Source of the DNA: Aerococcus suis
Lineage (GTDB): Bacteria > Bacillota > Bacilli > Lactobacillales > Aerococcaceae
Reading direction: 5' to 3'
Length of the DNA stretch: 64,000 nucleotides
Assembly (NCBI RefSeq): GCF_900176325.1
Contig: NZ_FWXK01000001.1
Span: 93,770 to 157,769, forward strand
Both the position numbers and the translations under genes were made by a program. Positions 1 through 64,000 of this stretch are shown here, piece after piece (within the stretch, counting starts at the first letter, position 1; each line of letters starts with the position of its first letter). The notes under the pieces are model-generated. The model had not been told where the DNA came from, made no database searches, and was given only the letters and a program-made list of their open reading frames with translations.

Positions 1-875
1 GTTGGTTTCGTTGCTGGTTTTTGACTCGCTTGTTTTTTAGCTGTTGTAAATTGTTGACCCGGATAAATGAAGTCTGATCCTCCATTTAAGCGACGTGCTT
101 CGTTCACAGTAATTCCTAAACGATTGGCAACAGTAAACAAGCCATCGCCTGGTTGGACAGTATAAGATTGTCTTCCTGTTGATTGTGACCCATGATTTCC
201 TGTTAAGGTTGCATTGGAATGTTTTCCACTACCAGCAGGCGTATCATATTTAGTTAAATCATTTGCTTCGATAATTTGATTTAACTTCGTCCCATAACTT
301 GTATCTGTCGCATAGCGTCCAGTTAACCAAGCAGTAGCATCTTGATAAGAATTCGTATTAGATTTCCATGTTCCAGCATAGAAATATGGCGCTCCAGAAA
401 TACCATGACGTAATATATCTGCATAATCTTCTAATGACTCATGGAAGCTTGGGTATACTCGGAAGCCATCTTTAATACCGTAATAATTACCCGTTCCATC
501 ATCTTCCAATGTATCAAATACTGCAGATTGCCCGTTATAATTTCCTTTAATTCCGAACAAATTGTTATACGGTGGAAGTGACAAGCCACTTTGTCCCCAT
601 CCAGATTCTAGAATTGCTTGAGCCATCATAACTGAGGCATATAAATCATTATCATTGGCTATTTCGTAAGCATGAGGAATTAATTGATTTAAAAAAGGAT
701 TACTAGTGGCAGCAAAATGTACTGTGTTTTCTTTTGCTGAAACTGTTTCAACATGGTGATAAGCATCTAGAGCTGCGATTGATAATGCAGACCCTAAGAT
801 AATTGACCCCATTTTTAACGATTTATGCGCCATCTCGCGCATATGTTTGGATTGTTTTTTTCGTCCCGCTGTCAT
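1..875 (-). CDS. GH73 N-acetylglucosaminidase with LysM domain (autolysin), 3' part missing
   Basis: Secreted peptidoglycan hydrolase. The gene starts at 875 (ATG behind an AGGAGG site) and runs off the left edge, so only about 291 residues are visible. Read on the minus strand, it has a basic N-terminus and a hydrophobic signal/anchor segment near residues 20-38, followed by a GH73 (FlgJ/AtlA-like) domain with the catalytic glutamate in ILESGWGQSG. A LysM domain begins near residue 235 (YTVQPGDGLFTVANRLG) and binds cell-wall glycan. More LysM repeats probably lie beyond the edge, because family members usually carry several. A promoter with TATAAT (RC of 916-921) and a weak -35 (RC of 939-944) fits 17 nt apart. 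Family assignment is firm; the exact bond cleaved is known from relatives only. Confidence 0.9.
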   Translation of the reverse strand, partial: MTAGRKKQSKHMREMAHKSLKMGSIILGSALSIAALDAYHHVETVSAKENTVHFAATSNPFLNQLIPHAYEIANDNDLYASVMMAQAILESGWGQSGLSLPPYNNLFGIKGNYNGQSAVFDTLEDDGTGNYYGIKDGFRVYPSFHESLEDYADILRHGISGAPYFYAGTWKSNTNSYQDATAWLTGRYATDTSYGTKLNQIIEANDLTKYDTPAGSGKHSNATLTGNHGSQSTGRQSYTVQPGDGLFTVANRLGITVNEARRLNGGSDFIYPGQQFTTAKKQASQKPATKP

Positions 876-1045
876 TTATTATTGGCCTCCTATATTACTG
901 AATAATCTCTATTCTATTATAAGCGATAGATACCCAAACCTTAAACCTCTTTTAATAATTTACCAATTATTAACATATGTAATCTTTTTGTAATATCATA
1001 GATGGTATAATTTTCCATACAAGATTATGTAAAGAGGAAGAGTAT

Positions 1046-1606
1046 ATGATTGCAAATATCGTCCAAATGACTCACTTATTATTAAAAAACCATTTGTCAC
1101 CAGGAAGTAACGTTTTAGATGGGACGGTTGGAATGGGAAATGATACTGAATTTCTCGCTCAACTTGTAGGTAAATCAGGAACGATATGGGGATTTGATAT
1201 TCAAGAAGAAGCCATTATTAGTACCAAACATAAATTAGCTAATTTCCAAGGTACGTTACATCTTAATCAAACAAGTCATGCTAACATTGACCAGTTTATC
1301 CCCAACATGCCTTGCTTAGATGCTGCAATCTTTAATTTAGGTTATCTTCCCAAAGGAGATAAGGCTATTATTACAACTGCTCAATCAACGATTCCTGCTT
1401 TAGAACAAACCTTAATTCGCTTGAAAGTCGGTGGAATATTATTAATTGCAGCTTATATTGGACATGAAGGTGGGTATGAAGAATACCAAGCAATAAAACA
1501 TTTCTTAGCAACTTGTCCGCAAAAAGAATATCATATTGCTGAAACACAACATATCAACCAAAAACACCAACCTCCACGTTTATTTATTATTGAAAGGAGA
1601 GCATAG
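1046..1606 (+). CDS. mnmM: MnmM (YtqB) family tRNA wobble-uridine methyltransferase
   Basis: Class I SAM-dependent methyltransferase of 186 residues. Motif I is VLDGTVGMGNDTEFLA (residues ~24-39), and the family-specific NLGYLPKGDKAI loop follows near residues 97-108. In Bacillus subtilis, YtqB/MnmM methylates 5-aminomethyl-2-thiouridine to mnm5s2U at the tRNA wobble position; by homology this protein should do the same. A GAGGAAG ribosome site precedes the ATG, and a TATAAT box lies at 1006-1011. The stop codon overlaps the GTG start of the next gene, so the two are translationally coupled. Older annotations call the family an rRNA methyltransferase. Confidence 0.85.
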   Translation: MIANIVQMTHLLLKNHLSPGSNVLDGTVGMGNDTEFLAQLVGKSGTIWGFDIQEEAIISTKHKLANFQGTLHLNQTSHANIDQFIPNMPCLDAAIFNLGYLPKGDKAIITTAQSTIPALEQTLIRLKVGGILLIAAYIGHEGGYEEYQAIKHFLATCPQKEYHIAETQHINQKHQPPRLFIIERRA

Positions 1607-2292
1607 TGAAAGTATTCCATAAACATTCTATAAAAGGTATCGCTTTTATCATCAGTAGTTTACTTATCGTACTCACTTTAGTTCCGAGTTTTACTTTTTT
1701 GATGACTCATGACCTTATTAATTGGCCCGTTAGTTCTTACTTACTGATCATCCAGTTATTGCTAAGTCAAATTTACTTTTTATTTACTCAGCACGATAAA
1801 CCTTGTGCCATACCTAATGCGATTATTTTAGGTCTATTTGAAATATTCATTCTTATTTGCTGTCTTCTCATTCGTGATTCTCTCACTTTATTTACTTGGG
1901 GATTACTCTTTATTCAATGGTTTCTCGTCCATTGGGTCATTATTACCAATCAATTAGCTGTCATTTTACCCATTATTACTTTGGCTAGTCAGTTGTTGAT
2001 GATGCAAAATGTCTTTGAATTTACTCAAACACAGCTTTTTCTCACGTCTTTTCATATTGTCCCTATTCTATTTAATTTGAGCATTGCTTGTTTCCTTGCC
2101 CTTTTATTTTATGAGGATAAACAAGGGCATTCAGCGTTACTATGGATTAGTTCTTGGGGATTGTTTCTTCTTTGGTTAATTTCGTCATTATTTTTCAATT
2201 ATCAATCCTTAAAATTAACCATCACTATGGCTATCTGCCTCGTATTGATTTTAGTGATTTATCAAATCACTCAGCGAAAGATAAACAAATAG
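1606..2292 (+). CDS. Polytopic membrane protein of unknown function
   Basis: A 228-residue, very hydrophobic protein with about eight predicted membrane segments and a short basic C-terminus (QITQRKINK). It starts with GTG overlapping the TAG stop of mnmM, which argues for an operon and coupled translation. I recognise no family motif and no charged residues typical of a transporter. A strong hairpin terminator follows directly. Function is unknown; the coupling to a tRNA-modification gene may be only positional. Confidence 0.7.
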   Translation: MKVFHKHSIKGIAFIISSLLIVLTLVPSFTFLMTHDLINWPVSSYLLIIQLLLSQIYFLFTQHDKPCAIPNAIILGLFEIFILICCLLIRDSLTLFTWGLLFIQWFLVHWVIITNQLAVILPIITLASQLLMMQNVFEFTQTQLFLTSFHIVPILFNLSIACFLALLFYEDKQGHSALLWISSWGLFLLWLISSLFFNYQSLKLTITMAICLVLILVIYQITQRKINK

Positions 2293-2299
2293 CCAAAAT

Positions 2300-2343
2300 A
2301 AAAAAACTTCCCTTGAAGATATCTTCAAAGGGAAGTCTTTTTT
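2300..2343. terminator. Bidirectional terminator between the membrane-protein gene and csp
   Basis: A hairpin with arms CTTCCC/GGGAAG and an inner TTGAAGAT/ATCTTCAA stem is flanked by A6 on the left and a T-tract on the right. It can therefore stop transcription from both converging genes. Confidence 0.85.
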
Positions 2344-2350
2344 ATTGTTA

Positions 2351-2551
2351 TTAATGTTTTTCAACGTTTGCGGCTTGAGGACCACGTTCACCATCTTCAA
2401 TTTCGAATGTGACGTTTTGTCCTTCTTCTAAAGTTTTGAATCCTTCACCTTGGATAGCTGAGAAGTGAACGAACACATCTGAGTCGCCTTCACGTTCGAT
2501 GAATCCAAATCCTTTGTCAGCATTAAACCATTTCACTGTACCTTGTTCCAT
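2351..2551 (-). CDS. Cold-shock protein, CspA family
   Basis: Single-stranded nucleic-acid-binding OB-fold protein of 66 residues. RNP1 (KGFGFIE) and RNP2 (VFVHFSAI) are intact. I place the start at 2551 ([10 protein letters not shown]), because a GGAGG site lies 8-9 nt upstream and the open frame further upstream adds residues the family lacks. Transcription probably starts about 115 nt upstream, giving the long 5' leader typical of cold-inducible csp genes. It acts as an RNA chaperone in the cytoplasm. Which csp paralogue this is cannot be decided here. Confidence 0.95.
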
Positions 2552-2673
2552 TAATAAAATCCTCCTCGTGCAATGCACAAATGTTTTGTTGATATTCTTG
2601 CATGGTGCAAAGTAAACAGTGGTGATTGTCTTCCAAATGCCAGACTTATTACCAATCCAAAAATACTAGTACG

Positions 2674-2702
2674 AGTATACCATTTATAGAATATGAATGC
2701 AA
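2674..2702 (-). promoter_or_regulatory. csp promoter with long leader
   Basis: On the minus strand TTGCAT (RC of 2697-2702) and TATACT (RC of 2674-2679) are exactly 17 nt apart. The predicted transcript would have a leader of about 115 nt before the csp start, as in thermosensing csp mRNAs. Confidence 0.75.
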
Positions 2703-2723
2703 TCATTTAATTTACTTGAGAGG

Positions 2724-3416
2724 TTATAAAAATGCCCCATATTCTCTAAGGCTTAAATAGTGATCTTCTCCAACAATAATATGGTCCAAAACATCAATCC
2801 CAATTAATTCTCCACAAGCATCTAAACGTTTAGTGAATTCAACATCTGCTTCTGAAGGCTCGATGTTTCCTGAGGGATGATTGTGACCGACAATTATACG
2901 AGCAGCCGAACAACGGACAGCAGAGCGAAAAATTTCTCTTGGATGTGCCACACTCGTATTTAGTGACCCCACAAAAATAGTTTCTTGTCGAATAATCTCA
3001 TTCTTAGTATTTAAAAAATAAACCAGCACGTTTTCTTGTTGTAAGTCTTTCAACGCTTCAATAAAGTATTGACCGGCATCAGAACTCGATTGAATACAGC
3101 CTTTCTTAGTAATAAATGTCGAATTTAATCGATTGCCAAATTCAATTGCTGCCTGAATCTCTACAGCTTTAGCCGGACCAATTCCAGAAATTGCCATAAA
3201 ATCAGCATGGGAAGCAGTTTTCATATCATAGAGTGATTCAAAATGATTCATCACATGCATCCCCAGTTGCAAGGCATTCATACTTTTTGTTCCAGTTCGT
3301 AAAAGAATCGCCAATAATTCATAAGTCGCTAAAGACTTAGGTCCATTAAGTAATAAGCGCTCACGCGGTCGACTATCGGTAGGTAGTTCATGAATCGTTA
3401 ATAATGATGAGGTCAT
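2724..3416 (-). CDS. radC: RadC family protein with JAB/MPN domain
   Basis: A 230-residue RadC homologue. A helix-hairpin-helix (MAISGIGPAKAVEIQAA) is followed by the C-terminal JAB domain with the metal-binding HNHPSGNIEPSEAD motif. RadC proteins were once assigned to DNA repair, but their biochemical role is not settled; the JAB motif looks like a metalloprotease or isopeptidase active site. The gene lies 45 nt downstream of the FemX-like gene, and its ribosome site is buried in a perfect 11-bp hairpin (see 3422-3454). Confidence 0.93.
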   Translation of the reverse strand: MTSSLLTIHELPTDSRPRERLLLNGPKSLATYELLAILLRTGTKSMNALQLGMHVMNHFESLYDMKTASHADFMAISGIGPAKAVEIQAAIEFGNRLNSTFITKKGCIQSSSDAGQYFIEALKDLQQENVLVYFLNTKNEIIRQETIFVGSLNTSVAHPREIFRSAVRCSAARIIVGHNHPSGNIEPSEADVEFTKRLDACGELIGIDVLDHIIVGEDHYLSLREYGAFL

Positions 3417-3421
3417 ATAAA

Positions 3422-3454
3422 AACTCCTTTCCTTAATAATTACGGAAAGGAGTT
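3422..3454 (-). promoter_or_regulatory. Hairpin that contains the radC ribosome binding site
   Basis: On the minus strand AACTCCTTTCC pairs perfectly with GGAAAGGAGTT across an 11-nt loop, and five T residues follow in total. The 3' arm is the Shine-Dalgarno sequence of radC, with the ATG only 5 nt beyond the stem. It can work as an intrinsic terminator of the upstream gene or hide the radC ribosome site. Confidence 0.7.
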
Positions 3455-3461
3455 CACAAAA

Positions 3462-4697
3462 TTAGCGACCAGTCATTTTTTTCAACATTTGATACATTTT
3501 ATATTTATACGGATGAGGCGCCCAATCAAAGGCTCCTATCATTTGAGCAGCATAACCTTTAAATGATTTTTTAAATTGGAAGACGCCATCACTACCATCG
3601 AATACCCCATCAATACCTAAGAAATTATAATGTGGAATACTAGATTCAAGGGCATAATTCATCATATATTCTTGAATTAAATATGGCGCATGTAGTTTTT
3701 TAAAGCGTTCATCTGATCCAGCAAATACATACGTCACGATTTGTGGTGAAACAAAGAATTGAGCCGCAGCAACTAATATTTCTTTATCGCCATATGTAGC
3801 CACCCAATCTTCCGCTTCATCTTTTCGTTTCTGCATACTCATTAATTGAGACTGTAATTCTTGGCGTTGATTATTCTTTTTACGCGAATCTGGATTTTTC
3901 TCTAAATGGGCATTAACTTTGGCTAATTGTCGTTTTAATTTTTCTTCTTGGGTAGTAATTTGTTCTAAATAATTAGCAAAGTTAATTTTTGCACCAATAA
4001 ATTTGACGCGATCGCCATAAGTATCATAGACAGTTTGATAATATTCTAGAGTTTTATCTTGATACCCTTGTCTATCGGCGGTTTCTGCGGTGATTTCTTT
4101 AAATCGAGGGAGTTCATCGCGAGTCAATTCTACAATTTCTGTCCCGAATTTACGCGCCTGTTTAATCGAATATTGCCCCGTTTTTTTATCGAACGATTGG
4201 AATAAAGCTTTAGGAGAGTCAAATGTGAGATCTTTTAAATATATCCAATTGAGTTCTGTTGTTGACATTTTACTATCATATATTTGGTGACTAAAGCCTT
4301 TTTGTTGATACAAGTCAACCACTTCAGCGTTTACTACTCGTTCATTCTGTCCTTCCCAATCAGTAATTTTTCGTGGCACCATGGGAGTTATGGTTAAATA
4401 TAACCCATTCAAATCTTTAGTGAATTGTTTAATGCCTTCGAGTAACAATAGACCACTTTCAGTCGTTTTAGCAAGCAAACCGCCATTAACGGTGACTGCT
4501 TTTCCCATACGTAGAGGAGAAACGGTAATTAAAGCGCCTGCTAGTATTTGATCCCCTTCTTTAACACCTAAGAGATGAGGAGACCCTCCTCTAGCTTCCT
4601 GTAATTTTTTCATTTCTAATGTTTGCATATGATTGCCATATTCCATTTCATCGGCAAACAATCCAAATTCTTCATCTGTCAAAATTGCGACTTGCAT
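3462..4697 (-). CDS. FemX/MurM-type aminoacyltransferase, peptidoglycan interpeptide bridge
   Basis: A 411-residue member of the FemABX family. These cytoplasmic, membrane-associated enzymes use aminoacyl-tRNA to add the first or later residues of the interpeptide bridge to lipid II. Two GNAT-like halves are separated by a coiled-coil arm near residues 245-300 (KLKRQLAKVNAHLEKN onward), the typical tRNA-binding helical arm. The C-terminus (YNFLGIDGVFDGSDGVFQFK) is the conserved family signature. Which amino acid it adds cannot be read from sequence. An AGGAG site lies about 12 nt before the ATG. Confidence 0.88.
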   Translation of the reverse strand: MQVAILTDEEFGLFADEMEYGNHMQTLEMKKLQEARGGSPHLLGVKEGDQILAGALITVSPLRMGKAVTVNGGLLAKTTESGLLLLEGIKQFTKDLNGLYLTITPMVPRKITDWEGQNERVVNAEVVDLYQQKGFSHQIYDSKMSTTELNWIYLKDLTFDSPKALFQSFDKKTGQYSIKQARKFGTEIVELTRDELPRFKEITAETADRQGYQDKTLEYYQTVYDTYGDRVKFIGAKINFANYLEQITTQEEKLKRQLAKVNAHLEKNPDSRKKNNQRQELQSQLMSMQKRKDEAEDWVATYGDKEILVAAAQFFVSPQIVTYVFAGSDERFKKLHAPYLIQEYMMNYALESSIPHYNFLGIDGVFDGSDGVFQFKKSFKGYAAQMIGAFDWAPHPYKYKMYQMLKKMTGR

Positions 4698-4737
4698 GCT
4701 TTTTCATTTCTCCTTAGCTTTTAAAATTTCATAATGA

Positions 4738-5382
4738 TTAATCGATAAACGGGATAACATCCCAAATATGACCGACAACAGCTAATGCTTTATCAAATAC
4801 CTCATCATCGGGTGCAATTAAGTCAGGAACCATGACGACATCAATATGAGCCGCATAACTTGCTCTGACCCCATTTAAAGAATCTTCGATAACAATAGCA
4901 TCTTCTGGACGATAGCCTGATACTTCTAAAGCTTTTAAGAAAATATCAGGTTGTGGTTTGGCTTCAGTCACGTCATCTCCACCGACATAATGAGTGAAGT
5001 ATTCAGACAGGCCTTTTCGTTGCATTAAATCGACAACTTCTTCGTGTTTCGAAGAAGAAGCAACCATACATTCTACCTGTTTACTTTGTAAATAATTCAA
5101 TAAATCACGCACTCGTGGCTTCAAGTCTGGAGCCTCGCGTGAGATCAAGTCAATAAAAATTTCACTTGAACGATTCGCTAATTGATTTCCTAATTCTTCA
5201 TCACCAAGCAATTTTTGAAATCCTAACCGAACACTTTCTTCACTAGCTCCTACAAATTGTAAGTAATCTTCTTTAGGAAATTTCCGACCAAATTCATGAA
5301 ACGCCATTTGATTTGCCTTCATATACATCGCTTCTGTATCTAATAGCGTCCCATCCATATCAAAAATAACAATCTTTTTCAT
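4738..5382 (-). CDS. HAD-superfamily hydrolase, beta-phosphoglucomutase-like
   Basis: A 214-residue HAD enzyme with all four motifs: DMDGTLLDT at the N-terminus, a serine in VASSS, a lysine in TEAKPQPDIF, and the acidic IEDSLNGVRA. The alpha-helical cap between motifs I and II puts it in subfamily IA, with beta-phosphoglucomutase and sugar-phosphate phosphatases. Substrate is unknown. It lies 40 nt upstream of the FemX-like gene on the same strand and may be co-transcribed with it. Confidence 0.85.
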   Translation of the reverse strand: MKKIVIFDMDGTLLDTEAMYMKANQMAFHEFGRKFPKEDYLQFVGASEESVRLGFQKLLGDEELGNQLANRSSEIFIDLISREAPDLKPRVRDLLNYLQSKQVECMVASSSKHEEVVDLMQRKGLSEYFTHYVGGDDVTEAKPQPDIFLKALEVSGYRPEDAIVIEDSLNGVRASYAAHIDVVMVPDLIAPDDEVFDKALAVVGHIWDVIPFID

Positions 5383-5478
5383 AATATACCTCCGCTTTAT
5401 CTTAATTTAATAATAACAGGATTGACTTTCCTTTTTCCATAAAAAAGCCATAATTATGAAAAGTCAGTAGATATAGAA

Positions 5479-5505
5479 AGACCACAACAGATTGCTGTGG
5501 TCTTT
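5479..5505. terminator. Terminator downstream of valS
   Basis: AGACCACA pairs with TGTGGTCT around a 9-nt loop. The T-tract is stronger on the plus strand (TTTTTT) than on the minus strand (TTTC), but the only converging transcript here is valS on the minus strand. Confidence 0.7.
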
Positions 5506-5523
5506 TTTAGCGAAGTCTAGTAA

Positions 5524-8163
5524 TTATAGTTGTTTCAATTCTTGTAATCGTTGTTCCGTGCTAGCTAATTTTTGTTTATAATCTGCCCCTTTGTCTCTTT
5601 CACCTTGGACAACTTTTTCTGGCGCATTAGCCACAAATTTTTCATTGGCTAATTTTTTCTCAACACGGTCAACTTCACTTTGCCATTTAGCCAGTTCATC
5701 TTCTAAACGTTTGATTTCATCATCAATATTGATGAAGCCTTTTAATGGCAAGTAAATTTCACCACGATTGAAGAAAGTTGTTAATGCTTGATCAGGCGCT
5801 TCCATAGTTGTGGTGATTTCAATACTTTCTGGATGACAGAACCGTTCAATATAAGATAAGTTATCTTCTAAGATTGCTTGTGTTTCCTCATCATTTGCTT
5901 TCACTAAGATATTAATTGGTTTTGAAAGTGGAACGTTTTGTTCATTTCGTGCATTACGGATAGCACGGATAAAACTAATTAATACTTCCATATGATCCAC
6001 AGCTTCTGGATGATTCAAAGCATTATCGACTTCTGGATAAGCTGCTTGTACTAATGAATCGCCTTCATGAGGAACATGTTGCCAAATTTCTTCCGTCACA
6101 AATGGCATAATTGGATGTAATAGACGCAATGTTTGATCTAAAACATAAGCTAAAACAGAACGTGTCGTTTGTTTATCTTCTTCATCATCACCATTTAGAA
6201 CTTCTTTACTCATTTCAATATACCAGTTACAGAAATCATCCCAAATAAAGTGATATAGATGACGACCAGCTTCTCCGAATTCGAATTTGTCGAAATTCAT
6301 ATTGACAACGGAGATTGTTTCATTCAACCGAGATAGAATCCATTGGTCAACCATTGAATTGACGTTTGATAAATCGCGAGCTTCAATCGTTAATCCGTCT
6401 AAATTCATAAGCGCATAGCGACTAGCATTCCAAATTTTATTAATAAAGTTCCAAGCGGCTTCTAATTTTTCGGTATTATATCGAATGTCTTGTCCTGGAG
6501 TTGAACCAGTCGCTAGGAACCAACGTAGAGCGTCAGCACCAAATTCATCCACAACATCCATTGGGTCAACACCATTACCTAATGATTTAGACATTTTTCG
6601 TCCATCTTTATCACGAATTAATCCATGGATTAACACATTTTTAAACGGAGCTTTACCCGTAAATTCAAGTGATTGGAAAATCATTCGGCTAACCCAGAAG
6701 AAAATAATATCGTAACCTGTCACTAAAGTATTTGTAGGGAAATAGCGTTGATAATCTTCAGCTGATTCATCTGGCCAACCCATTGATGAAAATGGCCATA
6801 ATGCGGAACTGAACCAAGTATCTAAAACGTCAGGATCTTGTGTCCAATTTTCAGGATCGCTAGGTTCTTCCATACCAACATATAATTGTCCTGTTTCGTT
6901 ATGATACCAAGCTGGAATTTGGTGTCCCCACCATAATTGACGAGAAATTACCCAGTCATGAACATTTTCCATCCAAGTTAAATAAGTATGTTCAAAGCGT
7001 GGAGGATAGAAGTCCACACGATCATCAGTGTCTTGGTTATCAATTGCTTGTTTAGCTAATTTCTCCATTGAAACAAACCATTGTGTTGATAAGCGTGGTT
7101 CAACGACAACGCCGGAACGTTCTGAATGTCCCACACTATGAACTTTTTCTTCAATATCAATTAAGACACCTTCAGCTTTTAAATCAGCTACAATTGCTTT
7201 ACGCGCTTCTTCACGTGTCATACCAGCATATTTGCCGGCTTTGTCATTCATAGTCGCATCTTCATTCATAATATTAATACGTTCTAAATCGTGTCGGTTA
7301 CCAACTGCAAAGTCATTAGGATCGTGGGCAGGCGTAATTTTAACCACACCTGTTCCAAATTCCATATCCACATAATGGTCAGCAACAATTGGAATTTCAC
7401 GACCAACTAACGGTAGAGTCACCGTTTTACCGACTAAATCTTTATATCTATCGTCATCTGGATGAACAGCTACTGCCGTATCTCCAAGCATTGTTTCTGG
7501 ACGTGTCGTTGCTAATCGTACAGAACCACTTCCATCAGTTAATGGGTACTCAAGATGATAAAAAGCACCGGGATCATCTTGATAAATAACTTCCATATCT
7601 GATAAAGCAGTCCGAGCTTTTGGATCCCAATTGATAATATATTCGCCACGATAAATAATGCCTTTTTCATATAATTCAACGAAAACTTTACGAACGGCTT
7701 GTGATAACCCGTCATCTAGAGTAAAACGTTCGCGGTTATAGTCAACAGAAATTCCCATTTTAGCCCATTGCGCACGAATCGTTTTGGCGAAATCTTCTTT
7801 CCATTCCCACGTTTTATCGAGAAATTTCTCTCTTCCTAAATCGTAACGAGACACACCGTCTTCAGCTAATTTGGCTTCAACTTTAGCTTGGGTAGCAATT
7901 CCAGCATGATCCATACCAGGTAACCATAATGTATCATATCCTTGCATCCGTTTATGACGAATAATCATATCTTGTAACGTCACATCCCAAGCATGACCAA
8001 GATGAAGTTTCCCTGTAACATTTGGAGGTGGAATCACAATTGAATAAGGTTCAACATTGCGATCACCATTTGGTTCAAAGCGTTTTTCATTTAACCATTG
8101 CTCATAACGGCCGTCTTCGACAGCGTTAGGATTATATTTTGTCGGCATATCTATTTCTTTCAT
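5524..8163 (-). CDS. valS: Valine--tRNA ligase
   Basis: Class I aminoacyl-tRNA synthetase charging tRNA-Val. The HIGH motif reads HLGH ([13 protein letters not shown]) and KMSKS is intact ([12 protein letters not shown]). The CP1 editing domain ([17 protein letters not shown]), the anticodon-binding domain and a C-terminal coiled coil complete a full-length protein of 880 residues. I place the start at 8163: the frame stays open to 8244, but that stretch is the T-box terminator, and AGGAAG sits 6 nt before this ATG. Expression is controlled by the upstream T-box. Confidence 0.97.
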
Positions 8164-8182
8164 ACTCATCTTCCTTTCTAAA

Positions 8183-8380
8183 CAAAAAGCCCTATACAAC
8201 AAAATGCTGTATAGGGCGTTAACTTCATTTAAACACGGTACCACCTAAAATTGGGTCTCAATGGATAACGGCAGTAGCCGAAGTAATGACGTTTAAGCAA
8301 CCATAACTAAGTTTTTCATGAACTCTCACCAACCGTCCACTCGCTGAATCCTTCCTTAGTTAACCTCTTAAACATTACTT
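8183..8380 (-). promoter_or_regulatory. T-box riboswitch, valine specifier
   Basis: The valS leader folds as a T-box. The stem I base pairs AAGTAATG/CATTACTT and TTTAAG/CTTAAA, with an upper TAACTAAG/CTTAGTTA helix. The internal loop exposes GTT (RC of 8299-8301), a valine codon. The T-box core AGGTGGTACCGTG is the RC of 8234-8246; its TGGT can pair with an ACCA tRNA end. The terminator GCCCTATACA...TGTATAGGGC with a T-run (RC of about 8188-8218) sits just before the valS ribosome site. Uncharged tRNA-Val should favour the antiterminator. Confidence 0.95.
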
Positions 8381-8398
8381 TATTTGTAATTCTTAAAT

Positions 8399-8427
8399 AT
8401 TTTAGCATGATAGTATTTAAAATGCAA
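8399..8427 (-). promoter_or_regulatory. valS / T-box promoter
   Basis: On the minus strand TTGCAT (RC of 8422-8427) and TAAAAT (RC of 8399-8404) are 17 nt apart. They sit about 20 nt upstream of the first T-box stem, as expected for the leader's promoter. Confidence 0.7.
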
Positions 8428-8473
8428 TAAACGCTAAATCCTCGCAATGATACTTACTTCATATTAACAGGAA

Positions 8474-8887
8474 TTACTCCTCTTCTTCTCGACGTTTGGT
8501 TTTACCTGTCCAGTCCGCGAAACCACCTTTTAAGATATAAATATTATCATAACCAGCAGCTTTTAATTTGTTAGCAAAACGTCCTGCCATTGTCACACCA
8601 TTATCATATAGATAGATTGGTTGTTTTTTGTTTAATCCAGGAACACCACCTTGACTCACTGTTGAGTAAGGAATATTTCGAGCCCCAACAATATGAGCAG
8701 AATGGTAGTCATTACTTTCCCGTACATCAATCACTTGGGCTTGACGTTTAGTTTGGTCAAACTCTGCTTGTGATAACATCGTTGCAGCGTCTTTTCGCTT
8801 CATCCAATTATATAACCAAAAAATCGCATAACCAATTAAAATAATAAATAGTAACGCCCATAAAACTGTTCCAAATGTAATTCTCAT
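8474..8887 (-). CDS. Membrane-anchored rhodanese-like protein lacking the catalytic cysteine
   Basis: A 137-residue protein with one N-terminal membrane helix (residues ~6-28) and a rhodanese fold (VIDVRESNDYHSAHIVGARNIP ... YILKGGFADW, read as two conserved ends). Where active rhodaneses have the Cys-containing loop, this protein has YLYDNGVTMAGR, so an aspartate takes the cysteine's place. Sulfur transfer by the usual persulfide route is therefore unlikely, and a binding or scaffolding role is more plausible. It follows glcK by 17 nt on the same strand, as in many lactic acid bacteria. Confidence 0.85.
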   Translation of the reverse strand: MRITFGTVLWALLFIILIGYAIFWLYNWMKRKDAATMLSQAEFDQTKRQAQVIDVRESNDYHSAHIVGARNIPYSTVSQGGVPGLNKKQPIYLYDNGVTMAGRFANKLKAAGYDNIYILKGGFADWTGKTKRREEEE

Positions 8888-8904
8888 ATTAAGTCCTTTC
8901 TTTT

Positions 8905-9870
8905 TTATTGTTGTTTCAAAACTAGTGATGCTGAACCGATAACGCCGGCTGTATTCCCAAGCGATGCTAAACGAATATCTGTCGTTTCACGAATACTTGG
9001 ATAAACATGAGGCAGGAAGTGGGATTTAACTTTACTAATTAAATACTCACCTGCATTAGCTACCCCACCACCAATAACGATAGCTTCAGGATTTAAAACC
9101 GAAGCAATTTGGCCAAGTGCATGTCCTAAATAACTCATCGTTTCATCAATGATTTCTTCAGCAAATATATCTTCATTTTGAGCCGCATCAAAAATATCTT
9201 TCGTGGTTACTTCTTTTCCTGATTGAATGTTTGTTACTAGTTCCGAATCAATAGTCGTTTCTTTGGCTCTTTTTTCAGCAGTCCAAACAATTCCTGAGGC
9301 ACTAGCAACGGTTTCTAAACATCCTTGATTGCCACATGTACATTGAAAACCATCATCAGGATTAGCTAACATATGGCCAATTTCACCAGCCGCCCCAGCA
9401 CCAATGACTAACTGGTCATTGACAATCACACCGCCACCAACGCCAGTACCTAATGTGACTAACACCATATTAGGCGCTTTGTCACCCGCACCTAACCATT
9501 GCTCTCCTAAGGCTGCAACATTGGCATCATTTTCAATATAAACTGGAAGATCCCCGTAGTGGTCGATAAACGCTTGTCGGATAAACTGCTCTTGTTTCCA
9601 ATTTAAATTATAAGCACCTGTCACTGTGCCAGCATCGCGATTAATAGCTCCTGGCGTTCCAATACCAACACCTAAGAAATTGTCAATTGCTAGATCACGT
9701 TCTGCTAAAAATTGATCCATAGATGCTATAATATCCGGAACAATTTGACTTCCATTATCCTCACTACGAGTAGGAATACTCCACTGCGAAAGAATATTTC
9801 CACTAGTGGTTAATGCCGCTAATTTAACAGAGGTCCCTCCAACATCAATTCCCATCACATATTTTTCCAT
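8905..9870 (-). CDS. glcK: ROK-family glucokinase
   Basis: A 321-residue ROK kinase that phosphorylates glucose with ATP. The ATP-binding DVGGTSVKLA is near the N-terminus, the sugar-binding ENDANVAALGE is central, and the ROK zinc motif CTCGNQGCLE follows an H-x-x-L segment (GEIGHMLAN). It feeds internal glucose into glycolysis and the Zwf branch. It sits between the rhodanese-like gene and the 5-FTHF cyclo-ligase, the same neighbourhood as Bacillus subtilis yqgN-gluP-glcK. Confidence 0.93.
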   Translation of the reverse strand: MEKYVMGIDVGGTSVKLAALTTSGNILSQWSIPTRSEDNGSQIVPDIIASMDQFLAERDLAIDNFLGVGIGTPGAINRDAGTVTGAYNLNWKQEQFIRQAFIDHYGDLPVYIENDANVAALGEQWLGAGDKAPNMVLVTLGTGVGGGVIVNDQLVIGAGAAGEIGHMLANPDDGFQCTCGNQGCLETVASASGIVWTAEKRAKETTIDSELVTNIQSGKEVTTKDIFDAAQNEDIFAEEIIDETMSYLGHALGQIASVLNPEAIVIGGGVANAGEYLISKVKSHFLPHVYPSIRETTDIRLASLGNTAGVIGSASLVLKQQ

Positions 9871-9891
9871 ATCTTCTCCTCCATAAATGCT

Positions 9892-10455
9892 TTATTTAAT
9901 TTCATCTTCTTTGGCCACTAAAACTTTATTAACAGGTAAATCGTAAGTCGTTACTTCCCAATCTGGTTCGTCAACAAACATTTCAGGAAAGGCTAGGCTC
10001 ACTGTTTGACCAGTAAAGTCTACTAAGTAACGATCATAGTATCCACCACCATGACCTAAACGCTGACCGTTTCTTGCAAATCTTAACCCAGGAACAACCA
10101 ATAAATCGATAGTCTCTTTTGCTACCCACTGAGCATCCTCCCCAGGTTCCAAAATACCATAAGCCGATTTTTTTAATGCTTTTTTATCAGTCAATATGCC
10201 AAAAACCATTTGTTTACCAGGTAATGTCTTCGGAATAACAATCACTTTATTCGATGATTTAGCAGCATCGATAATAGGCTGCGTGTCAATCTCTCCTCCA
10301 ATTGGCAACGTAATGGCTATCACTTTAGCTTCTTGCCACTCCGGTAGTGCTAGCAATTGTGCCATTAAATCCTTTTGATAAGCTTGTCGTTGCTTAAATG
10401 ATAAATGTTTCCAATACTTTTTGGTATTTTGGCGTAATTGTTTCTTAGCTATCAT
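9892..10455 (-). CDS. 5-formyltetrahydrofolate cyclo-ligase
   Basis: A 187-residue enzyme that converts 5-formyl-THF to 5,10-methenyl-THF with ATP. The N-terminal lysine/arginine-rich helix (KKQLRQNTKKYWKHL) and the glycine-rich RLGHGGGYYDRYL motif near residue 130 are diagnostic. It lies 12 nt from the rhomboid gene and 21 nt from glcK, so it is part of one operon. This is the yqgN/ygfA family. Confidence 0.92.
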   Translation of the reverse strand: MIAKKQLRQNTKKYWKHLSFKQRQAYQKDLMAQLLALPEWQEAKVIAITLPIGGEIDTQPIIDAAKSSNKVIVIPKTLPGKQMVFGILTDKKALKKSAYGILEPGEDAQWVAKETIDLLVVPGLRFARNGQRLGHGGGYYDRYLVDFTGQTVSLAFPEMFVDEPDWEVTTYDLPVNKVLVAKEDEIK

Positions 10456-10467
10456 TATAATCCACTC

Positions 10468-11130
10468 CTATAATAAGGTGTTATAGATTCCATGATTTAA
10501 TAAAATAAAGCCCACAATTCCAATATAAACAACTAATGCTAACACGCGATTAATCAAAGAGTTTCCTCTTTCTTGTCCTGACATTATCATAAACGTCGCA
10601 ATGAACCCACCTAGAATACCACCTAAATGTCCCCATAAGTCGACACTATGACTAAATAAACTCATGACAATGTTAACAATAATTAATGTCCGATATTGCC
10701 GCCCTAGAGCACTAATATAGTGATTATCTGGATATAAAACAGCAAGTGCTATAAACACAGCGAATAATCCAAATAATGACGTACTAGCTCCGGCTGATAT
10801 CGATTCACTAAACTGATAGCTTAAGGCGTTTCCCATAATGCCACCAGCTAAATAGAGCCACGTAAATTTAAAATGGCCGAGTGTTTGTTCTACCATACTT
10901 CCTAAAAAATATAGCGTCACCGAATTAACTAACAAATGAGTAAACCCAATATGGAGAAAAATTGGCGTAATTAGTCGCCACCATTCTCCTAGAGCAATTG
11001 CCGGTGCAAATTTTGCTCCATACTGAATCAGTACAGGAGTATATTGGCTCCCTCCCTGTAATTCCATCAGTAAAAACACAATAATTTGGATTAGTAAAAA
11101 TAGCCATGTCATGATGAGCTTTTTGTTCAT
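10468..11130 (-). CDS. Rhomboid-family intramembrane serine protease
   Basis: A 220-residue protein with about six membrane helices. The catalytic serine is in GASTSLFGLFA and the histidine in DLWGHLGGILGG; the early HIGFTHLLVNS segment carries the conserved H-x-x-x-N-type pattern. The protein is a compact rhomboid core without the extra N-terminal cytosolic domain of B. subtilis GluP. It heads the operon with 5-FTHF cyclo-ligase and glcK. Substrates are unknown. Confidence 0.92.
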   Translation of the reverse strand: MNKKLIMTWLFLLIQIIVFLLMELQGGSQYTPVLIQYGAKFAPAIALGEWWRLITPIFLHIGFTHLLVNSVTLYFLGSMVEQTLGHFKFTWLYLAGGIMGNALSYQFSESISAGASTSLFGLFAVFIALAVLYPDNHYISALGRQYRTLIIVNIVMSLFSHSVDLWGHLGGILGGFIATFMIMSGQERGNSLINRVLALVVYIGIVGFILLNHGIYNTLL

Positions 11131-11150
11131 TAGAAACCTCCGTTATAGTA

Positions 11151-11199
11151 AAAAGGCCAGTATGTTGATATCCGAAAGCATATCTAACATACTGACCTG
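11151..11199 (-). terminator. rpmG terminator
   Basis: On the minus strand AGGTCAGTATGTTAGATAT pairs, with small mismatches, with ATATCAACATACTGGCCT. A run of T follows. It separates rpmG from the rhomboid operon. Confidence 0.85.
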
Positions 11200-11217
11200 T
11201 GAGTCATTGTTCACGAT

Positions 11218-11370
11218 TTATTTAACTTCGCGGAACAAGCATACTTTTTTTAATTTTGGACTATATTTTTTTAACTCTAAACGGTCTGGGTTGTTACGAC
11301 GGTTTTTTTCAGTTAAGTAAACGCGTTCCCCTTTTAGTTCAGTGTTTTCTAAAGTAATGTTTACACGCAT
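11218..11370 (-). CDS. rpmG: 50S ribosomal protein L33, zinc-independent type
   Basis: A 50-residue L33 ([10 protein letters not shown]...CLFREVK) read on the minus strand. The usual two CxxC zinc pairs are absent and only one cysteine remains, so this is the zinc-free (C-minus) paralogue. Such paralogues are often induced under zinc shortage in Firmicutes, where a zinc-binding copy exists elsewhere; no Zur site is obvious here. The GGAGGG ribosome site lies about 6-8 nt before the ATG. Confidence 0.95.
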
Positions 11371-11496
11371 GTTATTCCCTCCAATACCTTATGGTTTCGT
11401 TGATTCAAAATCATACTTACCAAGTATAGCATATGACAATCTGCAATTGCAAAATCTTTTCGCCTTTCTAGCAACAGTTTTCGCTATTTTTTAATA

Positions 11497-13602
11497 TTAC
11501 TCTGCAACACTGTCATCTGTAGTTTGGTCAGTATCAGTCGTTGCTGAATCATTATTGTCATCGTTGTCTTGGTCGTTGCTTTGATTATTTAATCCTAACA
11601 CGATTTCAAAGACATCTCGTCCAATATCTTGAACATTTGAACTTTGAGCGTCTTGATTAATACCTGGTGTCACTATAGAAACCGCATATTTCGGATTGTC
11701 ATAAGGCGCATAACCAACCCATGAATGGTTCTCACCTTCGTTAGTTTCGGCAGTCCCTGATTTACCGGCTATTTTAATTGGGAAACCTTCGAAAGAGTCA
11801 TACCCTAACCCTTCGCTGTTATTAATTTGTTGATAAAATCCTTCTTGAATTCGTTGAATTTGTTCTGGCGTATTTTTCACTTTATTTAACACTTTAGGTT
11901 CTTTAGAATATACGACCCGTCCGTGATCTTTAGAATCTTCGCCTTCGCGAACTTCTTTTAATACGTGAGGCGCAATACGTTTTCCACCATTAGCGATGGT
12001 TGCAACATATTGATTTAAACTAATTGGTGTAAAAGTATCAAACTGTCCAAAGGCTAAGTCAAGAGCATTCCCTGGATTATCCGGAATACCACCATTAATC
12101 CCTGGAGATTCATTTTCTAAATCAATCCCTGTTTTAACACCAAGTCCATATTGATTATAAACGGCACGTAATTTAGGAGATGTTTCATCAGATAATCCAC
12201 TTAAATCCATACCGCTATAGTAATTATTTAATCCACCAATCGCCATTGCTAATTTAATCATATAAACGTTAGATGAACGAGTAAGGGCCATCTCATCACT
12301 CAATGTTTTTGGTGAAGAGTCTTTATTAACGGTGTACCACCAAGACGCTTTCGTTGGGGTACCAGCAAAGTTTAACGGTTCATCAACCAGCGTATTATTT
12401 TCTGGAGTAATAATACCATATTGATAACCAGCAGCTACGGTCGCCCCTTTAATAGCTGAACCCATAATAAAGGATGAATTAATCGTTCCTAGGGCATCAT
12501 CAATAATATTGCCATCTTCATCACGGCGTTTTCCAACTAAGGCAATAACATCACCTGTATTAGGATCTGTAACGACCATATACATTTGATTATTCGTTGA
12601 TACAGTTCGTGAATTCAAATAGTCTTCGGCATATTTTTCTAACTTCTCTTGAATTTCAGAATCAATAGTTAAAACAAGTGTATCGCCAATTTCTCCTGGG
12701 TATGTTTGTTCTTGACGTACAACTTCACCATTTTGATTCACTTCTGTTTCGTAAATGGCTTTTGATCCACGTAAAATATCTTCGTATTGTAATTCTAAAT
12801 AAGAATCGCCGACACGATCATTTCGTGCATAGCCTTTTGCCAAATACTTATCGGCATCTTCTTGAGGTAAGCCCTCTTCAGTTGTTGTGACATTACCAAG
12901 AACACTACGTAATAAGTCATTTTTAGGATATGTCCGTTTCCAATCCATAGAAGCAGTCACACCTAGTAAATCCCCATTATGTTCACTAATTTTGGCTACT
13001 TCTTCTGAAGTCACTTCTTGATTTTTTATTAACGTAGGAGTAAACGCATAAGCACTATTCATTTTTTTGAAAATTGCTGCTGCTTCTTTTTCTTCATCAC
13101 TAAAATCTAATTCATCATCTGAAATATGCTTAATTTGTGCGTCATAAACTTCATCTTCAGATAATTTCTTTTCGTCTTTGCTTAAGCGATCATTTAACTC
13201 ATCCATATGTTTCGCCGCAAAGTAATCTTTTTTGTCCCGATCGGTTAAATTTTCGGTATCCATTTCAATAAATGTTGCTAACTTATCAGCGGTCTTGGCC
13301 ATATCAGTCGCAGAAACATCTTGACCACGGGTATAACTAATCGCCTGTAAACCTTCATTGTCTACTAATAATTTGCCATTACGATCAGTAATATAACCAC
13401 GAGGAACCCCAACTTTGGCAATATTGGTATCAGTCATCTGGACGAGATGAGTAAAAGCGTCTCCTCGTACCAATTGAACATAACCCAAACGCATAATTAG
13501 TACCGCAAAAAGCGCAAAAACAATCACTAACAAGATATTTAGTCGATTTAAAAATTTACCCCAATGTGGTGCACGTCTATTTTTTTGTTTGAATTCACCC
13601 AT
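11497..13602 (-). CDS. Class B penicillin-binding protein, PBP2b type
   Basis: A 701-residue transpeptidase with a short cytoplasmic tail and one membrane helix (residues ~22-43), then a dimerisation domain and the penicillin-binding domain. Catalytic motifs are SAIK (SxxK), SSN, and KSGTAE (KTG box with serine). Overall it resembles streptococcal PBP2b, which works in side-wall elongation, including the insertion between the domains (residues ~100-200). The C-terminal 30 residues form an Asp/Asn/Thr-rich tail (QSNDQDNDDNNDS) exposed outside the cell. Elongation rather than division is inferred from that similarity. Confidence 0.9.
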   Translation of the reverse strand: MGEFKQKNRRAPHWGKFLNRLNILLVIVFALFAVLIMRLGYVQLVRGDAFTHLVQMTDTNIAKVGVPRGYITDRNGKLLVDNEGLQAISYTRGQDVSATDMAKTADKLATFIEMDTENLTDRDKKDYFAAKHMDELNDRLSKDEKKLSEDEVYDAQIKHISDDELDFSDEEKEAAAIFKKMNSAYAFTPTLIKNQEVTSEEVAKISEHNGDLLGVTASMDWKRTYPKNDLLRSVLGNVTTTEEGLPQEDADKYLAKGYARNDRVGDSYLELQYEDILRGSKAIYETEVNQNGEVVRQEQTYPGEIGDTLVLTIDSEIQEKLEKYAEDYLNSRTVSTNNQMYMVVTDPNTGDVIALVGKRRDEDGNIIDDALGTINSSFIMGSAIKGATVAAGYQYGIITPENNTLVDEPLNFAGTPTKASWWYTVNKDSSPKTLSDEMALTRSSNVYMIKLAMAIGGLNNYYSGMDLSGLSDETSPKLRAVYNQYGLGVKTGIDLENESPGINGGIPDNPGNALDLAFGQFDTFTPISLNQYVATIANGGKRIAPHVLKEVREGEDSKDHGRVVYSKEPKVLNKVKNTPEQIQRIQEGFYQQINNSEGLGYDSFEGFPIKIAGKSGTAETNEGENHSWVGYAPYDNPKYAVSIVTPGINQDAQSSNVQDIGRDVFEIVLGLNNQSNDQDNDDNNDSATTDTDQTTDDSVAE

Positions 13603-13782
13603 TGTGCAACCTTACCCCTTCATTAATAGTTATTGAATCTCTATCATATCATACAGTAAATTATAACTTAAATTCTTTCAACATTCCTATAATAATTTTA
13701 TAAACTTTCACTTGTCATTTCCTATTTTCTGATGGACACGTTAAAATAGAAGATAATATTTTTTAAGTGGAGACTGATAGTT

Positions 13783-16476
13783 TTGAATTGGATAACAAAA
13801 ATAACGCAACAATATCATCGACACCCCAAACGATGGCTGTTAACTCTCGCCTTTCTTATTCCCATCATCTTAATGGGTGGCTTATTTATCGGTATGAAAG
13901 TCTTTCCATTTGGTGACAATACCCTGTTAACAGTAGACCTTGGCCAACAATATTTAGACTTTTATCAATATTATCGTCATTTTATCTTATCTGGATTTGA
14001 GGGTGGCTTCTACTCATTCAGTAAAAGTATTGGTGGCGAGATGCTAGGAACCTGGGCGTATTATTTAATGAGTCCATTTATGTTAGTGACTTTACTATTC
14101 CCAGGTAGTTGGTTATCAGTCGCTATTGCCGTGATGATTTTACTAAAACTAGGTACCGCAGCTTGGAGCTTCCAATGGATGTTAGGAAAAATTTATGATG
14201 ATTATAATTGTCGCTCATTAACTTTTTCTCTTATGTATGCTTTTATTGGCTATTTAAGTGCCAATCAGTTAAATATTATGTGGTTAGATGGGGTGATTTT
14301 TCTTCCTCTGGTGATTTGGGGAATCGATGAGATATTTACTCACCAACGTTGGTGGATATATACACTCAGTTTAGCTCTCGTTTTATGGACAAACTACTAC
14401 ATCGGCTACATGGTATGTCTTTTTTCCATTCTCTTTTTTATTTATCGATTCGTCGTTTCAATTCCTAAATCACTAGCTAAAATTAAAAAACAAGCCTTTA
14501 ATGTCCTTCAACCAGTTGGACATTTCATCATCGGATCACTATTAGCAGGAGGACTAGCAGCTATCCTCTTAGTTCCCACCTTCCAATCCTTGTTGGCCAG
14601 TAAAGGGGCACACGAAACGGCATCACTTGATTGGAGTCTAGCTTATCCATTTCAAGAACTACTAAGCAAATGGGTGATTGGATCCTTTAATTTCAATCAA
14701 ATGCCAGATGGTCTCCCTAACTTATTTGTTGGCTCTTTAGGAATCGTTATGTTACTTACTTTTTTAATGAATCGTCGCTTTCATTGGAGCGAACGGTTCA
14801 CTGCATTAAGTATTATTAGTGTGTTATTAGTCTCAATGAATACCAACGCATTGAATACCATTTGGCATGGCTGGCAAGATCCCATCTGGTATCCTTATCG
14901 TTTCTCATTTGTGTGGAGCTTTTTTGTTCTATATATTGGTTATCGTCAGTACCGCCAATTATCACTCCCTAAACTTCGCCAAAATGTAATGGTTTTATTA
15001 TTGGGGACAATAGCAACCCTCTATCTACTAATGCATGTCGATCAGTTTGACGAAATTAACGCGTTAAAAATTTGCATTAGTTTTGGCTTATTCACTATTG
15101 TCTTACTCCTCACTTTATTAATATCTGAATATCCTAGAAGTATTGTTTGGCTTCTACTTGCCTTAACACTCGGTGAAGGATTTGCGAATAGTGCATTAAA
15201 TGTGACGTCTCTTGGTTATCTTGATTATGAAGATGTTGTTGACCCTATTATTGCGACTCAACCTACCATCAACACGTTACGTCCTAACGATCAAGAGTTT
15301 TATCGAATCACTAAAGATTACCAACGAACCAAAAATGATGGCCTACATATGGGGTATTATGATTTAAATCAATTTAATTCAACTTTAGAAAAAGGAACAA
15401 CTGAATTATTTAAATCACTTGGCTTTCCAAGTAGCGAAGTTTTCACCAACTACACGACAGGTACGCTATTTACTGACGATTTCTTTGGGGTTCGCTATAT
15501 GCTCGTTCAAGATCAGCTATTACCTAATCCTATCAATGGTAAATTAATTAGCACCCGATACGATTGGCTAAGTCAGCCAATAACACAATCTAACGACAGT
15601 GAAATTGTCACCGAAAACGAAGATGCTTTAGGTCTTGGATTTAGCGTTAACGAGGATTTTGCTAAACTAAAAACGGAAGATATTTATCCAATCTATTTAC
15701 AGGATCAAATGTTACAAGCCCTCGATAATAAGGCAGAAATGTCGTCAGAAAATAGTCAAACACAATATTTCTCATTAGAAAATTTTCAAAGCTTAGACTT
15801 GGAAAATGTCGCCACTGACGATCCGAATCACGTAGCAGCAACTTATAGTCGGGAAAAAGATAATGAAAGAAGTCTGATTACCGTAACGTTTACTCCTGAT
15901 ACAGATGACGCCTACTACTTAACCGTGCCACAATATTTAAATGATGATGACGTTACTTTTTTCCTTAATGGTCAAGAATTAGCATATGATGATACGTTTA
16001 GAAGTACGCAAATTTACAATTTAGCCAATAATGATGTTGGACAAACGAAAACATTTCAAATCGAAATTTTAGCAGATGCGGTTACCTTACAAGATTTTAA
16101 CCTGTATCGCCTCGATAAAAAACGAGTAGCTAATGTGGCGACTCAATTGAAAGACCATTCCCTACAACTTGATCATTTTAGTAATAGCCGTTTTTCAGGA
16201 AAAATCACAACGACTCACTCTAATGACTATTTATTGCTTACATTCCCTTATAGTAAAGGATGGCATTTTAAAGTTGATGGAAATCCGGTGACAGCTAAAC
16301 CACATTTTAGTGGTGGCCTCACCTTACTTCCGTTATCAAAACCAGGAACTCATGAAGTAACGGCATATTATCGTCCCCCTGGATTAATACTTGGGGGCCT
16401 CATTACCATTAGTTCAATCGTTATCATAGGTGGCCATTCCTATTATTACCGTAAGCATCAAAAAAGCTGGAGATAA
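13783..16476 (+). CDS. YfhO-family membrane glycosyltransferase
   Basis: An 897-residue polytopic protein with about 13 membrane helices in the first 470 residues, a large extracytoplasmic domain (~480-860) and a final C-terminal helix. The early DLGQQYLDFYQYYR segment with the acidic loop and the SKSIGGEMLGTWAYY segment are typical of YfhO proteins. In Bacillus and Listeria relatives these enzymes transfer sugars onto teichoic acids outside the membrane from a lipid carrier. The start is TTG at 13783, with GTGGAG about 11 nt upstream. The donor and target here are not known. Confidence 0.88.
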   Translation: MNWITKITQQYHRHPKRWLLTLAFLIPIILMGGLFIGMKVFPFGDNTLLTVDLGQQYLDFYQYYRHFILSGFEGGFYSFSKSIGGEMLGTWAYYLMSPFMLVTLLFPGSWLSVAIAVMILLKLGTAAWSFQWMLGKIYDDYNCRSLTFSLMYAFIGYLSANQLNIMWLDGVIFLPLVIWGIDEIFTHQRWWIYTLSLALVLWTNYYIGYMVCLFSILFFIYRFVVSIPKSLAKIKKQAFNVLQPVGHFIIGSLLAGGLAAILLVPTFQSLLASKGAHETASLDWSLAYPFQELLSKWVIGSFNFNQMPDGLPNLFVGSLGIVMLLTFLMNRRFHWSERFTALSIISVLLVSMNTNALNTIWHGWQDPIWYPYRFSFVWSFFVLYIGYRQYRQLSLPKLRQNVMVLLLGTIATLYLLMHVDQFDEINALKICISFGLFTIVLLLTLLISEYPRSIVWLLLALTLGEGFANSALNVTSLGYLDYEDVVDPIIATQPTINTLRPNDQEFYRITKDYQRTKNDGLHMGYYDLNQFNSTLEKGTTELFKSLGFPSSEVFTNYTTGTLFTDDFFGVRYMLVQDQLLPNPINGKLISTRYDWLSQPITQSNDSEIVTENEDALGLGFSVNEDFAKLKTEDIYPIYLQDQMLQALDNKAEMSSENSQTQYFSLENFQSLDLENVATDDPNHVAATYSREKDNERSLITVTFTPDTDDAYYLTVPQYLNDDDVTFFLNGQELAYDDTFRSTQIYNLANNDVGQTKTFQIEILADAVTLQDFNLYRLDKKRVANVATQLKDHSLQLDHFSNSRFSGKITTTHSNDYLLLTFPYSKGWHFKVDGNPVTAKPHFSGGLTLLPLSKPGTHEVTAYYRPPGLILGGLITISSIVIIGGHSYYYRKHQKSWR

Positions 16477-16489
16477 TCTCCAGCTTTTT
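16461..16489. terminator. Bidirectional terminator between yfhO-like and LLM genes
   Basis: AAAAAGCTGGAGAT is followed by ATCTCCAGCTTTTT, a near-perfect palindrome. It overlaps the last codons of the plus-strand gene and ends 1-2 nt from the minus-strand stop. Confidence 0.9.
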
Positions 16490-16490
16490 C

Positions 16491-17495
16491 TTATCTATTC
16501 TTGCCAAATGCTTCTGCTAAAATTTCCACAGCATGCTTTCTAGCTGCAAAGCTAGGCATAAGGGGAATGAGTAGTAACTCGTCGGCTAGAGCATCTTCAG
16601 CTAGCGTCTGTAATTGAGTAGCCACATCATCCGTCTGCCCGACAATCATCCGTGTCCGATTACGTTCTATTTTTTCTCTATCACTAGCGGATACTTCATA
16701 GGCATTAGCTGTTGATACGGATGGAAAACGATTAAATTCTTCAAAATTATCTTTTCCTAATAACCAAATATCTAAGGCTTTCGCATAATCTTTAGCCTCT
16801 TCTTCATCATCTGATACCGTTAAAAATGGAGCGATTGTCACTTGGGGCTCACTGAGAAACTCAGATGGTTTAAAGTTTTCACGATAAACCCGACAAGCGG
16901 AACGACAAACTTGTAACTTGTCATCACTAGCATAAGGGAATAAGCCAAAAGTATAGCCAATCCCTAATTCAGCAGCCATTCGTGCTGATTTTACACTCGA
17001 TGATAGCACAAACAATTCAGGCTGAGCAGCCGTCTGAGGGTTAGCTACAACTCCTTGGTTATCCCCTTGGCCTAGTAGATAGTTTTGAATCGCTTCAATT
17101 TGAGATTGATAATCAAAGGACGCCTTATCAGCCGTATTTAATGCCCGCTGAACGGGACGAATGCCAAATGTATTTCCCATACCTAAGTCAACTCGACCAG
17201 GATGTATAGCTGATAACATCCGGAAATTTTCAGCGACTTTAAGAGGCGCATAGTGCGGAAGCATCACTCCACCAGATCCAATACGCAAGTTTTCAGTTTG
17301 GTTTAACAATTCACTAATTAAAATTTCAGGAGTTGATGAGGCGAATGCTGGAACATTATGGTGTTCAGCGACCCAAAAGCGTTTGAATCCATTTTGATCA
17401 CAAACTTTTGCTAATTCAATGGTTTCTTGAATCGCTTCGTCAGCATTACGTCCCTCATTAATTTGAGCATAATCTAAAATACTTAACTCAACCAT
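16491..17495 (-). CDS. Luciferase-like flavin monooxygenase, MsnO8 family
   Basis: A 334-residue bacterial-luciferase-like (LLM class) TIM-barrel protein that should use reduced FMN or F420-type cofactor chemistry. Features are RFWVAEHHNVPAFASSTPE near residue 40 and GSGGVMLPHYAPLKVAE near residue 75. It is the last gene of the GcvH-L/macrodomain/SirTM/LplA2 operon, only 2 nt after lplA. A luciferase-like oxidoreductase is a known companion of this operon in staphylococci and streptococci, but its substrate is not established. Confidence 0.88.
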   Translation of the reverse strand: MVELSILDYAQINEGRNADEAIQETIELAKVCDQNGFKRFWVAEHHNVPAFASSTPEILISELLNQTENLRIGSGGVMLPHYAPLKVAENFRMLSAIHPGRVDLGMGNTFGIRPVQRALNTADKASFDYQSQIEAIQNYLLGQGDNQGVVANPQTAAQPELFVLSSSVKSARMAAELGIGYTFGLFPYASDDKLQVCRSACRVYRENFKPSEFLSEPQVTIAPFLTVSDDEEEAKDYAKALDIWLLGKDNFEEFNRFPSVSTANAYEVSASDREKIERNRTRMIVGQTDDVATQLQTLAEDALADELLLIPLMPSFAARKHAVEILAEAFGKNR

Positions 17496-17497
17496 TA

Positions 17498-18553
17498 TTA
17501 TTCCTCACTCTCTTGGGAAGGAATCGCTAGAATAAAACGAATAAGGTCTTCAGCATCTAAGCCACTAATATACTCATCAACAGTCGTATCAGCTAAGGCT
17601 TCGCGTAATGCACTCGCTTCTAATTTGGTGCCAATCAATTTATCTTCTAATTCTGCTTTTGGTTTAACACCGAAGAAATCCCCATTAATTTGAATAGCTT
17701 CAATCCGTGCATGTGTAATCGTTAACCCAATATGTAGTGTTCCAACACCATCAAATCGTTGTTGCACTTGATAATCAAAGGTTTCAAAGTGACCATAAGT
17801 CCAATCCCAATTATTGTACATATTATTTGCTATCTCATCGATTGCTTGCCAATCTTCATCTGTTAATACATAACGTTTGGCATCGTCTAAGTCATCAACT
17901 TCTAACAATTCTTTTAAAATAAATTCTGTAAATTTCCATACTGAAATATCTTGATATTCAGGATCTAGAGCATCGCGTAATGTACCGACACGTTGACGAA
18001 CCGATTTCACACCGTGTGAAGAAATCTTCTTTTGATTTGGTTTTAATACGGTATTCATCACTTCATAATCAGGATCAAGCAATAAAGAATAACCAGCATA
18101 AACACGATCATGGACGATGGTCATTGCAGCACCAGAGATTTTTTTATCATTTAACGTTAAATCGTTACGACCTTTTTGCTCTAATCCTTCCACACCCATC
18201 TTTTCTAATACACGAATAATAGGTGCATATAATTTGTCATATTGGCCAAAGATATTGGTATCCCCATCATTTGGCACTAAGTAACAAAAACTCATATTTT
18301 TGTCATCAAGATAAACAGCGCCACCGCCCGTTTCACGGCGAACTAAACCAATATTATGTTCATCCATATAAGGTTGGTTTACTTCTTCATAAGCATTTTG
18401 ATTCAATCCAATTTGAACAGAGGGATTGACCATATAAGGGAAAATGATTTTATCATCTAAAAAAATATTATCGCGAACATAGGCTTGAATCGCCATAGTT
18501 GTTCCTTGGTCGTATACCCATTCACCATTACGTATTGGTTCAATTAAATACAT
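17498..18553 (-). CDS. lplA: Lipoate--protein ligase LplA2 of the SirTM operon
   Basis: A 351-residue lipoate ligase that activates lipoate with ATP and attaches it to a target lysine. The lipoate/adenylate-binding RRETGGGAVY is near residue 72, the catalytic lysine region reads LNDKKISGAAM, and a C-terminal accessory domain (~260-340) is present. In the related staphylococcal and streptococcal operons, LplA2 lipoylates GcvH-L as a requirement for ADP-ribosylation. It starts 2 nt after the SirTM stop. Housekeeping lipoylation could also use it, since no other ligase is in view. Confidence 0.92.
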   Translation of the reverse strand: MYLIEPIRNGEWVYDQGTTMAIQAYVRDNIFLDDKIIFPYMVNPSVQIGLNQNAYEEVNQPYMDEHNIGLVRRETGGGAVYLDDKNMSFCYLVPNDGDTNIFGQYDKLYAPIIRVLEKMGVEGLEQKGRNDLTLNDKKISGAAMTIVHDRVYAGYSLLLDPDYEVMNTVLKPNQKKISSHGVKSVRQRVGTLRDALDPEYQDISVWKFTEFILKELLEVDDLDDAKRYVLTDEDWQAIDEIANNMYNNWDWTYGHFETFDYQVQQRFDGVGTLHIGLTITHARIEAIQINGDFFGVKPKAELEDKLIGTKLEASALREALADTTVDEYISGLDAEDLIRFILAIPSQESEE

Positions 18554-18555
18554 GA

Positions 18556-19440
18556 TTATCCTTCTTTCATTTGTTTCACTGTTGCTAATGTTTCGGCAAT
18601 ATCTTCAGTAATGCGAATTGCTTGTGATTTGGCATCTGCTGAAATACGATAAGGCTTTTGATTCATCGTCACATAAAGTGCTTGAGGGTTATTAGCCGTC
18701 CATTTTTGGAACGGATGACGAATGAATTGAGGTGTAGTCATACCAACTCCAATTTCTAAATATAAAATTTTATCGGCTTCATGAGCGTTTAAAAAATCTT
18801 GATACCGTTTATTTTGGGCATGCCAATCTGCATCTTCCACCATCCCACGCTCGGCATCGCGTTTATTTACTTCTAATGGAGCGCCACATTTAGGGCAATG
18901 TGGGACTAATTCACTCGGCACTTTCATATTCTCTTGTTCAGCAACCATTTGACGAACGAGTGCTTCATCTTGATACGTTTGTTGATGACAAAATTGCGAG
19001 CATTGCCATAATCCATACTCTCCTTGAATACGGAAAACTTTGTTCATATCATAATTAGCTGCATAAAAAGCATTATCAGCGTTGGTGGTAATCACATGAT
19101 ACGTCTTATCTCGTAGAATAGATTTCAAATCAAGATAGGCTTGTCCTACCGGTTGATCAAAGTAATTTAATAAAGCAAATCGACTTTGAAAAGCCCAATA
19201 CTCTTCCCAATCTTCAAAATCAGATAAAAATGCTTGCAGCATATCATAATAGTGATATTTCTCAATAAAATCTGGAAACGCCTCTTCAAAACGAGGGCCA
19301 GCATAAGTAAAACCGGTTGCAGCTGACATACCAGCCCCAATACCAACAACAATCGTTTCTGCTTCATCAATTGCTTGTTTTAATATTTCTGGTTGGCTAG
19401 CTTTCATATCAATAGCCCAATCGATTGCTAAATTCGTCAT
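18556..19440 (-). CDS. Class M sirtuin (SirTM), protein ADP-ribosyltransferase
   Basis: A 294-residue sirtuin-fold enzyme. The NAD site [12 protein letters not shown] is at residues 33-44, and the zinc cysteines are C147, C151, C182 and C185. The histidine used by deacetylating sirtuins is replaced: the motif reads FRIQGEYG with Gln139. Asn120, Gln139 and Arg194 match, with a constant offset of 2, the residues I recall as catalytic in Streptococcus pyogenes SirTM (N118, Q137, R192). Known family members transfer ADP-ribose to lipoylated GcvH-L. Together with the adjacent macrodomain, GcvH-L and LplA2 genes, this makes the assignment strong. Confidence 0.95.
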
Positions 19441-19449
19441 AATTACTCC

Positions 19450-20247
19450 TTAATCATCTAATAACTTTTCATAAATTTCTCTATCTTTATCTAAAAAGAC
19501 ATTGAAAACTACTTTCAAATCGCTACCTGTCGTTCTTAAGTACTCTTCAACAGTTTCAATCGCAACTTTCGCCGCCTCTTCATTTGGATAATGAAACTCA
19601 CCTGTTGAAATACAACAAAAAGCCAGACTATCTAATTGATGGTCATCTGCTACTTTTAAACAAGAGCGGTACGCAGAACGAAGTAAATCTTCCTTGATTG
19701 GAGTGACACCCCTGGAGTCGATATAAGGGCCAACCGTATGTAAGACATATTGACTAGGTAAATTGTATCCTGAGGTAATCCGTGCTTTCCCCATTGGTTC
19801 TTTATGTCCTAATTTCATCATAAATTCATGACAAGCTAACCGTAATTGAATACCCGCACGTGTATGAATAGCATTATCGATACAATCATGATTAGCTTGT
19901 GTACACCCAAGCATATCTGAATTAGCTGCATTCACAATACCATCAGTCGCTAACAGTGTAATATCGCCTTGCCACAAATATAATTGAGATTTAACCGGTG
20001 AAAGCTCTGAGAAGTTAACCACGTTTCGTCGCGTCAATAATTCTTGTAATACAGCATCTTGTCTCATTAAAAAGTCATCAGAGACCGGTTTTGGCGGACG
20101 GATATTACAATACCCACGAAAGATTTCATATTTATCATCAATTGTTTCATTCGGATATGAACTAAAGAACTCTCTATGTTCAGGCATTTCAGCTGACAAA
20201 TCAGTCATTAGATGGTCAAGTTCTCTTAATAGCGTTTGGTCATTCAT
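19450..20247 (-). CDS. Zinc-dependent macrodomain ADP-ribosylhydrolase of the SirTM operon
   Basis: A 265-residue protein with an N-terminal helical extension (residues 1-85) and a macrodomain. The ADP-ribose-binding GDITLLATDGIVNAANS begins near residue 93. Next comes LGCTQANHDCIDNAIH, the Cys/His pattern of the zinc-containing macrodomains linked to SirTM. A C-terminal GEFHYPN loop (residues ~212-218) supports the same subgroup. Family members remove ADP-ribose from GcvH-L, reversing the SirTM reaction. It lies 9 nt upstream of the SirTM gene and 71 nt downstream of GcvH-L, with a hairpin in that gap. Confidence 0.94.
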   Translation of the reverse strand: MNDQTLLRELDHLMTDLSAEMPEHREFFSSYPNETIDDKYEIFRGYCNIRPPKPVSDDFLMRQDAVLQELLTRRNVVNFSELSPVKSQLYLWQGDITLLATDGIVNAANSDMLGCTQANHDCIDNAIHTRAGIQLRLACHEFMMKLGHKEPMGKARITSGYNLPSQYVLHTVGPYIDSRGVTPIKEDLLRSAYRSCLKVADDHQLDSLAFCCISTGEFHYPNEEAAKVAIETVEEYLRTTGSDLKVVFNVFLDKDREIYEKLLDD

Positions 20248-20267
20248 AATGTTCTCCTTAATAAAAG

Positions 20268-20306
20268 AAGGATTATAGCGACAGTTATCCCGTCACCATA
20301 ATCCTT
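20268..20306 (-). terminator. Weak attenuator-like hairpin between GcvH-L and macrodomain genes
   Basis: On the minus strand AAGGATTAT pairs with ATAATCCTT, extended by GTGAC/GTCGC pairing across a short loop, and CTTTTA follows. The U-tract is poor. It may reduce read-through so that GcvH-L is made in excess, or mark an RNA-processing site. Confidence 0.55.
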
Positions 20307-20318
20307 ACTTGTGATTCA

Positions 20319-20651
20319 TTATGCGTCTTCTAAGCCAGCAAAAGCTTCTTCATCAACATCTGTTAGTTTAACTAACCAATTTTCTTCTTGTTTAGCAGAG
20401 TTTAATAAGCTAGGTTCAGAAACAGCTGCTTCATTACGAGCAGAAACTGTACCATTTAATGGGCTTAAAATTTCCATTACTGTTTTAGAAGCTTCGATAC
20501 TTGCTAATGAGTCATCTTTTTTAACACTTTCTTCATCAGAAAAGTCTACATAACCCACTGTTCCAATATCGTCTTGTAATTCGGGAGTCATACTTACAAT
20601 ATATTCATTATCTTGTTTATCAATAAATAAGTAATTTGCGCGTTTTGTCAT
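20319..20651 (-). CDS. GcvH-L, lipoyl-domain substrate of the SirTM system
   Basis: A 110-residue lipoyl-domain protein related to glycine cleavage H protein. I place the start at 20651 ([11 protein letters not shown]), because AAGGAG lies at the right distance; the frame is open further upstream. Lys56 in [12 protein letters not shown] is the lipoylation site. Asp27 ([14 protein letters not shown]) matches the residue I recall as the ADP-ribosylation site in the S. pyogenes homologue. No gcvP or gcvT is in view, and the order GcvH-L, macrodomain, SirTM, LplA2 is the diagnostic operon, so it is not the ordinary glycine cleavage H protein. Confidence 0.94.
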
Positions 20652-20724
20652 TAAAAAAACTCCTTTCTTTAAACTACCGGTCCTCATTCTAACAAATTTC
20701 TTTACAGTTGGCTACTGTATTAGT

Positions 20725-20752
20725 TTGAAAATTTCTGTGTTATATTTAATAT
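20725..20752 (+). promoter_or_regulatory. Putative promoter of the OYE-family gene
   Basis: TTGAAA (20725-20730) and TAATAT (20747-20752) are 16 nt apart, about 30 nt before the ATG. It lies in the 130-nt divergent region shared with the GcvH-L operon, so one regulator could act on both. Confidence 0.5.
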
Positions 20753-20781
20753 AAGAATATAATAGTTAAAGGAGAATTTTT

Positions 20782-22002
20782 ATGTCGGAATTAAATCCTA
20801 AATATAAGCCATTATTCGAACCTATCACACTGGCTAACGGTGTCCAATTACCTAATCGTTATTCCTTAAATCCAATTACAACGAACGCTTCTTCTAATGA
20901 AGGATATGTAACAGAAGAAGAAACCAGATACGCTGAAAGACGTGCAAACTCTGCTCCATTCCAAGTGACAACAGCTGCTTATATCGAAGATTATGGTCAG
21001 TTGTTTGAATTTGGCCCTAGCATACGTGATGATTCCTATATTTACGGTCTATCACAACTCGCCAAAGCGATGAAGAAAGATGGGGCTAAAGCGATTATTC
21101 AATTAACCCATGCTGGTCGTTTTGCTAAAATTGCTTTAAAAGATTACGGAGCCGTTTATGGCCCTAGTGCAATGCATCTTAATACACCAATAGAACATGA
21201 TGTGATTGCTATGTCTAAACGAAAAATTAAACATGTGATTGAACAATATGCTCAAGCAACTCGTCGAGCAATTCAAGCTGGATTTGATGGTGTTGAAATT
21301 TCCAATGCCCAACGTTTACTACCACAACAATTCTTCTCTCCATTCTCTAACCAACGTGATGATGAATACGGTCCTCAATCCGTTGAAAATCGTTCACGTT
21401 TTGGTGTAGAGGTGATGGCAGCTGTCCAAAAAACGATTGATGAATACGCCAATGATGACTTTATTCTTGGTTTTAGAGGAACACCTGAAGAAACACGTGG
21501 TAATAATATTGGTTATACTGTTGATGAATTTAACGAATATTTTGACCGCATGATGGAAGTTTGTACAATTGACTACTATGCTATTGCTTCATGGGGACAT
21601 GATATTTATCTAGAAACCGTACGTGGTGACAAACATCATGGAGAACTCGTTAATAAAGTGGTAACAGATCATGTCAATGGTCGTTGTCCAGTCATTGCTA
21701 CTGGTGGAATCAATTCCCCTGAAAAAGCATTAGAGGCTTTGGAAAACGCAGATATGGTAGGAATGTCTTCTGTATTCGTAACGGAACCTGATTTTGTCAC
21801 TAAATTAGCAGCTGGAGAAGAAAATCAAATTAATTTAGATGTCACGTTAGAAGAATTACCTCAATTAAATATTCCTCAACGTGCTTTCAAAGATTTAGTT
21901 GAATTTATGGATTTAGGTGGCTCTTTACCAAAAGAAGCACGGGATGAATTTAGACGATTAGCTGACCAAGACCCTACCAGCTACTTTAAAGAATTCAAAT
22001 AA
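20782..22002 (+). CDS. Old Yellow Enzyme-family NADH:flavin oxidoreductase
   Basis: A 406-residue FMN-binding TIM-barrel of the OYE family. QLTHAGRFAK near residue 107 is the flavin/substrate signature, and VIATGGINSPEKALE near residue 300 is the phosphate-binding region. Family members reduce activated double bonds using NAD(P)H. It is transcribed away from the GcvH-L/SirTM operon from a shared intergenic region. An OYE gene is a recorded neighbour of that operon in Gram-positive pathogens, which suggests a joint redox role. Confidence 0.92.
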   Translation: MSELNPKYKPLFEPITLANGVQLPNRYSLNPITTNASSNEGYVTEEETRYAERRANSAPFQVTTAAYIEDYGQLFEFGPSIRDDSYIYGLSQLAKAMKKDGAKAIIQLTHAGRFAKIALKDYGAVYGPSAMHLNTPIEHDVIAMSKRKIKHVIEQYAQATRRAIQAGFDGVEISNAQRLLPQQFFSPFSNQRDDEYGPQSVENRSRFGVEVMAAVQKTIDEYANDDFILGFRGTPEETRGNNIGYTVDEFNEYFDRMMEVCTIDYYAIASWGHDIYLETVRGDKHHGELVNKVVTDHVNGRCPVIATGGINSPEKALEALENADMVGMSSVFVTEPDFVTKLAAGEENQINLDVTLEELPQLNIPQRAFKDLVEFMDLGGSLPKEARDEFRRLADQDPTSYFKEFK

Positions 22003-22004
22003 TT

Positions 22005-22032
22005 AAAAAAGCTGGTTTACACCAGCTTTTTT
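22005..22032. terminator. Bidirectional terminator between OYE and sodA
   Basis: AAAAAAGCTGGT, a short loop and ACCAGCTTTTTT form a symmetric hairpin 3 nt before the sodA stop. Confidence 0.9.
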
Positions 22033-22034
22033 AT

Positions 22035-22637
22035 TTACAATGCTTTTTCATATAATTCACTGACTTTATCCCAATTAACTATTTTCCAAATGGCCTTAAT
22101 ATAATCTGGGCGAACATTGCGATAATTTAAATAATAAGCATGTTCCCACACATCAACGCCAAAAATAGGAATTAATCCATCCATTAGCGGACTGTCTTGA
22201 TTAGGAGTTGATACTAACTCTAACTCCCCATTATTAACGACTAACCAAGCCCAACCAGAACCAAAGCGACCAGTCGCCACAGACAAGAATTGCTGTTGGA
22301 ATTCAGAAAATGAACCAAATGTTTGTTCAATTGCTTGTAACAACTGGCCATTAGGTTCTCCACCTTCGCCACCTAAAATTTGCCAATATAATGAATGGTT
22401 ATAATGACCACCAACATTTTGTCGAACTAGGGGGCGTATCTCCTCGGGAAGTTCATTAAAAATTCGTAATAATCCTTCAGCAGAATGATTTTTGAATTCA
22501 GTATTTTCTAAACCTTTATTTGCATTATTGACGTATGTTTGGTGATGTTTATCATGGTGTAAATGCATCGTTTCTTCATCAATAATCGGCTCAAGGGCAT
22601 CATAGCTATAAGGCAAATCTGGTAATGTAAAAGTCAT
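22035..22637 (-). CDS. sodA: Superoxide dismutase, Fe/Mn type
   Basis: A 200-residue Fe/Mn superoxide dismutase of the cytoplasm. The metal ligands are in the N-terminal [13 protein letters not shown], in [10 protein letters not shown], and in [13 protein letters not shown] (Asp and His); GSGWAWLV is the other signature. Mn use is likely in a lactic acid bacterium, but the sequence does not prove it. A promoter TTGCTT (RC of 22691-22696) and TATGAT (RC of 22667-22672), 18 nt apart, precedes a GGAGGG ribosome site. Confidence 0.96.
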
Positions 22638-22794
22638 CGGACTCCCTCCTTAATTTTGTTAGCACTATCATAGCAATATTTATCCTTATAAAGCAAAGAT
22701 AATGCCTATTATATAAGATTATTCTTCATTGTTCATCACCGTGCCGTTTTCTGATATAATAGTCTTTATGACAAACAATTAGAAAGAGGATAAT

Positions 22795-23556
22795 ATGCAA
22801 GTATTTAAAATATTTAAGGATGCGGTATTAAATAAATCTGATGCCGTACGTGGTATTTTCTTAAAAGGTGGCCAGGTCTTCCTTTATTTAGTTATTTTAG
22901 CTACTCTAATGGCTATCCCCCAAACCATTATCGCTGGAAAATTAGTCTCAACTTTAACCACTAACTTTGAGACGGTTGCTAATAATATACCTGAATATAC
23001 ACTAACAGATAATCAACTAGATAAAGATTCCGGCGAAGCTAAGGTTGTTAATACGGATTTTATTGTCTATAGTTTTGATCCAAATGATGACGTTTCAACC
23101 AGCGAATTGAAAGATTTAAATACCAATGGTTTAATCATTGAAAACCAAAAGGATCAGCTGTACCTTGCTGTTAATAATCAAGACTATCATATTAAATATA
23201 GTGATGGACTTAACGCTTCCGTTCAAAAATCATTATTCAACAATATGGGTCAATTCCAGTTTCTAACTTATCCGATTACTTTTATCGGAATAATGATTGG
23301 TCAGCTAGTCATGTTGAGCTTTCTTCAATTAATGATTGCTTTACTATGTGGCTTTTCAAAACATAGTCAACGTTTGAAGCTAACATTGAGTAATCGTTTT
23401 AGATTAGGTATTTTACAAAATACGCTACCAATACTAGTGATTACAGTAATTAACTTGCTGCCTTTAAATCTTCCATTTCAATTTGAAATTTTACTAATTG
23501 CTGGTGTTATTCGAACTGTCAAAGTAATGAAAAACATTAAGGTGATTAAATATTAA
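22795..23556 (+). CDS. DUF1189-family membrane protein
   Basis: A 253-residue protein matching the DUF1189 pattern. An N-terminal amphipathic stretch (MQVFKIFKDAVLNKSDAVRG) leads into a membrane helix near residues 26-48, then an extracytoplasmic domain of about 110 residues and three or four C-terminal membrane helices. Some relatives lie near maltodextrin genes but the role is unknown. It stands alone, divergent from sodA, and ends in a terminator facing the cshB repeat array. Confidence 0.8.
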   Translation: MQVFKIFKDAVLNKSDAVRGIFLKGGQVFLYLVILATLMAIPQTIIAGKLVSTLTTNFETVANNIPEYTLTDNQLDKDSGEAKVVNTDFIVYSFDPNDDVSTSELKDLNTNGLIIENQKDQLYLAVNNQDYHIKYSDGLNASVQKSLFNNMGQFQFLTYPITFIGIMIGQLVMLSFLQLMIALLCGFSKHSQRLKLTLSNRFRLGILQNTLPILVITVINLLPLNLPFQFEILLIAGVIRTVKVMKNIKVIKY

Positions 23557-23585
23557 AAAAAGCGGCTGATACCAGCCGCTTTTTT
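23555..23585 (+). terminator. Terminator of the DUF1189 gene
   Basis: AAGCGGCTG, a short loop and CAGCCGCTT form a strong GC stem flanked by an A-run and a T-run. Confidence 0.9.
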
Positions 23586-23624
23586 ATGCGTCGTAGTATT
23601 TTTTTGAATGATAACATCCGTTTT

Positions 23625-23847
23625 AAAAAGCGAAACTTGGTGCTTTTTCTCACACCCTGTAGTCGAGCTTGCAGAGAGGCGTCACTTTTAGGTCCAACGA
23701 CCGTGGTTAAACGTGCTTTATCGCATCCTTTTTAGTCGGGTTCGTATCGCCAGACTTAACGTTCTTTCGCATTTACCCTCTGTTTGTTTCACAAACTCCG
23801 GCTAAATGTCTCCAAGAAGTCAAGCCTAAACGGCGCTCCTCACACCC
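23625..23847 (-). repeat. Array of three hairpin repeats (A-B-A), downstream of cshB
   Basis: Read on the minus strand, unit A (23847-23729, 119 nt) begins GGGTGTGAG 2 nt after the cshB stop. It contains CGCC/GGCG and GACTT/AAGTC arms and ends GAACCCGACTA. Unit B (23728-23658) begins GGATGCGATAAAGCACG and is internally deleted to 71 nt. A third unit (23657 to about 23625) begins GGGTGTGAGAAAAAGC and is reduced to a small AAAAAGC/GCTTTTT hairpin. The same A-B-A layout occurs at 38440-38724. This fills the 264-nt gap between the two converging genes. Confidence 0.85.
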
Positions 23848-23849
23848 TT

Positions 23850-25202
23850 TTAGTAATCGACGTGATTTTTTTCTTTATTATATTGACGTTGGCGTTTACG
23901 TTTTTGACGTTGGTCTTGTAACCGTTGATTTTTCTTATGTTGTTTAATGTTACGTTTTAATTTCCGTTTGTATCCTGGTTTTACTTTTTGGCGTTTGTTA
24001 CGCTCAACCATTCCTTTAACGGTATGATCGGTTTCTTCTTGTTTTTTCCGATTTCTACGTTGCGAATGATCTTTTGCGTCTATCCATTCACTATCTTGAA
24101 TATCTTTAAATTCAAAGCGAATACCTTTATCTTCGAGCCATTCAATATCTTTTTGATCATCAGGTTCATAGAGTGTCACTGCTAAACCAGGAAGTCCTTG
24201 ACGACCAGTACGCCCTACACGATGAATAAAGAATTCTAACTCGCCAGGAACCTCATAATTAAACACATGAGAGACCCCTTCAATATCAATTCCACGTGCT
24301 GCTAAATCTGTTGCGACAACGTATTGATATTCCAGATTTTGAATTTGTTTCATCATCCGACGACGTTCTCTAGAATCTAAATCTCCATGAATCATACCAA
24401 CTGACAATCCTTTTGCTTTTAAAAATTGATACAATTCTTTAACTGTTTCAATTGTATTCGCAAAAATTAACGCTAAATAAGGTTGTCCAATCGTTAATCC
24501 TTCATATAATAGTTCTTTCGCATCTCGACCACGAACAGGTAATAAATAATTATCAATTGTTTCTGAAATCAAATGTTCACTTTGCAGTTGAATCCATTCT
24601 GGTGATTGCATATATTTACGTAAAAACGGACGTAGTTTAGTTGGAATAGTTGCTGAAAAGACATACATATTTAAGTCATTTGGCATTCGACCAGCAATTT
24701 GGTCAACGTCTTGCAAGAAGCCCATGTCTAAGGTCATGTCCGCTTCATCCACTACAAAACTATGTACTTGGTGAACAGATAATGCTTGTCGTTCAATTAA
24801 GTCTAATAGGCGTCCGGGCGTACCAACTACAATTTGCGGCACTTGATGCTCTAAACGTTCTGATTGGCGCATCGTATCTGTCCCACCAAAGGCACGCTCA
24901 ATCATAATCTCTTCGGGATGATGATCACTCAATTGTTTCGCTGCCTGATATAATTGTTCTCCTAGCTCCCGACTAGGTGCTGTAATAACGATTTGAGTTT
25001 CAGGTTTTGCTTCTACTTGATTCATTAATGGTAGGAGAAATGCGTGAGATTTTCCGGTTCCAGTTTGACTTTGGGCCACTAAACTTTTTTCTGCTTGAAT
25101 AATTGGAATAACCGCTTCTTGAATGGGTGACGGTTCTGTAAAATGTAATTCTTCTAATGCGTCATAAATAAAAGGTTTAAAATTGAAGGTTTTAAATGTC
25201 AT
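23850..25202 (-). CDS. cshB: DEAD-box RNA helicase, CshB-like
   Basis: A 450-residue ATP-dependent RNA helicase. It has the Q motif (FTEPSPIQEAVIP), Walker A (AQSQTGTGKSHA), DEAD as VDEADMTLDMGF, SAT, and motif VI HRVGRTGRQG. The last 80 residues are highly basic (KRKLKRNIKQHKKN), a typical RNA-binding tail. By length and tail it fits the CshB/YqfR branch, involved in ribosome assembly and cold growth. The 3' end of its mRNA runs directly into a hairpin repeat array. Confidence 0.92.
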   Translation of the reverse strand: MTFKTFNFKPFIYDALEELHFTEPSPIQEAVIPIIQAEKSLVAQSQTGTGKSHAFLLPLMNQVEAKPETQIVITAPSRELGEQLYQAAKQLSDHHPEEIMIERAFGGTDTMRQSERLEHQVPQIVVGTPGRLLDLIERQALSVHQVHSFVVDEADMTLDMGFLQDVDQIAGRMPNDLNMYVFSATIPTKLRPFLRKYMQSPEWIQLQSEHLISETIDNYLLPVRGRDAKELLYEGLTIGQPYLALIFANTIETVKELYQFLKAKGLSVGMIHGDLDSRERRRMMKQIQNLEYQYVVATDLAARGIDIEGVSHVFNYEVPGELEFFIHRVGRTGRQGLPGLAVTLYEPDDQKDIEWLEDKGIRFEFKDIQDSEWIDAKDHSQRRNRKKQEETDHTVKGMVERNKRQKVKPGYKRKLKRNIKQHKKNQRLQDQRQKRKRQRQYNKEKNHVDY

Positions 25203-25318
25203 TATGAAGCCACCTTTCTAATTATATAATAAGCATACCATGTGGAGGTTTTGCTTCTCAATTTAAATATTCATTATACTTAAAAGCGTCTTCTACGCCT
25301 ACCCTAAATCAAAATAAA

Positions 25319-25347
25319 TTGTCAGATTGATAAATCATCTATATAAT
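25319..25347 (+). promoter_or_regulatory. zwf promoter
   Basis: TTGTCA (25319-25324) and TATAAT (25342-25347) are exactly 17 nt apart. Transcription should begin about 18 nt before the ATG, leaving only room for the ribosome site. Confidence 0.85.
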
Positions 25348-25371
25348 GAATGAGACGAGAGGATGAGAGGC

Positions 25372-26841
25372 ATGTCAAATTCAAAAGTAAAAGGTTTAAT
25401 TGTTTTATTTGGAGCAACAGGCGATTTAGCGAGTCGAAAATTGTATCCTGCACTTTACCGTTTATATAAACGTCATCTATTATCAGACAATTTTGCTGTA
25501 ATTGGCACAGCTCGTCGTGAATGGAGCAATGATTATTATCGTCAAGTCGTCGCTGGTGCCGTCAATAATCTTGTTGATGACCAAGCGGAATGTCAACAAT
25601 TTGTTAGTCATTTTCACTATGTTTCGCATGATGCCACTGATTTAGCCCATTATAATATTCTCAAAGCGAAAATGGATGAATTGGAAGCTACCTATGAAAC
25701 TGGCGAAAATCATTTATACTATCTATCAACAGCTCCAAGTATTTTTCCAAAAATTACCAAATATTTAAAAGAAGCAAATATCGTGACTAAACAATCGAAT
25801 CATCGAGTGATTCTCGAAAAACCATTCGGGAGCGATTTGGCTTCAGCTCAAAAATTAAATGACTCGTTGAGTGATACCTTTAAAGATAACGATATTTACC
25901 GAATTGATCACTATTTAGGGAAAGAAATGGTCCAAAATATTTTAGCACTTCGTTATTTTAATCCTTTTATTGAAGCTATTTGGAATCATCACTATATTGA
26001 TAATATCCAAATTACATTATCAGAAGACATGCCTGTTGGAACACGTGGCGGATACTATGATAAATCAGGTGCCATTCGCGATATGTTCCAAAATCATATT
26101 TTACAAATTATGGCATTAGTCGGAATGACACTTCCTGAACACTATTCTCCTGAAAGTGTCCATGAAGCCAAAATCGATTTCTTAAAATCAATTCCTTCCT
26201 TTACGACTCAACAAGCCGAACAGTGCACTGTCCGTGGCCAATACCAAACTAACGATAATAATGTTGTGGATTATTTAAAAGAACCTGAAGTAGACGCCAA
26301 TAGTACCACAGAAACATTTTTAGCTGGTCGAATTCGCGTCAACAATGAACGTTGGCAAGGAGTTCCTTTTTATTTCCGAACTGGAAAAGCGTTAGGTGAA
26401 AAATATACCACTGTACAAATCATCTTAAATCCGCGTGTTTATAAAGATGAAGAAACAGAAGTTGTTCCAGACAGTGAAAAACCACGGTTAACCTTTTTTA
26501 TTCAACCAGAATGTGGGGTTCAACTTTACCTTAATGAAAAACAAGCCGGCCAAGATTTACGTCCTCAAATTCAATTATTAGACCATGATTGGCGAAAATC
26601 AGCTCAATACGTCGAAGAACCTTACGAAAAACTTATCTATAATACGCTACTTGGCGATCCTACTTATTTCACGACTTGGAATGAGTTACGTGAACAATGG
26701 CGAATTGTGGACAGCATTATTGCTGGTTGGCATGAAATAAATCACTCTAAATTAGACCAGTATCCAGCCGGTACTCACGGTCCAAAACAAGCTTATAATT
26801 TATTAGAACGTTATCATAATGAATGGATAGACTTAGATTAG
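25372..26841 (+). CDS. zwf: Glucose-6-phosphate 1-dehydrogenase
   Basis: A 489-residue enzyme that oxidises glucose-6-phosphate to 6-phosphogluconolactone with NADP, opening the oxidative pentose phosphate pathway. The NADP site is VLFGATGDLASRKL-like (residues ~10-22), and the catalytic RIDHYLGKEMVQN is near residue 180. I start at the second ATG (25372), because GAGAGG lies 9 nt before it while the first ATG abuts that site. Monocistronic, ended by a strong convergent terminator. Confidence 0.96.
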   Translation: MSNSKVKGLIVLFGATGDLASRKLYPALYRLYKRHLLSDNFAVIGTARREWSNDYYRQVVAGAVNNLVDDQAECQQFVSHFHYVSHDATDLAHYNILKAKMDELEATYETGENHLYYLSTAPSIFPKITKYLKEANIVTKQSNHRVILEKPFGSDLASAQKLNDSLSDTFKDNDIYRIDHYLGKEMVQNILALRYFNPFIEAIWNHHYIDNIQITLSEDMPVGTRGGYYDKSGAIRDMFQNHILQIMALVGMTLPEHYSPESVHEAKIDFLKSIPSFTTQQAEQCTVRGQYQTNDNNVVDYLKEPEVDANSTTETFLAGRIRVNNERWQGVPFYFRTGKALGEKYTTVQIILNPRVYKDEETEVVPDSEKPRLTFFIQPECGVQLYLNEKQAGQDLRPQIQLLDHDWRKSAQYVEEPYEKLIYNTLLGDPTYFTTWNELREQWRIVDSIIAGWHEINHSKLDQYPAGTHGPKQAYNLLERYHNEWIDLD

Positions 26842-26851
26842 TGAAGTCATA

Positions 26852-26891
26852 AATAAAACCCCTGAATCATTTTTGATTCGGGGGTTTTATT
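26852..26891. terminator. Bidirectional terminator between zwf and nrnA
   Basis: ACCCCTGAATCA pairs with TGATTCGGGGGT around T5, flanked by A-rich and T-rich tracts. Confidence 0.9.
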
Positions 26892-26893
26892 GT

Positions 26894-27829
26894 TTATTGA
26901 CTGACGGCATCTAATTCTTCAATAATTGCTTGCATTTCATCTTTAGAGTATGCATTGGCACCACTAGCTTTAGGATGTCCGCCACCATCATGTTTCTGCG
27001 CAATTTCATTAATTACTGGCCCTTTTGAACGAATACGACAACGAATGACACCCGATGGTAATTCAATAAAGTTTACCCAGGCTTGCACCCCTTCAATCAT
27101 CCCGGCCAATTGTACAATATGATAGGTTTCAGAGTCTGTTAATCCATAATGTTTTAACGTTTCTTGGGAAATAAAAACAGAAGCGACTTTTCCACTATCC
27201 GTTAACTGAATATTTTCTAATACATAACCTTGGATGCGTGCTTGGGCTAATGACTGCGTATTTGATGCTTGCATTAACTCAGTAGCTGGAAAATCATAAG
27301 CTAATAACTCACCAGCAATTTTATGAGTATGTGGTGTTGTATTATCAAATAAAAAGCGACCCGTGTCACCGACAATTCCTAAATAAAAACATTTGGCTGC
27401 CTCATCCGTCATATCTAATCCGGATTGTTCGTCTAAAATAATACTTGCCCAAATTTCTGAAGTAGAACTCATCTCTGGTTTCACAATGGAATAATCGCCA
27501 TAAGGTTCGTTATCTGGGTGATGATCAATCTTAATCAACTTAATTCCCATATCATAGCGGTCATCATCTACCCGAGGCAAATTAGCCGTATCATTAATAA
27601 TCACTAAAGCTTCGTCATAATCATCATCTGACACATCATCCATCTCACCAAAATGACTCATTGAATCATCCGTTTCTCCAGTAGCTAAAACGGTTTTTTC
27701 AGGATAAGTTGCCTTTAATGCTGCTTTTAATCCCATTTGTGACCCTAAGGCATCTGGATCAGGCCGAACATGCCGATGAATAATAATTGTTTCATAAGCT
27801 TGAATGGTTTCTAAAATTTCGTGTAACAT
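26894..27829 (-). CDS. nrnA: NrnA, oligoribonuclease and pAp phosphatase (DHH/DHHA1)
   Basis: A 311-residue DHH-family phosphoesterase. Motifs are RHVRPDPDALGSQ (motif I), the DHH signature IDHHPDN, and the DHHA1 glycine-rich GGGHPKASGA near the C-terminus. Relatives degrade 2-5 nt RNA fragments, pAp and pApA. It starts 11 nt downstream of ytoI in the same order as in Bacillus (ytoI next to nrnA). An AGGAG site precedes the ATG. Confidence 0.93.
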   Translation of the reverse strand: MLHEILETIQAYETIIIHRHVRPDPDALGSQMGLKAALKATYPEKTVLATGETDDSMSHFGEMDDVSDDDYDEALVIINDTANLPRVDDDRYDMGIKLIKIDHHPDNEPYGDYSIVKPEMSSTSEIWASIILDEQSGLDMTDEAAKCFYLGIVGDTGRFLFDNTTPHTHKIAGELLAYDFPATELMQASNTQSLAQARIQGYVLENIQLTDSGKVASVFISQETLKHYGLTDSETYHIVQLAGMIEGVQAWVNFIELPSGVIRCRIRSKGPVINEIAQKHDGGGHPKASGANAYSKDEMQAIIEELDAVSQ

Positions 27830-27840
27830 ATAAACTCCTT

Positions 27841-29163
27841 CTACTGTATATTCAAACTATTGGCTGTGACGATAGCCTTGGTCATGATTGTTTGACCATG
27901 ATAGATGGTAACCTCGACTTTTAAGTTTCGCCGTCCAGCTTCTAAATATTCTGCATGGACATCTAATGTGCTTTGAAGAGGAATCAATTTCATAAAATAC
28001 GTACTAATATTATCAACAACGACCGTTTGATACTTCGTTTCGCGAACAAATTGCTCAACAGTTAATTGAATGATAGCACTTAACAAACTATTAGATAATC
28101 CACCAACATGATCCGTTAATGTAACATCTGATACGAATCGATAACGTCCATGTCGTTTATTCTTATCTAAAGAAATAGGTTTTAACTTTTGAGCTAACAG
28201 GTGCTCAATGCGATTATCACTTTGTTCTTCTTGACGCGTATACTGTAACGTTCGTAAAACATCTTGTCTTGACAGAATCCCAATCAAATGTTGAGTATCA
28301 TCAACTACAGGTAGTAATTCTAGACCATCCCAAATCATCATATGTGTGACGCTTGCCACACTCATTTGTTTGGTGGCAACAATTGGATGGGAGGTCATTC
28401 CAGCGGTCACCAAATCATTCGCTTGATAATCAAATAAATCTTTTGCGGTAACAATTCCTATAATACGTCCTGATTGATTAATCACTGGGAATCGCGTATG
28501 TCCTGTTTGTTCATTTAATCGTCTGTAATCTTTCTTCACACTTTGATCAGTGAGATAATGTGTCCCATCAATCGGAATGTATATATCTTCTACTAATAAG
28601 ATATCCTTCTGCATAGCACGTTCAATCATTGCTTTATTAATTAAAGTGGCCGTCCCATAAGTATCAAAATTAACACTCATTAAAGGCACATTTTTCTCAT
28701 TAGCATAGGCTATATTTTCTGGAGATGGTGTAAATCCCCCAGTAATTAAAACCGAAACGTCATGTTCAATTGCAATTCGTTGAGCTTCTTCTCGATTTCC
28801 GATAATAATTAATGACTGTGGTGACATATATTGAATCATATCATCTTCTTGCATCGCTCCGATGATAAATCGTTTCACTTCATGGTCTAATCCGTCACGT
28901 CCACCATGAACGATACAATTGGTAACATTCACAATTTCTTCTACCGTTAAATGTTTCAACCGTCGCACATCATACGATTCAATTCGTACTGTTCCTACCC
29001 GTTCCTTAGTCGCTACCAATTGGCGATTTTCCGCCTCTTTAATCGCGCGATAAGCGGTTCCTTCTGATACTCCTAAATTACGAGCGATGCTGCGGACCGA
29101 AATTTTATGATTAATCGGAAGTTTCTCAATATATTCAATAATCTGTTCATGTTTAGTTGTCAT
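27841..29163 (-). CDS. YtoI-like protein: HTH, DRTGG, two CBS and HotDog domains
   Basis: A 440-residue multidomain protein. An N-terminal winged helix (residues ~1-60) is followed by a DRTGG domain (~70-180), a CBS pair (HTRFPVINQSGRIIGIVTAKDLF and a second copy, quoted by ends) and a C-terminal HotDog thioesterase-like domain (~330-440). CBS pairs usually bind adenine nucleotides, and HotDog domains acyl-CoA. I place the start at 29163 (MTTKHEQIIEYI) with AGGA upstream. It overlaps the dinB stop by 11 nt. Pairing with nrnA suggests a nucleotide-sensing role; this is inference. Confidence 0.85.
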   Translation of the reverse strand: MTTKHEQIIEYIEKLPINHKISVRSIARNLGVSEGTAYRAIKEAENRQLVATKERVGTVRIESYDVRRLKHLTVEEIVNVTNCIVHGGRDGLDHEVKRFIIGAMQEDDMIQYMSPQSLIIIGNREEAQRIAIEHDVSVLITGGFTPSPENIAYANEKNVPLMSVNFDTYGTATLINKAMIERAMQKDILLVEDIYIPIDGTHYLTDQSVKKDYRRLNEQTGHTRFPVINQSGRIIGIVTAKDLFDYQANDLVTAGMTSHPIVATKQMSVASVTHMMIWDGLELLPVVDDTQHLIGILSRQDVLRTLQYTRQEEQSDNRIEHLLAQKLKPISLDKNKRHGRYRFVSDVTLTDHVGGLSNSLLSAIIQLTVEQFVRETKYQTVVVDNISTYFMKLIPLQSTLDVHAEYLEAGRRNLKVEVTIYHGQTIMTKAIVTANSLNIQ

Positions 29164-30313
29164 CGATTTTTTCCTCATTTTTGTCATTTTTTTTAGCATA
29201 TAATGAAAGCCGCACATTTTCGAATAAGACATCGGATAAGTCACTTACCGTAATTCCTAATAAACGTACCCCTTGATCACTTTGCCCATACTCACGATAT
29301 AAGTCAACGGCATAGAAATAAATTTCGTCAGCCGCTTTAATCGGATCAATCAATGATTTTTGCCGTGTTAAAGTCGTAAAATCAGCATACCGAATTTTTA
29401 TTGTGACGACTTTCCCATGTAACGCTTTTTTTGCTAATGCTTCACTCACTTTCTGAGCAATTAATCGCAACGTACTCTCAATATCATCATCATGATATAA
29501 GAACGGGTAAAATGTCCGTTCTTTTCCAATCGATTTTCGTTGGCGTTGCGTTTTTACCGGCCGATTATCCACACCACGTACGCGTTCATAAATCGCTAAC
29601 CCGGTTTTACCAAACAATTTCAAACAATCGTCCTGACTTAATGCTTTCAAATCGGCGCCATTAAAAATATGATGATCATGGAGCTTAGCAACCGATTGCT
29701 TGCCAATACCATAAAAATCTTCAATAGGTAACTGCTCTAAAAAAGCTTCCGCTCGTTTAGGTGTAATAATCGTCATTCCAAAAGGTTTATTAATATCAGA
29801 TGCTAATTTAGCAATGAATTTGTTATAAGACACTCCGATACTACACGTTAGATGAAGTTCCTTATAAATGGCTTGTTGAATATCTTTTGCGACATCCATC
29901 GCATACGGAATATTAGCTTTATTGTGTGTCACGTCTAGAAATGCTTCATCGATTGATAAAGGTTCAACAATATCAGTATAGCGGTGAAAAATAGCTCGGA
30001 CTTGTTCGGAAACTTCCACATAATAAGGGTGGCGAGCAGGAACAAAAATTCCCTGTGGACATAGACGATACGCTTCCTGAGCAGACATGGCCGAATGCAC
30101 CCCATATTTTCGAGCTTCATAACTCGCAGTTGATACGACGCCTTTTCCAGAATTTTCACGTGGATGTTTCGCAATGATAATCGGTTTTCCACGATATTCT
30201 GGATGATCACGCTGCTCGATTGAAGCATAAAACGCATCCATATCGACATGTAATATTTTACGAGATCCGTCAATTTCTGGATCAGCAAATTCTAACATGC
30301 CAATGGTCCGCAT
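29153..30313 (-). CDS. dinB: DNA polymerase IV, Y family
   Basis: A 386-residue error-prone translesion polymerase. Catalytic acids are in HVDMDAFYASIEQ and SIDEAFLDVT, the helix-hairpin-helix is at FYGIGKQSVAKLHDH, and a little-finger domain follows. It has a different sequence from the LexA-controlled Y-family polymerase at 42.3-43.7 kb. It starts 11 nt after mntR and overlaps ytoI. No LexA box is visible upstream. Confidence 0.94.
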   Translation of the reverse strand: MRTIGMLEFADPEIDGSRKILHVDMDAFYASIEQRDHPEYRGKPIIIAKHPRENSGKGVVSTASYEARKYGVHSAMSAQEAYRLCPQGIFVPARHPYYVEVSEQVRAIFHRYTDIVEPLSIDEAFLDVTHNKANIPYAMDVAKDIQQAIYKELHLTCSIGVSYNKFIAKLASDINKPFGMTIITPKRAEAFLEQLPIEDFYGIGKQSVAKLHDHHIFNGADLKALSQDDCLKLFGKTGLAIYERVRGVDNRPVKTQRQRKSIGKERTFYPFLYHDDDIESTLRLIAQKVSEALAKKALHGKVVTIKIRYADFTTLTRQKSLIDPIKAADEIYFYAVDLYREYGQSDQGVRLLGITVSDLSDVLFENVRLSLYAKKNDKNEEKIDDN

Positions 30314-30324
30314 GGTATCACCTA

Positions 30325-30972
30325 CTATTCTTTCTCGACATAAATATGTTGCGCAGCTTCTCGATTAACAACAATTTCATTTCCTTTTTTCGTTAGAATC
30401 ACGTTATTAGTGAAGGCTTCAACACCTGCAATTGTATATTTTTTCCCAATTTTTAGCCCTAACTGGTCAAAATACATAAGAAATTCTTTCTCATCGGTTA
30501 CTCGTTGAATCCGAATATCATCACCAATTTCAAAGTCAACCAATATCGTTTCAACTTCTTCTGCCATCTCACCATCAACCGTTGGAATGGCTCCTCCATG
30601 AGGACAAAACTCTGGATTCCCTAAAAAATCAGCGAGTTTTTCCACAAAAAAGTCAGACGCATTATGCTCTAACATTTCCGCTTCGTCATGAACATTTTCC
30701 CAAGTATAATTTAATTTATCATACAAAAAAACTTCCCATAAACGATGACGACGTACTAAATTAGCCCCTTGTAAGATGCCTTCTTCACTTAATTTCGTAC
30801 CTCGATAAGGGGTATATGTTACCATATTGTCTTTTGCCATTTTACTAATCATTTCTGTTACTGAAGCAGGAGATAATCCTAAAGCTTCGCTAATGGCTTT
30901 ATTAGAAACAGATTGTTTTGCTCCACCAAGCTCGAATATCACCTTTAAATAATCTTCGCGATTTACAGACAT
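30325..30972 (-). CDS. mntR: MntR/DtxR-family manganese-dependent regulator
   Basis: A 215-residue regulator. A winged-helix domain (YLKVIFELGGAKQSVSNKAI) is followed by a metal-binding dimerisation domain (HDEAEMLEHNASDFFVEKL) and a C-terminal FeoA/SH3-like domain (residues ~145-215). I place the start at 30972, because AAGGA ends directly at the upstream ATG and is well spaced only for this one. Homologues bind Mn and repress manganese uptake genes. The C-terminal domain is present in the DtxR/MntR branch of lactic acid bacteria and absent in Bacillus MntR. Confidence 0.88.
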   Translation of the reverse strand: MSVNREDYLKVIFELGGAKQSVSNKAISEALGLSPASVTEMISKMAKDNMVTYTPYRGTKLSEEGILQGANLVRRHRLWEVFLYDKLNYTWENVHDEAEMLEHNASDFFVEKLADFLGNPEFCPHGGAIPTVDGEMAEEVETILVDFEIGDDIRIQRVTDEKEFLMYFDQLGLKIGKKYTIAGVEAFTNNVILTKKGNEIVVNREAAQHIYVEKE

Positions 30973-31011
30973 TGACGCAGTCATCCTTTCTTTATCTAAT
31001 GATAGTATAGC

Positions 31012-31042
31012 AAAAAAGGGGCTCGGATAGCACTCCAAGCCC
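31012..31042 (-). terminator. Terminator of the tgt-yajC-comN operon
   Basis: On the minus strand GGGCTTGG, a short loop and CCGAGCCCC are followed by six T. It separates comN from mntR. Confidence 0.85.
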
Positions 31043-31085
31043 ACTATTTTCACCTTTAAAAATCATTTTAACCAGCAATTACTAT

Positions 31086-31364
31086 CTACAGTAAATTCTC
31101 GATATCCATCTCTTCTAAGGGACTCACATCGTAAACTGTAGCTCGTAATTTTTCATAATCAAAATATTGATTGGCCGTTAAAGCACGTACAGACTTAATT
31201 TGTTTTCCAACTGATCGTGGTTTATCTTCTTTCCAAGCATAATCGAAAAAATATGCTTGAATATCTTTTTCACCAACATGCCCATAGCCTTCTTCGGCAA
31301 ATTCTTGAGCTTTGGATTGGAAAGCTGACTGCAAACGCTTCATACGAAACTTCGATAATCCCAT
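31086..31364 (-). CDS. ComN-like post-transcriptional regulator
   Basis: A 92-residue protein with the pattern of the ComN/YrzD family (basic N-terminal helix MGLSKFRMKRLQSAF, then DIQAYFFDYAWKEDKP). In Bacillus subtilis, ComN sits near tgt and yajC and affects comER mRNA; the same neighbourhood is kept here, 25 nt after yajC. It is likely cytoplasmic. Its target in this organism is unknown. Confidence 0.78.
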   Translation of the reverse strand: MGLSKFRMKRLQSAFQSKAQEFAEEGYGHVGEKDIQAYFFDYAWKEDKPRSVGKQIKSVRALTANQYFDYEKLRATVYDVSPLEEMDIENLL

Positions 31365-31389
31365 GACGCTCTCCCTAAAATTTACGACA

Positions 31390-31809
31390 TTACTTATCTA
31401 AGTCATCAGATGAATCGACTGAATCATCATACATTTCAACATTTTGGTCATCTTCACTAGGATGTTGTTGGTTAGCTTCAGCATTTTTAGATTGTTTTTC
31501 AGCTGCATCACTCATCACATCATTAGCTGCTTTTGACCCATGAGGATCCGTTTTTTCTGTACGCGCAATTGCTCGACGGTCGAAGACTAATACGATACCT
31601 TCGCAGTCTAACGTAATCGTATTTGCTGTTTCGTTAATTTCAGCAATTTCTCCATGTAAACCACCGATAGTTACCGCATGATCACCGACTTGCATACCAG
31701 CCATCATATCTTGTTGCGCTTTTTGGCGTTTCTTTTGCGGACGGATAATTAAAAAGTATAGTAACGCAAAAATAATCACCATATACAAAATAGTTCCTAA
31801 ATAAGGCAT
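31390..31809 (-). CDS. yajC: Preprotein translocase accessory subunit YajC
   Basis: A 139-residue protein with one N-terminal membrane helix ending in FLIIRPQKKRQK, the YajC signature, and a small cytosolic domain (GDHAVTIGGLHGEI). It associates with SecDF. The tail (residues ~95-139) is acidic and low-complexity and longer than in most relatives. It lies 59 nt after tgt and is probably transcribed with it. Confidence 0.92.
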   Translation of the reverse strand: MPYLGTILYMVIIFALLYFLIIRPQKKRQKAQQDMMAGMQVGDHAVTIGGLHGEIAEINETANTITLDCEGIVLVFDRRAIARTEKTDPHGSKAANDVMSDAAEKQSKNAEANQQHPSEDDQNVEMYDDSVDSSDDLDK

Positions 31810-31868
31810 AGATAAATTCCTCCTAACAGTTTCTTAATAATGATAACATAAATTTGACGTTTTGACGT

Positions 31869-33026
<1,158 letters not shown>

Positions 33027-33122
33027 TCATCATCTGCTACATGTATCAAACTAACCTCTTCAGTTTATCATGAATATTCATTCCTTAACAAGACATACTC
33101 TTATCAATTCATTTTGTACCAT

Positions 33123-33152
33123 AAAAAAATACCGACAAATTTTGCCGGTATT
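33123..33152 (-). terminator. Terminator of the nfeD-floA operon
   Basis: On the minus strand ATACCGGCA, a short loop and TGTCGGTAT are followed by seven T. It lies just after the third gene of the operon. Confidence 0.88.
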
Positions 33153-33159
33153 CATCACA

Positions 33160-33744
33160 TTATTTATTTTTTATAGAGACACGTTTTATTTGATGAGGGC
33201 GTTCTAGAATTTCTTTAGCTAAGATAGCTTTGCGAATATCCTCTCTATTATCATACCCTACTACTGAACGTTTTTCTTTATTTGAACGATTCACTTGCGA
33301 TTCTGTATGAATCGGTTGATAAGTCTCCATATTCTCAAATGTCGTTGCTAATTCTTGATTAAGTTGGTTAATCCGATCATCAAGTGAATCAACATCATTA
33401 GGAGATGAAAGGGATTCAACGACTGATTCTTGTGCCAATTCAGAAGTGTGTGATTCATCTGAAGTTTCTTTCTGATGAGATTCATCATTATCCTGTTCAG
33501 ACTCATTCGTTTCTGTATTCACTGTCTCCAACCATTGTTTTACCCGTTCACTAAACGATGAATCATTATTTTTAGGAGTTTCTGATTGTTGAGATTCCTT
33601 GGCTTTTTCTTTGGCTTTCTGCTTTTGATACTCATCTTTGAACTCAGAAATAATATCTGCCCCACTGCTAATGAGATAAGCGATAGGAACTAGCACCCAA
33701 AGATAGTCGAATATCCAATCGATAATCGCGCTTAATCTATTCAT
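33160..33744 (-). CDS. Acidic membrane-anchored protein in the flotillin operon, function unknown
   Basis: A 194-residue protein with one hydrophobic segment (residues ~9-30, [17 protein letters not shown]), a Lys/Glu-rich stretch, and a long Ser/Glu/Asp-rich, probably disordered middle. It ends in a conserved-looking basic part ([19 protein letters not shown], residues ~160-178). I place the start at 33744 with GGTGAG upstream, so the ATG overlaps the floA stop by 8 nt. That coupling suggests it works with FloA. It occupies the place of yqfB in Bacillus but is not similar to it as far as I can see. Confidence 0.7.
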
Positions 33745-34711
33745 TTGGCTCACCAGGTGCTGACTCATTACCTGCTAGCGATTGTCGCATATCTGTATCA
33801 GCTTTAACGTTTTCTAAATTATAGTAATCTAGTGCTCCTAAGTGTCCTTCACGAAAAGCTTGTGCTAAGGCATGAGGAACTTCTGACTGTGCTTCAACCA
33901 CTTTAGCACGCATCTCTTGTGTTTTTGCAATATTTTCTTGTTCTTTAGCAACAGCCATTGCCCGCCGCTCTTCTGCTTTCGCTTGAGCAATTCGTTTATC
34001 TGCCTCTGCTTGTTCCGCTTGTAACTTCGCTCCAATGTTTCGGCCAACGTCAACGTCCGCAATATCAATTGAAAGAATTTCATATGCCGTTCCGGAATCC
34101 AATCCTTTACGTAAAATCGTTTGCGATATCGAGTCAGGATTTTCTAACACAGCGGTATGTGTTTGTGAAGACCCCACTGTGGTCACAATTCCTTCTCCGA
34201 CACGAGCAATAATCGTTGATTCACCAGCCCCACCAATTAATCGCTCAATATTAGCACGAACTGTTACTTTTGCTTTTGCACGAACTTCGATGCCATCAAT
34301 TGCTACCCCAGCAATAATTGGCGTTTCAATCACCTTAGGATTGACTGAAAATTGAACAGCTTCAAATACGTCACGACCAGCTAAATCAATAGCTGCCGCT
34401 TTTTCAAAAGGCAAATCGATATTAGCTCGTTGGGCAGCAATCAAAGCATCCACTACTTTATTAACATTTCCTCCTGCTAATAAGTGTGCTTCCAATTCAT
34501 CAATTGCTAAATCTAAGCCCGCTTTAGTGGCTTTAATCATTGGCGATATAATTTGTCTCGGATTCACTCTTCTTAATCGCATACCAATCAAGGTACTTAA
34601 ACTCACACGTACCCCAGAAAAGAATGCTGTTACCCATAAACCAACTGGGACAAAAGTAAAGAATAAACCCAGTATTATAAGAACTATAATGGCAATAATG
34701 ACAATGCCCAT
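33737..34711 (-). CDS. floA: Flotillin-like protein FloA
   Basis: A 324-residue flotillin of functional membrane microdomains. An N-terminal membrane segment (residues ~3-33) is followed by an SPFH-like domain and a coiled coil rich in Ala/Glu ([20 protein letters not shown]) near residues 225-275. It organises membrane protein complexes and affects fluidity. It lies 3 nt after the NfeD-like gene, the standard partner. Confidence 0.94.
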
Positions 34712-34714
34712 TAA

Positions 34715-35314
34715 TTATTTCCTCCTAACTAGTAGTTGATTATTTTTAATCTTAGTGACAATTATTTCCTCATCTGTTTGAATCACTTCATACTCACTAA
34801 CCACTTCCATAATGTCATCATTTTTAAATACGGCTTTACCTGTAGGACGTAATGGCGTTGTCGTTACCGCTTCTTGATGTAAATATTTTTCTAAGTTTTG
34901 TTTAGCAAATTCACTACCAGAAGCGGTTATCGATCGTTGGAGTATCATATGTTGACTCACTGGTAATCGATATCCTAAGCGTAGTAACAAGTAGAATACG
35001 ATCACAGCTATTAATAATCCCATACTCAAATCCACGATTCCTGTTGCCAAGCTTCCTGTACTAATAGATAATCCCCAACCAGAGATAATGATTCCAATAA
35101 TCCCGACAATTCCAAATGCGGGTAAAAAGATTTCAGCAAGTAACAATAACATTCCAACAGCAAATAGTCCCATTGTTTGCCAATTACCTGCTGGTTGTAA
35201 ATAAAAATAATAACAGATACATGCTAAACTCATTGTCCCCAAAATAAATGAATGACGAGTCATCAGACTTAAAACGAGTAGTACGATTCCAATAATTAAT
35301 ATTAAACTTGCCAT
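34715..35314 (-). CDS. NfeD-family membrane protein (YqeZ-like)
   Basis: A 199-residue protein with about four or five membrane helices in the first 135 residues and a C-terminal OB-fold (residues ~145-199) typical of NfeD. I place the start at 35314 with GGAGG 6 nt before it; a GTG one codon upstream is also possible. It lacks the N-terminal serine-protease domain of long NfeD proteins such as full-length YqeZ. It is the first gene of the operon with floA. Confidence 0.85.
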   Translation of the reverse strand: MASLILIIGIVLLVLSLMTRHSFILGTMSLACICYYFYLQPAGNWQTMGLFAVGMLLLLAEIFLPAFGIVGIIGIIISGWGLSISTGSLATGIVDLSMGLLIAVIVFYLLLRLGYRLPVSQHMILQRSITASGSEFAKQNLEKYLHQEAVTTTPLRPTGKAVFKNDDIMEVVSEYEVIQTDEEIIVTKIKNNQLLVRRK

Positions 35315-35393
35315 CACATGCCTCCTTTTGGTTCATTATACGTAAGTTTATCTAGAGATGAAAGCGGTATTTAATATCAAATTTAAAATCACT

Positions 35394-35427
35394 AAAAAAA
35401 AGCTGCAACTCAATGAGTTACAGCTTG
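35394..35427 (-). terminator. nagA terminator
   Basis: On the minus strand AAGCTGTAACTCA pairs with TGAGTTGCAGCTT, followed by eight T. Confidence 0.88.
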
Positions 35428-35456
35428 AAATTCAATCATTTAAAAAGTACCTTTAA

Positions 35457-36602
35457 TTAGGCATCATAAACTTTTTCACCATTAATATAGGTTGCTTTAA
35501 CGTCGAAATCTTTATTCATAACAACAAAGTCAGCATCTCGACCCGCAGCAATTTGTCCATATTGGTCACCTAAACCAACACTATTTGCTGGAACTTCTGA
35601 AGCCATTTTAATCGCTTCAGCTGGAGTAGCAACGCCCCAGTCAACAATATTTTTAACGGCTTGATTCAAGTTCAAGACACTACCTGCTAAGCTACCATCA
35701 GATGCTAAACGAGCGGCACCATCTTTAATTTCAACTTCGAATTCACCTAATGATGATTTACCTTCTGGTAGACCACCACCACGCATACAGTCAGTAATTA
35801 ATAGTACTTCATCTGTGCCACGTGCTTGTTTAATTAATTTGGCAATGGCAGGGTGAATATGGTAACCATCACAAATCATTTCTGCAAATACATCTTCGAT
35901 GGTTAATGCTGCACCGGCAGTACCAGGTTCACGATGGTGGATACCACGCATACCATTAAATGTATGGATAAAGATATTAGCACCATGTTTAACCGCTTCA
36001 ACACATTGATCATATTTTGCATCTGTATGTGCCAAAGCAACATAAATGCCATGTTCTTTCGCATAGTCAATGAATTCTAAAGCCCCATCACGTTCAGGAG
36101 CAATCGCAATTTTACGTACTAATCCTTTAGCAAGTTCTTGCCAGTGAGCTAAATAATCAATTTTAGGGTCTGACATATAAGCTGGGTTTTGTGCCCCTTT
36201 ATGTAATTCACTAAAGAAAGGTCCTTCTAAGAAAATACCAGCAATTTTAGCGCCAGGTAATTTATCCGCATTTTCACCAATAATACGGCAAGCTTCATCT
36301 AGTGACTCTTTTGATGACGTTAGTGTTGTTGCTAAGTAAGATGTTACCCCATTACTTGTAATACCTTTTGAAATTGTTTCAACAGCATCAACATCTAAGT
36401 CCATAATATCCGCACCGCCAAAACCGTGGATATGAGTATCCACAAATCCAGGTGCCACTTGATAACCTGAGTAATCAATAATGTCACCGTCAGAAGGTTT
36501 TTCAGTTTGGAATTCGCCAAATTTTTCACCATCTACAGCTAAATAACCTGCTTCAGTTTCTTCTGTAGGTAGATAAAATTTATCAGCGTAAATATAAGTC
36601 AT
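35457..36602 (-). CDS. nagA: N-acetylglucosamine-6-phosphate deacetylase
   Basis: A 381-residue amidohydrolase that converts GlcNAc-6-P to glucosamine-6-P, for use of cell-wall or external amino sugars. Metal ligands are in VDTHIHGFGG, the EGPF loop (IFLEGPFF), HTFNGM and ITDCMRGGG. I start at 36602, where GGAG lies 9 nt upstream; the frame begins slightly earlier. nagB is not in the window. A near-consensus cre site overlaps the promoter, so catabolite repression is likely. Confidence 0.95.
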   Translation of the reverse strand: MTYIYADKFYLPTEETEAGYLAVDGEKFGEFQTEKPSDGDIIDYSGYQVAPGFVDTHIHGFGGADIMDLDVDAVETISKGITSNGVTSYLATTLTSSKESLDEACRIIGENADKLPGAKIAGIFLEGPFFSELHKGAQNPAYMSDPKIDYLAHWQELAKGLVRKIAIAPERDGALEFIDYAKEHGIYVALAHTDAKYDQCVEAVKHGANIFIHTFNGMRGIHHREPGTAGAALTIEDVFAEMICDGYHIHPAIAKLIKQARGTDEVLLITDCMRGGGLPEGKSSLGEFEVEIKDGAARLASDGSLAGSVLNLNQAVKNIVDWGVATPAEAIKMASEVPANSVGLGDQYGQIAAGRDADFVVMNKDFDVKATYINGEKVYDA

Positions 36603-36633
36603 CCATCTCATCTCCATTTAATTTATTACTTAC

Positions 36634-36655
36634 ATTATAGTTGAAAACGCATTTA
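36634..36655 (-). promoter_or_regulatory. nagA -10 element with adjacent cre-like operator
   Basis: TATAAT is the RC of 36634-36639. Directly upstream lies TTGAAAACGCATTTA (36641-36655, plus-strand reading), matching the CcpA consensus WTGNAANCGNWNNCW except for one position. The site falls between -35 and -10, where CcpA binding would block transcription. The -35 element itself is poor. Confidence 0.6.
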
Positions 36656-36806
36656 ATTGCACGTTTCTTCTCAATCTTTGGGAGTACTTGCAAATTTATT
36701 ATATTAACTTAATAATTTGCTTTCCAGAAATACTGAAATTAAATTGCTTTCTTCCTTATTACACGGTATGATAGTGCCAATCAACTACTTGATAAGGAGA
36801 AAATTA

Positions 36807-37070
36807 ATGAAAGCATTTATTTCTGTATCAGGCAAAGACCGCGTAGGTATTTTAGCCAGTGTTAGTACCCTTTGCCAACAGTATAACGCCAATATCTTAG
36901 ATGTCTCACAAACCATTCTCGATGATTATTTTACGATGGGTATGCTTGTTTCAATCGATCAACTATCAGCATCATTCAGTGATTTCCAAGATGCTTTGCA
37001 AACAAAAATTTCAGATATGCAAATTCATGTCATGCATGAAGATAGTTTCACTGCTATGCAACGTATATAG
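36807..37070 (+). CDS. ACT-domain protein, UPF0237 family
   Basis: An 87-residue single ACT domain (MKAFISVSGKDRVGILASVS). I start at 36807 behind ATAAGGAGA; the frame upstream is non-coding. ACT domains bind small ligands, usually amino acids. The gene lies 9 nt before the UPF0210 gene, and this pair is conserved across many bacteria and archaea without a known function. Confidence 0.9.
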   Translation: MKAFISVSGKDRVGILASVSTLCQQYNANILDVSQTILDDYFTMGMLVSIDQLSASFSDFQDALQTKISDMQIHVMHEDSFTAMQRI

Positions 37071-37079
37071 GAGGCCATT

Positions 37080-38438
37080 ATGATTCACTTAAATGAAGCG
37101 CAACAAACGATTGACATGATAGCCGAAGAAAATCTCGATATTCGAACGATTACTATGGGTATTTCATTACTTGATTGTTGTGATACGAATATTGATAAAG
37201 CTTGCGAGAAAGTTTACCAAAAAATTACACATTACGCTAAAGACTTAGTCGCGACTGCTAATCAAATTGAAAAAGATTTGGGCATACCAATTGTTAATAA
37301 ACGAATCTCTGTAACGCCTATTGCTCACCTCGTCGCTGTTTCAGGAGGCAATCCAGTCAAATATGCTAAAGCATTAGACCGAGCAGCTAAAGCGGTTCAA
37401 GTTGACTTTATTGGTGGCTTTACGGCACTCGTCCATAAAGGTATGGCCCCTGGTGATGAAGAATTAATTCAAGCCATTCCTGAAGCCCTTCAACAAACCG
37501 AACGTGTCTGTAGTTCAGTGAATATAGGTTCTACTCGAGCAGGCATCAATTTAGATGCCGTTAAACAAATGGGAAATATTGTAAGAGAAGCAGCTGAATT
37601 AACGAAAGATAATAATTCTTTAGGTGCTAGTAAACTAGTCATTTTTTGTAATGCTGTTGAAGATAATCCATTCATGGCTGGCTCTTTTCTTGGCGCCGGA
37701 GAAGCTGATGTCGTATTAAATGTTGGGGTATCAGGACCTGGAGTGGTAAACTCTGCTGTTCGCAAATTGTCAACGACGGCTCCTATCAATGAAGTCGCTG
37801 AATGCGTGAAAAAATTGGCCTTTAAAATTACACGTATGGGACAATTAGTTGGAAAAAAAGCTAGTGAGCAATTACACATTCCATTTGGTATTGTCGACAT
37901 TTCGCTTGCGCCAACCCCCGCTCCTGGCGATTCCGTTGCCCGTATACTAGAAGCAATGGGACTTGAACAGGTAGGCACGCATGGAACGGTAGCCGCCCTA
38001 GCCTTATTAAATGACGCTGTCAAAAAAGGTGGCGCTATGGCTGCTGAGAATGTTGGTGGCCTTTCAGGTGCATTTATTCCTGTAAGTGAAGACGAAGGCA
38101 TGATTGCTGGTGTCGAATCTGGTTCACTTTCCTTTGATATGCTGACTTCTATGACGTCTGTATGTTCTGTCGGGTTAGATATGATTGTAGTGCCTGGAGA
38201 TACCCCAGCCGAAACCATTAGTGCAATGATTGCTGACGAAGCTGCTATTGGTATGATTAATCATAAAGCGACCGCCGTCCGAGTCATTCCAGCAATTGGC
38301 AAAACCAATGACGAAGCATTAGACTTTGGTGGACTTTTCGGATACGCCAAACCCATTCCAATCCATTCAAAAAGCTCCGCCGACTTTATCAACCGAGGCG
38401 GACATATCCCCGCACCAATCAACAGCCTAAAAAACTAA
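37080..38438 (+). CDS. UPF0210 (DUF711) family protein
   Basis: A 452-residue cytoplasmic protein that matches the UPF0210/DUF711 family over its length, with glycine-rich segments such as [10 protein letters not shown] and [19 protein letters not shown]. Structure-based work on relatives points to a pyruvate-formate-lyase-like fold, but no reaction is established. It is paired with the ACT-domain gene, which may sense its substrate or product. A hairpin repeat array begins 1 nt after its stop codon, in the same orientation. Confidence 0.88.
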
Positions 38439-38439
38439 A

Positions 38440-38724
38440 GGGTGTGAGAAAAAGCGCTTAGCCATGGAGCGTTGGACCAAAACCGGAGATTTCTGCTAAG
38501 AAATTGGAGGCTTTTGGGAAACGCACGCCATGGCTGCTTTTTCGAACCCGACTACAAAGGATGCGATAAAGCACGGGTAACCACGGTCGTTGGACCTAAA
38601 AGCGACGCCTCTCTGCAAGAGAGAAGGAGCTCTTTAGGGAAACGCAGCCGTGGTTGTGCTTTAAAGCTCAACTAAAACAGGGTGTGAACATTTGCGCTTA
38701 GCCATGGAGCATTGGACCAAAACC
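38440..38724 (+). repeat. Array of hairpin repeats (A-B-A'), downstream of the UPF0210 gene
   Basis: Unit A (38440-38558) has outer arms GAAAAAGC/GCTTTTTC and inner arms GCCATGG/CCATGGC. Unit B (38559-38679) has TAAAGCAC/GTGCTTTA and AACCACGG/CCGTGGTT. The third unit (38680-38724) copies the first 45 nt of unit A with 7 changes and is truncated. All three share TTGGACC in the same place, and the two full units share GGGAAACGCA. Unit B matches the unit at 23728-23668 with 3 differences over 61 nt. A clpB terminator follows at 38754, and nothing else is visible in the rest of this gap. Confidence 0.9.
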
Positions 38725-38753
38725 ATCTCCCTACCATATAATCTTATTCAAAT

Positions 38754-38789
38754 AAAAAATCGATTGGCTCAACACCAATCGATTTTTTT
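38754..38789. terminator. clpB terminator (bidirectional)
   Basis: AAAAAATCGATTGG and CCAATCGATTTTTTT flank a 7-nt loop, a strong symmetric hairpin 2 nt beyond the clpB stop. Confidence 0.92.
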
Positions 38790-38790
38790 A

Positions 38791-41406
38791 TTATTCTTCA
38801 ACTGTATCTGTTTCAAATTGAATCTCTTCATTATCATCGATATCAATATGAACATGTTGACCTGGAGCGACATCACCACTAATAATGGCTTTAGCGATAG
38901 GAGTTTCGACATAGTTCGTAATAAACCGATTTAATGGACGAGCACCAAATTGTGGTTCATAAGCACTATCGCCAATCCAGTGAATCAATTCATCTGAATA
39001 ATCAACAGTAATATTTTGTTCTGCGAGACGAGCCGTTAATTGTTTCAACATTTTATGAACAATACCTGTCATATGTTCACGACTTAGTGGTGTGAAAAGA
39101 ATCGTATCGTCAATCCGATTTAGAAATTCTGGTTTAAAGTGCGTATTTAAACGTTCTTTAATTTCAAATTTCGTATCTTCATCAATTTCACCGTTGTCAT
39201 CGACACCTTCAAGTAATAAATCTGATCCAATATTACTTGTCATAATAATAATAGTGTTTTTAAAGTCAACGACATGTCCTTGAGAATCGGTTAGACGACC
39301 ATCGTCTAATAATTGTAATAAAATATTGAAAACATCTGGATGAGCTTTTTCGATTTCATCTAATAAGATAACAGTATATGGGCGACGGCGAACAGCTTCT
39401 GTTAATTGTCCCCCTTCTTCATAACCAACATATCCTGGTGCAGCACCAACTAACCGAGAAACAGCATATTTTTCCATATACTCACTCATATCGATACGAA
39501 CCATATTTTCCTCAGAATCAAAAAGATGTTCAGCTAATGCTTTTGCAAGCTCTGTTTTACCAACACCAGTTGGTCCTAAGAATAGGAAAGATCCGAGTGG
39601 ACGGTTAGGGTTTTGAATTCCTGCACGTGACCGTAATACAGCATTCGTCACACTTTCAACGGCTTCGTCTTGACCAATCACTCGTTCATGCAACGTATCA
39701 TCTAAGTGTAATAGTTTTTCTCGTTCACCTTCGACTAATTTAGCCACTGGAATACCTGTTAAGCGAGCAACGACTTCAGCAATAGAATCCTCAGTCACTG
39801 ATTCTTCCATTAAGCTTGGTTGATTGTCCATATGTTCATGGTATTTTGCTTCCATTTCTTGTAATTCTTTTTCTAAAGCCGGAATTTTACCATGTTGTAA
39901 GGTTGCTGCTTTTTCTAAGTCATAATCAGATTCTGCTTGCTCTAAATCATGTTTCGCTTGATCAATTTCTTGACGTTTATCATTAATTTTATTCAAGCCA
40001 TCTTTTTCAATTTCCCATTGTTGCGTTAATTCATTCGTTTTTTCTCGAACTTCGGCTAATTCTTTTTGCAGTTCTTCTAAACGATTTTGACTATTTTGAT
40101 CGTCTTCTTCTTTTAAGGCTTGTTCTTCAATTTCTAATTGAATTTGACGCCGGCGATACATATCTAGTTCAGTTGGCAATGAATTCATTTGTACTCGAAT
40201 TTCAGCACTTGCTTCATCGACTAAGTCAATCGCTTTGTCTGGTAAGAATCGATCAGTAATATAACGATTAGATAACTCAACAGCAGCTACTAACGCTTGG
40301 TCATGAATCGATACTTGATGGTGAATTTCAAACCGTTCTTTCAATCCACGTAAAATACTAATCGCATCTTCTACACTTGGTTCTTTGACTAAAACTTTTT
40401 GGAAACGACGTTCTAAAGCTTTATCTGTTTCCATATATTTGCGATATTCATCTAATGTTGTTGCCCCAATACAATGGAGTTCACCACGAGCTAACATAGG
40501 TTTCAAGAGGTTTCCTGCATCCATTGATCCTTCTGTTTTACCAGCACCAACAATAGTATGAATTTCATCGATAAATAGTAAAATTTGACCTTCTGATTTT
40601 TTAACTTCATTTAAAACAGCTTTCAACCGTTCTTCAAATTCTCCACGATATTTTGCCCCAGAGATGAGGGCTCCCATATCAAGTGAAAAAATCGTTTTAT
40701 CTTTTAAGTTGTCAGGAACATCGCCTTTGACAATTCGTTGAGCTAACCCTTCAACAATCGCTGTTTTACCAACACCAGGATCCCCAATTAATACTGGATT
40801 GTTTTTCGTTTTCCGTGACAAGATACGAACGACATCACGAATTTCTTCATCCCGACCAATAATTGGGTCCATTTTACCTGTTTTTACTTGATCGATAAGA
40901 TCTGTCCCGTATTTTTCTAAAGCATCGTACGTTTCTTCTTGTTGTTTAGAAGTCACACGATCACCCTTTCTTAAGTCTTTAATTTTAGCTTCGGTTTTAG
41001 CTTTGGTAACACCTTGTTGTTTTAACCATTTTGTCGTTTCACTATAAGAAATGTCCCATAAAGCTAATAAAATCATTTCTGTGGCTAGATAGTCATCTTC
41101 ATAACTTTCTGCTTTGGCTTGTGCTTTTTGAATCAATTCCATTAGTCCACGAGATAACTGTTGACCATATTGAACACCTGAACCAGAAACCACTGCAATT
41201 TTATCCAATTGGCGATCTAATTCTTGTTCAAAAGCATTCATATCAACGTCTAAATCAGCATAAAAATTGTAAGCAAAGTTCCCTGGTTGTACCAAGGCTT
41301 TCATTAAATGTGAGATTGTAATTTCTTGATGGTGTCTTGTTTGTGCAATTTGTTGCGCATTGGCAACTGCTTCTTGTAAGGTAGTAGTCATTTCCATGTT
41401 TGACAT
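38791..41406 (-). CDS. clpB: ATP-dependent disaggregase ClpB
   Basis: An 871-residue Hsp100 chaperone. It has an N-domain (residues 1-145), AAA1 with Walker [10 protein letters not shown], a long coiled-coil middle domain (~400-530), and AAA2 with [14 protein letters not shown]. With DnaK it resolubilises aggregated proteins. The start at 41406 has AGGAG 8 nt upstream. Two CtsR boxes lie upstream, one on the promoter, so heat-shock repression by CtsR is expected. Confidence 0.97.
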
Positions 41407-41430
41407 CTAATCAACTCCTTTACAATTCTT

Positions 41431-41460
41431 ATTATACGACTTTGGTCAATAAAGGTCAAA
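41431..41460 (-). promoter_or_regulatory. clpB promoter overlapped by CtsR box 1
   Basis: On the minus strand TTGACC (RC of 41454-41459) and TATAAT (RC of 41431-41436) are 17 nt apart. The CtsR heptads GGTCAAT-AAA-GGTCAAA at 41444-41460 (plus-strand reading) cover the -35 and spacer. Confidence 0.92.
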
Positions 41461-41476
41461 CATTAGTTGACTATTT

Positions 41477-41493
41477 TTTGACTTTTTTTGACC
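41477..41493 (-). promoter_or_regulatory. Second CtsR box upstream of clpB
   Basis: On the minus strand the sequence is GGTCAAA-AAA-AGTCAAA, a second CtsR heptad pair facing the opposite way from box 1. It lies 16 nt further upstream. Confidence 0.8.
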
Positions 41494-41532
41494 TTCTTTA
41501 TTATAAACACTTTCTCATAGGTGATAGCAAAT

Positions 41533-41564
41533 AAAAAAGGCCAAAACGAATCCCGTTTTAGCCT
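41533..41564 (-). terminator. Terminator of the SemiSWEET gene
   Basis: On the minus strand AGGCTAAAACGG pairs, with one G-U pair, with TCGTTTTGGCCT, followed by six T. Confidence 0.85.
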
Positions 41565-41570
41565 CATTGT

Positions 41571-41825
41571 TTACTTATGTTGTTGACGTTGGTATTTGAT
41601 AATCAAGAAAAAGATAATGCCATTAATAATCAGAGAAATAGTATTTGATAAAATAAGTCCCCAATCCACGATAATTGTTCCATGAATTAACCATAAAATC
41701 TGTCCTGTCACCAATGTCAGATACATCCAAAATGATAAGCCACTGACATCTCGCGTTTTAATCGTTTTTAAGGCTTGAGGCATTGCTGAAATTGTCGTTA
41801 GAATCCCCGCTAAAATTCCAATCAT
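41571..41825 (-). CDS. SemiSWEET-type PQ-loop transporter
   Basis: An 84-residue protein with three membrane helices. The PQ-loop motif SAMPQALKTIKTRDVSGLS lies in helix 1 and the following loop. Homodimeric SemiSWEETs move sugars down their gradient. It is monocistronic, between clpB and the LexA-controlled polymerase operon. The substrate is unknown. Confidence 0.9.
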   Translation of the reverse strand: MIGILAGILTTISAMPQALKTIKTRDVSGLSFWMYLTLVTGQILWLIHGTIIVDWGLILSNTISLIINGIIFFLIIKYQRQQHK

Positions 41826-41919
41826 TTCAAAACTCCATTCTTTCTTTCCTTTTGATACTTTATATAAAAGTTAACCTTCATTATCATAACATGAAATGTC
41901 AATCATTGGGTTCTTTTTA

Positions 41920-42318
41920 TCATGAGTCCTCAATCTGACTCCACTTTTGTTTAGGTAACAAACGAATATGACGAATCGACTGCCAAGCAATCCACTGTTG
42001 ATTTAAACGTATCCCATAAGGCAACGTTTCACCAGTAAAATAACCACAAATTTCATTAACGATGTGTCCGTTTTTATCGCTCTCATTGACTTGTATAGCG
42101 ACTGGTATTTGTCGATTAAAGGATTGATAAAGTATCTGATCAATTTCCCTAGTCGTCATCTGTGGATACTTTTTGTTGACTTGAATAGCAACTTGATGAT
42201 TTTGTTCAATGCCTTGTGTTAATTCCTCCATAGCAAAAGCAGTTGCCCATTTTATATTAAATGATCGATCCTTGTAGCCATTATAAGGTGTAAATTCTTT
42301 ACGTGTTCGTCTAACCAT
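41920..42318 (-). CDS. YolD-like protein coupled to the Y-family polymerase
   Basis: A 132-residue basic protein with the YolD-like pattern (EFTPYNGYKDRSFNIKWATA near the N-terminus). I choose the ATG at 42318 because it overlaps the stop of the polymerase gene by 8 nt. Other in-frame ATGs (42327, 42354) are possible. YolD-like genes commonly follow UvrX/UmuC-type polymerases and may be their accessory factor, as UmuD is to UmuC. The LexA box upstream controls both. Confidence 0.78.
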   Translation of the reverse strand: MVRRTRKEFTPYNGYKDRSFNIKWATAFAMEELTQGIEQNHQVAIQVNKKYPQMTTREIDQILYQSFNRQIPVAIQVNESDKNGHIVNEICGYFTGETLPYGIRLNQQWIAWQSIRHIRLLPKQKWSQIEDS

Positions 42319-43669
42319 CAAAATCATTATGGATACCAGCCATTCCTCCTGCATGCCCACCGACCAACTGTGAACGGGCAATCGCTCGTCCACCATTTAA
42401 TAATGAAGCCGCGTGGACTATGCTTTTAAACCCATATTTTTCTCGAATTTTATCCACAATGTGATCAATTTTTATTTCCTTTTCTTGACTCTTACTATCT
42501 GTGAATAAATTTAATTGAATAGCGCCGTCCGTATTTAATTGTCCAGTAGTCAAGCCAATACTTCGAACCATTTGACCAGTATACCGTTCTCGAAAGAGTC
42601 GCAAGGCATTATCAGCTAACTCTTTACTTTGATTTGTTGGATACATAGCGGCTCGTTGCTTAAAGGCAGTTTTCCCTTGCGAATCAATAAAGCCTTTCGA
42701 ATAGCCAATAAACAACGATAAATGTTGGGCGGTATAACCTTGTTTGCGCAAACGCATGCCTACTTGATCAGCCATTTCTTTAATGACCAGTTCAATCTCT
42801 TGTGGATTAGTATAATCATACGGCAAAATTTGACTATTACCGATTGTTTTTTCTCGAGGTCGATACGTATCCCCCAGAAATGAGCGATCAATCCCCCAAC
42901 TATGGGCATATAATTGTGTTCCCATAATGCCAAATAAATCTTTGAGTTGATAGTAACTGGTATGAGCTAAATCATAAACTGTTTCAATACCCATTCCGTG
43001 TAATTTTCGAGCGGTTCGCTTACCTATCCCCCACATATCGGTTAATTCTGCTACCTGCCATAACGTATTCGGAACGTCTTCATAACGCCACTCAGCAATC
43101 ATATCCGGAGATTTTTTCGCCGCATTGTCCAATGCTACTTTGGCTAATAATGGATTATCACCAATTCCAATCGTGGTAACAATTCCTAATTTTTCACGGA
43201 CAGATTGTTGGATTTGCTGAGCCAGTTCATAGGCAGATTCAGCATGAAATGATTTCAGAGAATCTGTCACATCTAAAAAACTTTCATCAACTGAATAGAC
43301 ATGATGATTCGCTTCATCAACATATGTCTGATAAATTTGATTAACTTCTCGATTCTTTTGCATATACCGACGCATGCGCGGAGGATAAATATATAAATCC
43401 TGTGGGTATGGGAAAGGTAAATCTCGTGCTCTCGATACATTACTAATTCCATAAGCTTTTTTAGCTGCTGGTGATGCGGCCAAAATTAATCCCGATCCTC
43501 TTTCAGTACGCGCGCCACTTGGATAAGACATCACAACCAACTTAGCTGCCAGCGGATCTAACCCATGGTCTACAGCCTCTACTGACGCATAAAATGATTT
43601 ACAATCAATACATAAGATATCACGACTCGGCTCCCTGTTATAATCGAATATCGGATTATTGAAAAACAT
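42311..43669 (-). CDS. UvrX/UmuC-type Y-family DNA polymerase
   Basis: A 452-residue translesion polymerase. Catalytic acids are in CIDCKSFYASVEA and YSVDESFLDVTD, and the HhH is at MWGIGKRTARKLHGMG. It differs from the DinB at 29.2 kb and belongs to the UvrX/ImpB branch of Firmicutes. I place the start at 43669 behind AGGTG; the frame begins earlier, over the LexA box. The C-terminal tail (GGHAGGMAGIHNDFDG) is typical of this branch. SOS induction is likely. Confidence 0.92.
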   Translation of the reverse strand: MFFNNPIFDYNREPSRDILCIDCKSFYASVEAVDHGLDPLAAKLVVMSYPSGARTERGSGLILAASPAAKKAYGISNVSRARDLPFPYPQDLYIYPPRMRRYMQKNREVNQIYQTYVDEANHHVYSVDESFLDVTDSLKSFHAESAYELAQQIQQSVREKLGIVTTIGIGDNPLLAKVALDNAAKKSPDMIAEWRYEDVPNTLWQVAELTDMWGIGKRTARKLHGMGIETVYDLAHTSYYQLKDLFGIMGTQLYAHSWGIDRSFLGDTYRPREKTIGNSQILPYDYTNPQEIELVIKEMADQVGMRLRKQGYTAQHLSLFIGYSKGFIDSQGKTAFKQRAAMYPTNQSKELADNALRLFRERYTGQMVRSIGLTTGQLNTDGAIQLNLFTDSKSQEKEIKIDHIVDKIREKYGFKSIVHAASLLNGGRAIARSQLVGGHAGGMAGIHNDFDG

Positions 43670-43684
43670 TTTAGTCACCTCGTT

Positions 43685-43732
43685 AGAACATATGTTCGTA
43701 TTTATCATAAAATGTTTCCCTTAAAAAAGCAA
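43685..43732 (-). promoter_or_regulatory. SOS promoter: LexA box with -35/-10
   Basis: On the minus strand TTGCTT, 17 nt and TATGAT (RC of about 43704-43732) form a promoter. Directly downstream is CGAACATATGTTCT (RC of 43685-43698), matching the Gram-positive LexA consensus CGAACRNRYGTTYG in all but the last base. LexA bound here would block transcription initiation. Confidence 0.9.
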
Positions 43733-43746
43733 CCGAACAAAAACAT

Positions 43747-43782
43747 AAAAAGGCATATCTCATTAAGAGACATGCCTAAAAA
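43747..43782 (-). terminator. Nitroreductase terminator
   Basis: On the minus strand AGGCATGTCTC, a short loop and GAGATATGCCT are followed by five T. Confidence 0.85.
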
Positions 43783-43805
43783 ATGTTAATTATCAGTAGT
43801 TTACA

Positions 43806-44405
43806 TTATTCACCGAAAACAAAGACGCGTTCTTCTAAAGGCGCAAAGTCTTTGTCACCAGCTGGCGCTTCAATAGAACCAAATGGCATTTGGGCAACCA
43901 TTTCATAAGAGTCTGGTAAATCAAACATTTGTCGTGTTTCTTTATCGAAACCTTGTTCATAACCAAGATTAAAGTGTTGTAAAGAAGCACCCAAACCTAA
44001 ATCAGCCATGGTTAACCATGTACCATATTGAACATTGGCATTTGCCGTATGTTTATAAACATGGGTTCTTTCTGGATTGGTTGGTAATTGATCAGCAGTT
44101 GCATTATCTTCAAAGAATAATACGGTTCCTAGCGCTTCATCACGTGCACCTGTAATCGTTGCAGACATTTGTTCCCAAGCATCATCATCTAAGACGTCTT
44201 TTTGAACGTCGTAAATATGTTGCCAGAATTTTTCTTTTTGGTCACCAAATAAAATAACGACCCGTGTCGATTGATTATTAAATGCAGAAGGAGCATGTTT
44301 GACGACATTTGAAATGGCATCAACAATTTCTTGTTTAGATAAATCGGTATTTTTTCCTAAAACATAGTGTGTTCGACGTGTTTCTAAAGCTTTTTTTAAT
44401 TCCAT
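43806..44405 (-). CDS. Nitroreductase-family FMN oxidoreductase
   Basis: A 199-residue flavoenzyme of the nitroreductase superfamily. RRTHYVLGKNTDL at the N-terminus binds FMN phosphate, and APSAFNNQSTRVVIL is the second FMN-binding segment. These dimers reduce nitro compounds, quinones or flavins with NAD(P)H. It is monocistronic. The natural substrate cannot be read from the sequence. Confidence 0.9.
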   Translation of the reverse strand: MELKKALETRRTHYVLGKNTDLSKQEIVDAISNVVKHAPSAFNNQSTRVVILFGDQKEKFWQHIYDVQKDVLDDDAWEQMSATITGARDEALGTVLFFEDNATADQLPTNPERTHVYKHTANANVQYGTWLTMADLGLGASLQHFNLGYEQGFDKETRQMFDLPDSYEMVAQMPFGSIEAPAGDKDFAPLEERVFVFGE

Positions 44406-44514
44406 AATTGAAAACTCCTTTGACTTTTTTGATTTATCACTTACAAAAGTAAATACTAACTCAATATAGCACCTTTTATTTAAATGTTCAAGTATAAACT
44501 TACAAAAAATAAGT

Positions 44515-44544
44515 AAAAAAGACTAACCGTTTCCGATTAGTCTT
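44515..44544 (-). terminator. Terminator of the YbjN-like gene
   Basis: On the minus strand AAGACTAA, a short loop and TTAGTCTT are followed by six T. Confidence 0.85.
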
Positions 44545-44548
44545 CCTA

Positions 44549-45022
44549 TTAAGAGTGATGTTGATTGTGGTTAATAACTTCTACTTCGTGATTATTAATA
44601 GCTTTCTCTAGTTTAGGATAAACAACACGAGCAGTAGCTGAACCAAAAACAAGCAATTCATATAAAATTTGGACATCAATCGTCGTCCGTGAGAGTAAAC
44701 GTAAATAAATTTCGCCATCGCCTGCTAACACAATTGTATAATACCCTGACAATTGGCGATTTAAGTCGTTAATGACTTCTAAAGCTTTAGGCGTTTGGCT
44801 ATAATCTTTCACTTGCGTAATGTTCCGATAAGAAATTTGGTATTCTGTCACTTTAGAATCATCTTTAAATTCTCGAATAACAATATCAAAAGGAATGGTA
44901 TGATCTTCAGCTAAACGATAAGCACCATTATAAACGTATTGATGGTTATCTAATTCCTGTTTTTGCATCGGCATACCTTTTTCTTTAAATAGCTGTTCTA
45001 AGGCTGTCGTTATAGTTGCCAT
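44549..45022 (-). CDS. Small cytosolic protein, possibly YbjN/chaperone-like fold
   Basis: A 157-residue soluble protein with no signal sequence. Alternating strand/helix pattern (YQISYRNITQVKDYSQ, YYTIVLAGDGEIYLRLLS) resembles YbjN or secretion-chaperone folds, but I recognise no diagnostic motif and the assignment is weak. It ends in a His/Asn-rich tail (VINHNQHHS). It is transcribed alone between rplS and the nitroreductase. Confidence 0.6.
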   Translation of the reverse strand: MATITTALEQLFKEKGMPMQKQELDNHQYVYNGAYRLAEDHTIPFDIVIREFKDDSKVTEYQISYRNITQVKDYSQTPKALEVINDLNRQLSGYYTIVLAGDGEIYLRLLSRTTIDVQILYELLVFGSATARVVYPKLEKAINNHEVEVINHNQHHS

Positions 45023-45100
45023 CTTCTCACCTCTATTACATATTTCTTCTATTATAGCACACTCTTATTTCGCAATTGCTGACTACGCATTAGGAAACAA

Positions 45101-45135
45101 AAAAAAGAGATTAGACATGACGTCTAATCTCTTTT
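45101..45135 (-). terminator. rplS terminator
   Basis: On the minus strand AGAGATTAGAC pairs with GTCTAATCTCT around a 5-nt loop, followed by a T-run. Confidence 0.9.
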
Positions 45136-45158
45136 CTATTATTTGGTTATTCAGTCGC

Positions 45159-45509
45159 TTATTTACGACGACGTTCAGGAATACGTGCAGCTTTACCATG
45201 TAAGTCACGTAAGTAGAATAATTTCGCACGACGAACTTTACCTTGACGTAACACTTCGATTTTAGCAACGCGAGGAGTATGTACTGGGAAAGTACGTTCT
45301 ACCCCAACACCACTTGACATTTTACGAACAGTATAAGTTTCGCTAATACCAGCACCACGACGTTGAATAACAACACCATCGAATAACTGAATACGTTCAC
45401 GGTCACCTTCAACAACTTTCGCATGAACACGAACAGTGTCACCAGGACGGAAGTCTGGGATATCGCTACGTAATTGTTCTTGTGTAATTTCATCAATTAA
45501 TTTACTCAT
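45159..45509 (-). CDS. rplS: 50S ribosomal protein L19
   Basis: A 116-residue L19 ([14 protein letters not shown] ... [13 protein letters not shown]), at the 30S/50S interface. It ends the ylxM-ffh-rpsP-khpA-rimM-trmD cluster, but the 399-residue unknown gene sits between it and trmD. A hairpin leader lies directly upstream. AAGGAG precedes the ATG by about 8 nt. Confidence 0.98.
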
Positions 45510-45529
45510 GTTTTTTCTCCTTCCAACTA

Positions 45530-45559
45530 ATATTCATATGGGCCTCCACAGTGGAATAT
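45530..45559 (-). promoter_or_regulatory. Candidate L19 leader hairpin
   Basis: On the minus strand ATATTC pairs with GAATAT, enclosing CCACTGTGG and GGAGGCC. It lies about 20 nt before the rplS start, where Firmicutes have the autoregulatory L19 leader. I cannot compare it with the Rfam model, so this is a positional and structural call. Confidence 0.5.
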
Positions 45560-45638
45560 CGTTTTTATGCGAGTTGAAACTCACCTAATCAATGTTATCA
45601 AAATAAGGATTATTTGTAAAGGAATTTTCCTATAAATA

Positions 45639-46838
45639 TTAATCGGTTACTGATTTCTCTTTAAAACTTACCCCATTAGTCTGTAACTTATCTACTGTTT
45701 GCTGATTTAAACCGGTTATTGCTTTAAATTCATCAATCGTTTGATTTTGGAAGGCTACACTATCAATGAAGCCATACTGAGCTAACGTTTGCTTTTCTTT
45801 TTCCGTTAACTGATCTTGTAACGACTGATAATCATGTATTAACCCTTCAAAGAAATCATCACAAAAGGTAGAATCCGCAACTGACTCTTCTCTAAAATCA
45901 TACGTAATAATATTGTCCTCATTAATAACTTGTGGATCAGCTAATATGGCGACTAATAATTGTTGAAGATATTCTGAGCGTTCCCAGAAAGGTTGTGTCA
46001 TTTGAAAAACCATATCCACCATATCACTAGAACCTGGTGTGGTATTTAACATATCGTCAGCAGTATAAGGCGTCAATACCTGATGATAAAAGGCATCTTC
46101 TCTTACTTTTTCACCAAAGTGTGAATTTAATTCTAGCAGATGCGTAGCCAATGATTGTGCCCAATCGTAATCTCTAGCCATCAAAGCCCCAATTAAAGCA
46201 TAAAAAACGGGCTGTTCCATCTCATTAAAAAATGGATTCATTTCATGAAATGCTTTGAGATCTTTATATTGGTGTAACCCTAGCATAATCACCATTAAAT
46301 CAATCGATACTCCCAAATGATCGCTCGGATCAATTTGTAACAATTCTCGAGCATGTTTGTCAGCTTCTGTGTACAATTGATTTTCAATAAATAGTAGCAT
46401 TAATTGTTGTTTCATTAAAAGATAAGAATGATGATCTAAAGTATTAAATCCTTGGCTTAACAACTCTTGCTGATGTTTTTTGAAATAATAATGCTCCATG
46501 CGTTCTAATCTAGGGAAGACTTCATAGAAATGATGGGGGTCTCTTATTTTTTGACGAACGATTTCTAATTCAAACTGAAATAAAAGATTCCCTGGATACG
46601 TTTGTAAGGCTTGATACGTGGCAATGCCTCGCTGCTCTAAGCTAGGAATAGTAATAATTTCATGATAAATACTATCAATTTTTGTCGCTTTAGACATCCC
46701 TTCATCATATTCTTCTTCACTTAAAAAGTTTTCCAAGAAGGCTTCAAAAGCTGCATCTAATGATTGAAACTGAGTGGTATCGACTTTTTTTAACCATGCG
46801 GTAAACTCTTTTAATAAACGTTCATCCTCATTACGCAT
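45639..46838 (-). CDS. Unrecognised 399-residue helical (TPR-like) protein between trmD and rplS
   Basis: A cytosolic, acidic, mostly helical protein that I cannot assign. Helical pairs such as LYTEADKHARELLQIDPSD (residues ~155-173) resemble a TPR unit, and the C-terminus (FKAITGLNQQTVDKLQTNG) looks like a helix-hairpin-helix. It lies 38 nt after trmD and 130 nt before rplS, inside a cluster that is otherwise very conserved, so it may be lineage-specific. AGGAG lies before the ATG. Confidence 0.7.
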   Translation of the reverse strand: MRNEDERLLKEFTAWLKKVDTTQFQSLDAAFEAFLENFLSEEEYDEGMSKATKIDSIYHEIITIPSLEQRGIATYQALQTYPGNLLFQFELEIVRQKIRDPHHFYEVFPRLERMEHYYFKKHQQELLSQGFNTLDHHSYLLMKQQLMLLFIENQLYTEADKHARELLQIDPSDHLGVSIDLMVIMLGLHQYKDLKAFHEMNPFFNEMEQPVFYALIGALMARDYDWAQSLATHLLELNSHFGEKVREDAFYHQVLTPYTADDMLNTTPGSSDMVDMVFQMTQPFWERSEYLQQLLVAILADPQVINEDNIITYDFREESVADSTFCDDFFEGLIHDYQSLQDQLTEKEKQTLAQYGFIDSVAFQNQTIDEFKAITGLNQQTVDKLQTNGVSFKEKSVTD

Positions 46839-46876
46839 GCCGTCATCTCCTTTATTTCATTCTTTTAATCATGTCT

Positions 46877-47620
46877 TTATCCATCACTTTCTTCACGTTT
46901 AATGTCATCTAACCACTGCTTCTGTTGCTCACTTAATGGATAATTAATCAATAAATCGGGACGTCGTTGCCATGTTCGTCGCAGTGATTCTTTTGCTTTC
47001 CAATCAGCAATTTTCGCATGATCGCCACTAAATAGCACTTCTGGTACAGTCATCCCTTGATATTCACGAGGACGAGTATATTGCGGGTATTCTAGTAGAC
47101 CTGTTGAGAATGAGTCGCCGATAATCGAATCTTGGTTACCCACTGTTTCTTCCAATAATCGCACAGTTGCATCAATCACTACCATGGCGCCCAATTCGCC
47201 ACCAGTCAAAACATAATCCCCGATTGAAATTTCGTCTGTCACATATTCGCGAATACGTTCATCATAGCCTTCATAATGACCACAAATAAATACTAAGTGC
47301 TCAGCTTTAACCAATTCTTCTGCCTTAGATTGCGAAAAGGTTTCCCCTGCAGGATCCATCAATACCACACGTTTTTTAGTATGCGGATGCTTCTCTTTCA
47401 CTTCATCTAATGCTTCAGCAATGGGCTGAACTTGCAGTAGCATTCCGGCACCACCACCATATGGATAATCATCGACATGACCATGTTTATTATGGGCAAA
47501 GCGACGAAAATCGGTGACATCAATTTTAGCAATGCCTTTTTCTTGTGCTTTACCAATAATGGAAGATTGCATCGGTCCCGCAAACATTTCCGGAAACAAA
47601 CTTAGGATATCAATCTGCAT
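46877..47620 (-). CDS. trmD: tRNA (guanine-N1)-methyltransferase TrmD
   Basis: A 247-residue SPOUT-family enzyme that methylates G37 of tRNAs to prevent frameshifting. The [17 protein letters not shown] segment and the knot motif [16 protein letters not shown] are intact. It overlaps rimM by 1 nt (stop/start), which is the standard coupling. It dimerises and uses SAM. Confidence 0.98.
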
Positions 47621-48147
47621 TATTCAATCAAACCTTCCATTTCTTCAATCACTATTTTACCTTGTTCAACATCAATCACTTTTACAACATCTTCTATATA
47701 AGGAATGAGAATATCTTTTTTTCCATTAACAGGTTGTTGGACAACAAACACGTCATTAGCTGGTAACTCCATAATCTCACGAATTTTCCCTAAGTAATCG
47801 TCATCTATCGTGTAAACAGCCAAACCAACAATATCGTCATAATAAAATTCATTGGCAGATAGCTCTTCATTCCGTTCAGATTCAGCTACCATCAAACTCA
47901 TGCCTTTGTAACCTTCCACATCATTAATCGTGGGATGATTTTTAAAATGCAATAAATGAAAGTTTTTATGCCGACGATGCCCATCCACTTCTACTTCTTC
48001 CGTTAAATTTCCTTTATCAAAAATAGCGAGGCGACTCCCTATCTTAAATCGCTCATCAGGAAAATCAGTAATAGCCATTACTCTTACTTCACCTTTTAAG
48101 GCTTGAGTATTTACAATATCGCCAACTTTATAATACTTTTCAGACAT
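47620..48147 (-). CDS. rimM: 16S rRNA processing protein RimM
   Basis: A 175-residue 30S maturation factor. The N-terminal domain ([17 protein letters not shown]) and the C-terminal PRC-barrel (residues ~95-170) are recognisable. It helps assemble the 30S head. It is coupled to trmD. A terminator separates it from khpA, so it may have its own promoter in the 48148-48243 gap. Confidence 0.97.
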
Positions 48148-48243
48148 ATAGAACTCCTTTAATTCGTCTATAATTTCCTTCTATTGTAATATAATTTTGA
48201 CAATGACGCACGTTAAAATGACTTCTCTAGTTACCTCAAACAT

Positions 48244-48278
48244 AAAAAAAACTGGTAAAGCCTATTGCCTTACCAGTT
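48244..48278 (-). terminator. Terminator after khpA
   Basis: On the minus strand AACTGGTAAGGC, a short loop and GCTTTACCAGTT are followed by seven T. It divides ylxM-ffh-rpsP-khpA from rimM-trmD. Confidence 0.88.
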
Positions 48279-48283
48279 AATTA

Positions 48284-48538
48284 TTATATTTCTTCTTTAT
48301 TATCGATAATTAAGCGAACACGTTTAGGGCCATCCACTCGTACACTATATAAAATTGTCCGAATCGCATTAGCCACACGTCCACCTTTACCAATAACACG
48401 TCCAACATCATCAGGATGCAAGACCAGATGATACTCTAGAAAATGATCACCATCAACAATATTTAAGGTCATTTCATCTTCATGTTCAATTAATGGAATA
48501 ACCATTGTTAATAGTAATTGTTTAATATCCGGCATCAT
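48284..48538 (-). CDS. khpA: KH-domain RNA-binding protein KhpA
   Basis: An 84-residue type-II KH protein. The GxxG loop reads GRVIGKGGRVANAIR near residue 50. KhpA with KhpB binds many RNAs and affects cell size in Gram-positive cocci. It follows rpsP by 13 nt. Confidence 0.95.
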   Translation of the reverse strand: MMPDIKQLLLTMVIPLIEHEDEMTLNIVDGDHFLEYHLVLHPDDVGRVIGKGGRVANAIRTILYSVRVDGPKRVRLIIDNKEEI

Positions 48539-48551
48539 TTAATCATCTACC

Positions 48552-48824
48552 TTATTTACCGTATTTATCTTCGTGAAGTTGTTGTAAGATCCCTTCACCT
48601 GATAAGATATCACGAACAGTATCTGTTGGTTGAGCACCGTCTTTTAACCATTGTAAGGCTAATTCATTGTCTAAAACAATTTCAGAAGGTGTTACAACTG
48701 GGTTGTAAGTTCCGATTTGTTCAATAATACGTCCATCACGTGGTGAACGTGCATCTGCTACAACGATACGGTAGAATGGGTTACGTTTTGATCCCATACG
48801 TTTTAAGCGCATTTTAACTGCCAT
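48552..48824 (-). CDS. rpsP: 30S ribosomal protein S16
   Basis: A 90-residue S16 ([20 protein letters not shown]). It stabilises the 30S body. It lies between ffh and khpA in the conserved order. The 108-nt gap from ffh may hold its own promoter. Confidence 0.98.
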
Positions 48825-48932
48825 AAATAAATTCCTCCTATTATGTCTTTGTTTAAAGTATGATTTCTTTTATCACAATTATATATACTAACAAGGTCTA
48901 TTAAAGCCGTCAAGTATTTTTTCTTTACAGGA

Positions 48933-50375
48933 CTATTTTTTTCCTTTACGTTTTTTCATTTTTTTCATTCGCCGTGCTAATTTTTGGGCTTCGATTTGAT
49001 CACGTTTATTCATTTTACCGCCACCCATGTTTGGCATGCCTCCGCCACCAAATATATTTTGTAACTGTCCGAAGTTTCCATTCGTCATGCTACTCATCAT
49101 ATCACGCGTTTGCTTAAACTGTTTAATTAACCGATTAACCATCGTTAAATCAGTGGCAGACCCCTTCGCAATCCGGCGACGACGAGATTGTGAAATATCA
49201 TCTGGATTTTCCCGTTCATATGGCGTCATAGAGAGAATAATCGCTTTAGTTCGCGCCATTTCTTTAGGGTCGATATTCAATTGATCAAGACCCCCTAGTT
49301 TATTCAAACCAGGAATCATTTTCATAATATCTTCAAGTGGCCCTAATTTATTCATTTGATCCATTTGTTTCAAGAAATCATTAAAGTCAAACGTATTAGC
49401 TTTCATTTTTTCTGCCATACGTTCTGCTTCTTGCTCATCAAATTCTGCTTGAGCTTTCTCGATAAGGGTCATCATATCTCCCATACCGAGAATACGATTG
49501 GCCATACGATCTGGATAGAATTTCTCTATTTCGCTAAGTTTTTCTCCAGTACCAGTAAATTTAATTGGTTGTCCAGTCACACTAACAATAGATAGTGCCG
49601 CACCTCCACGACTATCCCCATCAATTTTCGTTAGGACAACCCCAGTAATATCTAAATCTTCATTAAATGTTTTAGCAACATTGGCCGCTTCTTGTCCACT
49701 CATCGCATCAACAGTTAAGAGAATTTCATCAGGATTGACCGTTTGTTTAATATTTTTTAACTCAGTCATCAAGGCTTCATCAATTTGTAAACGACCTGCC
49801 GTATCAATAAAGACCGTATCATAACCCTCAGCTTCTGCCTTAGCTACAGCTTGTTTGGCAATTTCAACTGGATTCGCATCGGTTCCTAATGAAAAGACAG
49901 GTAAATCTAATTGTTGACCGATTGTTTGCAACTGATTAATAGCAGCCGGACGGTAAACGTCACCAGCAACTAATAATGGTTTCCGCTTATCTTGTTCACG
50001 AATTAAGTTGGCTAGCTTCCCAACAGTAGTTGTTTTACCAGCACCTTGTAAACCAGCCATCATAATAACCGTCACACCATTATCGGCATAGTTTAGTCCA
50101 ACTTGTTCGCCACCCATCAAATCCGTTAATTCATCATTAACAATCTTAACAACTTGTTGGGCTGGAGATAGTGATTGCAAGACTTCACTATTTAATGCAC
50201 GTTCATTGACTCTTTTTACAAAATCTTTGACGACTTTAAAGTTAACATCTGCTTCAAGTAAAGCGAGACGAACTTCACGCATCATTTCTTTTAAGTCTGC
50301 TTCTTGTATTTTACCTTTTTTACCCATTTTTTCGACTGCGCCTTGGAGACGGTCGGATAAACTTTCAAAAGCCAT
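48933..50375 (-). CDS. ffh: Signal recognition particle protein Ffh
   Basis: A 480-residue SRP GTPase. It has the N domain, the G domain (GLQGAGKTTTVGKL, DTAGRL, TKIDGDSRGGAALS) and a methionine-rich M domain that binds SRP RNA and signal peptides (SRRRRIAKGS is the RNA-binding signature). It pairs with FtsY at 60-61 kb. It starts 3 nt after ylxM. Confidence 0.98.
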   Translation of the reverse strand: MAFESLSDRLQGAVEKMGKKGKIQEADLKEMMREVRLALLEADVNFKVVKDFVKRVNERALNSEVLQSLSPAQQVVKIVNDELTDLMGGEQVGLNYADNGVTVIMMAGLQGAGKTTTVGKLANLIREQDKRKPLLVAGDVYRPAAINQLQTIGQQLDLPVFSLGTDANPVEIAKQAVAKAEAEGYDTVFIDTAGRLQIDEALMTELKNIKQTVNPDEILLTVDAMSGQEAANVAKTFNEDLDITGVVLTKIDGDSRGGAALSIVSVTGQPIKFTGTGEKLSEIEKFYPDRMANRILGMGDMMTLIEKAQAEFDEQEAERMAEKMKANTFDFNDFLKQMDQMNKLGPLEDIMKMIPGLNKLGGLDQLNIDPKEMARTKAIILSMTPYERENPDDISQSRRRRIAKGSATDLTMVNRLIKQFKQTRDMMSSMTNGNFGQLQNIFGGGGMPNMGGGKMNKRDQIEAQKLARRMKKMKKRKGKK

Positions 50376-50378
50376 TAA

Positions 50379-50741
50379 TTAAGACACCTCTTCGTTTGGA
50401 TTTTCATCGTCAATAACCAATAATTCTTGAATCATTGACTGTAATTGCTCATCATCAGGATAATGAGACAAACTATAATCTAATAATTTTTGACCGACTG
50501 TTGTTCGTTTTTCATATTGGTAAATCATATGTAAATGCTCTTCATAATTTAAGAGAATTTTCTCAGTCCGTCGAATATTGTCGTAAACTGCCTGACGACT
50601 CACGTGATAATTTTCAGCGATTTCTCCTAACGAATAATCTTCGGCATAATATAAATCCAAATACGTCCGTTGTTTATCCGTTAATAAATCCGCATAAAAA
50701 TCAAATAAGCGATTCATTTCATTCGTTTTTTCAATTTCCAT
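50379..50741 (-). CDS. ylxM: YlxM family HTH protein
   Basis: A 120-residue putative DNA-binding protein of the YlxM/p13 family. The helix-turn-helix ([20 protein letters not shown]) resembles sigma-factor region 4. It precedes ffh in almost all Firmicutes and is thought to act with SRP. AGGTG lies before the ATG. Confidence 0.93.
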
Positions 50742-50832
50742 AATTTCTCACCTTTTTGTCAAGCAGATTTCCTTTACATCCCTTAAGAATACCGAATGCC
50801 ACTGTAAAAGTCAATTCCTTCTATATAATAGC

Positions 50833-50864
50833 AAAAAGCAATTGACTCTTGCCAATTGCTTTTT
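50833..50864 (-). terminator. Terminator of the lipoprotein gene
   Basis: On the minus strand AAAAAGCAATTGG, a short loop and CAATTGCTTTTT form a good hairpin with a T-run. Confidence 0.87.
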
Positions 50865-50876
50865 ATCTGCTATCTA

Positions 50877-51917
50877 CTATTTATCTTGTTCAACAAATGT
50901 CGCTTGATCTAACATTTGACCTAATTCATGATTGTAATCCATTTCCCCGTCTTGGACAGCGATAATCATATAGGAGACCATTAACCCATCTTTTTCAGAA
51001 ATGACAATTGCTCCCTTACCAGGGACTCCTTGAGCGGTAAAATCAGCATCATAACGATAGGCTTTCTCACCATCAATTTTTGTTTCAGACTCTTTTTGAA
51101 TATCCATTGAACCGATATTTGTTCCTAATTTATCGACAAAATCGCGACGGGCATCTTTGTCGCTAATATCAAAATTAGCTTTCCACATATCAACCGTTGC
51201 TAATGAGCCATTTTTACTATAAGAATAACTAATAGTTGGTTCTTCTGAATGGTGCTCTTCTACCCAACCACTCGGCATATCGAAGTCGAGACGATAGTCT
51301 ACTCCATTCAATGGATCAGCATATTGATCAATCGCCTTTTTATCATCATCTGTTAATTCTGATAAGGATGCGGATTTTATAAATTTATCCATAATTTTTG
51401 CTGATAAATCTTCATTACCTTTAACAATGGAACTCACATAAGCAATAAAGGAATCATCGTTATTTGGCAGTAAAATCACATCAATAATAAAAGAGTCTTT
51501 GTCGGTATCCATAGTTCCTTGAATTCGATAACCATCTTTTCCAGCTACGGTCACTTCTGTCTCCGACTCTGGCGCATACATTCCTTGATCACCAACAACA
51601 CTTTGCTGAACAAAACCTTGTCGAACCTCTTTCTGACTAACATCTAGAGGTGTCACTCCATACATCGCAAAGACAGACCCTTCTTCTCCATGAAAAGATT
51701 GAACAGGTTGGTCTTCCTCATCATCTTCTTGGAAAAAGTCAGGAGCTTCATAAGATAAGTTAACTAATTCTTTTTCTTGATACATCTCTTTATTTTTTTG
51801 AGTATCTTGAAGCACATTAACTTGTTCGCTTGATTCTGACTCAGCTTTTGACTCGTCATCATTACCACATGCTGCTAATAAACAGACGGCAGATAATAGG
51901 ACTAATGCTTTTTTCAT
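50877..51917 (-). CDS. Lipoprotein with two related domains, function unknown
   Basis: A 346-residue lipoprotein: MKKALVLLSAVCLLAACGND, with the lipobox LAAC. I start at 51917 behind GGAGG; the frame begins five codons earlier. After a Ser/Glu linker there are two domains of about 140 residues that resemble each other (VSQKEVRQGFV with ISDKDARRDFV; ESETEVTVAGKDGYR with ESETKIDGEKAYR). This is an internal duplication. The fold may be PsbP/Mog1-like; I cannot confirm it. It stands alone between ylxM and the flavin operon. Confidence 0.82.
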   Translation of the reverse strand: MKKALVLLSAVCLLAACGNDDESKAESESSEQVNVLQDTQKNKEMYQEKELVNLSYEAPDFFQEDDEEDQPVQSFHGEEGSVFAMYGVTPLDVSQKEVRQGFVQQSVVGDQGMYAPESETEVTVAGKDGYRIQGTMDTDKDSFIIDVILLPNNDDSFIAYVSSIVKGNEDLSAKIMDKFIKSASLSELTDDDKKAIDQYADPLNGVDYRLDFDMPSGWVEEHHSEEPTISYSYSKNGSLATVDMWKANFDISDKDARRDFVDKLGTNIGSMDIQKESETKIDGEKAYRYDADFTAQGVPGKGAIVISEKDGLMVSYMIIAVQDGEMDYNHELGQMLDQATFVEQDK

Positions 51918-52011
51918 CGTAACCTCCGGCATTTATCTTTTTTCTAACTGTTACTTATATTATCTACATTATCATAATTCAGTCAAAATAAATAGATACT
52001 CTATAAACAAT

Positions 52012-52039
52012 AAAAGCTTCCCTTTAATGGGAAGCTTTT
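52012..52039 (-). terminator. Terminator of the flavin-redox operon
   Basis: AAAAGCTTCCC and GGGAAGCTTTT flank a short loop, a clean symmetric hairpin. Confidence 0.88.
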
Positions 52040-52077
52040 GATTATTTAATTAATAGTTTATTCTTAATAATTAGTTT

Positions 52078-53337
52078 TTAACTTTGTGATGCTCCAGTAT
52101 CAGCATCTGTTTCACTCGTTGATTCTATACTTGCTGAAGCACTAGTATCCGCATCAGTTGGGTTAGCTGTTTCAACCGTCATATTAGAGTCTTGACGTTC
52201 TTTAGCTGTAGCACTTGTTGCCGCATCAGGTTGACCGCCGATGAGTTCTTGGCCTGTTTGTTTTAAGTACCAATTAATCGTTGGCATTAAATCCATGACA
52301 TACTCATTGATTCCGCGATAATTACCGTCTTTATCCGTAATTCGTTGATAAGAATGAACGACATATTTATCAGGTCCGTGTGTCGGAACAGGCATCCGGA
52401 AACAATCCGTTTTGCCACTACGTAAAAGATGAACCACTTTTTTAACGTTTTCACGCGCACGTGGTGGATGGCAAGTAGCTAAAGGATTCCCAACCTGACT
52501 TGGTTTACGTTTCGCAAACATTGCTTCAGTTGGTGTATTATAGTTGTAATATAAGAACTGATTATTTTCATCAGCAAAAGTCACTTCAAACGGCATAGAA
52601 TTCAATAATTCAGAAATTTGGTTAACGGTTAAGATTCCGTGATCAAGTAACACATAATCATCCCCTTGAGCAGGGTTTACTTTTTCAGTGGCCTCTTCTA
52701 CCCAGTGGTCACTATTTTTATCCACATCAATCGTCGTCGCAATAGTTCCTGTGGCTTCTAAGTCTTCATCTTCAGGATCTCCTGCTTCCACTTCATTGAT
52801 AATTCGTACAAAACGTTGGAATTTTTTCAAAAAACCTTTTAATACCTTAACGGTCGCTTCATCTTTTAAGTTTCCTTCATCATCGAAGGCTTCTCGCGCT
52901 TCGCCCAATAAAAATTCATTGCCTGGGAAAACATAAGCGCCAACTTCTGGTGCTTCTAATACTTGTCTTAGATGTAATTGAGAACTAGAGGTTCCTTGGT
53001 CTAAGTATGAAGCGCCAATCACCATTAACGGTTTATTTTCTAACGGATGAACTTGGTATGATACCCATTCTAAATAACTTTTTAACACCGGTGGAATGGA
53101 ACGACTATGTTCACCTGTCGAAATAATCACACCATCTGCTCCAGAAAGTTTACTTAGATGCGCTTTCATCTCTGATGTCGACGTTATATCATTGTGCGGA
53201 TCAAATAGTGGAAATTGGCTAATATCAACGATTTCTAAATCAAACATTGACGAAAAATGTGTGCGAATAAAGTTTAATAATTGTTCATTATATGATTTTT
53301 GTTCATCTAAAGACCCAATAATACCAATAATTTTCAT
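52078..53337 (-). CDS. NAD(P)H-dependent FMN reductase fused to a PAS domain
   Basis: A 419-residue cytosolic fusion. The first 175 residues form a flavodoxin-like FMN reductase (MKIIGIIGSLDEQKSYNEQL; ADGVIISTGEHSRSIPPVL). A linker follows, then a PAS domain near residues 240-355 with a CHPPRARENVKKVV signature as in DUF438-linked PAS domains, which may hold a cofactor. The tail is low-complexity Thr/Ser/Ala/Asp. The reductase half is paralogous to the next gene. PAS plus reductase suggests redox sensing. Confidence 0.88.
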   Translation of the reverse strand: MKIIGIIGSLDEQKSYNEQLLNFIRTHFSSMFDLEIVDISQFPLFDPHNDITSTSEMKAHLSKLSGADGVIISTGEHSRSIPPVLKSYLEWVSYQVHPLENKPLMVIGASYLDQGTSSSQLHLRQVLEAPEVGAYVFPGNEFLLGEAREAFDDEGNLKDEATVKVLKGFLKKFQRFVRIINEVEAGDPEDEDLEATGTIATTIDVDKNSDHWVEEATEKVNPAQGDDYVLLDHGILTVNQISELLNSMPFEVTFADENNQFLYYNYNTPTEAMFAKRKPSQVGNPLATCHPPRARENVKKVVHLLRSGKTDCFRMPVPTHGPDKYVVHSYQRITDKDGNYRGINEYVMDLMPTINWYLKQTGQELIGGQPDAATSATAKERQDSNMTVETANPTDADTSASASIESTSETDADTGASQS

Positions 53338-53349
53338 CGTGTTTCCTCC

Positions 53350-53964
53350 TTAACGACGTATAAAACGTTTATCATAATTTGCAGCAACTTCTTTGGCTTG
53401 TAAAATTTGTACATCCGTTCGTTTATTATGGTCTACAAATTCAATAAAACGATTGATATAAGTTTCCAAATCTGTCCTGTCAATCGCCCGAGCAAACTCG
53501 CTATCATCCGTAAACGCTCGCAAGGCATGTGATAATAGATAACCATCACCAGACATCATATTAGCCGCTAATTGAGGGGCATTTAACATTTGGCGTAAGT
53601 GAAATTGTGCACGAGATGACCCTAAACGTCCATAAGAAGTCCCAAGAATTAATGTTGGTTTATCCACCATTGGATATTGACCATAAGATAACCAAGCTAA
53701 CGCATTAGATAAAACTGCTGGAACAGAATGATCGTATTCAGCTGTTGAAATTAAGACCCCATCTGCCGTGTCAATCTTATCGACAACTGTTTGAATTTTA
53801 GCAGGCAACTCTAACGAAATAGGTTTATTAAACATTGGCCAATCACGAACAGAAATTAATTCTAATTCAAATTCTGATTGGAAAGCATGCTTGATTAAAG
53901 ATAAGAGTTTTTCATTCGTCGTCTCAATCGATGGTGACCCGATAATACCGATAAATTTCTTCAT
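53350..53964 (-). CDS. NAD(P)H-dependent FMN reductase
   Basis: A 204-residue flavodoxin-like reductase (MKKFIGIIGSPSIETTNEKL; ADGVLISTAEYDHSVPAVL). It matches the N-terminal half of the adjacent fusion over its length, so the two arose by tandem duplication. It should hand electrons from NAD(P)H to FMN or flavoproteins. It lies 14 nt after apbE and 12 nt before the fusion gene. Confidence 0.9.
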   Translation of the reverse strand: MKKFIGIIGSPSIETTNEKLLSLIKHAFQSEFELELISVRDWPMFNKPISLELPAKIQTVVDKIDTADGVLISTAEYDHSVPAVLSNALAWLSYGQYPMVDKPTLILGTSYGRLGSSRAQFHLRQMLNAPQLAANMMSGDGYLLSHALRAFTDDSEFARAIDRTDLETYINRFIEFVDHNKRTDVQILQAKEVAANYDKRFIRR

Positions 53965-53978
53965 TCGTTTACCACTCC

Positions 53979-54908
53979 TTATAGTAAAAATTGCATAATA
54001 TGTTGCGACGTTAATATGTCGCCCGACTGTTTAATTACAATCGCTTCAATACCAGGTTCTTTATTGACAGTGGCAATGATATCATCAGCTGGTAATCCAA
54101 ATAATCGCGTTGTCCAAATTTCCCCATCTACTGATTGTTTGGAGATAATCGTCATACTAGCAATATCAGTAGCCATAGGATAGCCAGTATCACTATCAAA
54201 AATATGGTGATACGTCTGTCCATCAATTTTCAATACCCGTTCATAAATTCCAGATGTCACAATAGATCCTGGACCCATTTTTATAACAAACTTATTTTGC
54301 CCTCGTGGTTGCATAGGGTCTTGGACACCAACCCGCCACTTTTTATCGTCACGATGACTAGGTGCTCCTAATGTCACTAAATTACCACCTAAATTGAGCA
54401 AAGCATTTTGCACATTTTTTTGCTCTAAATAAGCCATAATACGATCAGCGATATAGCCTTTTGCCAATGCCCCTAAGTCAATTTCCATCCCTTTTTTACG
54501 TAGAAAAACACTACTGTTTACAGGATTAATAATAATATCCTCAGGATTAATATATTGCAGTGCATAATCAATATCCTCTTGACTCGGTTTATGGGCATCT
54601 GAGAAACCTATTCGCCACGCTTTAATTAATGGGCCAATCGCAATATTCAAATACGATGGTTGCGCAAGGGAATGCTGTTTCCCGATTGCAATCAATTCAA
54701 ATAACTCGGGATGTACGGTGACCGGTTGAATCCCTGCTTGTTGATTAATTTGACTGAGTTCCGATGTCGAATCATTAGCAGAAAATCGTTGATTATATTG
54801 CTTTAACAATGTGACGACATCTTGGCACAACTCTTTGGCCAATGGATGGGTAATCGCAATATCAATAATAGTTCCCATTAATCGAACGGTACGTTTAGCG
54901 TAAGACAC
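53979..54908 (-). CDS. apbE: FAD:protein FMN transferase (ApbE), cytosolic form
   Basis: A 309-residue ApbE. It transfers FMN from FAD to a Thr in flavin-acceptor proteins. The conserved EIDLGALAKGYIADRI, NLGGNLVTLG and YHHIFDSDTGYP segments are present. There is no signal peptide or lipobox, so unlike Listeria FmnB it should act in the cytosol. No FMN_bind target is in the window. The start is GTG at 54908 with AGGGAG upstream. It heads an operon with two flavin reductases. Confidence 0.93.
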   Translation of the reverse strand: MSYAKRTVRLMGTIIDIAITHPLAKELCQDVVTLLKQYNQRFSANDSTSELSQINQQAGIQPVTVHPELFELIAIGKQHSLAQPSYLNIAIGPLIKAWRIGFSDAHKPSQEDIDYALQYINPEDIIINPVNSSVFLRKKGMEIDLGALAKGYIADRIMAYLEQKNVQNALLNLGGNLVTLGAPSHRDDKKWRVGVQDPMQPRGQNKFVIKMGPGSIVTSGIYERVLKIDGQTYHHIFDSDTGYPMATDIASMTIISKQSVDGEIWTTRLFGLPADDIIATVNKEPGIEAIVIKQSGDILTSQHIMQFLL

Positions 54909-55251
54909 ATTTCTCCCTCATTCTATTTCTAAAATTAGGCAAAATTTTTTTGTCCACAAACAGATTTTGGTTTGTGAACGTTATCACCAGAAGTAAGCTT
55001 AGCTAACTTTTCATCCTATTTCAAGACTTTTTTATAATTTCAATAATTTCTATCACCACTTAAATTTGATCAATAAATTCACAAAGATATGACTTCAAGG
55101 CAGCAACTTATAACTTTTAAATCATGAATATAGTTTCATTCTTACATAAACAAATGTGCAAATTCATTATGACAAAACCACCAGATTCCTAATGATACAA
55201 GGATATCAATTACTACCATTCGGTTTTTAGCAAAAAAATAACTAAAATCAT
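54909..55251. other. AT-rich divergent intergenic region between apbE and pyrB
   Basis: The full gap to pyrB is 410 nt; this part has no credible gene. It holds a CACAAAC/GTTTGTG hairpin at 54954-54978, an inverted repeat of the Rex or CRP type at 54972-54989, and otherwise unremarkable AT-rich sequence. The pyrB promoter begins just after it. Confidence 0.7.
54972..54989. promoter_or_regulatory. Candidate Rex- or CRP/FNR-family operator upstream of apbE
   Basis: TTGTGAACGTTATCACCA reads as TGTGA-N6-TCACC. It fits the CRP-family consensus TGTGA-N6-TCACA in 9 of 10 positions and one full half-site of the Rex consensus. It lies 64 nt upstream of the apbE start, a normal operator distance. Confidence 0.45.
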
Positions 55252-55280
55252 TTGACAACCTTCGGGGATGTGTGTAGAAT
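55252..55280 (+). promoter_or_regulatory. pyrB promoter
   Basis: TTGACA (55252-55257) and TAGAAT (55275-55280) are 17 nt apart. The start of transcription would lie about 30 nt before the pyrB ATG. No PyrR-type terminator/antiterminator leader is visible. Confidence 0.88.
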
Positions 55281-55318
55281 AGCTCTCAGAATAAAAAATG
55301 AATTGGAGATGGTAGGCA

Positions 55319-56242
55319 ATGAAACCTAGAAACTTAATTAACATTACTGATTTCACACCAAAAGATATCGAAGCTATTTTATCGTTAGCTGAAAAAATCA
55401 TAAAGAGTCCTGAAGATTTTTCGCATTCCTGTGATGGAAAAATTCTTGGGACTCTTTTTTTTGAGCCTTCTACGCGAACACGCTTAAGTTTTGAATCAGC
55501 AATGAATCGTTTAGGTGGTTCTGTTATTGGTATTTCCGAAAGTGGTAGTTCATCAACGACTAAAGGGGAATCACTTGGTGACACTATTCACACCGTGTCA
55601 CACTACACAGACATCATTGCAATGCGTCACCCATTAGAAGGTAGTGCTACATTAGCTAGTCAACATGCTGAAGTGCCATTAATTAATGCTGGTGATGGTG
55701 GTCATCAACATCCAACTCAAACATTAACGGACTTATTAACCATTCATCAAACAAAACATGATCTTGATAATCATGTCATCGGCTTATGTGGTGACCTAAA
55801 ATTTGGACGAACGGTTCACTCTTTAATCACAGCAATGTCCGCTTATCCAAATAACCGCTTTATCCTCATTTCACCAGAAGAATTACAAGTTCCAGATTAT
55901 GTGAAACATTTCTTAGATTCTAAAAATATTGCATACGAAGAAGTCGAACGTATTGAAGAAGTCATTGACCGCTTAGATATTCTATATATGACACGTGTTC
56001 AACGTGAACGTTTCTTCAATGAAGCCGACTATGTTCGTCTAAAAGATAGTTATATCTTAGACAATGAAAAATTAAAAAATGCCAAAGAAGATTTAGCCAT
56101 TTTACATCCACTACCACGTGTTAATGAAATTCAACCAGAAGTTGACGATGATCCACGTGCTGTTTACTTCGACCAAGTAGGCTATGGCGTTATTGTCAGA
56201 ATGTCATTAATCTTATCATTACTAGGAATGGGGGAATTATAA
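55319..56242 (+). CDS. pyrB: Aspartate carbamoyltransferase catalytic subunit
   Basis: A 307-residue enzyme that joins carbamoyl phosphate and aspartate, the first committed step of UMP synthesis. The carbamoyl phosphate site is [21 protein letters not shown] and DQVGYG are near the C-terminus. It heads the pyrBICD operon. The start has GGAG upstream. The neighbouring pyrI gene implies an allosteric holoenzyme of the Escherichia type. Confidence 0.97.
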
Positions 56243-56243
56243 G

Positions 56244-56675
56244 ATGCTAGAAATTACATCAATTAAACAAGGAATCGTTATCGACCATATTAAAGCTGGC
56301 CAAGGGGTTAAATTATTCAACTTACTAAACTTAGACAAAGCTGATTTCACAGTGGCTTTAATTATGAATGCTGAAAGTGAAAAAATGGGTAAAAAAGACA
56401 TTATCAAAATCGAAAAAAATATTGATGTGAACTTAGATGTCTTAGCACTATTCGGAAAACAAATTACAGCAAACATCATTAAAGATGAAGAAATCGTTGA
56501 AAAAGTTGAAATCAAATTACCACAAACCATCGAAAATGCTTTAACATGCAAAAACCCTCGTTGTATTTCTAACCACGAACGTCATGTTAAAACAGAATTC
56601 CAATTAATTAATGAAGAAAAACAACAATATACTTGTGTCTATTGTGACCACTTATATGACTTGGAGGAAATTTAA
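56244..56675 (+). CDS. pyrI: Aspartate carbamoyltransferase regulatory subunit
   Basis: A 143-residue PyrI. The N-terminal nucleotide-binding domain (SIKQGIVIDHIKAGQGVKL) is followed by a C-terminal zinc domain with CKNPRCIS and CVYCDHLY cysteines. In class B ATCase it binds CTP/ATP and controls PyrB. It starts 1 nt after pyrB and ends on the pyrC start. PyrI is common in enterobacteria, archaea and some clostridia but unusual beside a lactic-acid-bacterium-type PyrDA. Confidence 0.95.
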   Translation: MLEITSIKQGIVIDHIKAGQGVKLFNLLNLDKADFTVALIMNAESEKMGKKDIIKIEKNIDVNLDVLALFGKQITANIIKDEEIVEKVEIKLPQTIENALTCKNPRCISNHERHVKTEFQLINEEKQQYTCVYCDHLYDLEEI

Positions 56676-57880
56676 TGTTAGTCATTAAAAACGGTCGTCT
56701 TGTTGATGCCAAAAATGATTTTTATGCAGATATCCTTATTGATAATGGAAAAATTATCGCTATTGGTGAGGATTTAACAGCTGATGAAACAATCGATGCA
56801 GCGGGTAAAATTGTAATGCCCGCTTTCGTCGATACGCATGTCCATTTTAGAGATCCTGGTTTTACCCAAAAAGAAGACTTAGAAACGGGAGCTCATTCTG
56901 CTCTGCGAGGAGGTTATGGATCTGTCAATTTAATGGCCAACACTAATCCTGTCGTAGATACGCCTGAAGTGTATAACGATATTATGCAACGAGCAAAAGA
57001 CTTAGACTTAGTCAATATGAGTCAATGCTACGCGGTTTCTAAAGACTTAGCCGGTGAAGAATGGGTAGACTTTGATACTATTCCATCTTCCGTAAAATTC
57101 TTATCCGATGATGGTCACGGCTTACATCGCACTGATCAAACATATCGTTTATTCAAAGAGTTAGCAGCTCGTGACTTAAAAGTCATGATTCATGAAGAAG
57201 ATAATGAAATCTCTCCTGTTGATTATCGGATTGCTGAAGATGTCGATACGATTCGTGATACTTACTTGTCAGGCAAAACTGGTGCACGAATTCATTTTTG
57301 CCACATATCAACGATTGATTCTATGCGCGCTGTTCAATTTGGTAAGTCTCAAGGCTACCCTGTTTCAGCAGAAGTCACTCCTCATCATATTTATATGGCA
57401 GATAGTGACTTCCGTGTTAACCCACCTATTCGAACTCAAGCGGACGTCGACTATTTAGTCCAAGCGATTATTAATGGTGATGTAGATGCAATCGCTACTG
57501 ACCATGCCCCTCACACTGCTGAGGAAAAAGCTGCCGGTTCTCCAGGTCTTATTGGTTTAGAAACGGCCTTCCAAATTGTTTATAAAGTATTAGTTGAACA
57601 ACATCAACAATCTTTATCATTGGTTTCTCAAATGATGAGTTATGGTCCCGCTCAAGTCCTTGACTACCATAAAGGATTATTATCTATTGGTTATGATGCC
57701 GATATCGTTATCGTTGACTTAGATAAACAAGAAACCATTAAAGAAGAAAACATCGCTTCTCGTTCCCACAACACACCATTTTTAGGGGAAACGTTTACGG
57801 GACAAATCGAAAAAACAATTGTAAATGGTCACATTAAATATGATCGTTTAGAGGAGGAAAATAATGGCATTAAAGACTAA
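56675..57880 (+). CDS. pyrC: Dihydroorotase
   Basis: A 401-residue amidohydrolase that closes carbamoyl-aspartate to dihydroorotate. Metal ligands are in [22 protein letters not shown], and [13 protein letters not shown]. It is the class I type that in Bacillus depends on a different ATCase arrangement. It overlaps pyrI by 1 nt and pyrD by 17 nt. Confidence 0.96.
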
Positions 57881-58793
57881 AGTGGCAGGTTTTGAATTTG
57901 ATAACTGTATTATGAATGCCTCTGGGGTATTATGTAGTGATGTCACATCATTAGAAAAATTAGATCAATCAGCTGCTGGTACATTTATTACCAAAACAGC
58001 AACTATCGAATATCGCGAAGGAAATGTCAAACCACGTTACTATAAATATAATATTGGTTCGATTAACTCCTTTGGCTTACCAAATATGAGCATTGACTAT
58101 TATTTAGATGCTGTTAAACAATTTCAAGAGAAGAATCCTAACAAAACTTATTTCTTATCAGTAACCGAAATGGGCGAAGACAAAATTTACGACATTCTCA
58201 AAATCGTCAATGACTCCGATTTTGAGGGTTTGGTCGAGTTGAACCTTTCTTGTCCAAATGTAGAAGGCAAACCTCAAGTCGCTTATGATTTCGAAACCAC
58301 TGAACGGATTTTAACTGAAATTTTCAAATGGTTTAAAAAACCATTAGGTATTAAATTGCCACCATTCTTTGATATGTCTCATTTTGATCAAATGGCAGAT
58401 ATTATAAATCAATTTCCAATTGCCTATGTTAATGCGATTAATTCAATTGGGAATGGCCTTATCGTTCACGATGAATCAGTAGCCATTAAACCTAAACAAG
58501 GTTTTGGTGGTCTTGGTGGATCCATTATTAAACCAACAGCGTTAGCAAATGTTCACGCATGGTACCAACGCTTAAATCCAGAAATTAGTATTATTGGAAC
58601 AGGTGGTATCTCTACTGGCCAAGATGCTTTCGAACATATTTTATGTGGAGCTTCTATGGTACAAGTCGGAACGGCACTCGGTCATAACGGACCCCAATTA
58701 TTTGAACGGATTACTCAAGAATTAGAAGCTATTATGACCCAAAAAGGTTACTCTGAAATTGATGATTTCCGCGGTCAATTACAGTACTTATAA
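57864..58793 (+). CDS. pyrD: Dihydroorotate dehydrogenase, class 1A
   Basis: A 309-residue soluble class 1A enzyme that oxidises dihydroorotate with fumarate. The catalytic Cys is in [13 protein letters not shown], and the substrate/FMN loops NSFGLPNMS and [13 protein letters not shown] match lactococcal PyrDA. Class 1A works without pyrK. It is the last gene of the operon; carAB, pyrE, pyrF and pyrR are not in the window. Confidence 0.95.
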
Positions 58794-58810
58794 TAAAATC
58801 ACTATTAAAC

Positions 58811-58847
58811 AAAAAGTGCTCAGCTGTTAATTGCTGAGCACTTTTTT
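58811..58847. terminator. Bidirectional terminator between pyrD and efp
   Basis: AAAAAGTGCTCAGC and GCTGAGCACTTTTTT flank an 8-nt loop. Confidence 0.92.
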
Positions 58848-58889
58848 ATCTCAAAATAGAAGCAAAACCCTTCTATCTTCATTCATTAT

Positions 58890-59453
58890 TTATTTAGCAC
58901 GTGATTTGTAGCTACCACCATCAGTTGTGTTGATGATTAAAACTTCGCCTGATTCAATAAAGTCAGGAACAGTAACAACAAGACCTGTTTCCATTGTTGC
59001 TGGTTTACCAGAACCAGTTACTGTTGCCCCTTTAATTGATGGTTGTGTTTCTTTCACTTCTAATTCAACAGTGTTAGGAACTTTAACACCAATAACTTCT
59101 TCACCAAAGAATTCAATTTTAGCTTCCATGTTTTCTTTTAAGAATAACATTTCTTGCTCAACTGTTTCATGAGGGATTTCGTATTGTTCGAATGTTTCTA
59201 AGTCCATGAATACTTCAGAATCACCATTGTTGTATAAGTATTGAACGTCTTTATCTTCTAAGAATGCACGTTCAAATTTTTCATCCGGACGGAAAGTTGT
59301 GTCATATGTCGCACCAGAACGAATATCACGTAATTTCATACGCATAACGGTATTTCCTTTACCTGGTTTGTGGTGACTAGCTTCTAATACTTTAATTAAT
59401 TTGTCGCCTTCAACAAATGCCATACCAGCACGTAAGTCAACTGCAGAAATCAT
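58890..59453 (-). CDS. efp: Elongation factor P
   Basis: A 187-residue EF-P that rescues ribosomes stalled at polyproline. It has a KOW-like N-domain and two OB domains. Lys32 in the loop HHKPGKGN matches the lysine carrying 5-aminopentanol in Bacillus EF-P; arginine would indicate the rhamnosylated type. I start at 59453 ([10 protein letters not shown]) behind AAGGAG. Confidence 0.96.
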
Positions 59454-59531
59454 AATTAACAAAACTCCTTTATCTTGGTAATGTCATACCATAACATTAT
59501 AACACAAGTCGCCTAATGCCACCAAAATATA

Positions 59532-60230
59532 TTAACAATTTGCTTGTAACCAGTCATAAAATTCGGAAATAATCGTAACAGTTGTGGTATCTATCTTTTC
59601 TTGCGTTGGTTTCAATTGGAGCCAAACGGGCGTTACGCCAGCATTTTGAGCTCCGATAACATCCATTGTATAATTGTCGCCAATATAAGCCATTTCAGAT
59701 AAATTAACATTTAATTGTTGGCTAATATATTGAAAGATTTCCACGTCCGGCTTCGCACAATTTAAATCGCCGGACACAAAAATATGTTCTGGAGAAAAGC
59801 ATTCTGTTAACTGTAGTCGTTCCGCTTTTTTCCATTGCCCTTCGCTCGACCCATTTGTCAGCACGAAGGGAATCACTTGCTTAGACTTTAAGAATGATAA
59901 ACATTCTTCAACCCCTGGACGTAAGGTAATATTCGCCTGTTCACTATGATACACATCATTAAAATAAGCCCCATCTTCGGGTTGAATTTCAAATCCTAAT
60001 TCCGAATAGGTTTCAACGACGCGATCAATTGAATACTGTTCCCGTGTTTTTTCACCACGATTAAACTTTTGAAATTCTAATTGCGAATATTTCTCAAATA
60101 TCGGCTCAAACTGATTAAATGGGATACCAGTAGCGACGATATTATCTTCCATCTGTTGATATGTCCGTTCATAAATGGCTAAGCGACTATACAATGTATC
60201 ATCTAAATCAAAACCAACTGCCTTAAGCAT
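59532..60230 (-). CDS. HAD-superfamily hydrolase, YjjG-like
   Basis: A 232-residue HAD phosphatase: motif I GFDLDDTLY, motif II LTNGSSEGQ, motif III lysine in CAKPDVEIF, motif IV IGDNYTMDV. The helical cap and these motifs resemble YjjG and Bacillus pyrimidine-nucleotide phosphatases, so a house-cleaning role on modified nucleotides is possible. It lies 20 nt downstream of ftsY and is probably co-transcribed. Confidence 0.82.
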   Translation of the reverse strand: MLKAVGFDLDDTLYSRLAIYERTYQQMEDNIVATGIPFNQFEPIFEKYSQLEFQKFNRGEKTREQYSIDRVVETYSELGFEIQPEDGAYFNDVYHSEQANITLRPGVEECLSFLKSKQVIPFVLTNGSSEGQWKKAERLQLTECFSPEHIFVSGDLNCAKPDVEIFQYISQQLNVNLSEMAYIGDNYTMDVIGAQNAGVTPVWLQLKPTQEKIDTTTVTIISEFYDWLQANC

Positions 60231-60250
60231 ATACGCGCTCCTTTTCTCTA

Positions 60251-61279
60251 CTATTTTTGAATTTCAACAACATCTTTAACTAATTGATAAATAAATTTCT
60301 CTGCTTCAAATGGTTGTAAGTCATCGATACCTTCCCCTAATCCGATAAACTTAACGGGCAAGTCCAGTTCATAACGGATGGCAAAAATGACGCCACCTTT
60401 TGATGTTCCATCTAATTTGGTTAACACTAAACCAGAAATATCAACAGATTGGTTAAATTCTTTAGCTTGAATAAGAGCATTTTGTCCAGTTGTCGCATCT
60501 AAAACCAATAACGTTTCATGCGGAGCATCTGGAATTTCGCGCGTAATAATTCGTTTCATTTTTTCAAGCTCATTCATTAAATTCACTTTATTTTGTAAAC
60601 GGCCAGCGGTATCAACAAGTAAGTAATCATAGTCGCCATCTGTGGCTTCTTTTACAGCATCAAAGGCAACCGAAGCTGGATCTCCATGCGCTTTTCCTGT
60701 AATAACAGGAACTTCCACTCGTTTGCCCCATTCTTCTAACTGTTCAATAGCCCCTGCTCTAAACGTATCTCCAGCAGCCATTAACACTTTATTACCTTCT
60801 GATTTTAACTGATAAGCCATTTTACCAATTGTGGTCGTTTTACCAACACCATTAACCCCAACAAATAAAATAACAGTTGGACCATTAGGATTCCGCTTAA
60901 TTTCGACATCTGGTTCGCCACCTTGGTCATAAATATCGACCATTTTTTCGACAATTAAATTTTTAACTTGTTCCCCATTACGAGCCCCTTTTAATTGAAT
61001 TTCTTCGCGTAAGGCATCAGATAAGGCAATTGTCATATCAAAACCAACATCAGAGGTAATTAATGTTTCTTCTAAATCGTCGAAAAACTCTTCATCCACT
61101 TCACGGAATCCGGCAAATAATTCATTCAACCGTTCCGAAAAGCTTTTCCGTGTTTTTTCGACACCTTTATCATACTTATCAAGAACAATCTTCTCTTCTT
61201 GTTCTTCTTGCTTATTCTGTTCTTCAACAATTGGATCTTCACCAGTAAAGGCCTTTTTAATTCGATCGAATAAACCCAT
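60251..61279 (-). CDS. ftsY: Signal recognition particle receptor FtsY
   Basis: A 342-residue SRP receptor GTPase. The N-terminal 35 residues are a charged, membrane-targeting A region (EEQNKQEEQEEKIVLD); the NG domain has GVNGVGKTTTIGKM, DTAGRLQNK and TKLDGTSKGG. It docks Ffh-ribosome complexes at SecYEG. It follows the Cof-type phosphatase and smc on the same strand. Confidence 0.97.
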   Translation of the reverse strand: MGLFDRIKKAFTGEDPIVEEQNKQEEQEEKIVLDKYDKGVEKTRKSFSERLNELFAGFREVDEEFFDDLEETLITSDVGFDMTIALSDALREEIQLKGARNGEQVKNLIVEKMVDIYDQGGEPDVEIKRNPNGPTVILFVGVNGVGKTTTIGKMAYQLKSEGNKVLMAAGDTFRAGAIEQLEEWGKRVEVPVITGKAHGDPASVAFDAVKEATDGDYDYLLVDTAGRLQNKVNLMNELEKMKRIITREIPDAPHETLLVLDATTGQNALIQAKEFNQSVDISGLVLTKLDGTSKGGVIFAIRYELDLPVKFIGLGEGIDDLQPFEAEKFIYQLVKDVVEIQK

Positions 61280-61294
61280 TTCGCACTCTCCTTC

Positions 61295-62104
61295 TTAAGC
61301 TTTAACAAAGTGATAAATCGCTTGAGCGACACCGTCATCCATATTTGAGGCTGTAATATAATCGGCTAGTTCTTTAATATCTTCACGACCGTTACCCATC
61401 ACTACAGCTGTTCCTGCCCATTGTAACATAGCGCTATCATTTTCTTCATCCCCAATTGCCATCACTTCAGATTGTTGAATGTTTAATATATTCGCCATTT
61501 GACTGAGACCGTAACCTTTATCCACACCCGTAGGCATAAGCTCTAATTGATGAGGATGCGAACGCATAACTTCATAGCGTTCAGTAATAGCAGCTGGTAT
61601 ACTTGGGAGTTTCGCTTCTAAGTGTTCTTTTTCAGTTGCTATGACAAATTTAAAAATATCTGGCCAATGACCATCAGCATCTCGTTCAATCGATTGATAA
61701 GGTAAAAAGGTCATTTGTTGTTTATAGTAACTTGGATGACCATCTGGATATGGAAACTCGTATACGGCAGTATCGCCGACAGCTGAAACTGGTAAATCTA
61801 ATGAAAGAAAGGTATTCGCTACTTTTTCCACTTCATTATCATAAAGTGTCTTAGTATGCATGACTTTCTGCGTTTGATTTTGAATAATTAATCCGCCATT
61901 ATACGTAATACTATAATGCTCAGCAGTATTTAAATCGAGTTGATCAAGGATATGATTAATTGCTGCTAAGGGACGTCCTGTCGTAATAACCACTTCAACA
62001 CCATGGTCTAAAGCAAAATGGATGGCTTCAATATTTTTCTCACTAATCGATTTATCATCTCGTAATAACGTGCCATCTAAATCTAATGCAATAAGTTTTA
62101 TCAT
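61295..62104 (-). CDS. Cof-type HAD phosphatase
   Basis: A 269-residue HAD of subfamily IIB (Cof/YwpJ). Motifs are ALDLDGTLLRDDK, TTGRPLA, DKGYGLSQMANIL (Lys) and MAIGDEENDSAMLQ. The cap lies between motifs II and III. Relatives hydrolyse sugar phosphates or cofactor phosphates such as FMN and PLP. It sits between smc and ftsY, as in other lactic acid bacteria. Confidence 0.88.
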   Translation of the reverse strand: MIKLIALDLDGTLLRDDKSISEKNIEAIHFALDHGVEVVITTGRPLAAINHILDQLDLNTAEHYSITYNGGLIIQNQTQKVMHTKTLYDNEVEKVANTFLSLDLPVSAVGDTAVYEFPYPDGHPSYYKQQMTFLPYQSIERDADGHWPDIFKFVIATEKEHLEAKLPSIPAAITERYEVMRSHPHQLELMPTGVDKGYGLSQMANILNIQQSEVMAIGDEENDSAMLQWAGTAVVMGNGREDIKELADYITASNMDDGVAQAIYHFVKA

Positions 62105-62128
62105 AAGTTCCTCCTTAGGAAAATCACA

Positions 62129-64000
62129 CTAAGATGTGACCATATCATCGACTTCTTCAATGTCTTCTAAACGAACACTCGCCAGTTTGGATACACCCGA
62201 TTGTTGCATCGTCACACCGTATAAAATATTGGCAGCTTCCATTGTTCCTTTACGATGAGTAATTACAATAAACTGGGTAGACTCTGCAAACTCGCGTAAA
62301 TAACGACCATAACGCGCCACATTCGCTTCATCCAACGCCGCTTCCACTTCATCTAAAATACTAAATGGAATATCTTTCTTCACATCTAAAATAGCAAATA
62401 ATAAGGCAATAGCAGTTAAAGCTTTCTCACCACCGGATAATAAACTCAACTGTTGCAATCTTTTTCCTGGTGGTTGTGCCATAATATCAACTCCAGAATG
62501 TAAGAGGTCATCTGGATCTGTTAAGGATAGGCTCGCCTTACCACCACCAAATAGTTGCGGAAAAATGCGTTCAAAAGCTTCGCGAACTGCTAAGAAAGTT
62601 TCTTTAAAGCGATGAATCACTTCTTTGTCTAGCGCATCCATCGTCTGTAATAAATTATCCTTAGCAGCCATAACATCATCACGTTGCTCCGTCATAAATG
62701 TCCACCGTTGATGAACGTCATCATATTCATCAATTGCCGCAATATTGACAGGTCCTAATTGATCAATTTCACGCTTCAAATCACGAACGCGTTCTGAAGC
62801 TGCTTCAATAGACATCGTTAATTCAGATTCAGCCCGTGCTTTTTCGAAGGTTAATCCATACTCTTCACGTAAATGATCTAAATGATTATCGATGGAAACC
62901 TCATAACGAGAAACCGTACCTTCTAATTTGGCTTGTTTATAATACAAGTCTTCGAGATGAGTCGTTAAGTCATCTAAGGTTTTATTCATTTTATCGGCTT
63001 GCTGTTTCGCCACTTCACGTTGAGAGCGGGATTGTTTTAGCGCTTTTTCCGTTGTTTTCTGTTCCTCAAGTAAGTCTTTATAGTTAGCTTCTAACTCTGC
63101 GGTTTCTTCAGAATGATTATCCAACTGAGAGGACATTGATTGAACAGCCTTTTGGAGTTCAACAAGCGTGTCTTTTTGTTCCGTTAACTGTTGTTCCTTA
63201 TGATTCAATTGATTGTTTTGTTGAGCTAATTTTTCTTTTGAAACAGCATAATCGGTTTCAATCGTTTGAATGTCATGTTGTAATTGGTCACGATGACTTG
63301 CTTTTTCGTTAGCAGACAAGTTCAATGCCTGAATCGTTTGTTGAAGGGAATCGACCCTTTCTCCTTGGGTAACTATCGCTTCTCGTTTCTCCTCTAATTG
63401 ACTTTCCATTTCTTGCAACTTATCAGCCATGTCTTGACGATGTTGGTTATTTTGCTCTTCTTGGAGCGTTAATTCATCCAATTGTTTCGTCAATTGCTCG
63501 ATTTCTGCAATTAAGGTACGTTCTTGGAACCTTTTCTCATCGCCAGTTGTTTTCATTGTTTCTAATTTCTGAGTAGCTTCGTCAATTTCTGTTTGCAGGT
63601 GCTCTACTTGCTGATTAGTAGTTTGCGTTTTCTTCGTTAAAGTCGCAATCGAAGCTTTCAATGTCTCGATATCACGTTTACGTGCTAAGACGCTGTCCCC
63701 TTTTTGGTTTCTAGCGCCTCCAGACATTGACCCACCAGCGTGGATAACATCTGATTCCAACGTTACAATCCGCGACCGATGATGGATGGCTTGAGCAACA
63801 TCTTGAGCATGAGACAAGTTATCAACGACTAACGTTTGTCCCATTAAATTCGCCATAATTGATTGGTATTGATCATTAAAGTCTATTAAATCAACCATCA
63901 CCCCGATAAATCCCGGCATTGCTTGAGCAATTTGATAAGTACCGTTGGGAATTTCTCTTGGTTTAATCACATCCATCGGTAAGAAAGTCGCTCGCCCGCC
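62129..64000 (-). CDS. smc: Chromosome condensation protein SMC, C-terminal half
   Basis: The frame is open through the right edge, so the N-terminal ATPase half and first coiled coil are missing. The visible 624 residues begin in the hinge (ATFLPMDVIKPREIPNG; conserved glycines SMSGGARNQKG), then a long coiled coil (residues ~90-440) and the C-terminal ATPase half with the signature LSGGEKALTAIALLFAI and Walker B SILDEVEAALDEANV. With ScpA/ScpB it organises chromosomes. It lies upstream of the Cof-type gene and ftsY. Confidence 0.96.
   Translation of the reverse strand, partial: GGRATFLPMDVIKPREIPNGTYQIAQAMPGFIGVMVDLIDFNDQYQSIMANLMGQTLVVDNLSHAQDVAQAIHHRSRIVTLESDVIHAGGSMSGGARNQKGDSVLARKRDIETLKASIATLTKKTQTTNQQVEHLQTEIDEATQKLETMKTTGDEKRFQERTLIAEIEQLTKQLDELTLQEEQNNQHRQDMADKLQEMESQLEEKREAIVTQGERVDSLQQTIQALNLSANEKASHRDQLQHDIQTIETDYAVSKEKLAQQNNQLNHKEQQLTEQKDTLVELQKAVQSMSSQLDNHSEETAELEANYKDLLEEQKTTEKALKQSRSQREVAKQQADKMNKTLDDLTTHLEDLYYKQAKLEGTVSRYEVSIDNHLDHLREEYGLTFEKARAESELTMSIEAASERVRDLKREIDQLGPVNIAAIDEYDDVHQRWTFMTEQRDDVMAAKDNLLQTMDALDKEVIHRFKETFLAVREAFERIFPQLFGGGKASLSLTDPDDLLHSGVDIMAQPPGKRLQQLSLLSGGEKALTAIALLFAILDVKKDIPFSILDEVEAALDEANVARYGRYLREFAESTQFIVITHRKGTMEAANILYGVTMQQSGVSKLASVRLEDIEEVDDMVTS

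Follow-up and report, generated by a model that had tools for sequence, protein, structure and literature searches.

An extended SirTM operon in Aerococcus suis and a possible role of its GcvH-L in lipoyl relay to PDH

Results

Main finding

An extended SirTM operon occupies positions 16491-22002 of the window (the whole 64,000-nucleotide stretch of Aerococcus suis DNA that was analysed), and its GcvH-L was the sole H protein detected in the genome, so that it is most likely also the lipoyl donor from which a LipL-like amidotransferase would charge the PDH E2. The kind of operon is already known, both oxidoreductases included (PMC4518038, PMC11490716); what is new here is the comparative evidence on the role of GcvH-L. 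Taken as a whole, the explanation that combines the operon, a relay from GcvH-L to LipL and PDH, and a gate formed by SirTM and the macrodomain appears somewhat more probable than otherwise.

Gene content of the operon

Five genes were located on the minus strand in the order gcvH-L, macro, sirTM, lplA2 and LLM, with intergenic gaps of 71, 9, 2 and 2 nt. They encode the lipoyl carrier GcvH-L (20319-20648, 109 aa; PF01597, 64.1 bits; PDB 5a35, 136.1 bits), a macrodomain of the ADP-ribosyl hydrolase kind, probably of Zn type (19450-20247; NF003163, 339.1 bits with a cut-off of 272; 5kiv, 283 bits), SirTM, a class M sirtuin and predicted ADP-ribosyl transferase (18556-19440; 5a3a, 436.6 bits), the lipoate-protein ligase LplA2 (17498-18553; TIGR00545, 331.4 bits with a cut-off of 280; 6jom, 314.8 bits), and LLM, a luciferase-like flavin oxidoreductase of the MsnO8 type (16491-17495; TIGR03558, 347.5 bits with a cut-off of 166.95). 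The gene for an OYE-family flavin oxidoreductase is divergent on the plus strand (20782-22002; PF00724, 181.6 bits with a cut-off of 27; 3l5a, 474.9 bits), and the promoters presumably lie in the region between it and gcvH-L (20649-20781, from the ORF positions). The gene set of the extended SirTM operon, which is gcvH-L, macro, sirTM and lplA2 with LLM and OYE, is therefore complete. For gcvH-L the ORF list begins at 20687; the ATG at 20648 was preferred, with AAAGGAG just before it.

The original prediction of five minus-strand genes with these gaps and a divergent OYE was confirmed by the ORF coordinates and family profiles. The gene identities and the assignment to the SirTM system were upheld by the profile scores and by matches to sequences of solved structures, and at 136.1 (5a35), 436.6 (5a3a) and 283 bits (5kiv) the assignments of GcvH-L, SirTM and the macrodomain are not due to chance. 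Solved structures exist for orthologues.

Terminator-like hairpins mark both module boundaries, one between the YfhO-type gene and LLM (16461-16489) and one between the convergent OYE and superoxide dismutase genes (22004-22033). The YfhO-type gene is convergent with LLM; the superoxide dismutase gene follows OYE both here and in A. kribbianus.

In S. pyogenes and S. aureus the extended operon has the same six genes and the same signature residues (PMC4518038, PMC11490716), and it is known with LLM and OYE in the Lactobacillales and Staphylococcaceae (PMC4518038). Some species encode OYE on the opposite strand (PMC11490716), as is the case here. GcvH-L is the only H protein in A. suis, as stated for S. 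pyogenes too, and the LipL-like gene of A. suis lies elsewhere in the genome. Writer and eraser are likewise found together in lone macrodomain-SirTM pairs and in fungal Mfs1 fusions; the lone pairs read in genomes G196 and G296 have no GcvH-L, LplA2, OYE, LLM or LipL alongside.

Signature residues

SirTM Asn120, Gln139 and Arg194 align with S. pyogenes Asn118, Gln137 and Arg192 (SpySirTM, 5a3a), and the three residues were invariant in 130/130 aligned rows (112 distinct). Gln139-Gly140 (QG) replaces the catalytic HG, as is typical of class M sirtuins, and the macrodomain gene lies 9 nt upstream of sirTM. The earlier description of a sirtuin without the deacetylase His that keeps Asn120 and Arg194 was thus upheld. 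The macrodomain aligned with 5kiv over residues 10-263, including the Cys115 and His120 loop segment, with Cys and His kept; these are presumably the zinc ligands.

GcvH-L has Glu24, Asp27 and Lys56 in S. pyogenes numbering (5a35 alignment), in which Asp27 and Lys56 correspond to Asp26 and Lys55 counted from the ATG at 20648. The predicted Lys56 and Asp27 are therefore present in that numbering, and the key residues that the original prediction proposed to check by alignment were all retained in SirTM and GcvH-L. With these residues GcvH-L has a short C-terminus, unlike canonical GcvH, and it scored below the curated cut-off of the canonical GcvH family TIGR00527 (60.6 versus 115.85 bits). All three residues were kept in 97/97 distinct SirTM-linked GcvH-L. 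The two operon-type GcvH-L without SirTM were both changed at Asp27, one of them also at Glu24, and both kept Lys56. Glu24 has been given as a mark of GcvH-L alone (PMC4518038). It was dropped as such, and was not used for class sorting, because Glu occupies this position in certain standalone H proteins too (G006, G037 and G039).

The LplA2 motifs RR and GGG and Lys138 were found in 110/110 rows. OYE has the PF00724 barrel and carries Ser174, Gln177 and Leu179 (3l5a and 6s32 alignment) where His, Asn/His and Tyr are usual, at positions that we take to be the active-site residues of ene-reductases. The FMN barrel is common to OYE ene-reductases and the operon OYE, which among solved structures is closest to S. 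aureus 3l5a; the active-site His, His/Asn and Tyr of the former are not found in the latter. The Ser, Gln, Leu replacement was present in 105/106 OYE rows, the sole exception being a second OYE in one locus (L224). Judging from these residues, the probable substrate or partner of the operon OYE is the lipoyl arm and not an enone.

A hairpin behind gcvH-L

The hairpin scan placed a terminator-like hairpin of 17 pairs followed by CTTTTATTAA on the minus strand at 20268-20306, in the 71-nt gap between gcvH-L and macro, where it is a putative attenuator. The fold of 20250-20325 had an energy of -27.5 kcal/mol (z -6.41). Because the hairpin lies inside this gap, it is doubtful whether all five genes are co-transcribed to the same extent, and the output of gcvH-L probably exceeds that of the four enzyme genes behind it, which would place GcvH-L in excess of the enzymes from macro to LLM. 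The gap and hairpin distinguish this locus from the published operon, for which PMC11490716 describes only coding nucleotides.

In a strict scan a hairpin stood behind gcvH-L at 10/100 distinct gcvH-L/macro junctions, compared with hairpins at 1/105 macro/sirTM, 0/91 sirTM/lplA2, 0/22 lplA2/LLM and 2/65 LLM/gcvH-L junctions. A general intra-operon terminator was therefore rejected, the hairpin being recurrent and not general; gcvH-L and macro overlap in the Streptococcus loci read. A promoter scan that took in the region between gcvH-L and OYE found such sites no more often than in shuffles, and an Rfam search of the window gave no matches.

Lipoate pathway of the genome

A whole-genome search with PF01597 matched GcvH-L only, and a second search at E 1e-10 agreed. 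The original prediction that no glycine-cleavage genes accompany the operon holds as far as H proteins, which this check covers. The genome also encodes LplA1 elsewhere, a PDH E2 with two lipoyl domains and, on contig C5, a 282-aa LipL-like amidotransferase; lipoyl synthase (lipA) gave no match in the genome. The idea of GcvH-L as the sole lipoylated protein of the genome was dropped on finding PDH E2. The best families of the amidotransferase were NF053589 (196.6 bits, cut-off 400) and NF047857 (155.1 bits, cut-off 450), and we call it LipL-like because both scores fall under the NCBIfam LipL cut-offs. Its Cys152, which we assume to be the catalytic Cys, was invariant in 12/12 rows of one alignment (A1) and 24/24 rows of another. 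For the ligase, the H protein, the LipL-type amidotransferase and E2, the genome thus has counterparts of the LipL relay described in Bacillus subtilis and Staphylococcus aureus; the H protein here is GcvH-L, the predicted SirTM substrate, and not canonical GcvH. A less studied host had been predicted to be a useful case, and it proved so because no H protein other than GcvH-L was found in a genome that also encodes a LipL-like enzyme and PDH E2, a reason that was invisible in the stretch itself.

Distribution of H proteins and LipL

At the syntenic ftsW locus of A. suis the standalone H gene that relatives carry there was missing without remnant, with ftsW and a YihY-like gene present, as in 6/6 genomes that have GcvH-L alone. 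Another H protein was lacking in 6/33 genomes with operon GcvH-L and in 0/41 without (Fisher p = 0.006); for high-quality genomes the counts were 4/31 and 0/39 (p = 0.034). On a LipL tree, three or more changes were needed within Aerococcus to account for the state with GcvH-L alone, which also occurred in one genome of another genus (G025). Across 395 genomes of the order, 291 had both H and LipL, 5 LipL alone, 1 H alone and 98 neither. Neighbours were counted around the best 80 of 110 confirmed SirTM loci: lipL was the first operon gene in 13/13 named loci of Streptococcus and in that of Atopobacter phocae, and was found in 0/66 of the other named loci.

Discussion

In the mechanism that we propose, LplA2 or LplA1 would attach lipoate to GcvH-L Lys56, SirTM would ADP-ribosylate lipoyl-GcvH-L, probably at Asp27, and the macrodomain would remove the ADP-ribose. 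These steps have been demonstrated with proteins from S. pyogenes and S. aureus; here they are assigned by orthology. The LipL-like enzyme would then charge PDH E2 from lipoyl-GcvH-L; a route from LplA1 through GcvH-L and LipL to E2 is in print for S. aureus (PMC7873978, PMC13155669, PMC8600131). What we infer beyond that published relay, and the least certain step, is that SirTM and the macrodomain gate the supply of lipoyl groups to PDH in an NAD-dependent manner. In its full form, ADP-ribosylation of the sole donor would halt LipL charging of PDH, the macrodomain would reopen it, NAD status would set PDH lipoylation, and the flavoenzyme OYE would use a remodelled site on the protein-bound lipoyl arm; this form is offered tentatively.

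Several observations count against the relay and gate. Another H protein is retained in 27/33 operon genomes, LipL occurs without a detected H in the five genomes noted above, lipL is missing from the 66 other named loci, and the LipL-like proteins fall under the NCBIfam cut-offs. The exchange of Asp27 for Glu is conservative, and the relay-locus H proteins of G037 and G039 lack SirTM yet retain Glu24 and Asp27. Table 1 of PMC4518038 gives S. pyogenes no third or fourth LplA-type protein. PMC5049849 describes lipoyl-GcvH as absolutely required for de novo synthesis in S. aureus, so that GcvH-L is no substitute there under those conditions.

The discoverers' redox model assigns lipoyl-GcvH-L a main role other than the PDH relay, as a dithiol scavenger or an OYE/LLM substrate in oxidative stress, with ADP-ribosylation as the off state and the macrodomain turning it on. 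The original prediction had called the role of GcvH-L with LLM and OYE not established, which under-reports the literature, since the extended operon and OYE binding to lipoyl-GcvH-L are published (PMC4518038, PMC11490716). The binding depends on lipoylation (PMC4518038), and induction of the operon by oxidative stress is cited (PMC4518038, PMC11490716). Among the best 80 of the 110 confirmed SirTM loci, 73 had OYE nearby and 72 had LLM, and the superoxide dismutase gene next to OYE here and in A. kribbianus also fits; however, such a gene was near only 1/80 of these loci, several operons have no OYE or LLM nearby (e.g. Ruoffia and G016), the Streptococcus operon is headed by lipL, and in G266 a bare lipL-gcvH-L pair remains where OYE and LLM have been lost. 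As the main role we regard the redox model as rather unlikely; it is compatible with the relay, and both can hold together. Direct ligation, in which LplA1 or LplA2 would lipoylate PDH E2, the LipL-like gene would be vestigial or serve another purpose, and GcvH-L would serve only the SirTM circuit, we consider improbable. The genome has both ligases, and for S. aureus there are reports of direct E2 lipoylation by LplA2 (PMC7873978, PMC8600131), which would make the relay dispensable, and of direct action of LplA1 on the OGDH E2 (PMC5049849). Against this, LipL-like genes were found in 70/70 high-quality family genomes, their presumed catalytic Cys is kept in all 24 aligned rows, and H and LipL are coupled almost completely across the order. 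That a gap in the assembly (13 contigs, completeness 97.94%) explains the missing standalone H gene is very improbable, since the syntenic locus lies within contig C3 (317520-327800 of 353852) with its flanks present, and the same absence was seen in G016, a single-contig genome at 99%.

With GcvH-L as the only H protein found, the ADP-ribose tag may control delivery of lipoate, a vitamin-like cofactor, to a central enzyme of sugar breakdown. Clean settings in which to study this are an Aerococcus that relies on GcvH-L as its sole H protein and streptococci whose operon includes lipL. If GcvH-L is the donor of a lipoyl relay, the SirTM switch would gain a concrete and measurable output, PDH lipoylation, and protein ADP-ribosylation would be tied to the supply of acetyl-CoA.

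Composition of the SirTM locus

Six genes occupied positions 16491-22002. On the minus strand, in transcript order, lay those for the lipoyl carrier GcvH-L, a macrodomain, the ADP-ribosylating class M sirtuin SirTM, LplA2 and a luciferase-like flavin oxidoreductase (LLM), with intergenic gaps of 71, 9, 2 and 2 nt, and the gene for a second flavin oxidoreductase (OYE) diverged on the plus strand. This arrangement, first proposed from the sequence alone, was borne out by ORF and family searches. Terminator-like hairpins at 16461-16489 and 22004-22033 marked the boundaries of the module. GcvH-L matched Pfam PF01597 (nearest solved chain SpyGcvH-L, 5a35), the macrodomain PF01661 and, above the cut-off, NCBIfam NF003163 (Zn-macrodomain, 5kiv), LplA2 PF21948 and TIGR00545 (LplA) above the cut-off (6jom), the LLM PF00296 and TIGR03558 above the cut-off (4us5), and the OYE PF00724 (3l5a). 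For SirTM, Pfam gave zero matches at E 0.001, and the nearest solved chain was SpySirTM (5a3a). The NCBIfam scores of GcvH-L and SirTM were far under the canonical gcvH and deacylase cut-offs, respectively, as expected because the proteins are a GcvH-L and a class M sirtuin. We regard it as near certain that the locus is an extended SirTM operon.

Among the best 80 of 110 loci from a search of a named collection, in which the records of the window's own genome were possibly left out, the closest SirTM was that of Aerococcus kribbianus (75% identity). The named loci overlap with the order-wide set of 395 genomes (G numbers), so the two sets are not independent; the genus names Aerococcus and Streptococcus given here to G-numbered genomes are presumptive. 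A superoxide dismutase gene at 22035-22637, convergent to the OYE gene, also adjoined the OYE gene in A. kribbianus (L211); such a gene was near just 1 of these best 80 SirTM loci. About 290 bases between two genes at 23557-23849 held no listed ORF and, by eye, short repeated words; Rfam gave zero matches there.

Hairpin behind gcvH-L

Within the 71-nt gap between gcvH-L and the macrodomain gene, at 20268-20306 on the minus strand, lay a stem of 17 pairs and, after it, CTTTTATTAA; a 76-nt stretch that includes this hairpin folded at -27.5 kcal/mol (z -6.41). A strict scan found hairpins at this junction in 10 of 100 distinct junctions, and at the next two junctions in 1 of 105 and 0 of 91. The other genomes with a hairpin behind gcvH-L were two Ruoffia, two Nosocomiicoccus, one Jeotgalicoccus, Aerococcus G005 and G014, G047 and G025; the hairpins differed in sequence and were unrelated between genomes. 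We read the element as a putative attenuator, which would yield more carrier than modifying enzymes.

Signature residues

SirTM Asn120, Gln139 (in place of the deacetylase His) and Arg194, named in the original prediction, aligned with S. pyogenes Asn118, Gln137 and Arg192 and were invariant in all 130 aligned rows (112 distinct). The predicted Lys56 and Asp27 of GcvH-L likewise stood, in S. pyogenes numbering, together with Glu24. All 97 GcvH-L sequences from SirTM loci, among 101 distinct GcvH-L-like sequences, carried Glu24, Asp27 and Lys56. At these positions the GcvH-L of G028 had Glu, Glu and Lys and that of G266 Lys, Glu and Lys; neither genome gave a SirTM match. The acceptor site therefore differs while the lipoyl lysine stays in both operon-type cases without the writer, although two cases are few and Asp to Glu is conservative. 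H proteins (GcvH-type) at the relay loci of G037 and G039, also without SirTM, retained Glu, Asp and Lys, showing that these residues are able to persist without the writer.

In an alignment with 6s32, the canonical His, Asn and Tyr of the OYE active site were replaced by Ser174, Gln177 and Leu179. The S. aureus chain 3l5a has the same three residues, as did 105 of 106 rows (91 distinct), the exception with His, Asn and Tyr being a second OYE in one locus (L224). The operon OYEs therefore form a subfamily for which ordinary enone reduction is improbable. The replacement would fit action on the lipoyl arm, without proving it. The main text of PMC9152700, which treats OfrA and the operon-type OfrB, never uses the terms tyrosine, histidine or active site.

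Lipoate proteins and loss of the standalone H protein

The window's genome (G000; 1.38 Mb, 13 contigs, 97.94% complete) contained LplA1, LplA2 and a 282-aa LipL-like protein. PF00364 at E 1 matched twice in one PDH E2, once in a 1159-aa ORF, and in GcvH-L, the only H protein found by genome search. Lipoyl synthase gave zero matches at E 1, with the control positive in 13 of 14 genomes. LipL-like genes were present in 74 and E2 in 75 of the 76 family genomes, and both in 70/70 of the high-quality ones.

At least 44 of the 76 carried a second, non-canonical H protein beside an ftsW, YihY-like or ArsC-like gene. GcvH-L was the only H protein in six genomes (G000, G011, G012, G013, G016 and G025), all six of which had an ftsW locus without an H gene; tblastn there with H proteins from five relatives found no remnant (best E 0.098). 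In G000 a lipoprotein gene was followed by 241 bp and then ftsW, and its sister G006 carried an H gene at the same site. Two genomes were set aside, G063 (63% complete), in which H was not found, and G070 (51%), with a single weak match. Among the rest, the other H protein was missing in 6 of 33 genomes with an operon GcvH-L (32 with SirTM plus G028) versus 0 of 41 without (p = 0.006), and in 4 of 31 versus 0 of 39 at ≥90% completeness and ≤5% contamination (p = 0.034), by Fisher tests that ignore shared ancestry. On a 22-row LipL tree the GcvH-L-only state needed at least three changes within Aerococcus, and G025 belongs to another genus. A PDH cluster lay a few kb downstream of the operon in G012 (L124) and G013 (L125); its E2 was recognised from a match and its two E1-like ORFs by visual inspection.

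Across the 395 genomes, H was detected in 292 (E 1e-10) and LipL in 296 (12-row profile, E 1e-20); 291 had both, five LipL alone (G048, G079, G254 at 89% completeness, G337 and G384), one H alone (G276) and 98 neither, a co-occurrence assessed by a Fisher test that ignores shared ancestry. G048 had a weaker H match in a separate search. The seven Streptococcus genomes with a SirTM match below E 1e-100 (G168, G215, G239, G270, G325, G343, G361) all had H and LipL; neither was present in the five whose match was weaker (G196, G233, G289, G296, G334). In the two of these five that were read (G196, G296), the locus was a macrodomain-SirTM pair with the other operon genes absent.

lipL within the operon

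A lipL gene lay near sirTM in 14 of the best 80 of 110 named loci, namely 13/13 Streptococcus and Atopobacter phocae, and in 0 of the 66 others. It was the first gene, placed from 8 nt overlapping to 13 nt before the OYE gene, in the order lipL-OYE-LLM-gcvH-L-macro-sirTM-lplA2. Seven Streptococcus loci from the order set were likewise lipL-headed, five of them duplicating named loci and the other two (G168, G215) being 94-96% identical to the S. suis proteins. In a quick 31-row LipL tree the operon copies, G266 and G337 shared one side of a branch (SH-aLRT 92, no bootstrap). The Atopobacter operon LipL grouped among the streptococcal copies and a second LipL lay elsewhere in that genome, a pattern suggesting that lipL moves together with the operon. 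The operon-head lipL of Streptococcus phocae (L237:4110-4571), a 153-aa ORF only, may be broken or partly lost. Neither PMC4518038 nor PMC11490716 uses the words LipL or amidotransferase in its main text, and the accessible literature on LipL and GcvH-L, covering few subscription journals, yielded no description of lipL inside a SirTM operon.

An amidase-like gene (482-492 aa, by eye; L193:9883-11361, L194:2855-4303, L201:6625-8094) followed lplA2 in S. suis-like operons, and in G337 it directly followed lipL, with the other operon genes missing. A lipoamidase function is conceivable.

Partial, fused and second copies

In G266 (Streptococcus, 1.5 Mb), lipL and gcvH-L stood by themselves, separated by 58 nt; the other operon genes were absent from its 11.8-kb contig, and no SirTM was found in the genome at E 1e-30. 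G028 (L155:4971-7230) kept gcvH-L, the macrodomain gene and lplA2 and gave no SirTM match at E 0.001, leaving the eraser with no writer. In Aerococcaceae bacterium DSM 111176, an extended operon contained a 573-aa open frame (L133:5983-7704, minus strand, the same locus as L213) in which a short linker joins macrodomain and SirTM; published accounts report such fusions from fungi and other microbial eukaryotes (PMC4518038, PMC11490716). Second SirTM copies, 48-50% identical, lay outside the extended operon in G005, G007, G008 and G016 (L150-L153), adjoining an LplA2-type gene in G007 and G008.

Interpretation

The extended operon with LLM and OYE is reported in Lactobacillales and Staphylococcaceae, where ADP-ribosylation of GcvH-L depends on lipoylation and is reversed by the macrodomain, and OYE binding to GcvH-L is also lipoylation-dependent (PMC4518038). 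PMC11490716 describes the macrodomain zinc as catalytic and notes that the OYE gene of some species lies on the opposite strand. For S. aureus, lipoyl-GcvH-L was suggested as a secondary LipL substrate (PMC5049849), and a lipoate route from GcvH-L through LipL to E2 is stated, citing other papers (PMC13155669, PMC8600131, PMC7873978). The locus therefore belongs to a known kind, and the GcvH-L relay is already in print.

The strongest point against the necessity of a relay is that S. aureus LplA2 is reported, again citing other papers, to lipoylate E2 directly (PMC8600131, PMC7873978). The redox-scavenger model proposed by the discoverers (PMC11490716) may hold beside the relay. The published S. 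aureus accounts of both the GcvH-L relay and direct LplA2 action slightly lower our confidence in a gate on the relay and in the overall explanation. That ADP-ribosylation by SirTM, and its removal by the macrodomain, gates the relay is a tentative proposal that we consider rather doubtful. An extended operon with both relay and gate is, by a modest lean, the best overall explanation. In Aerococcus suis itself, GcvH-L is probably the donor from which lipoate would pass through the LipL-like amidotransferase to PDH E2.
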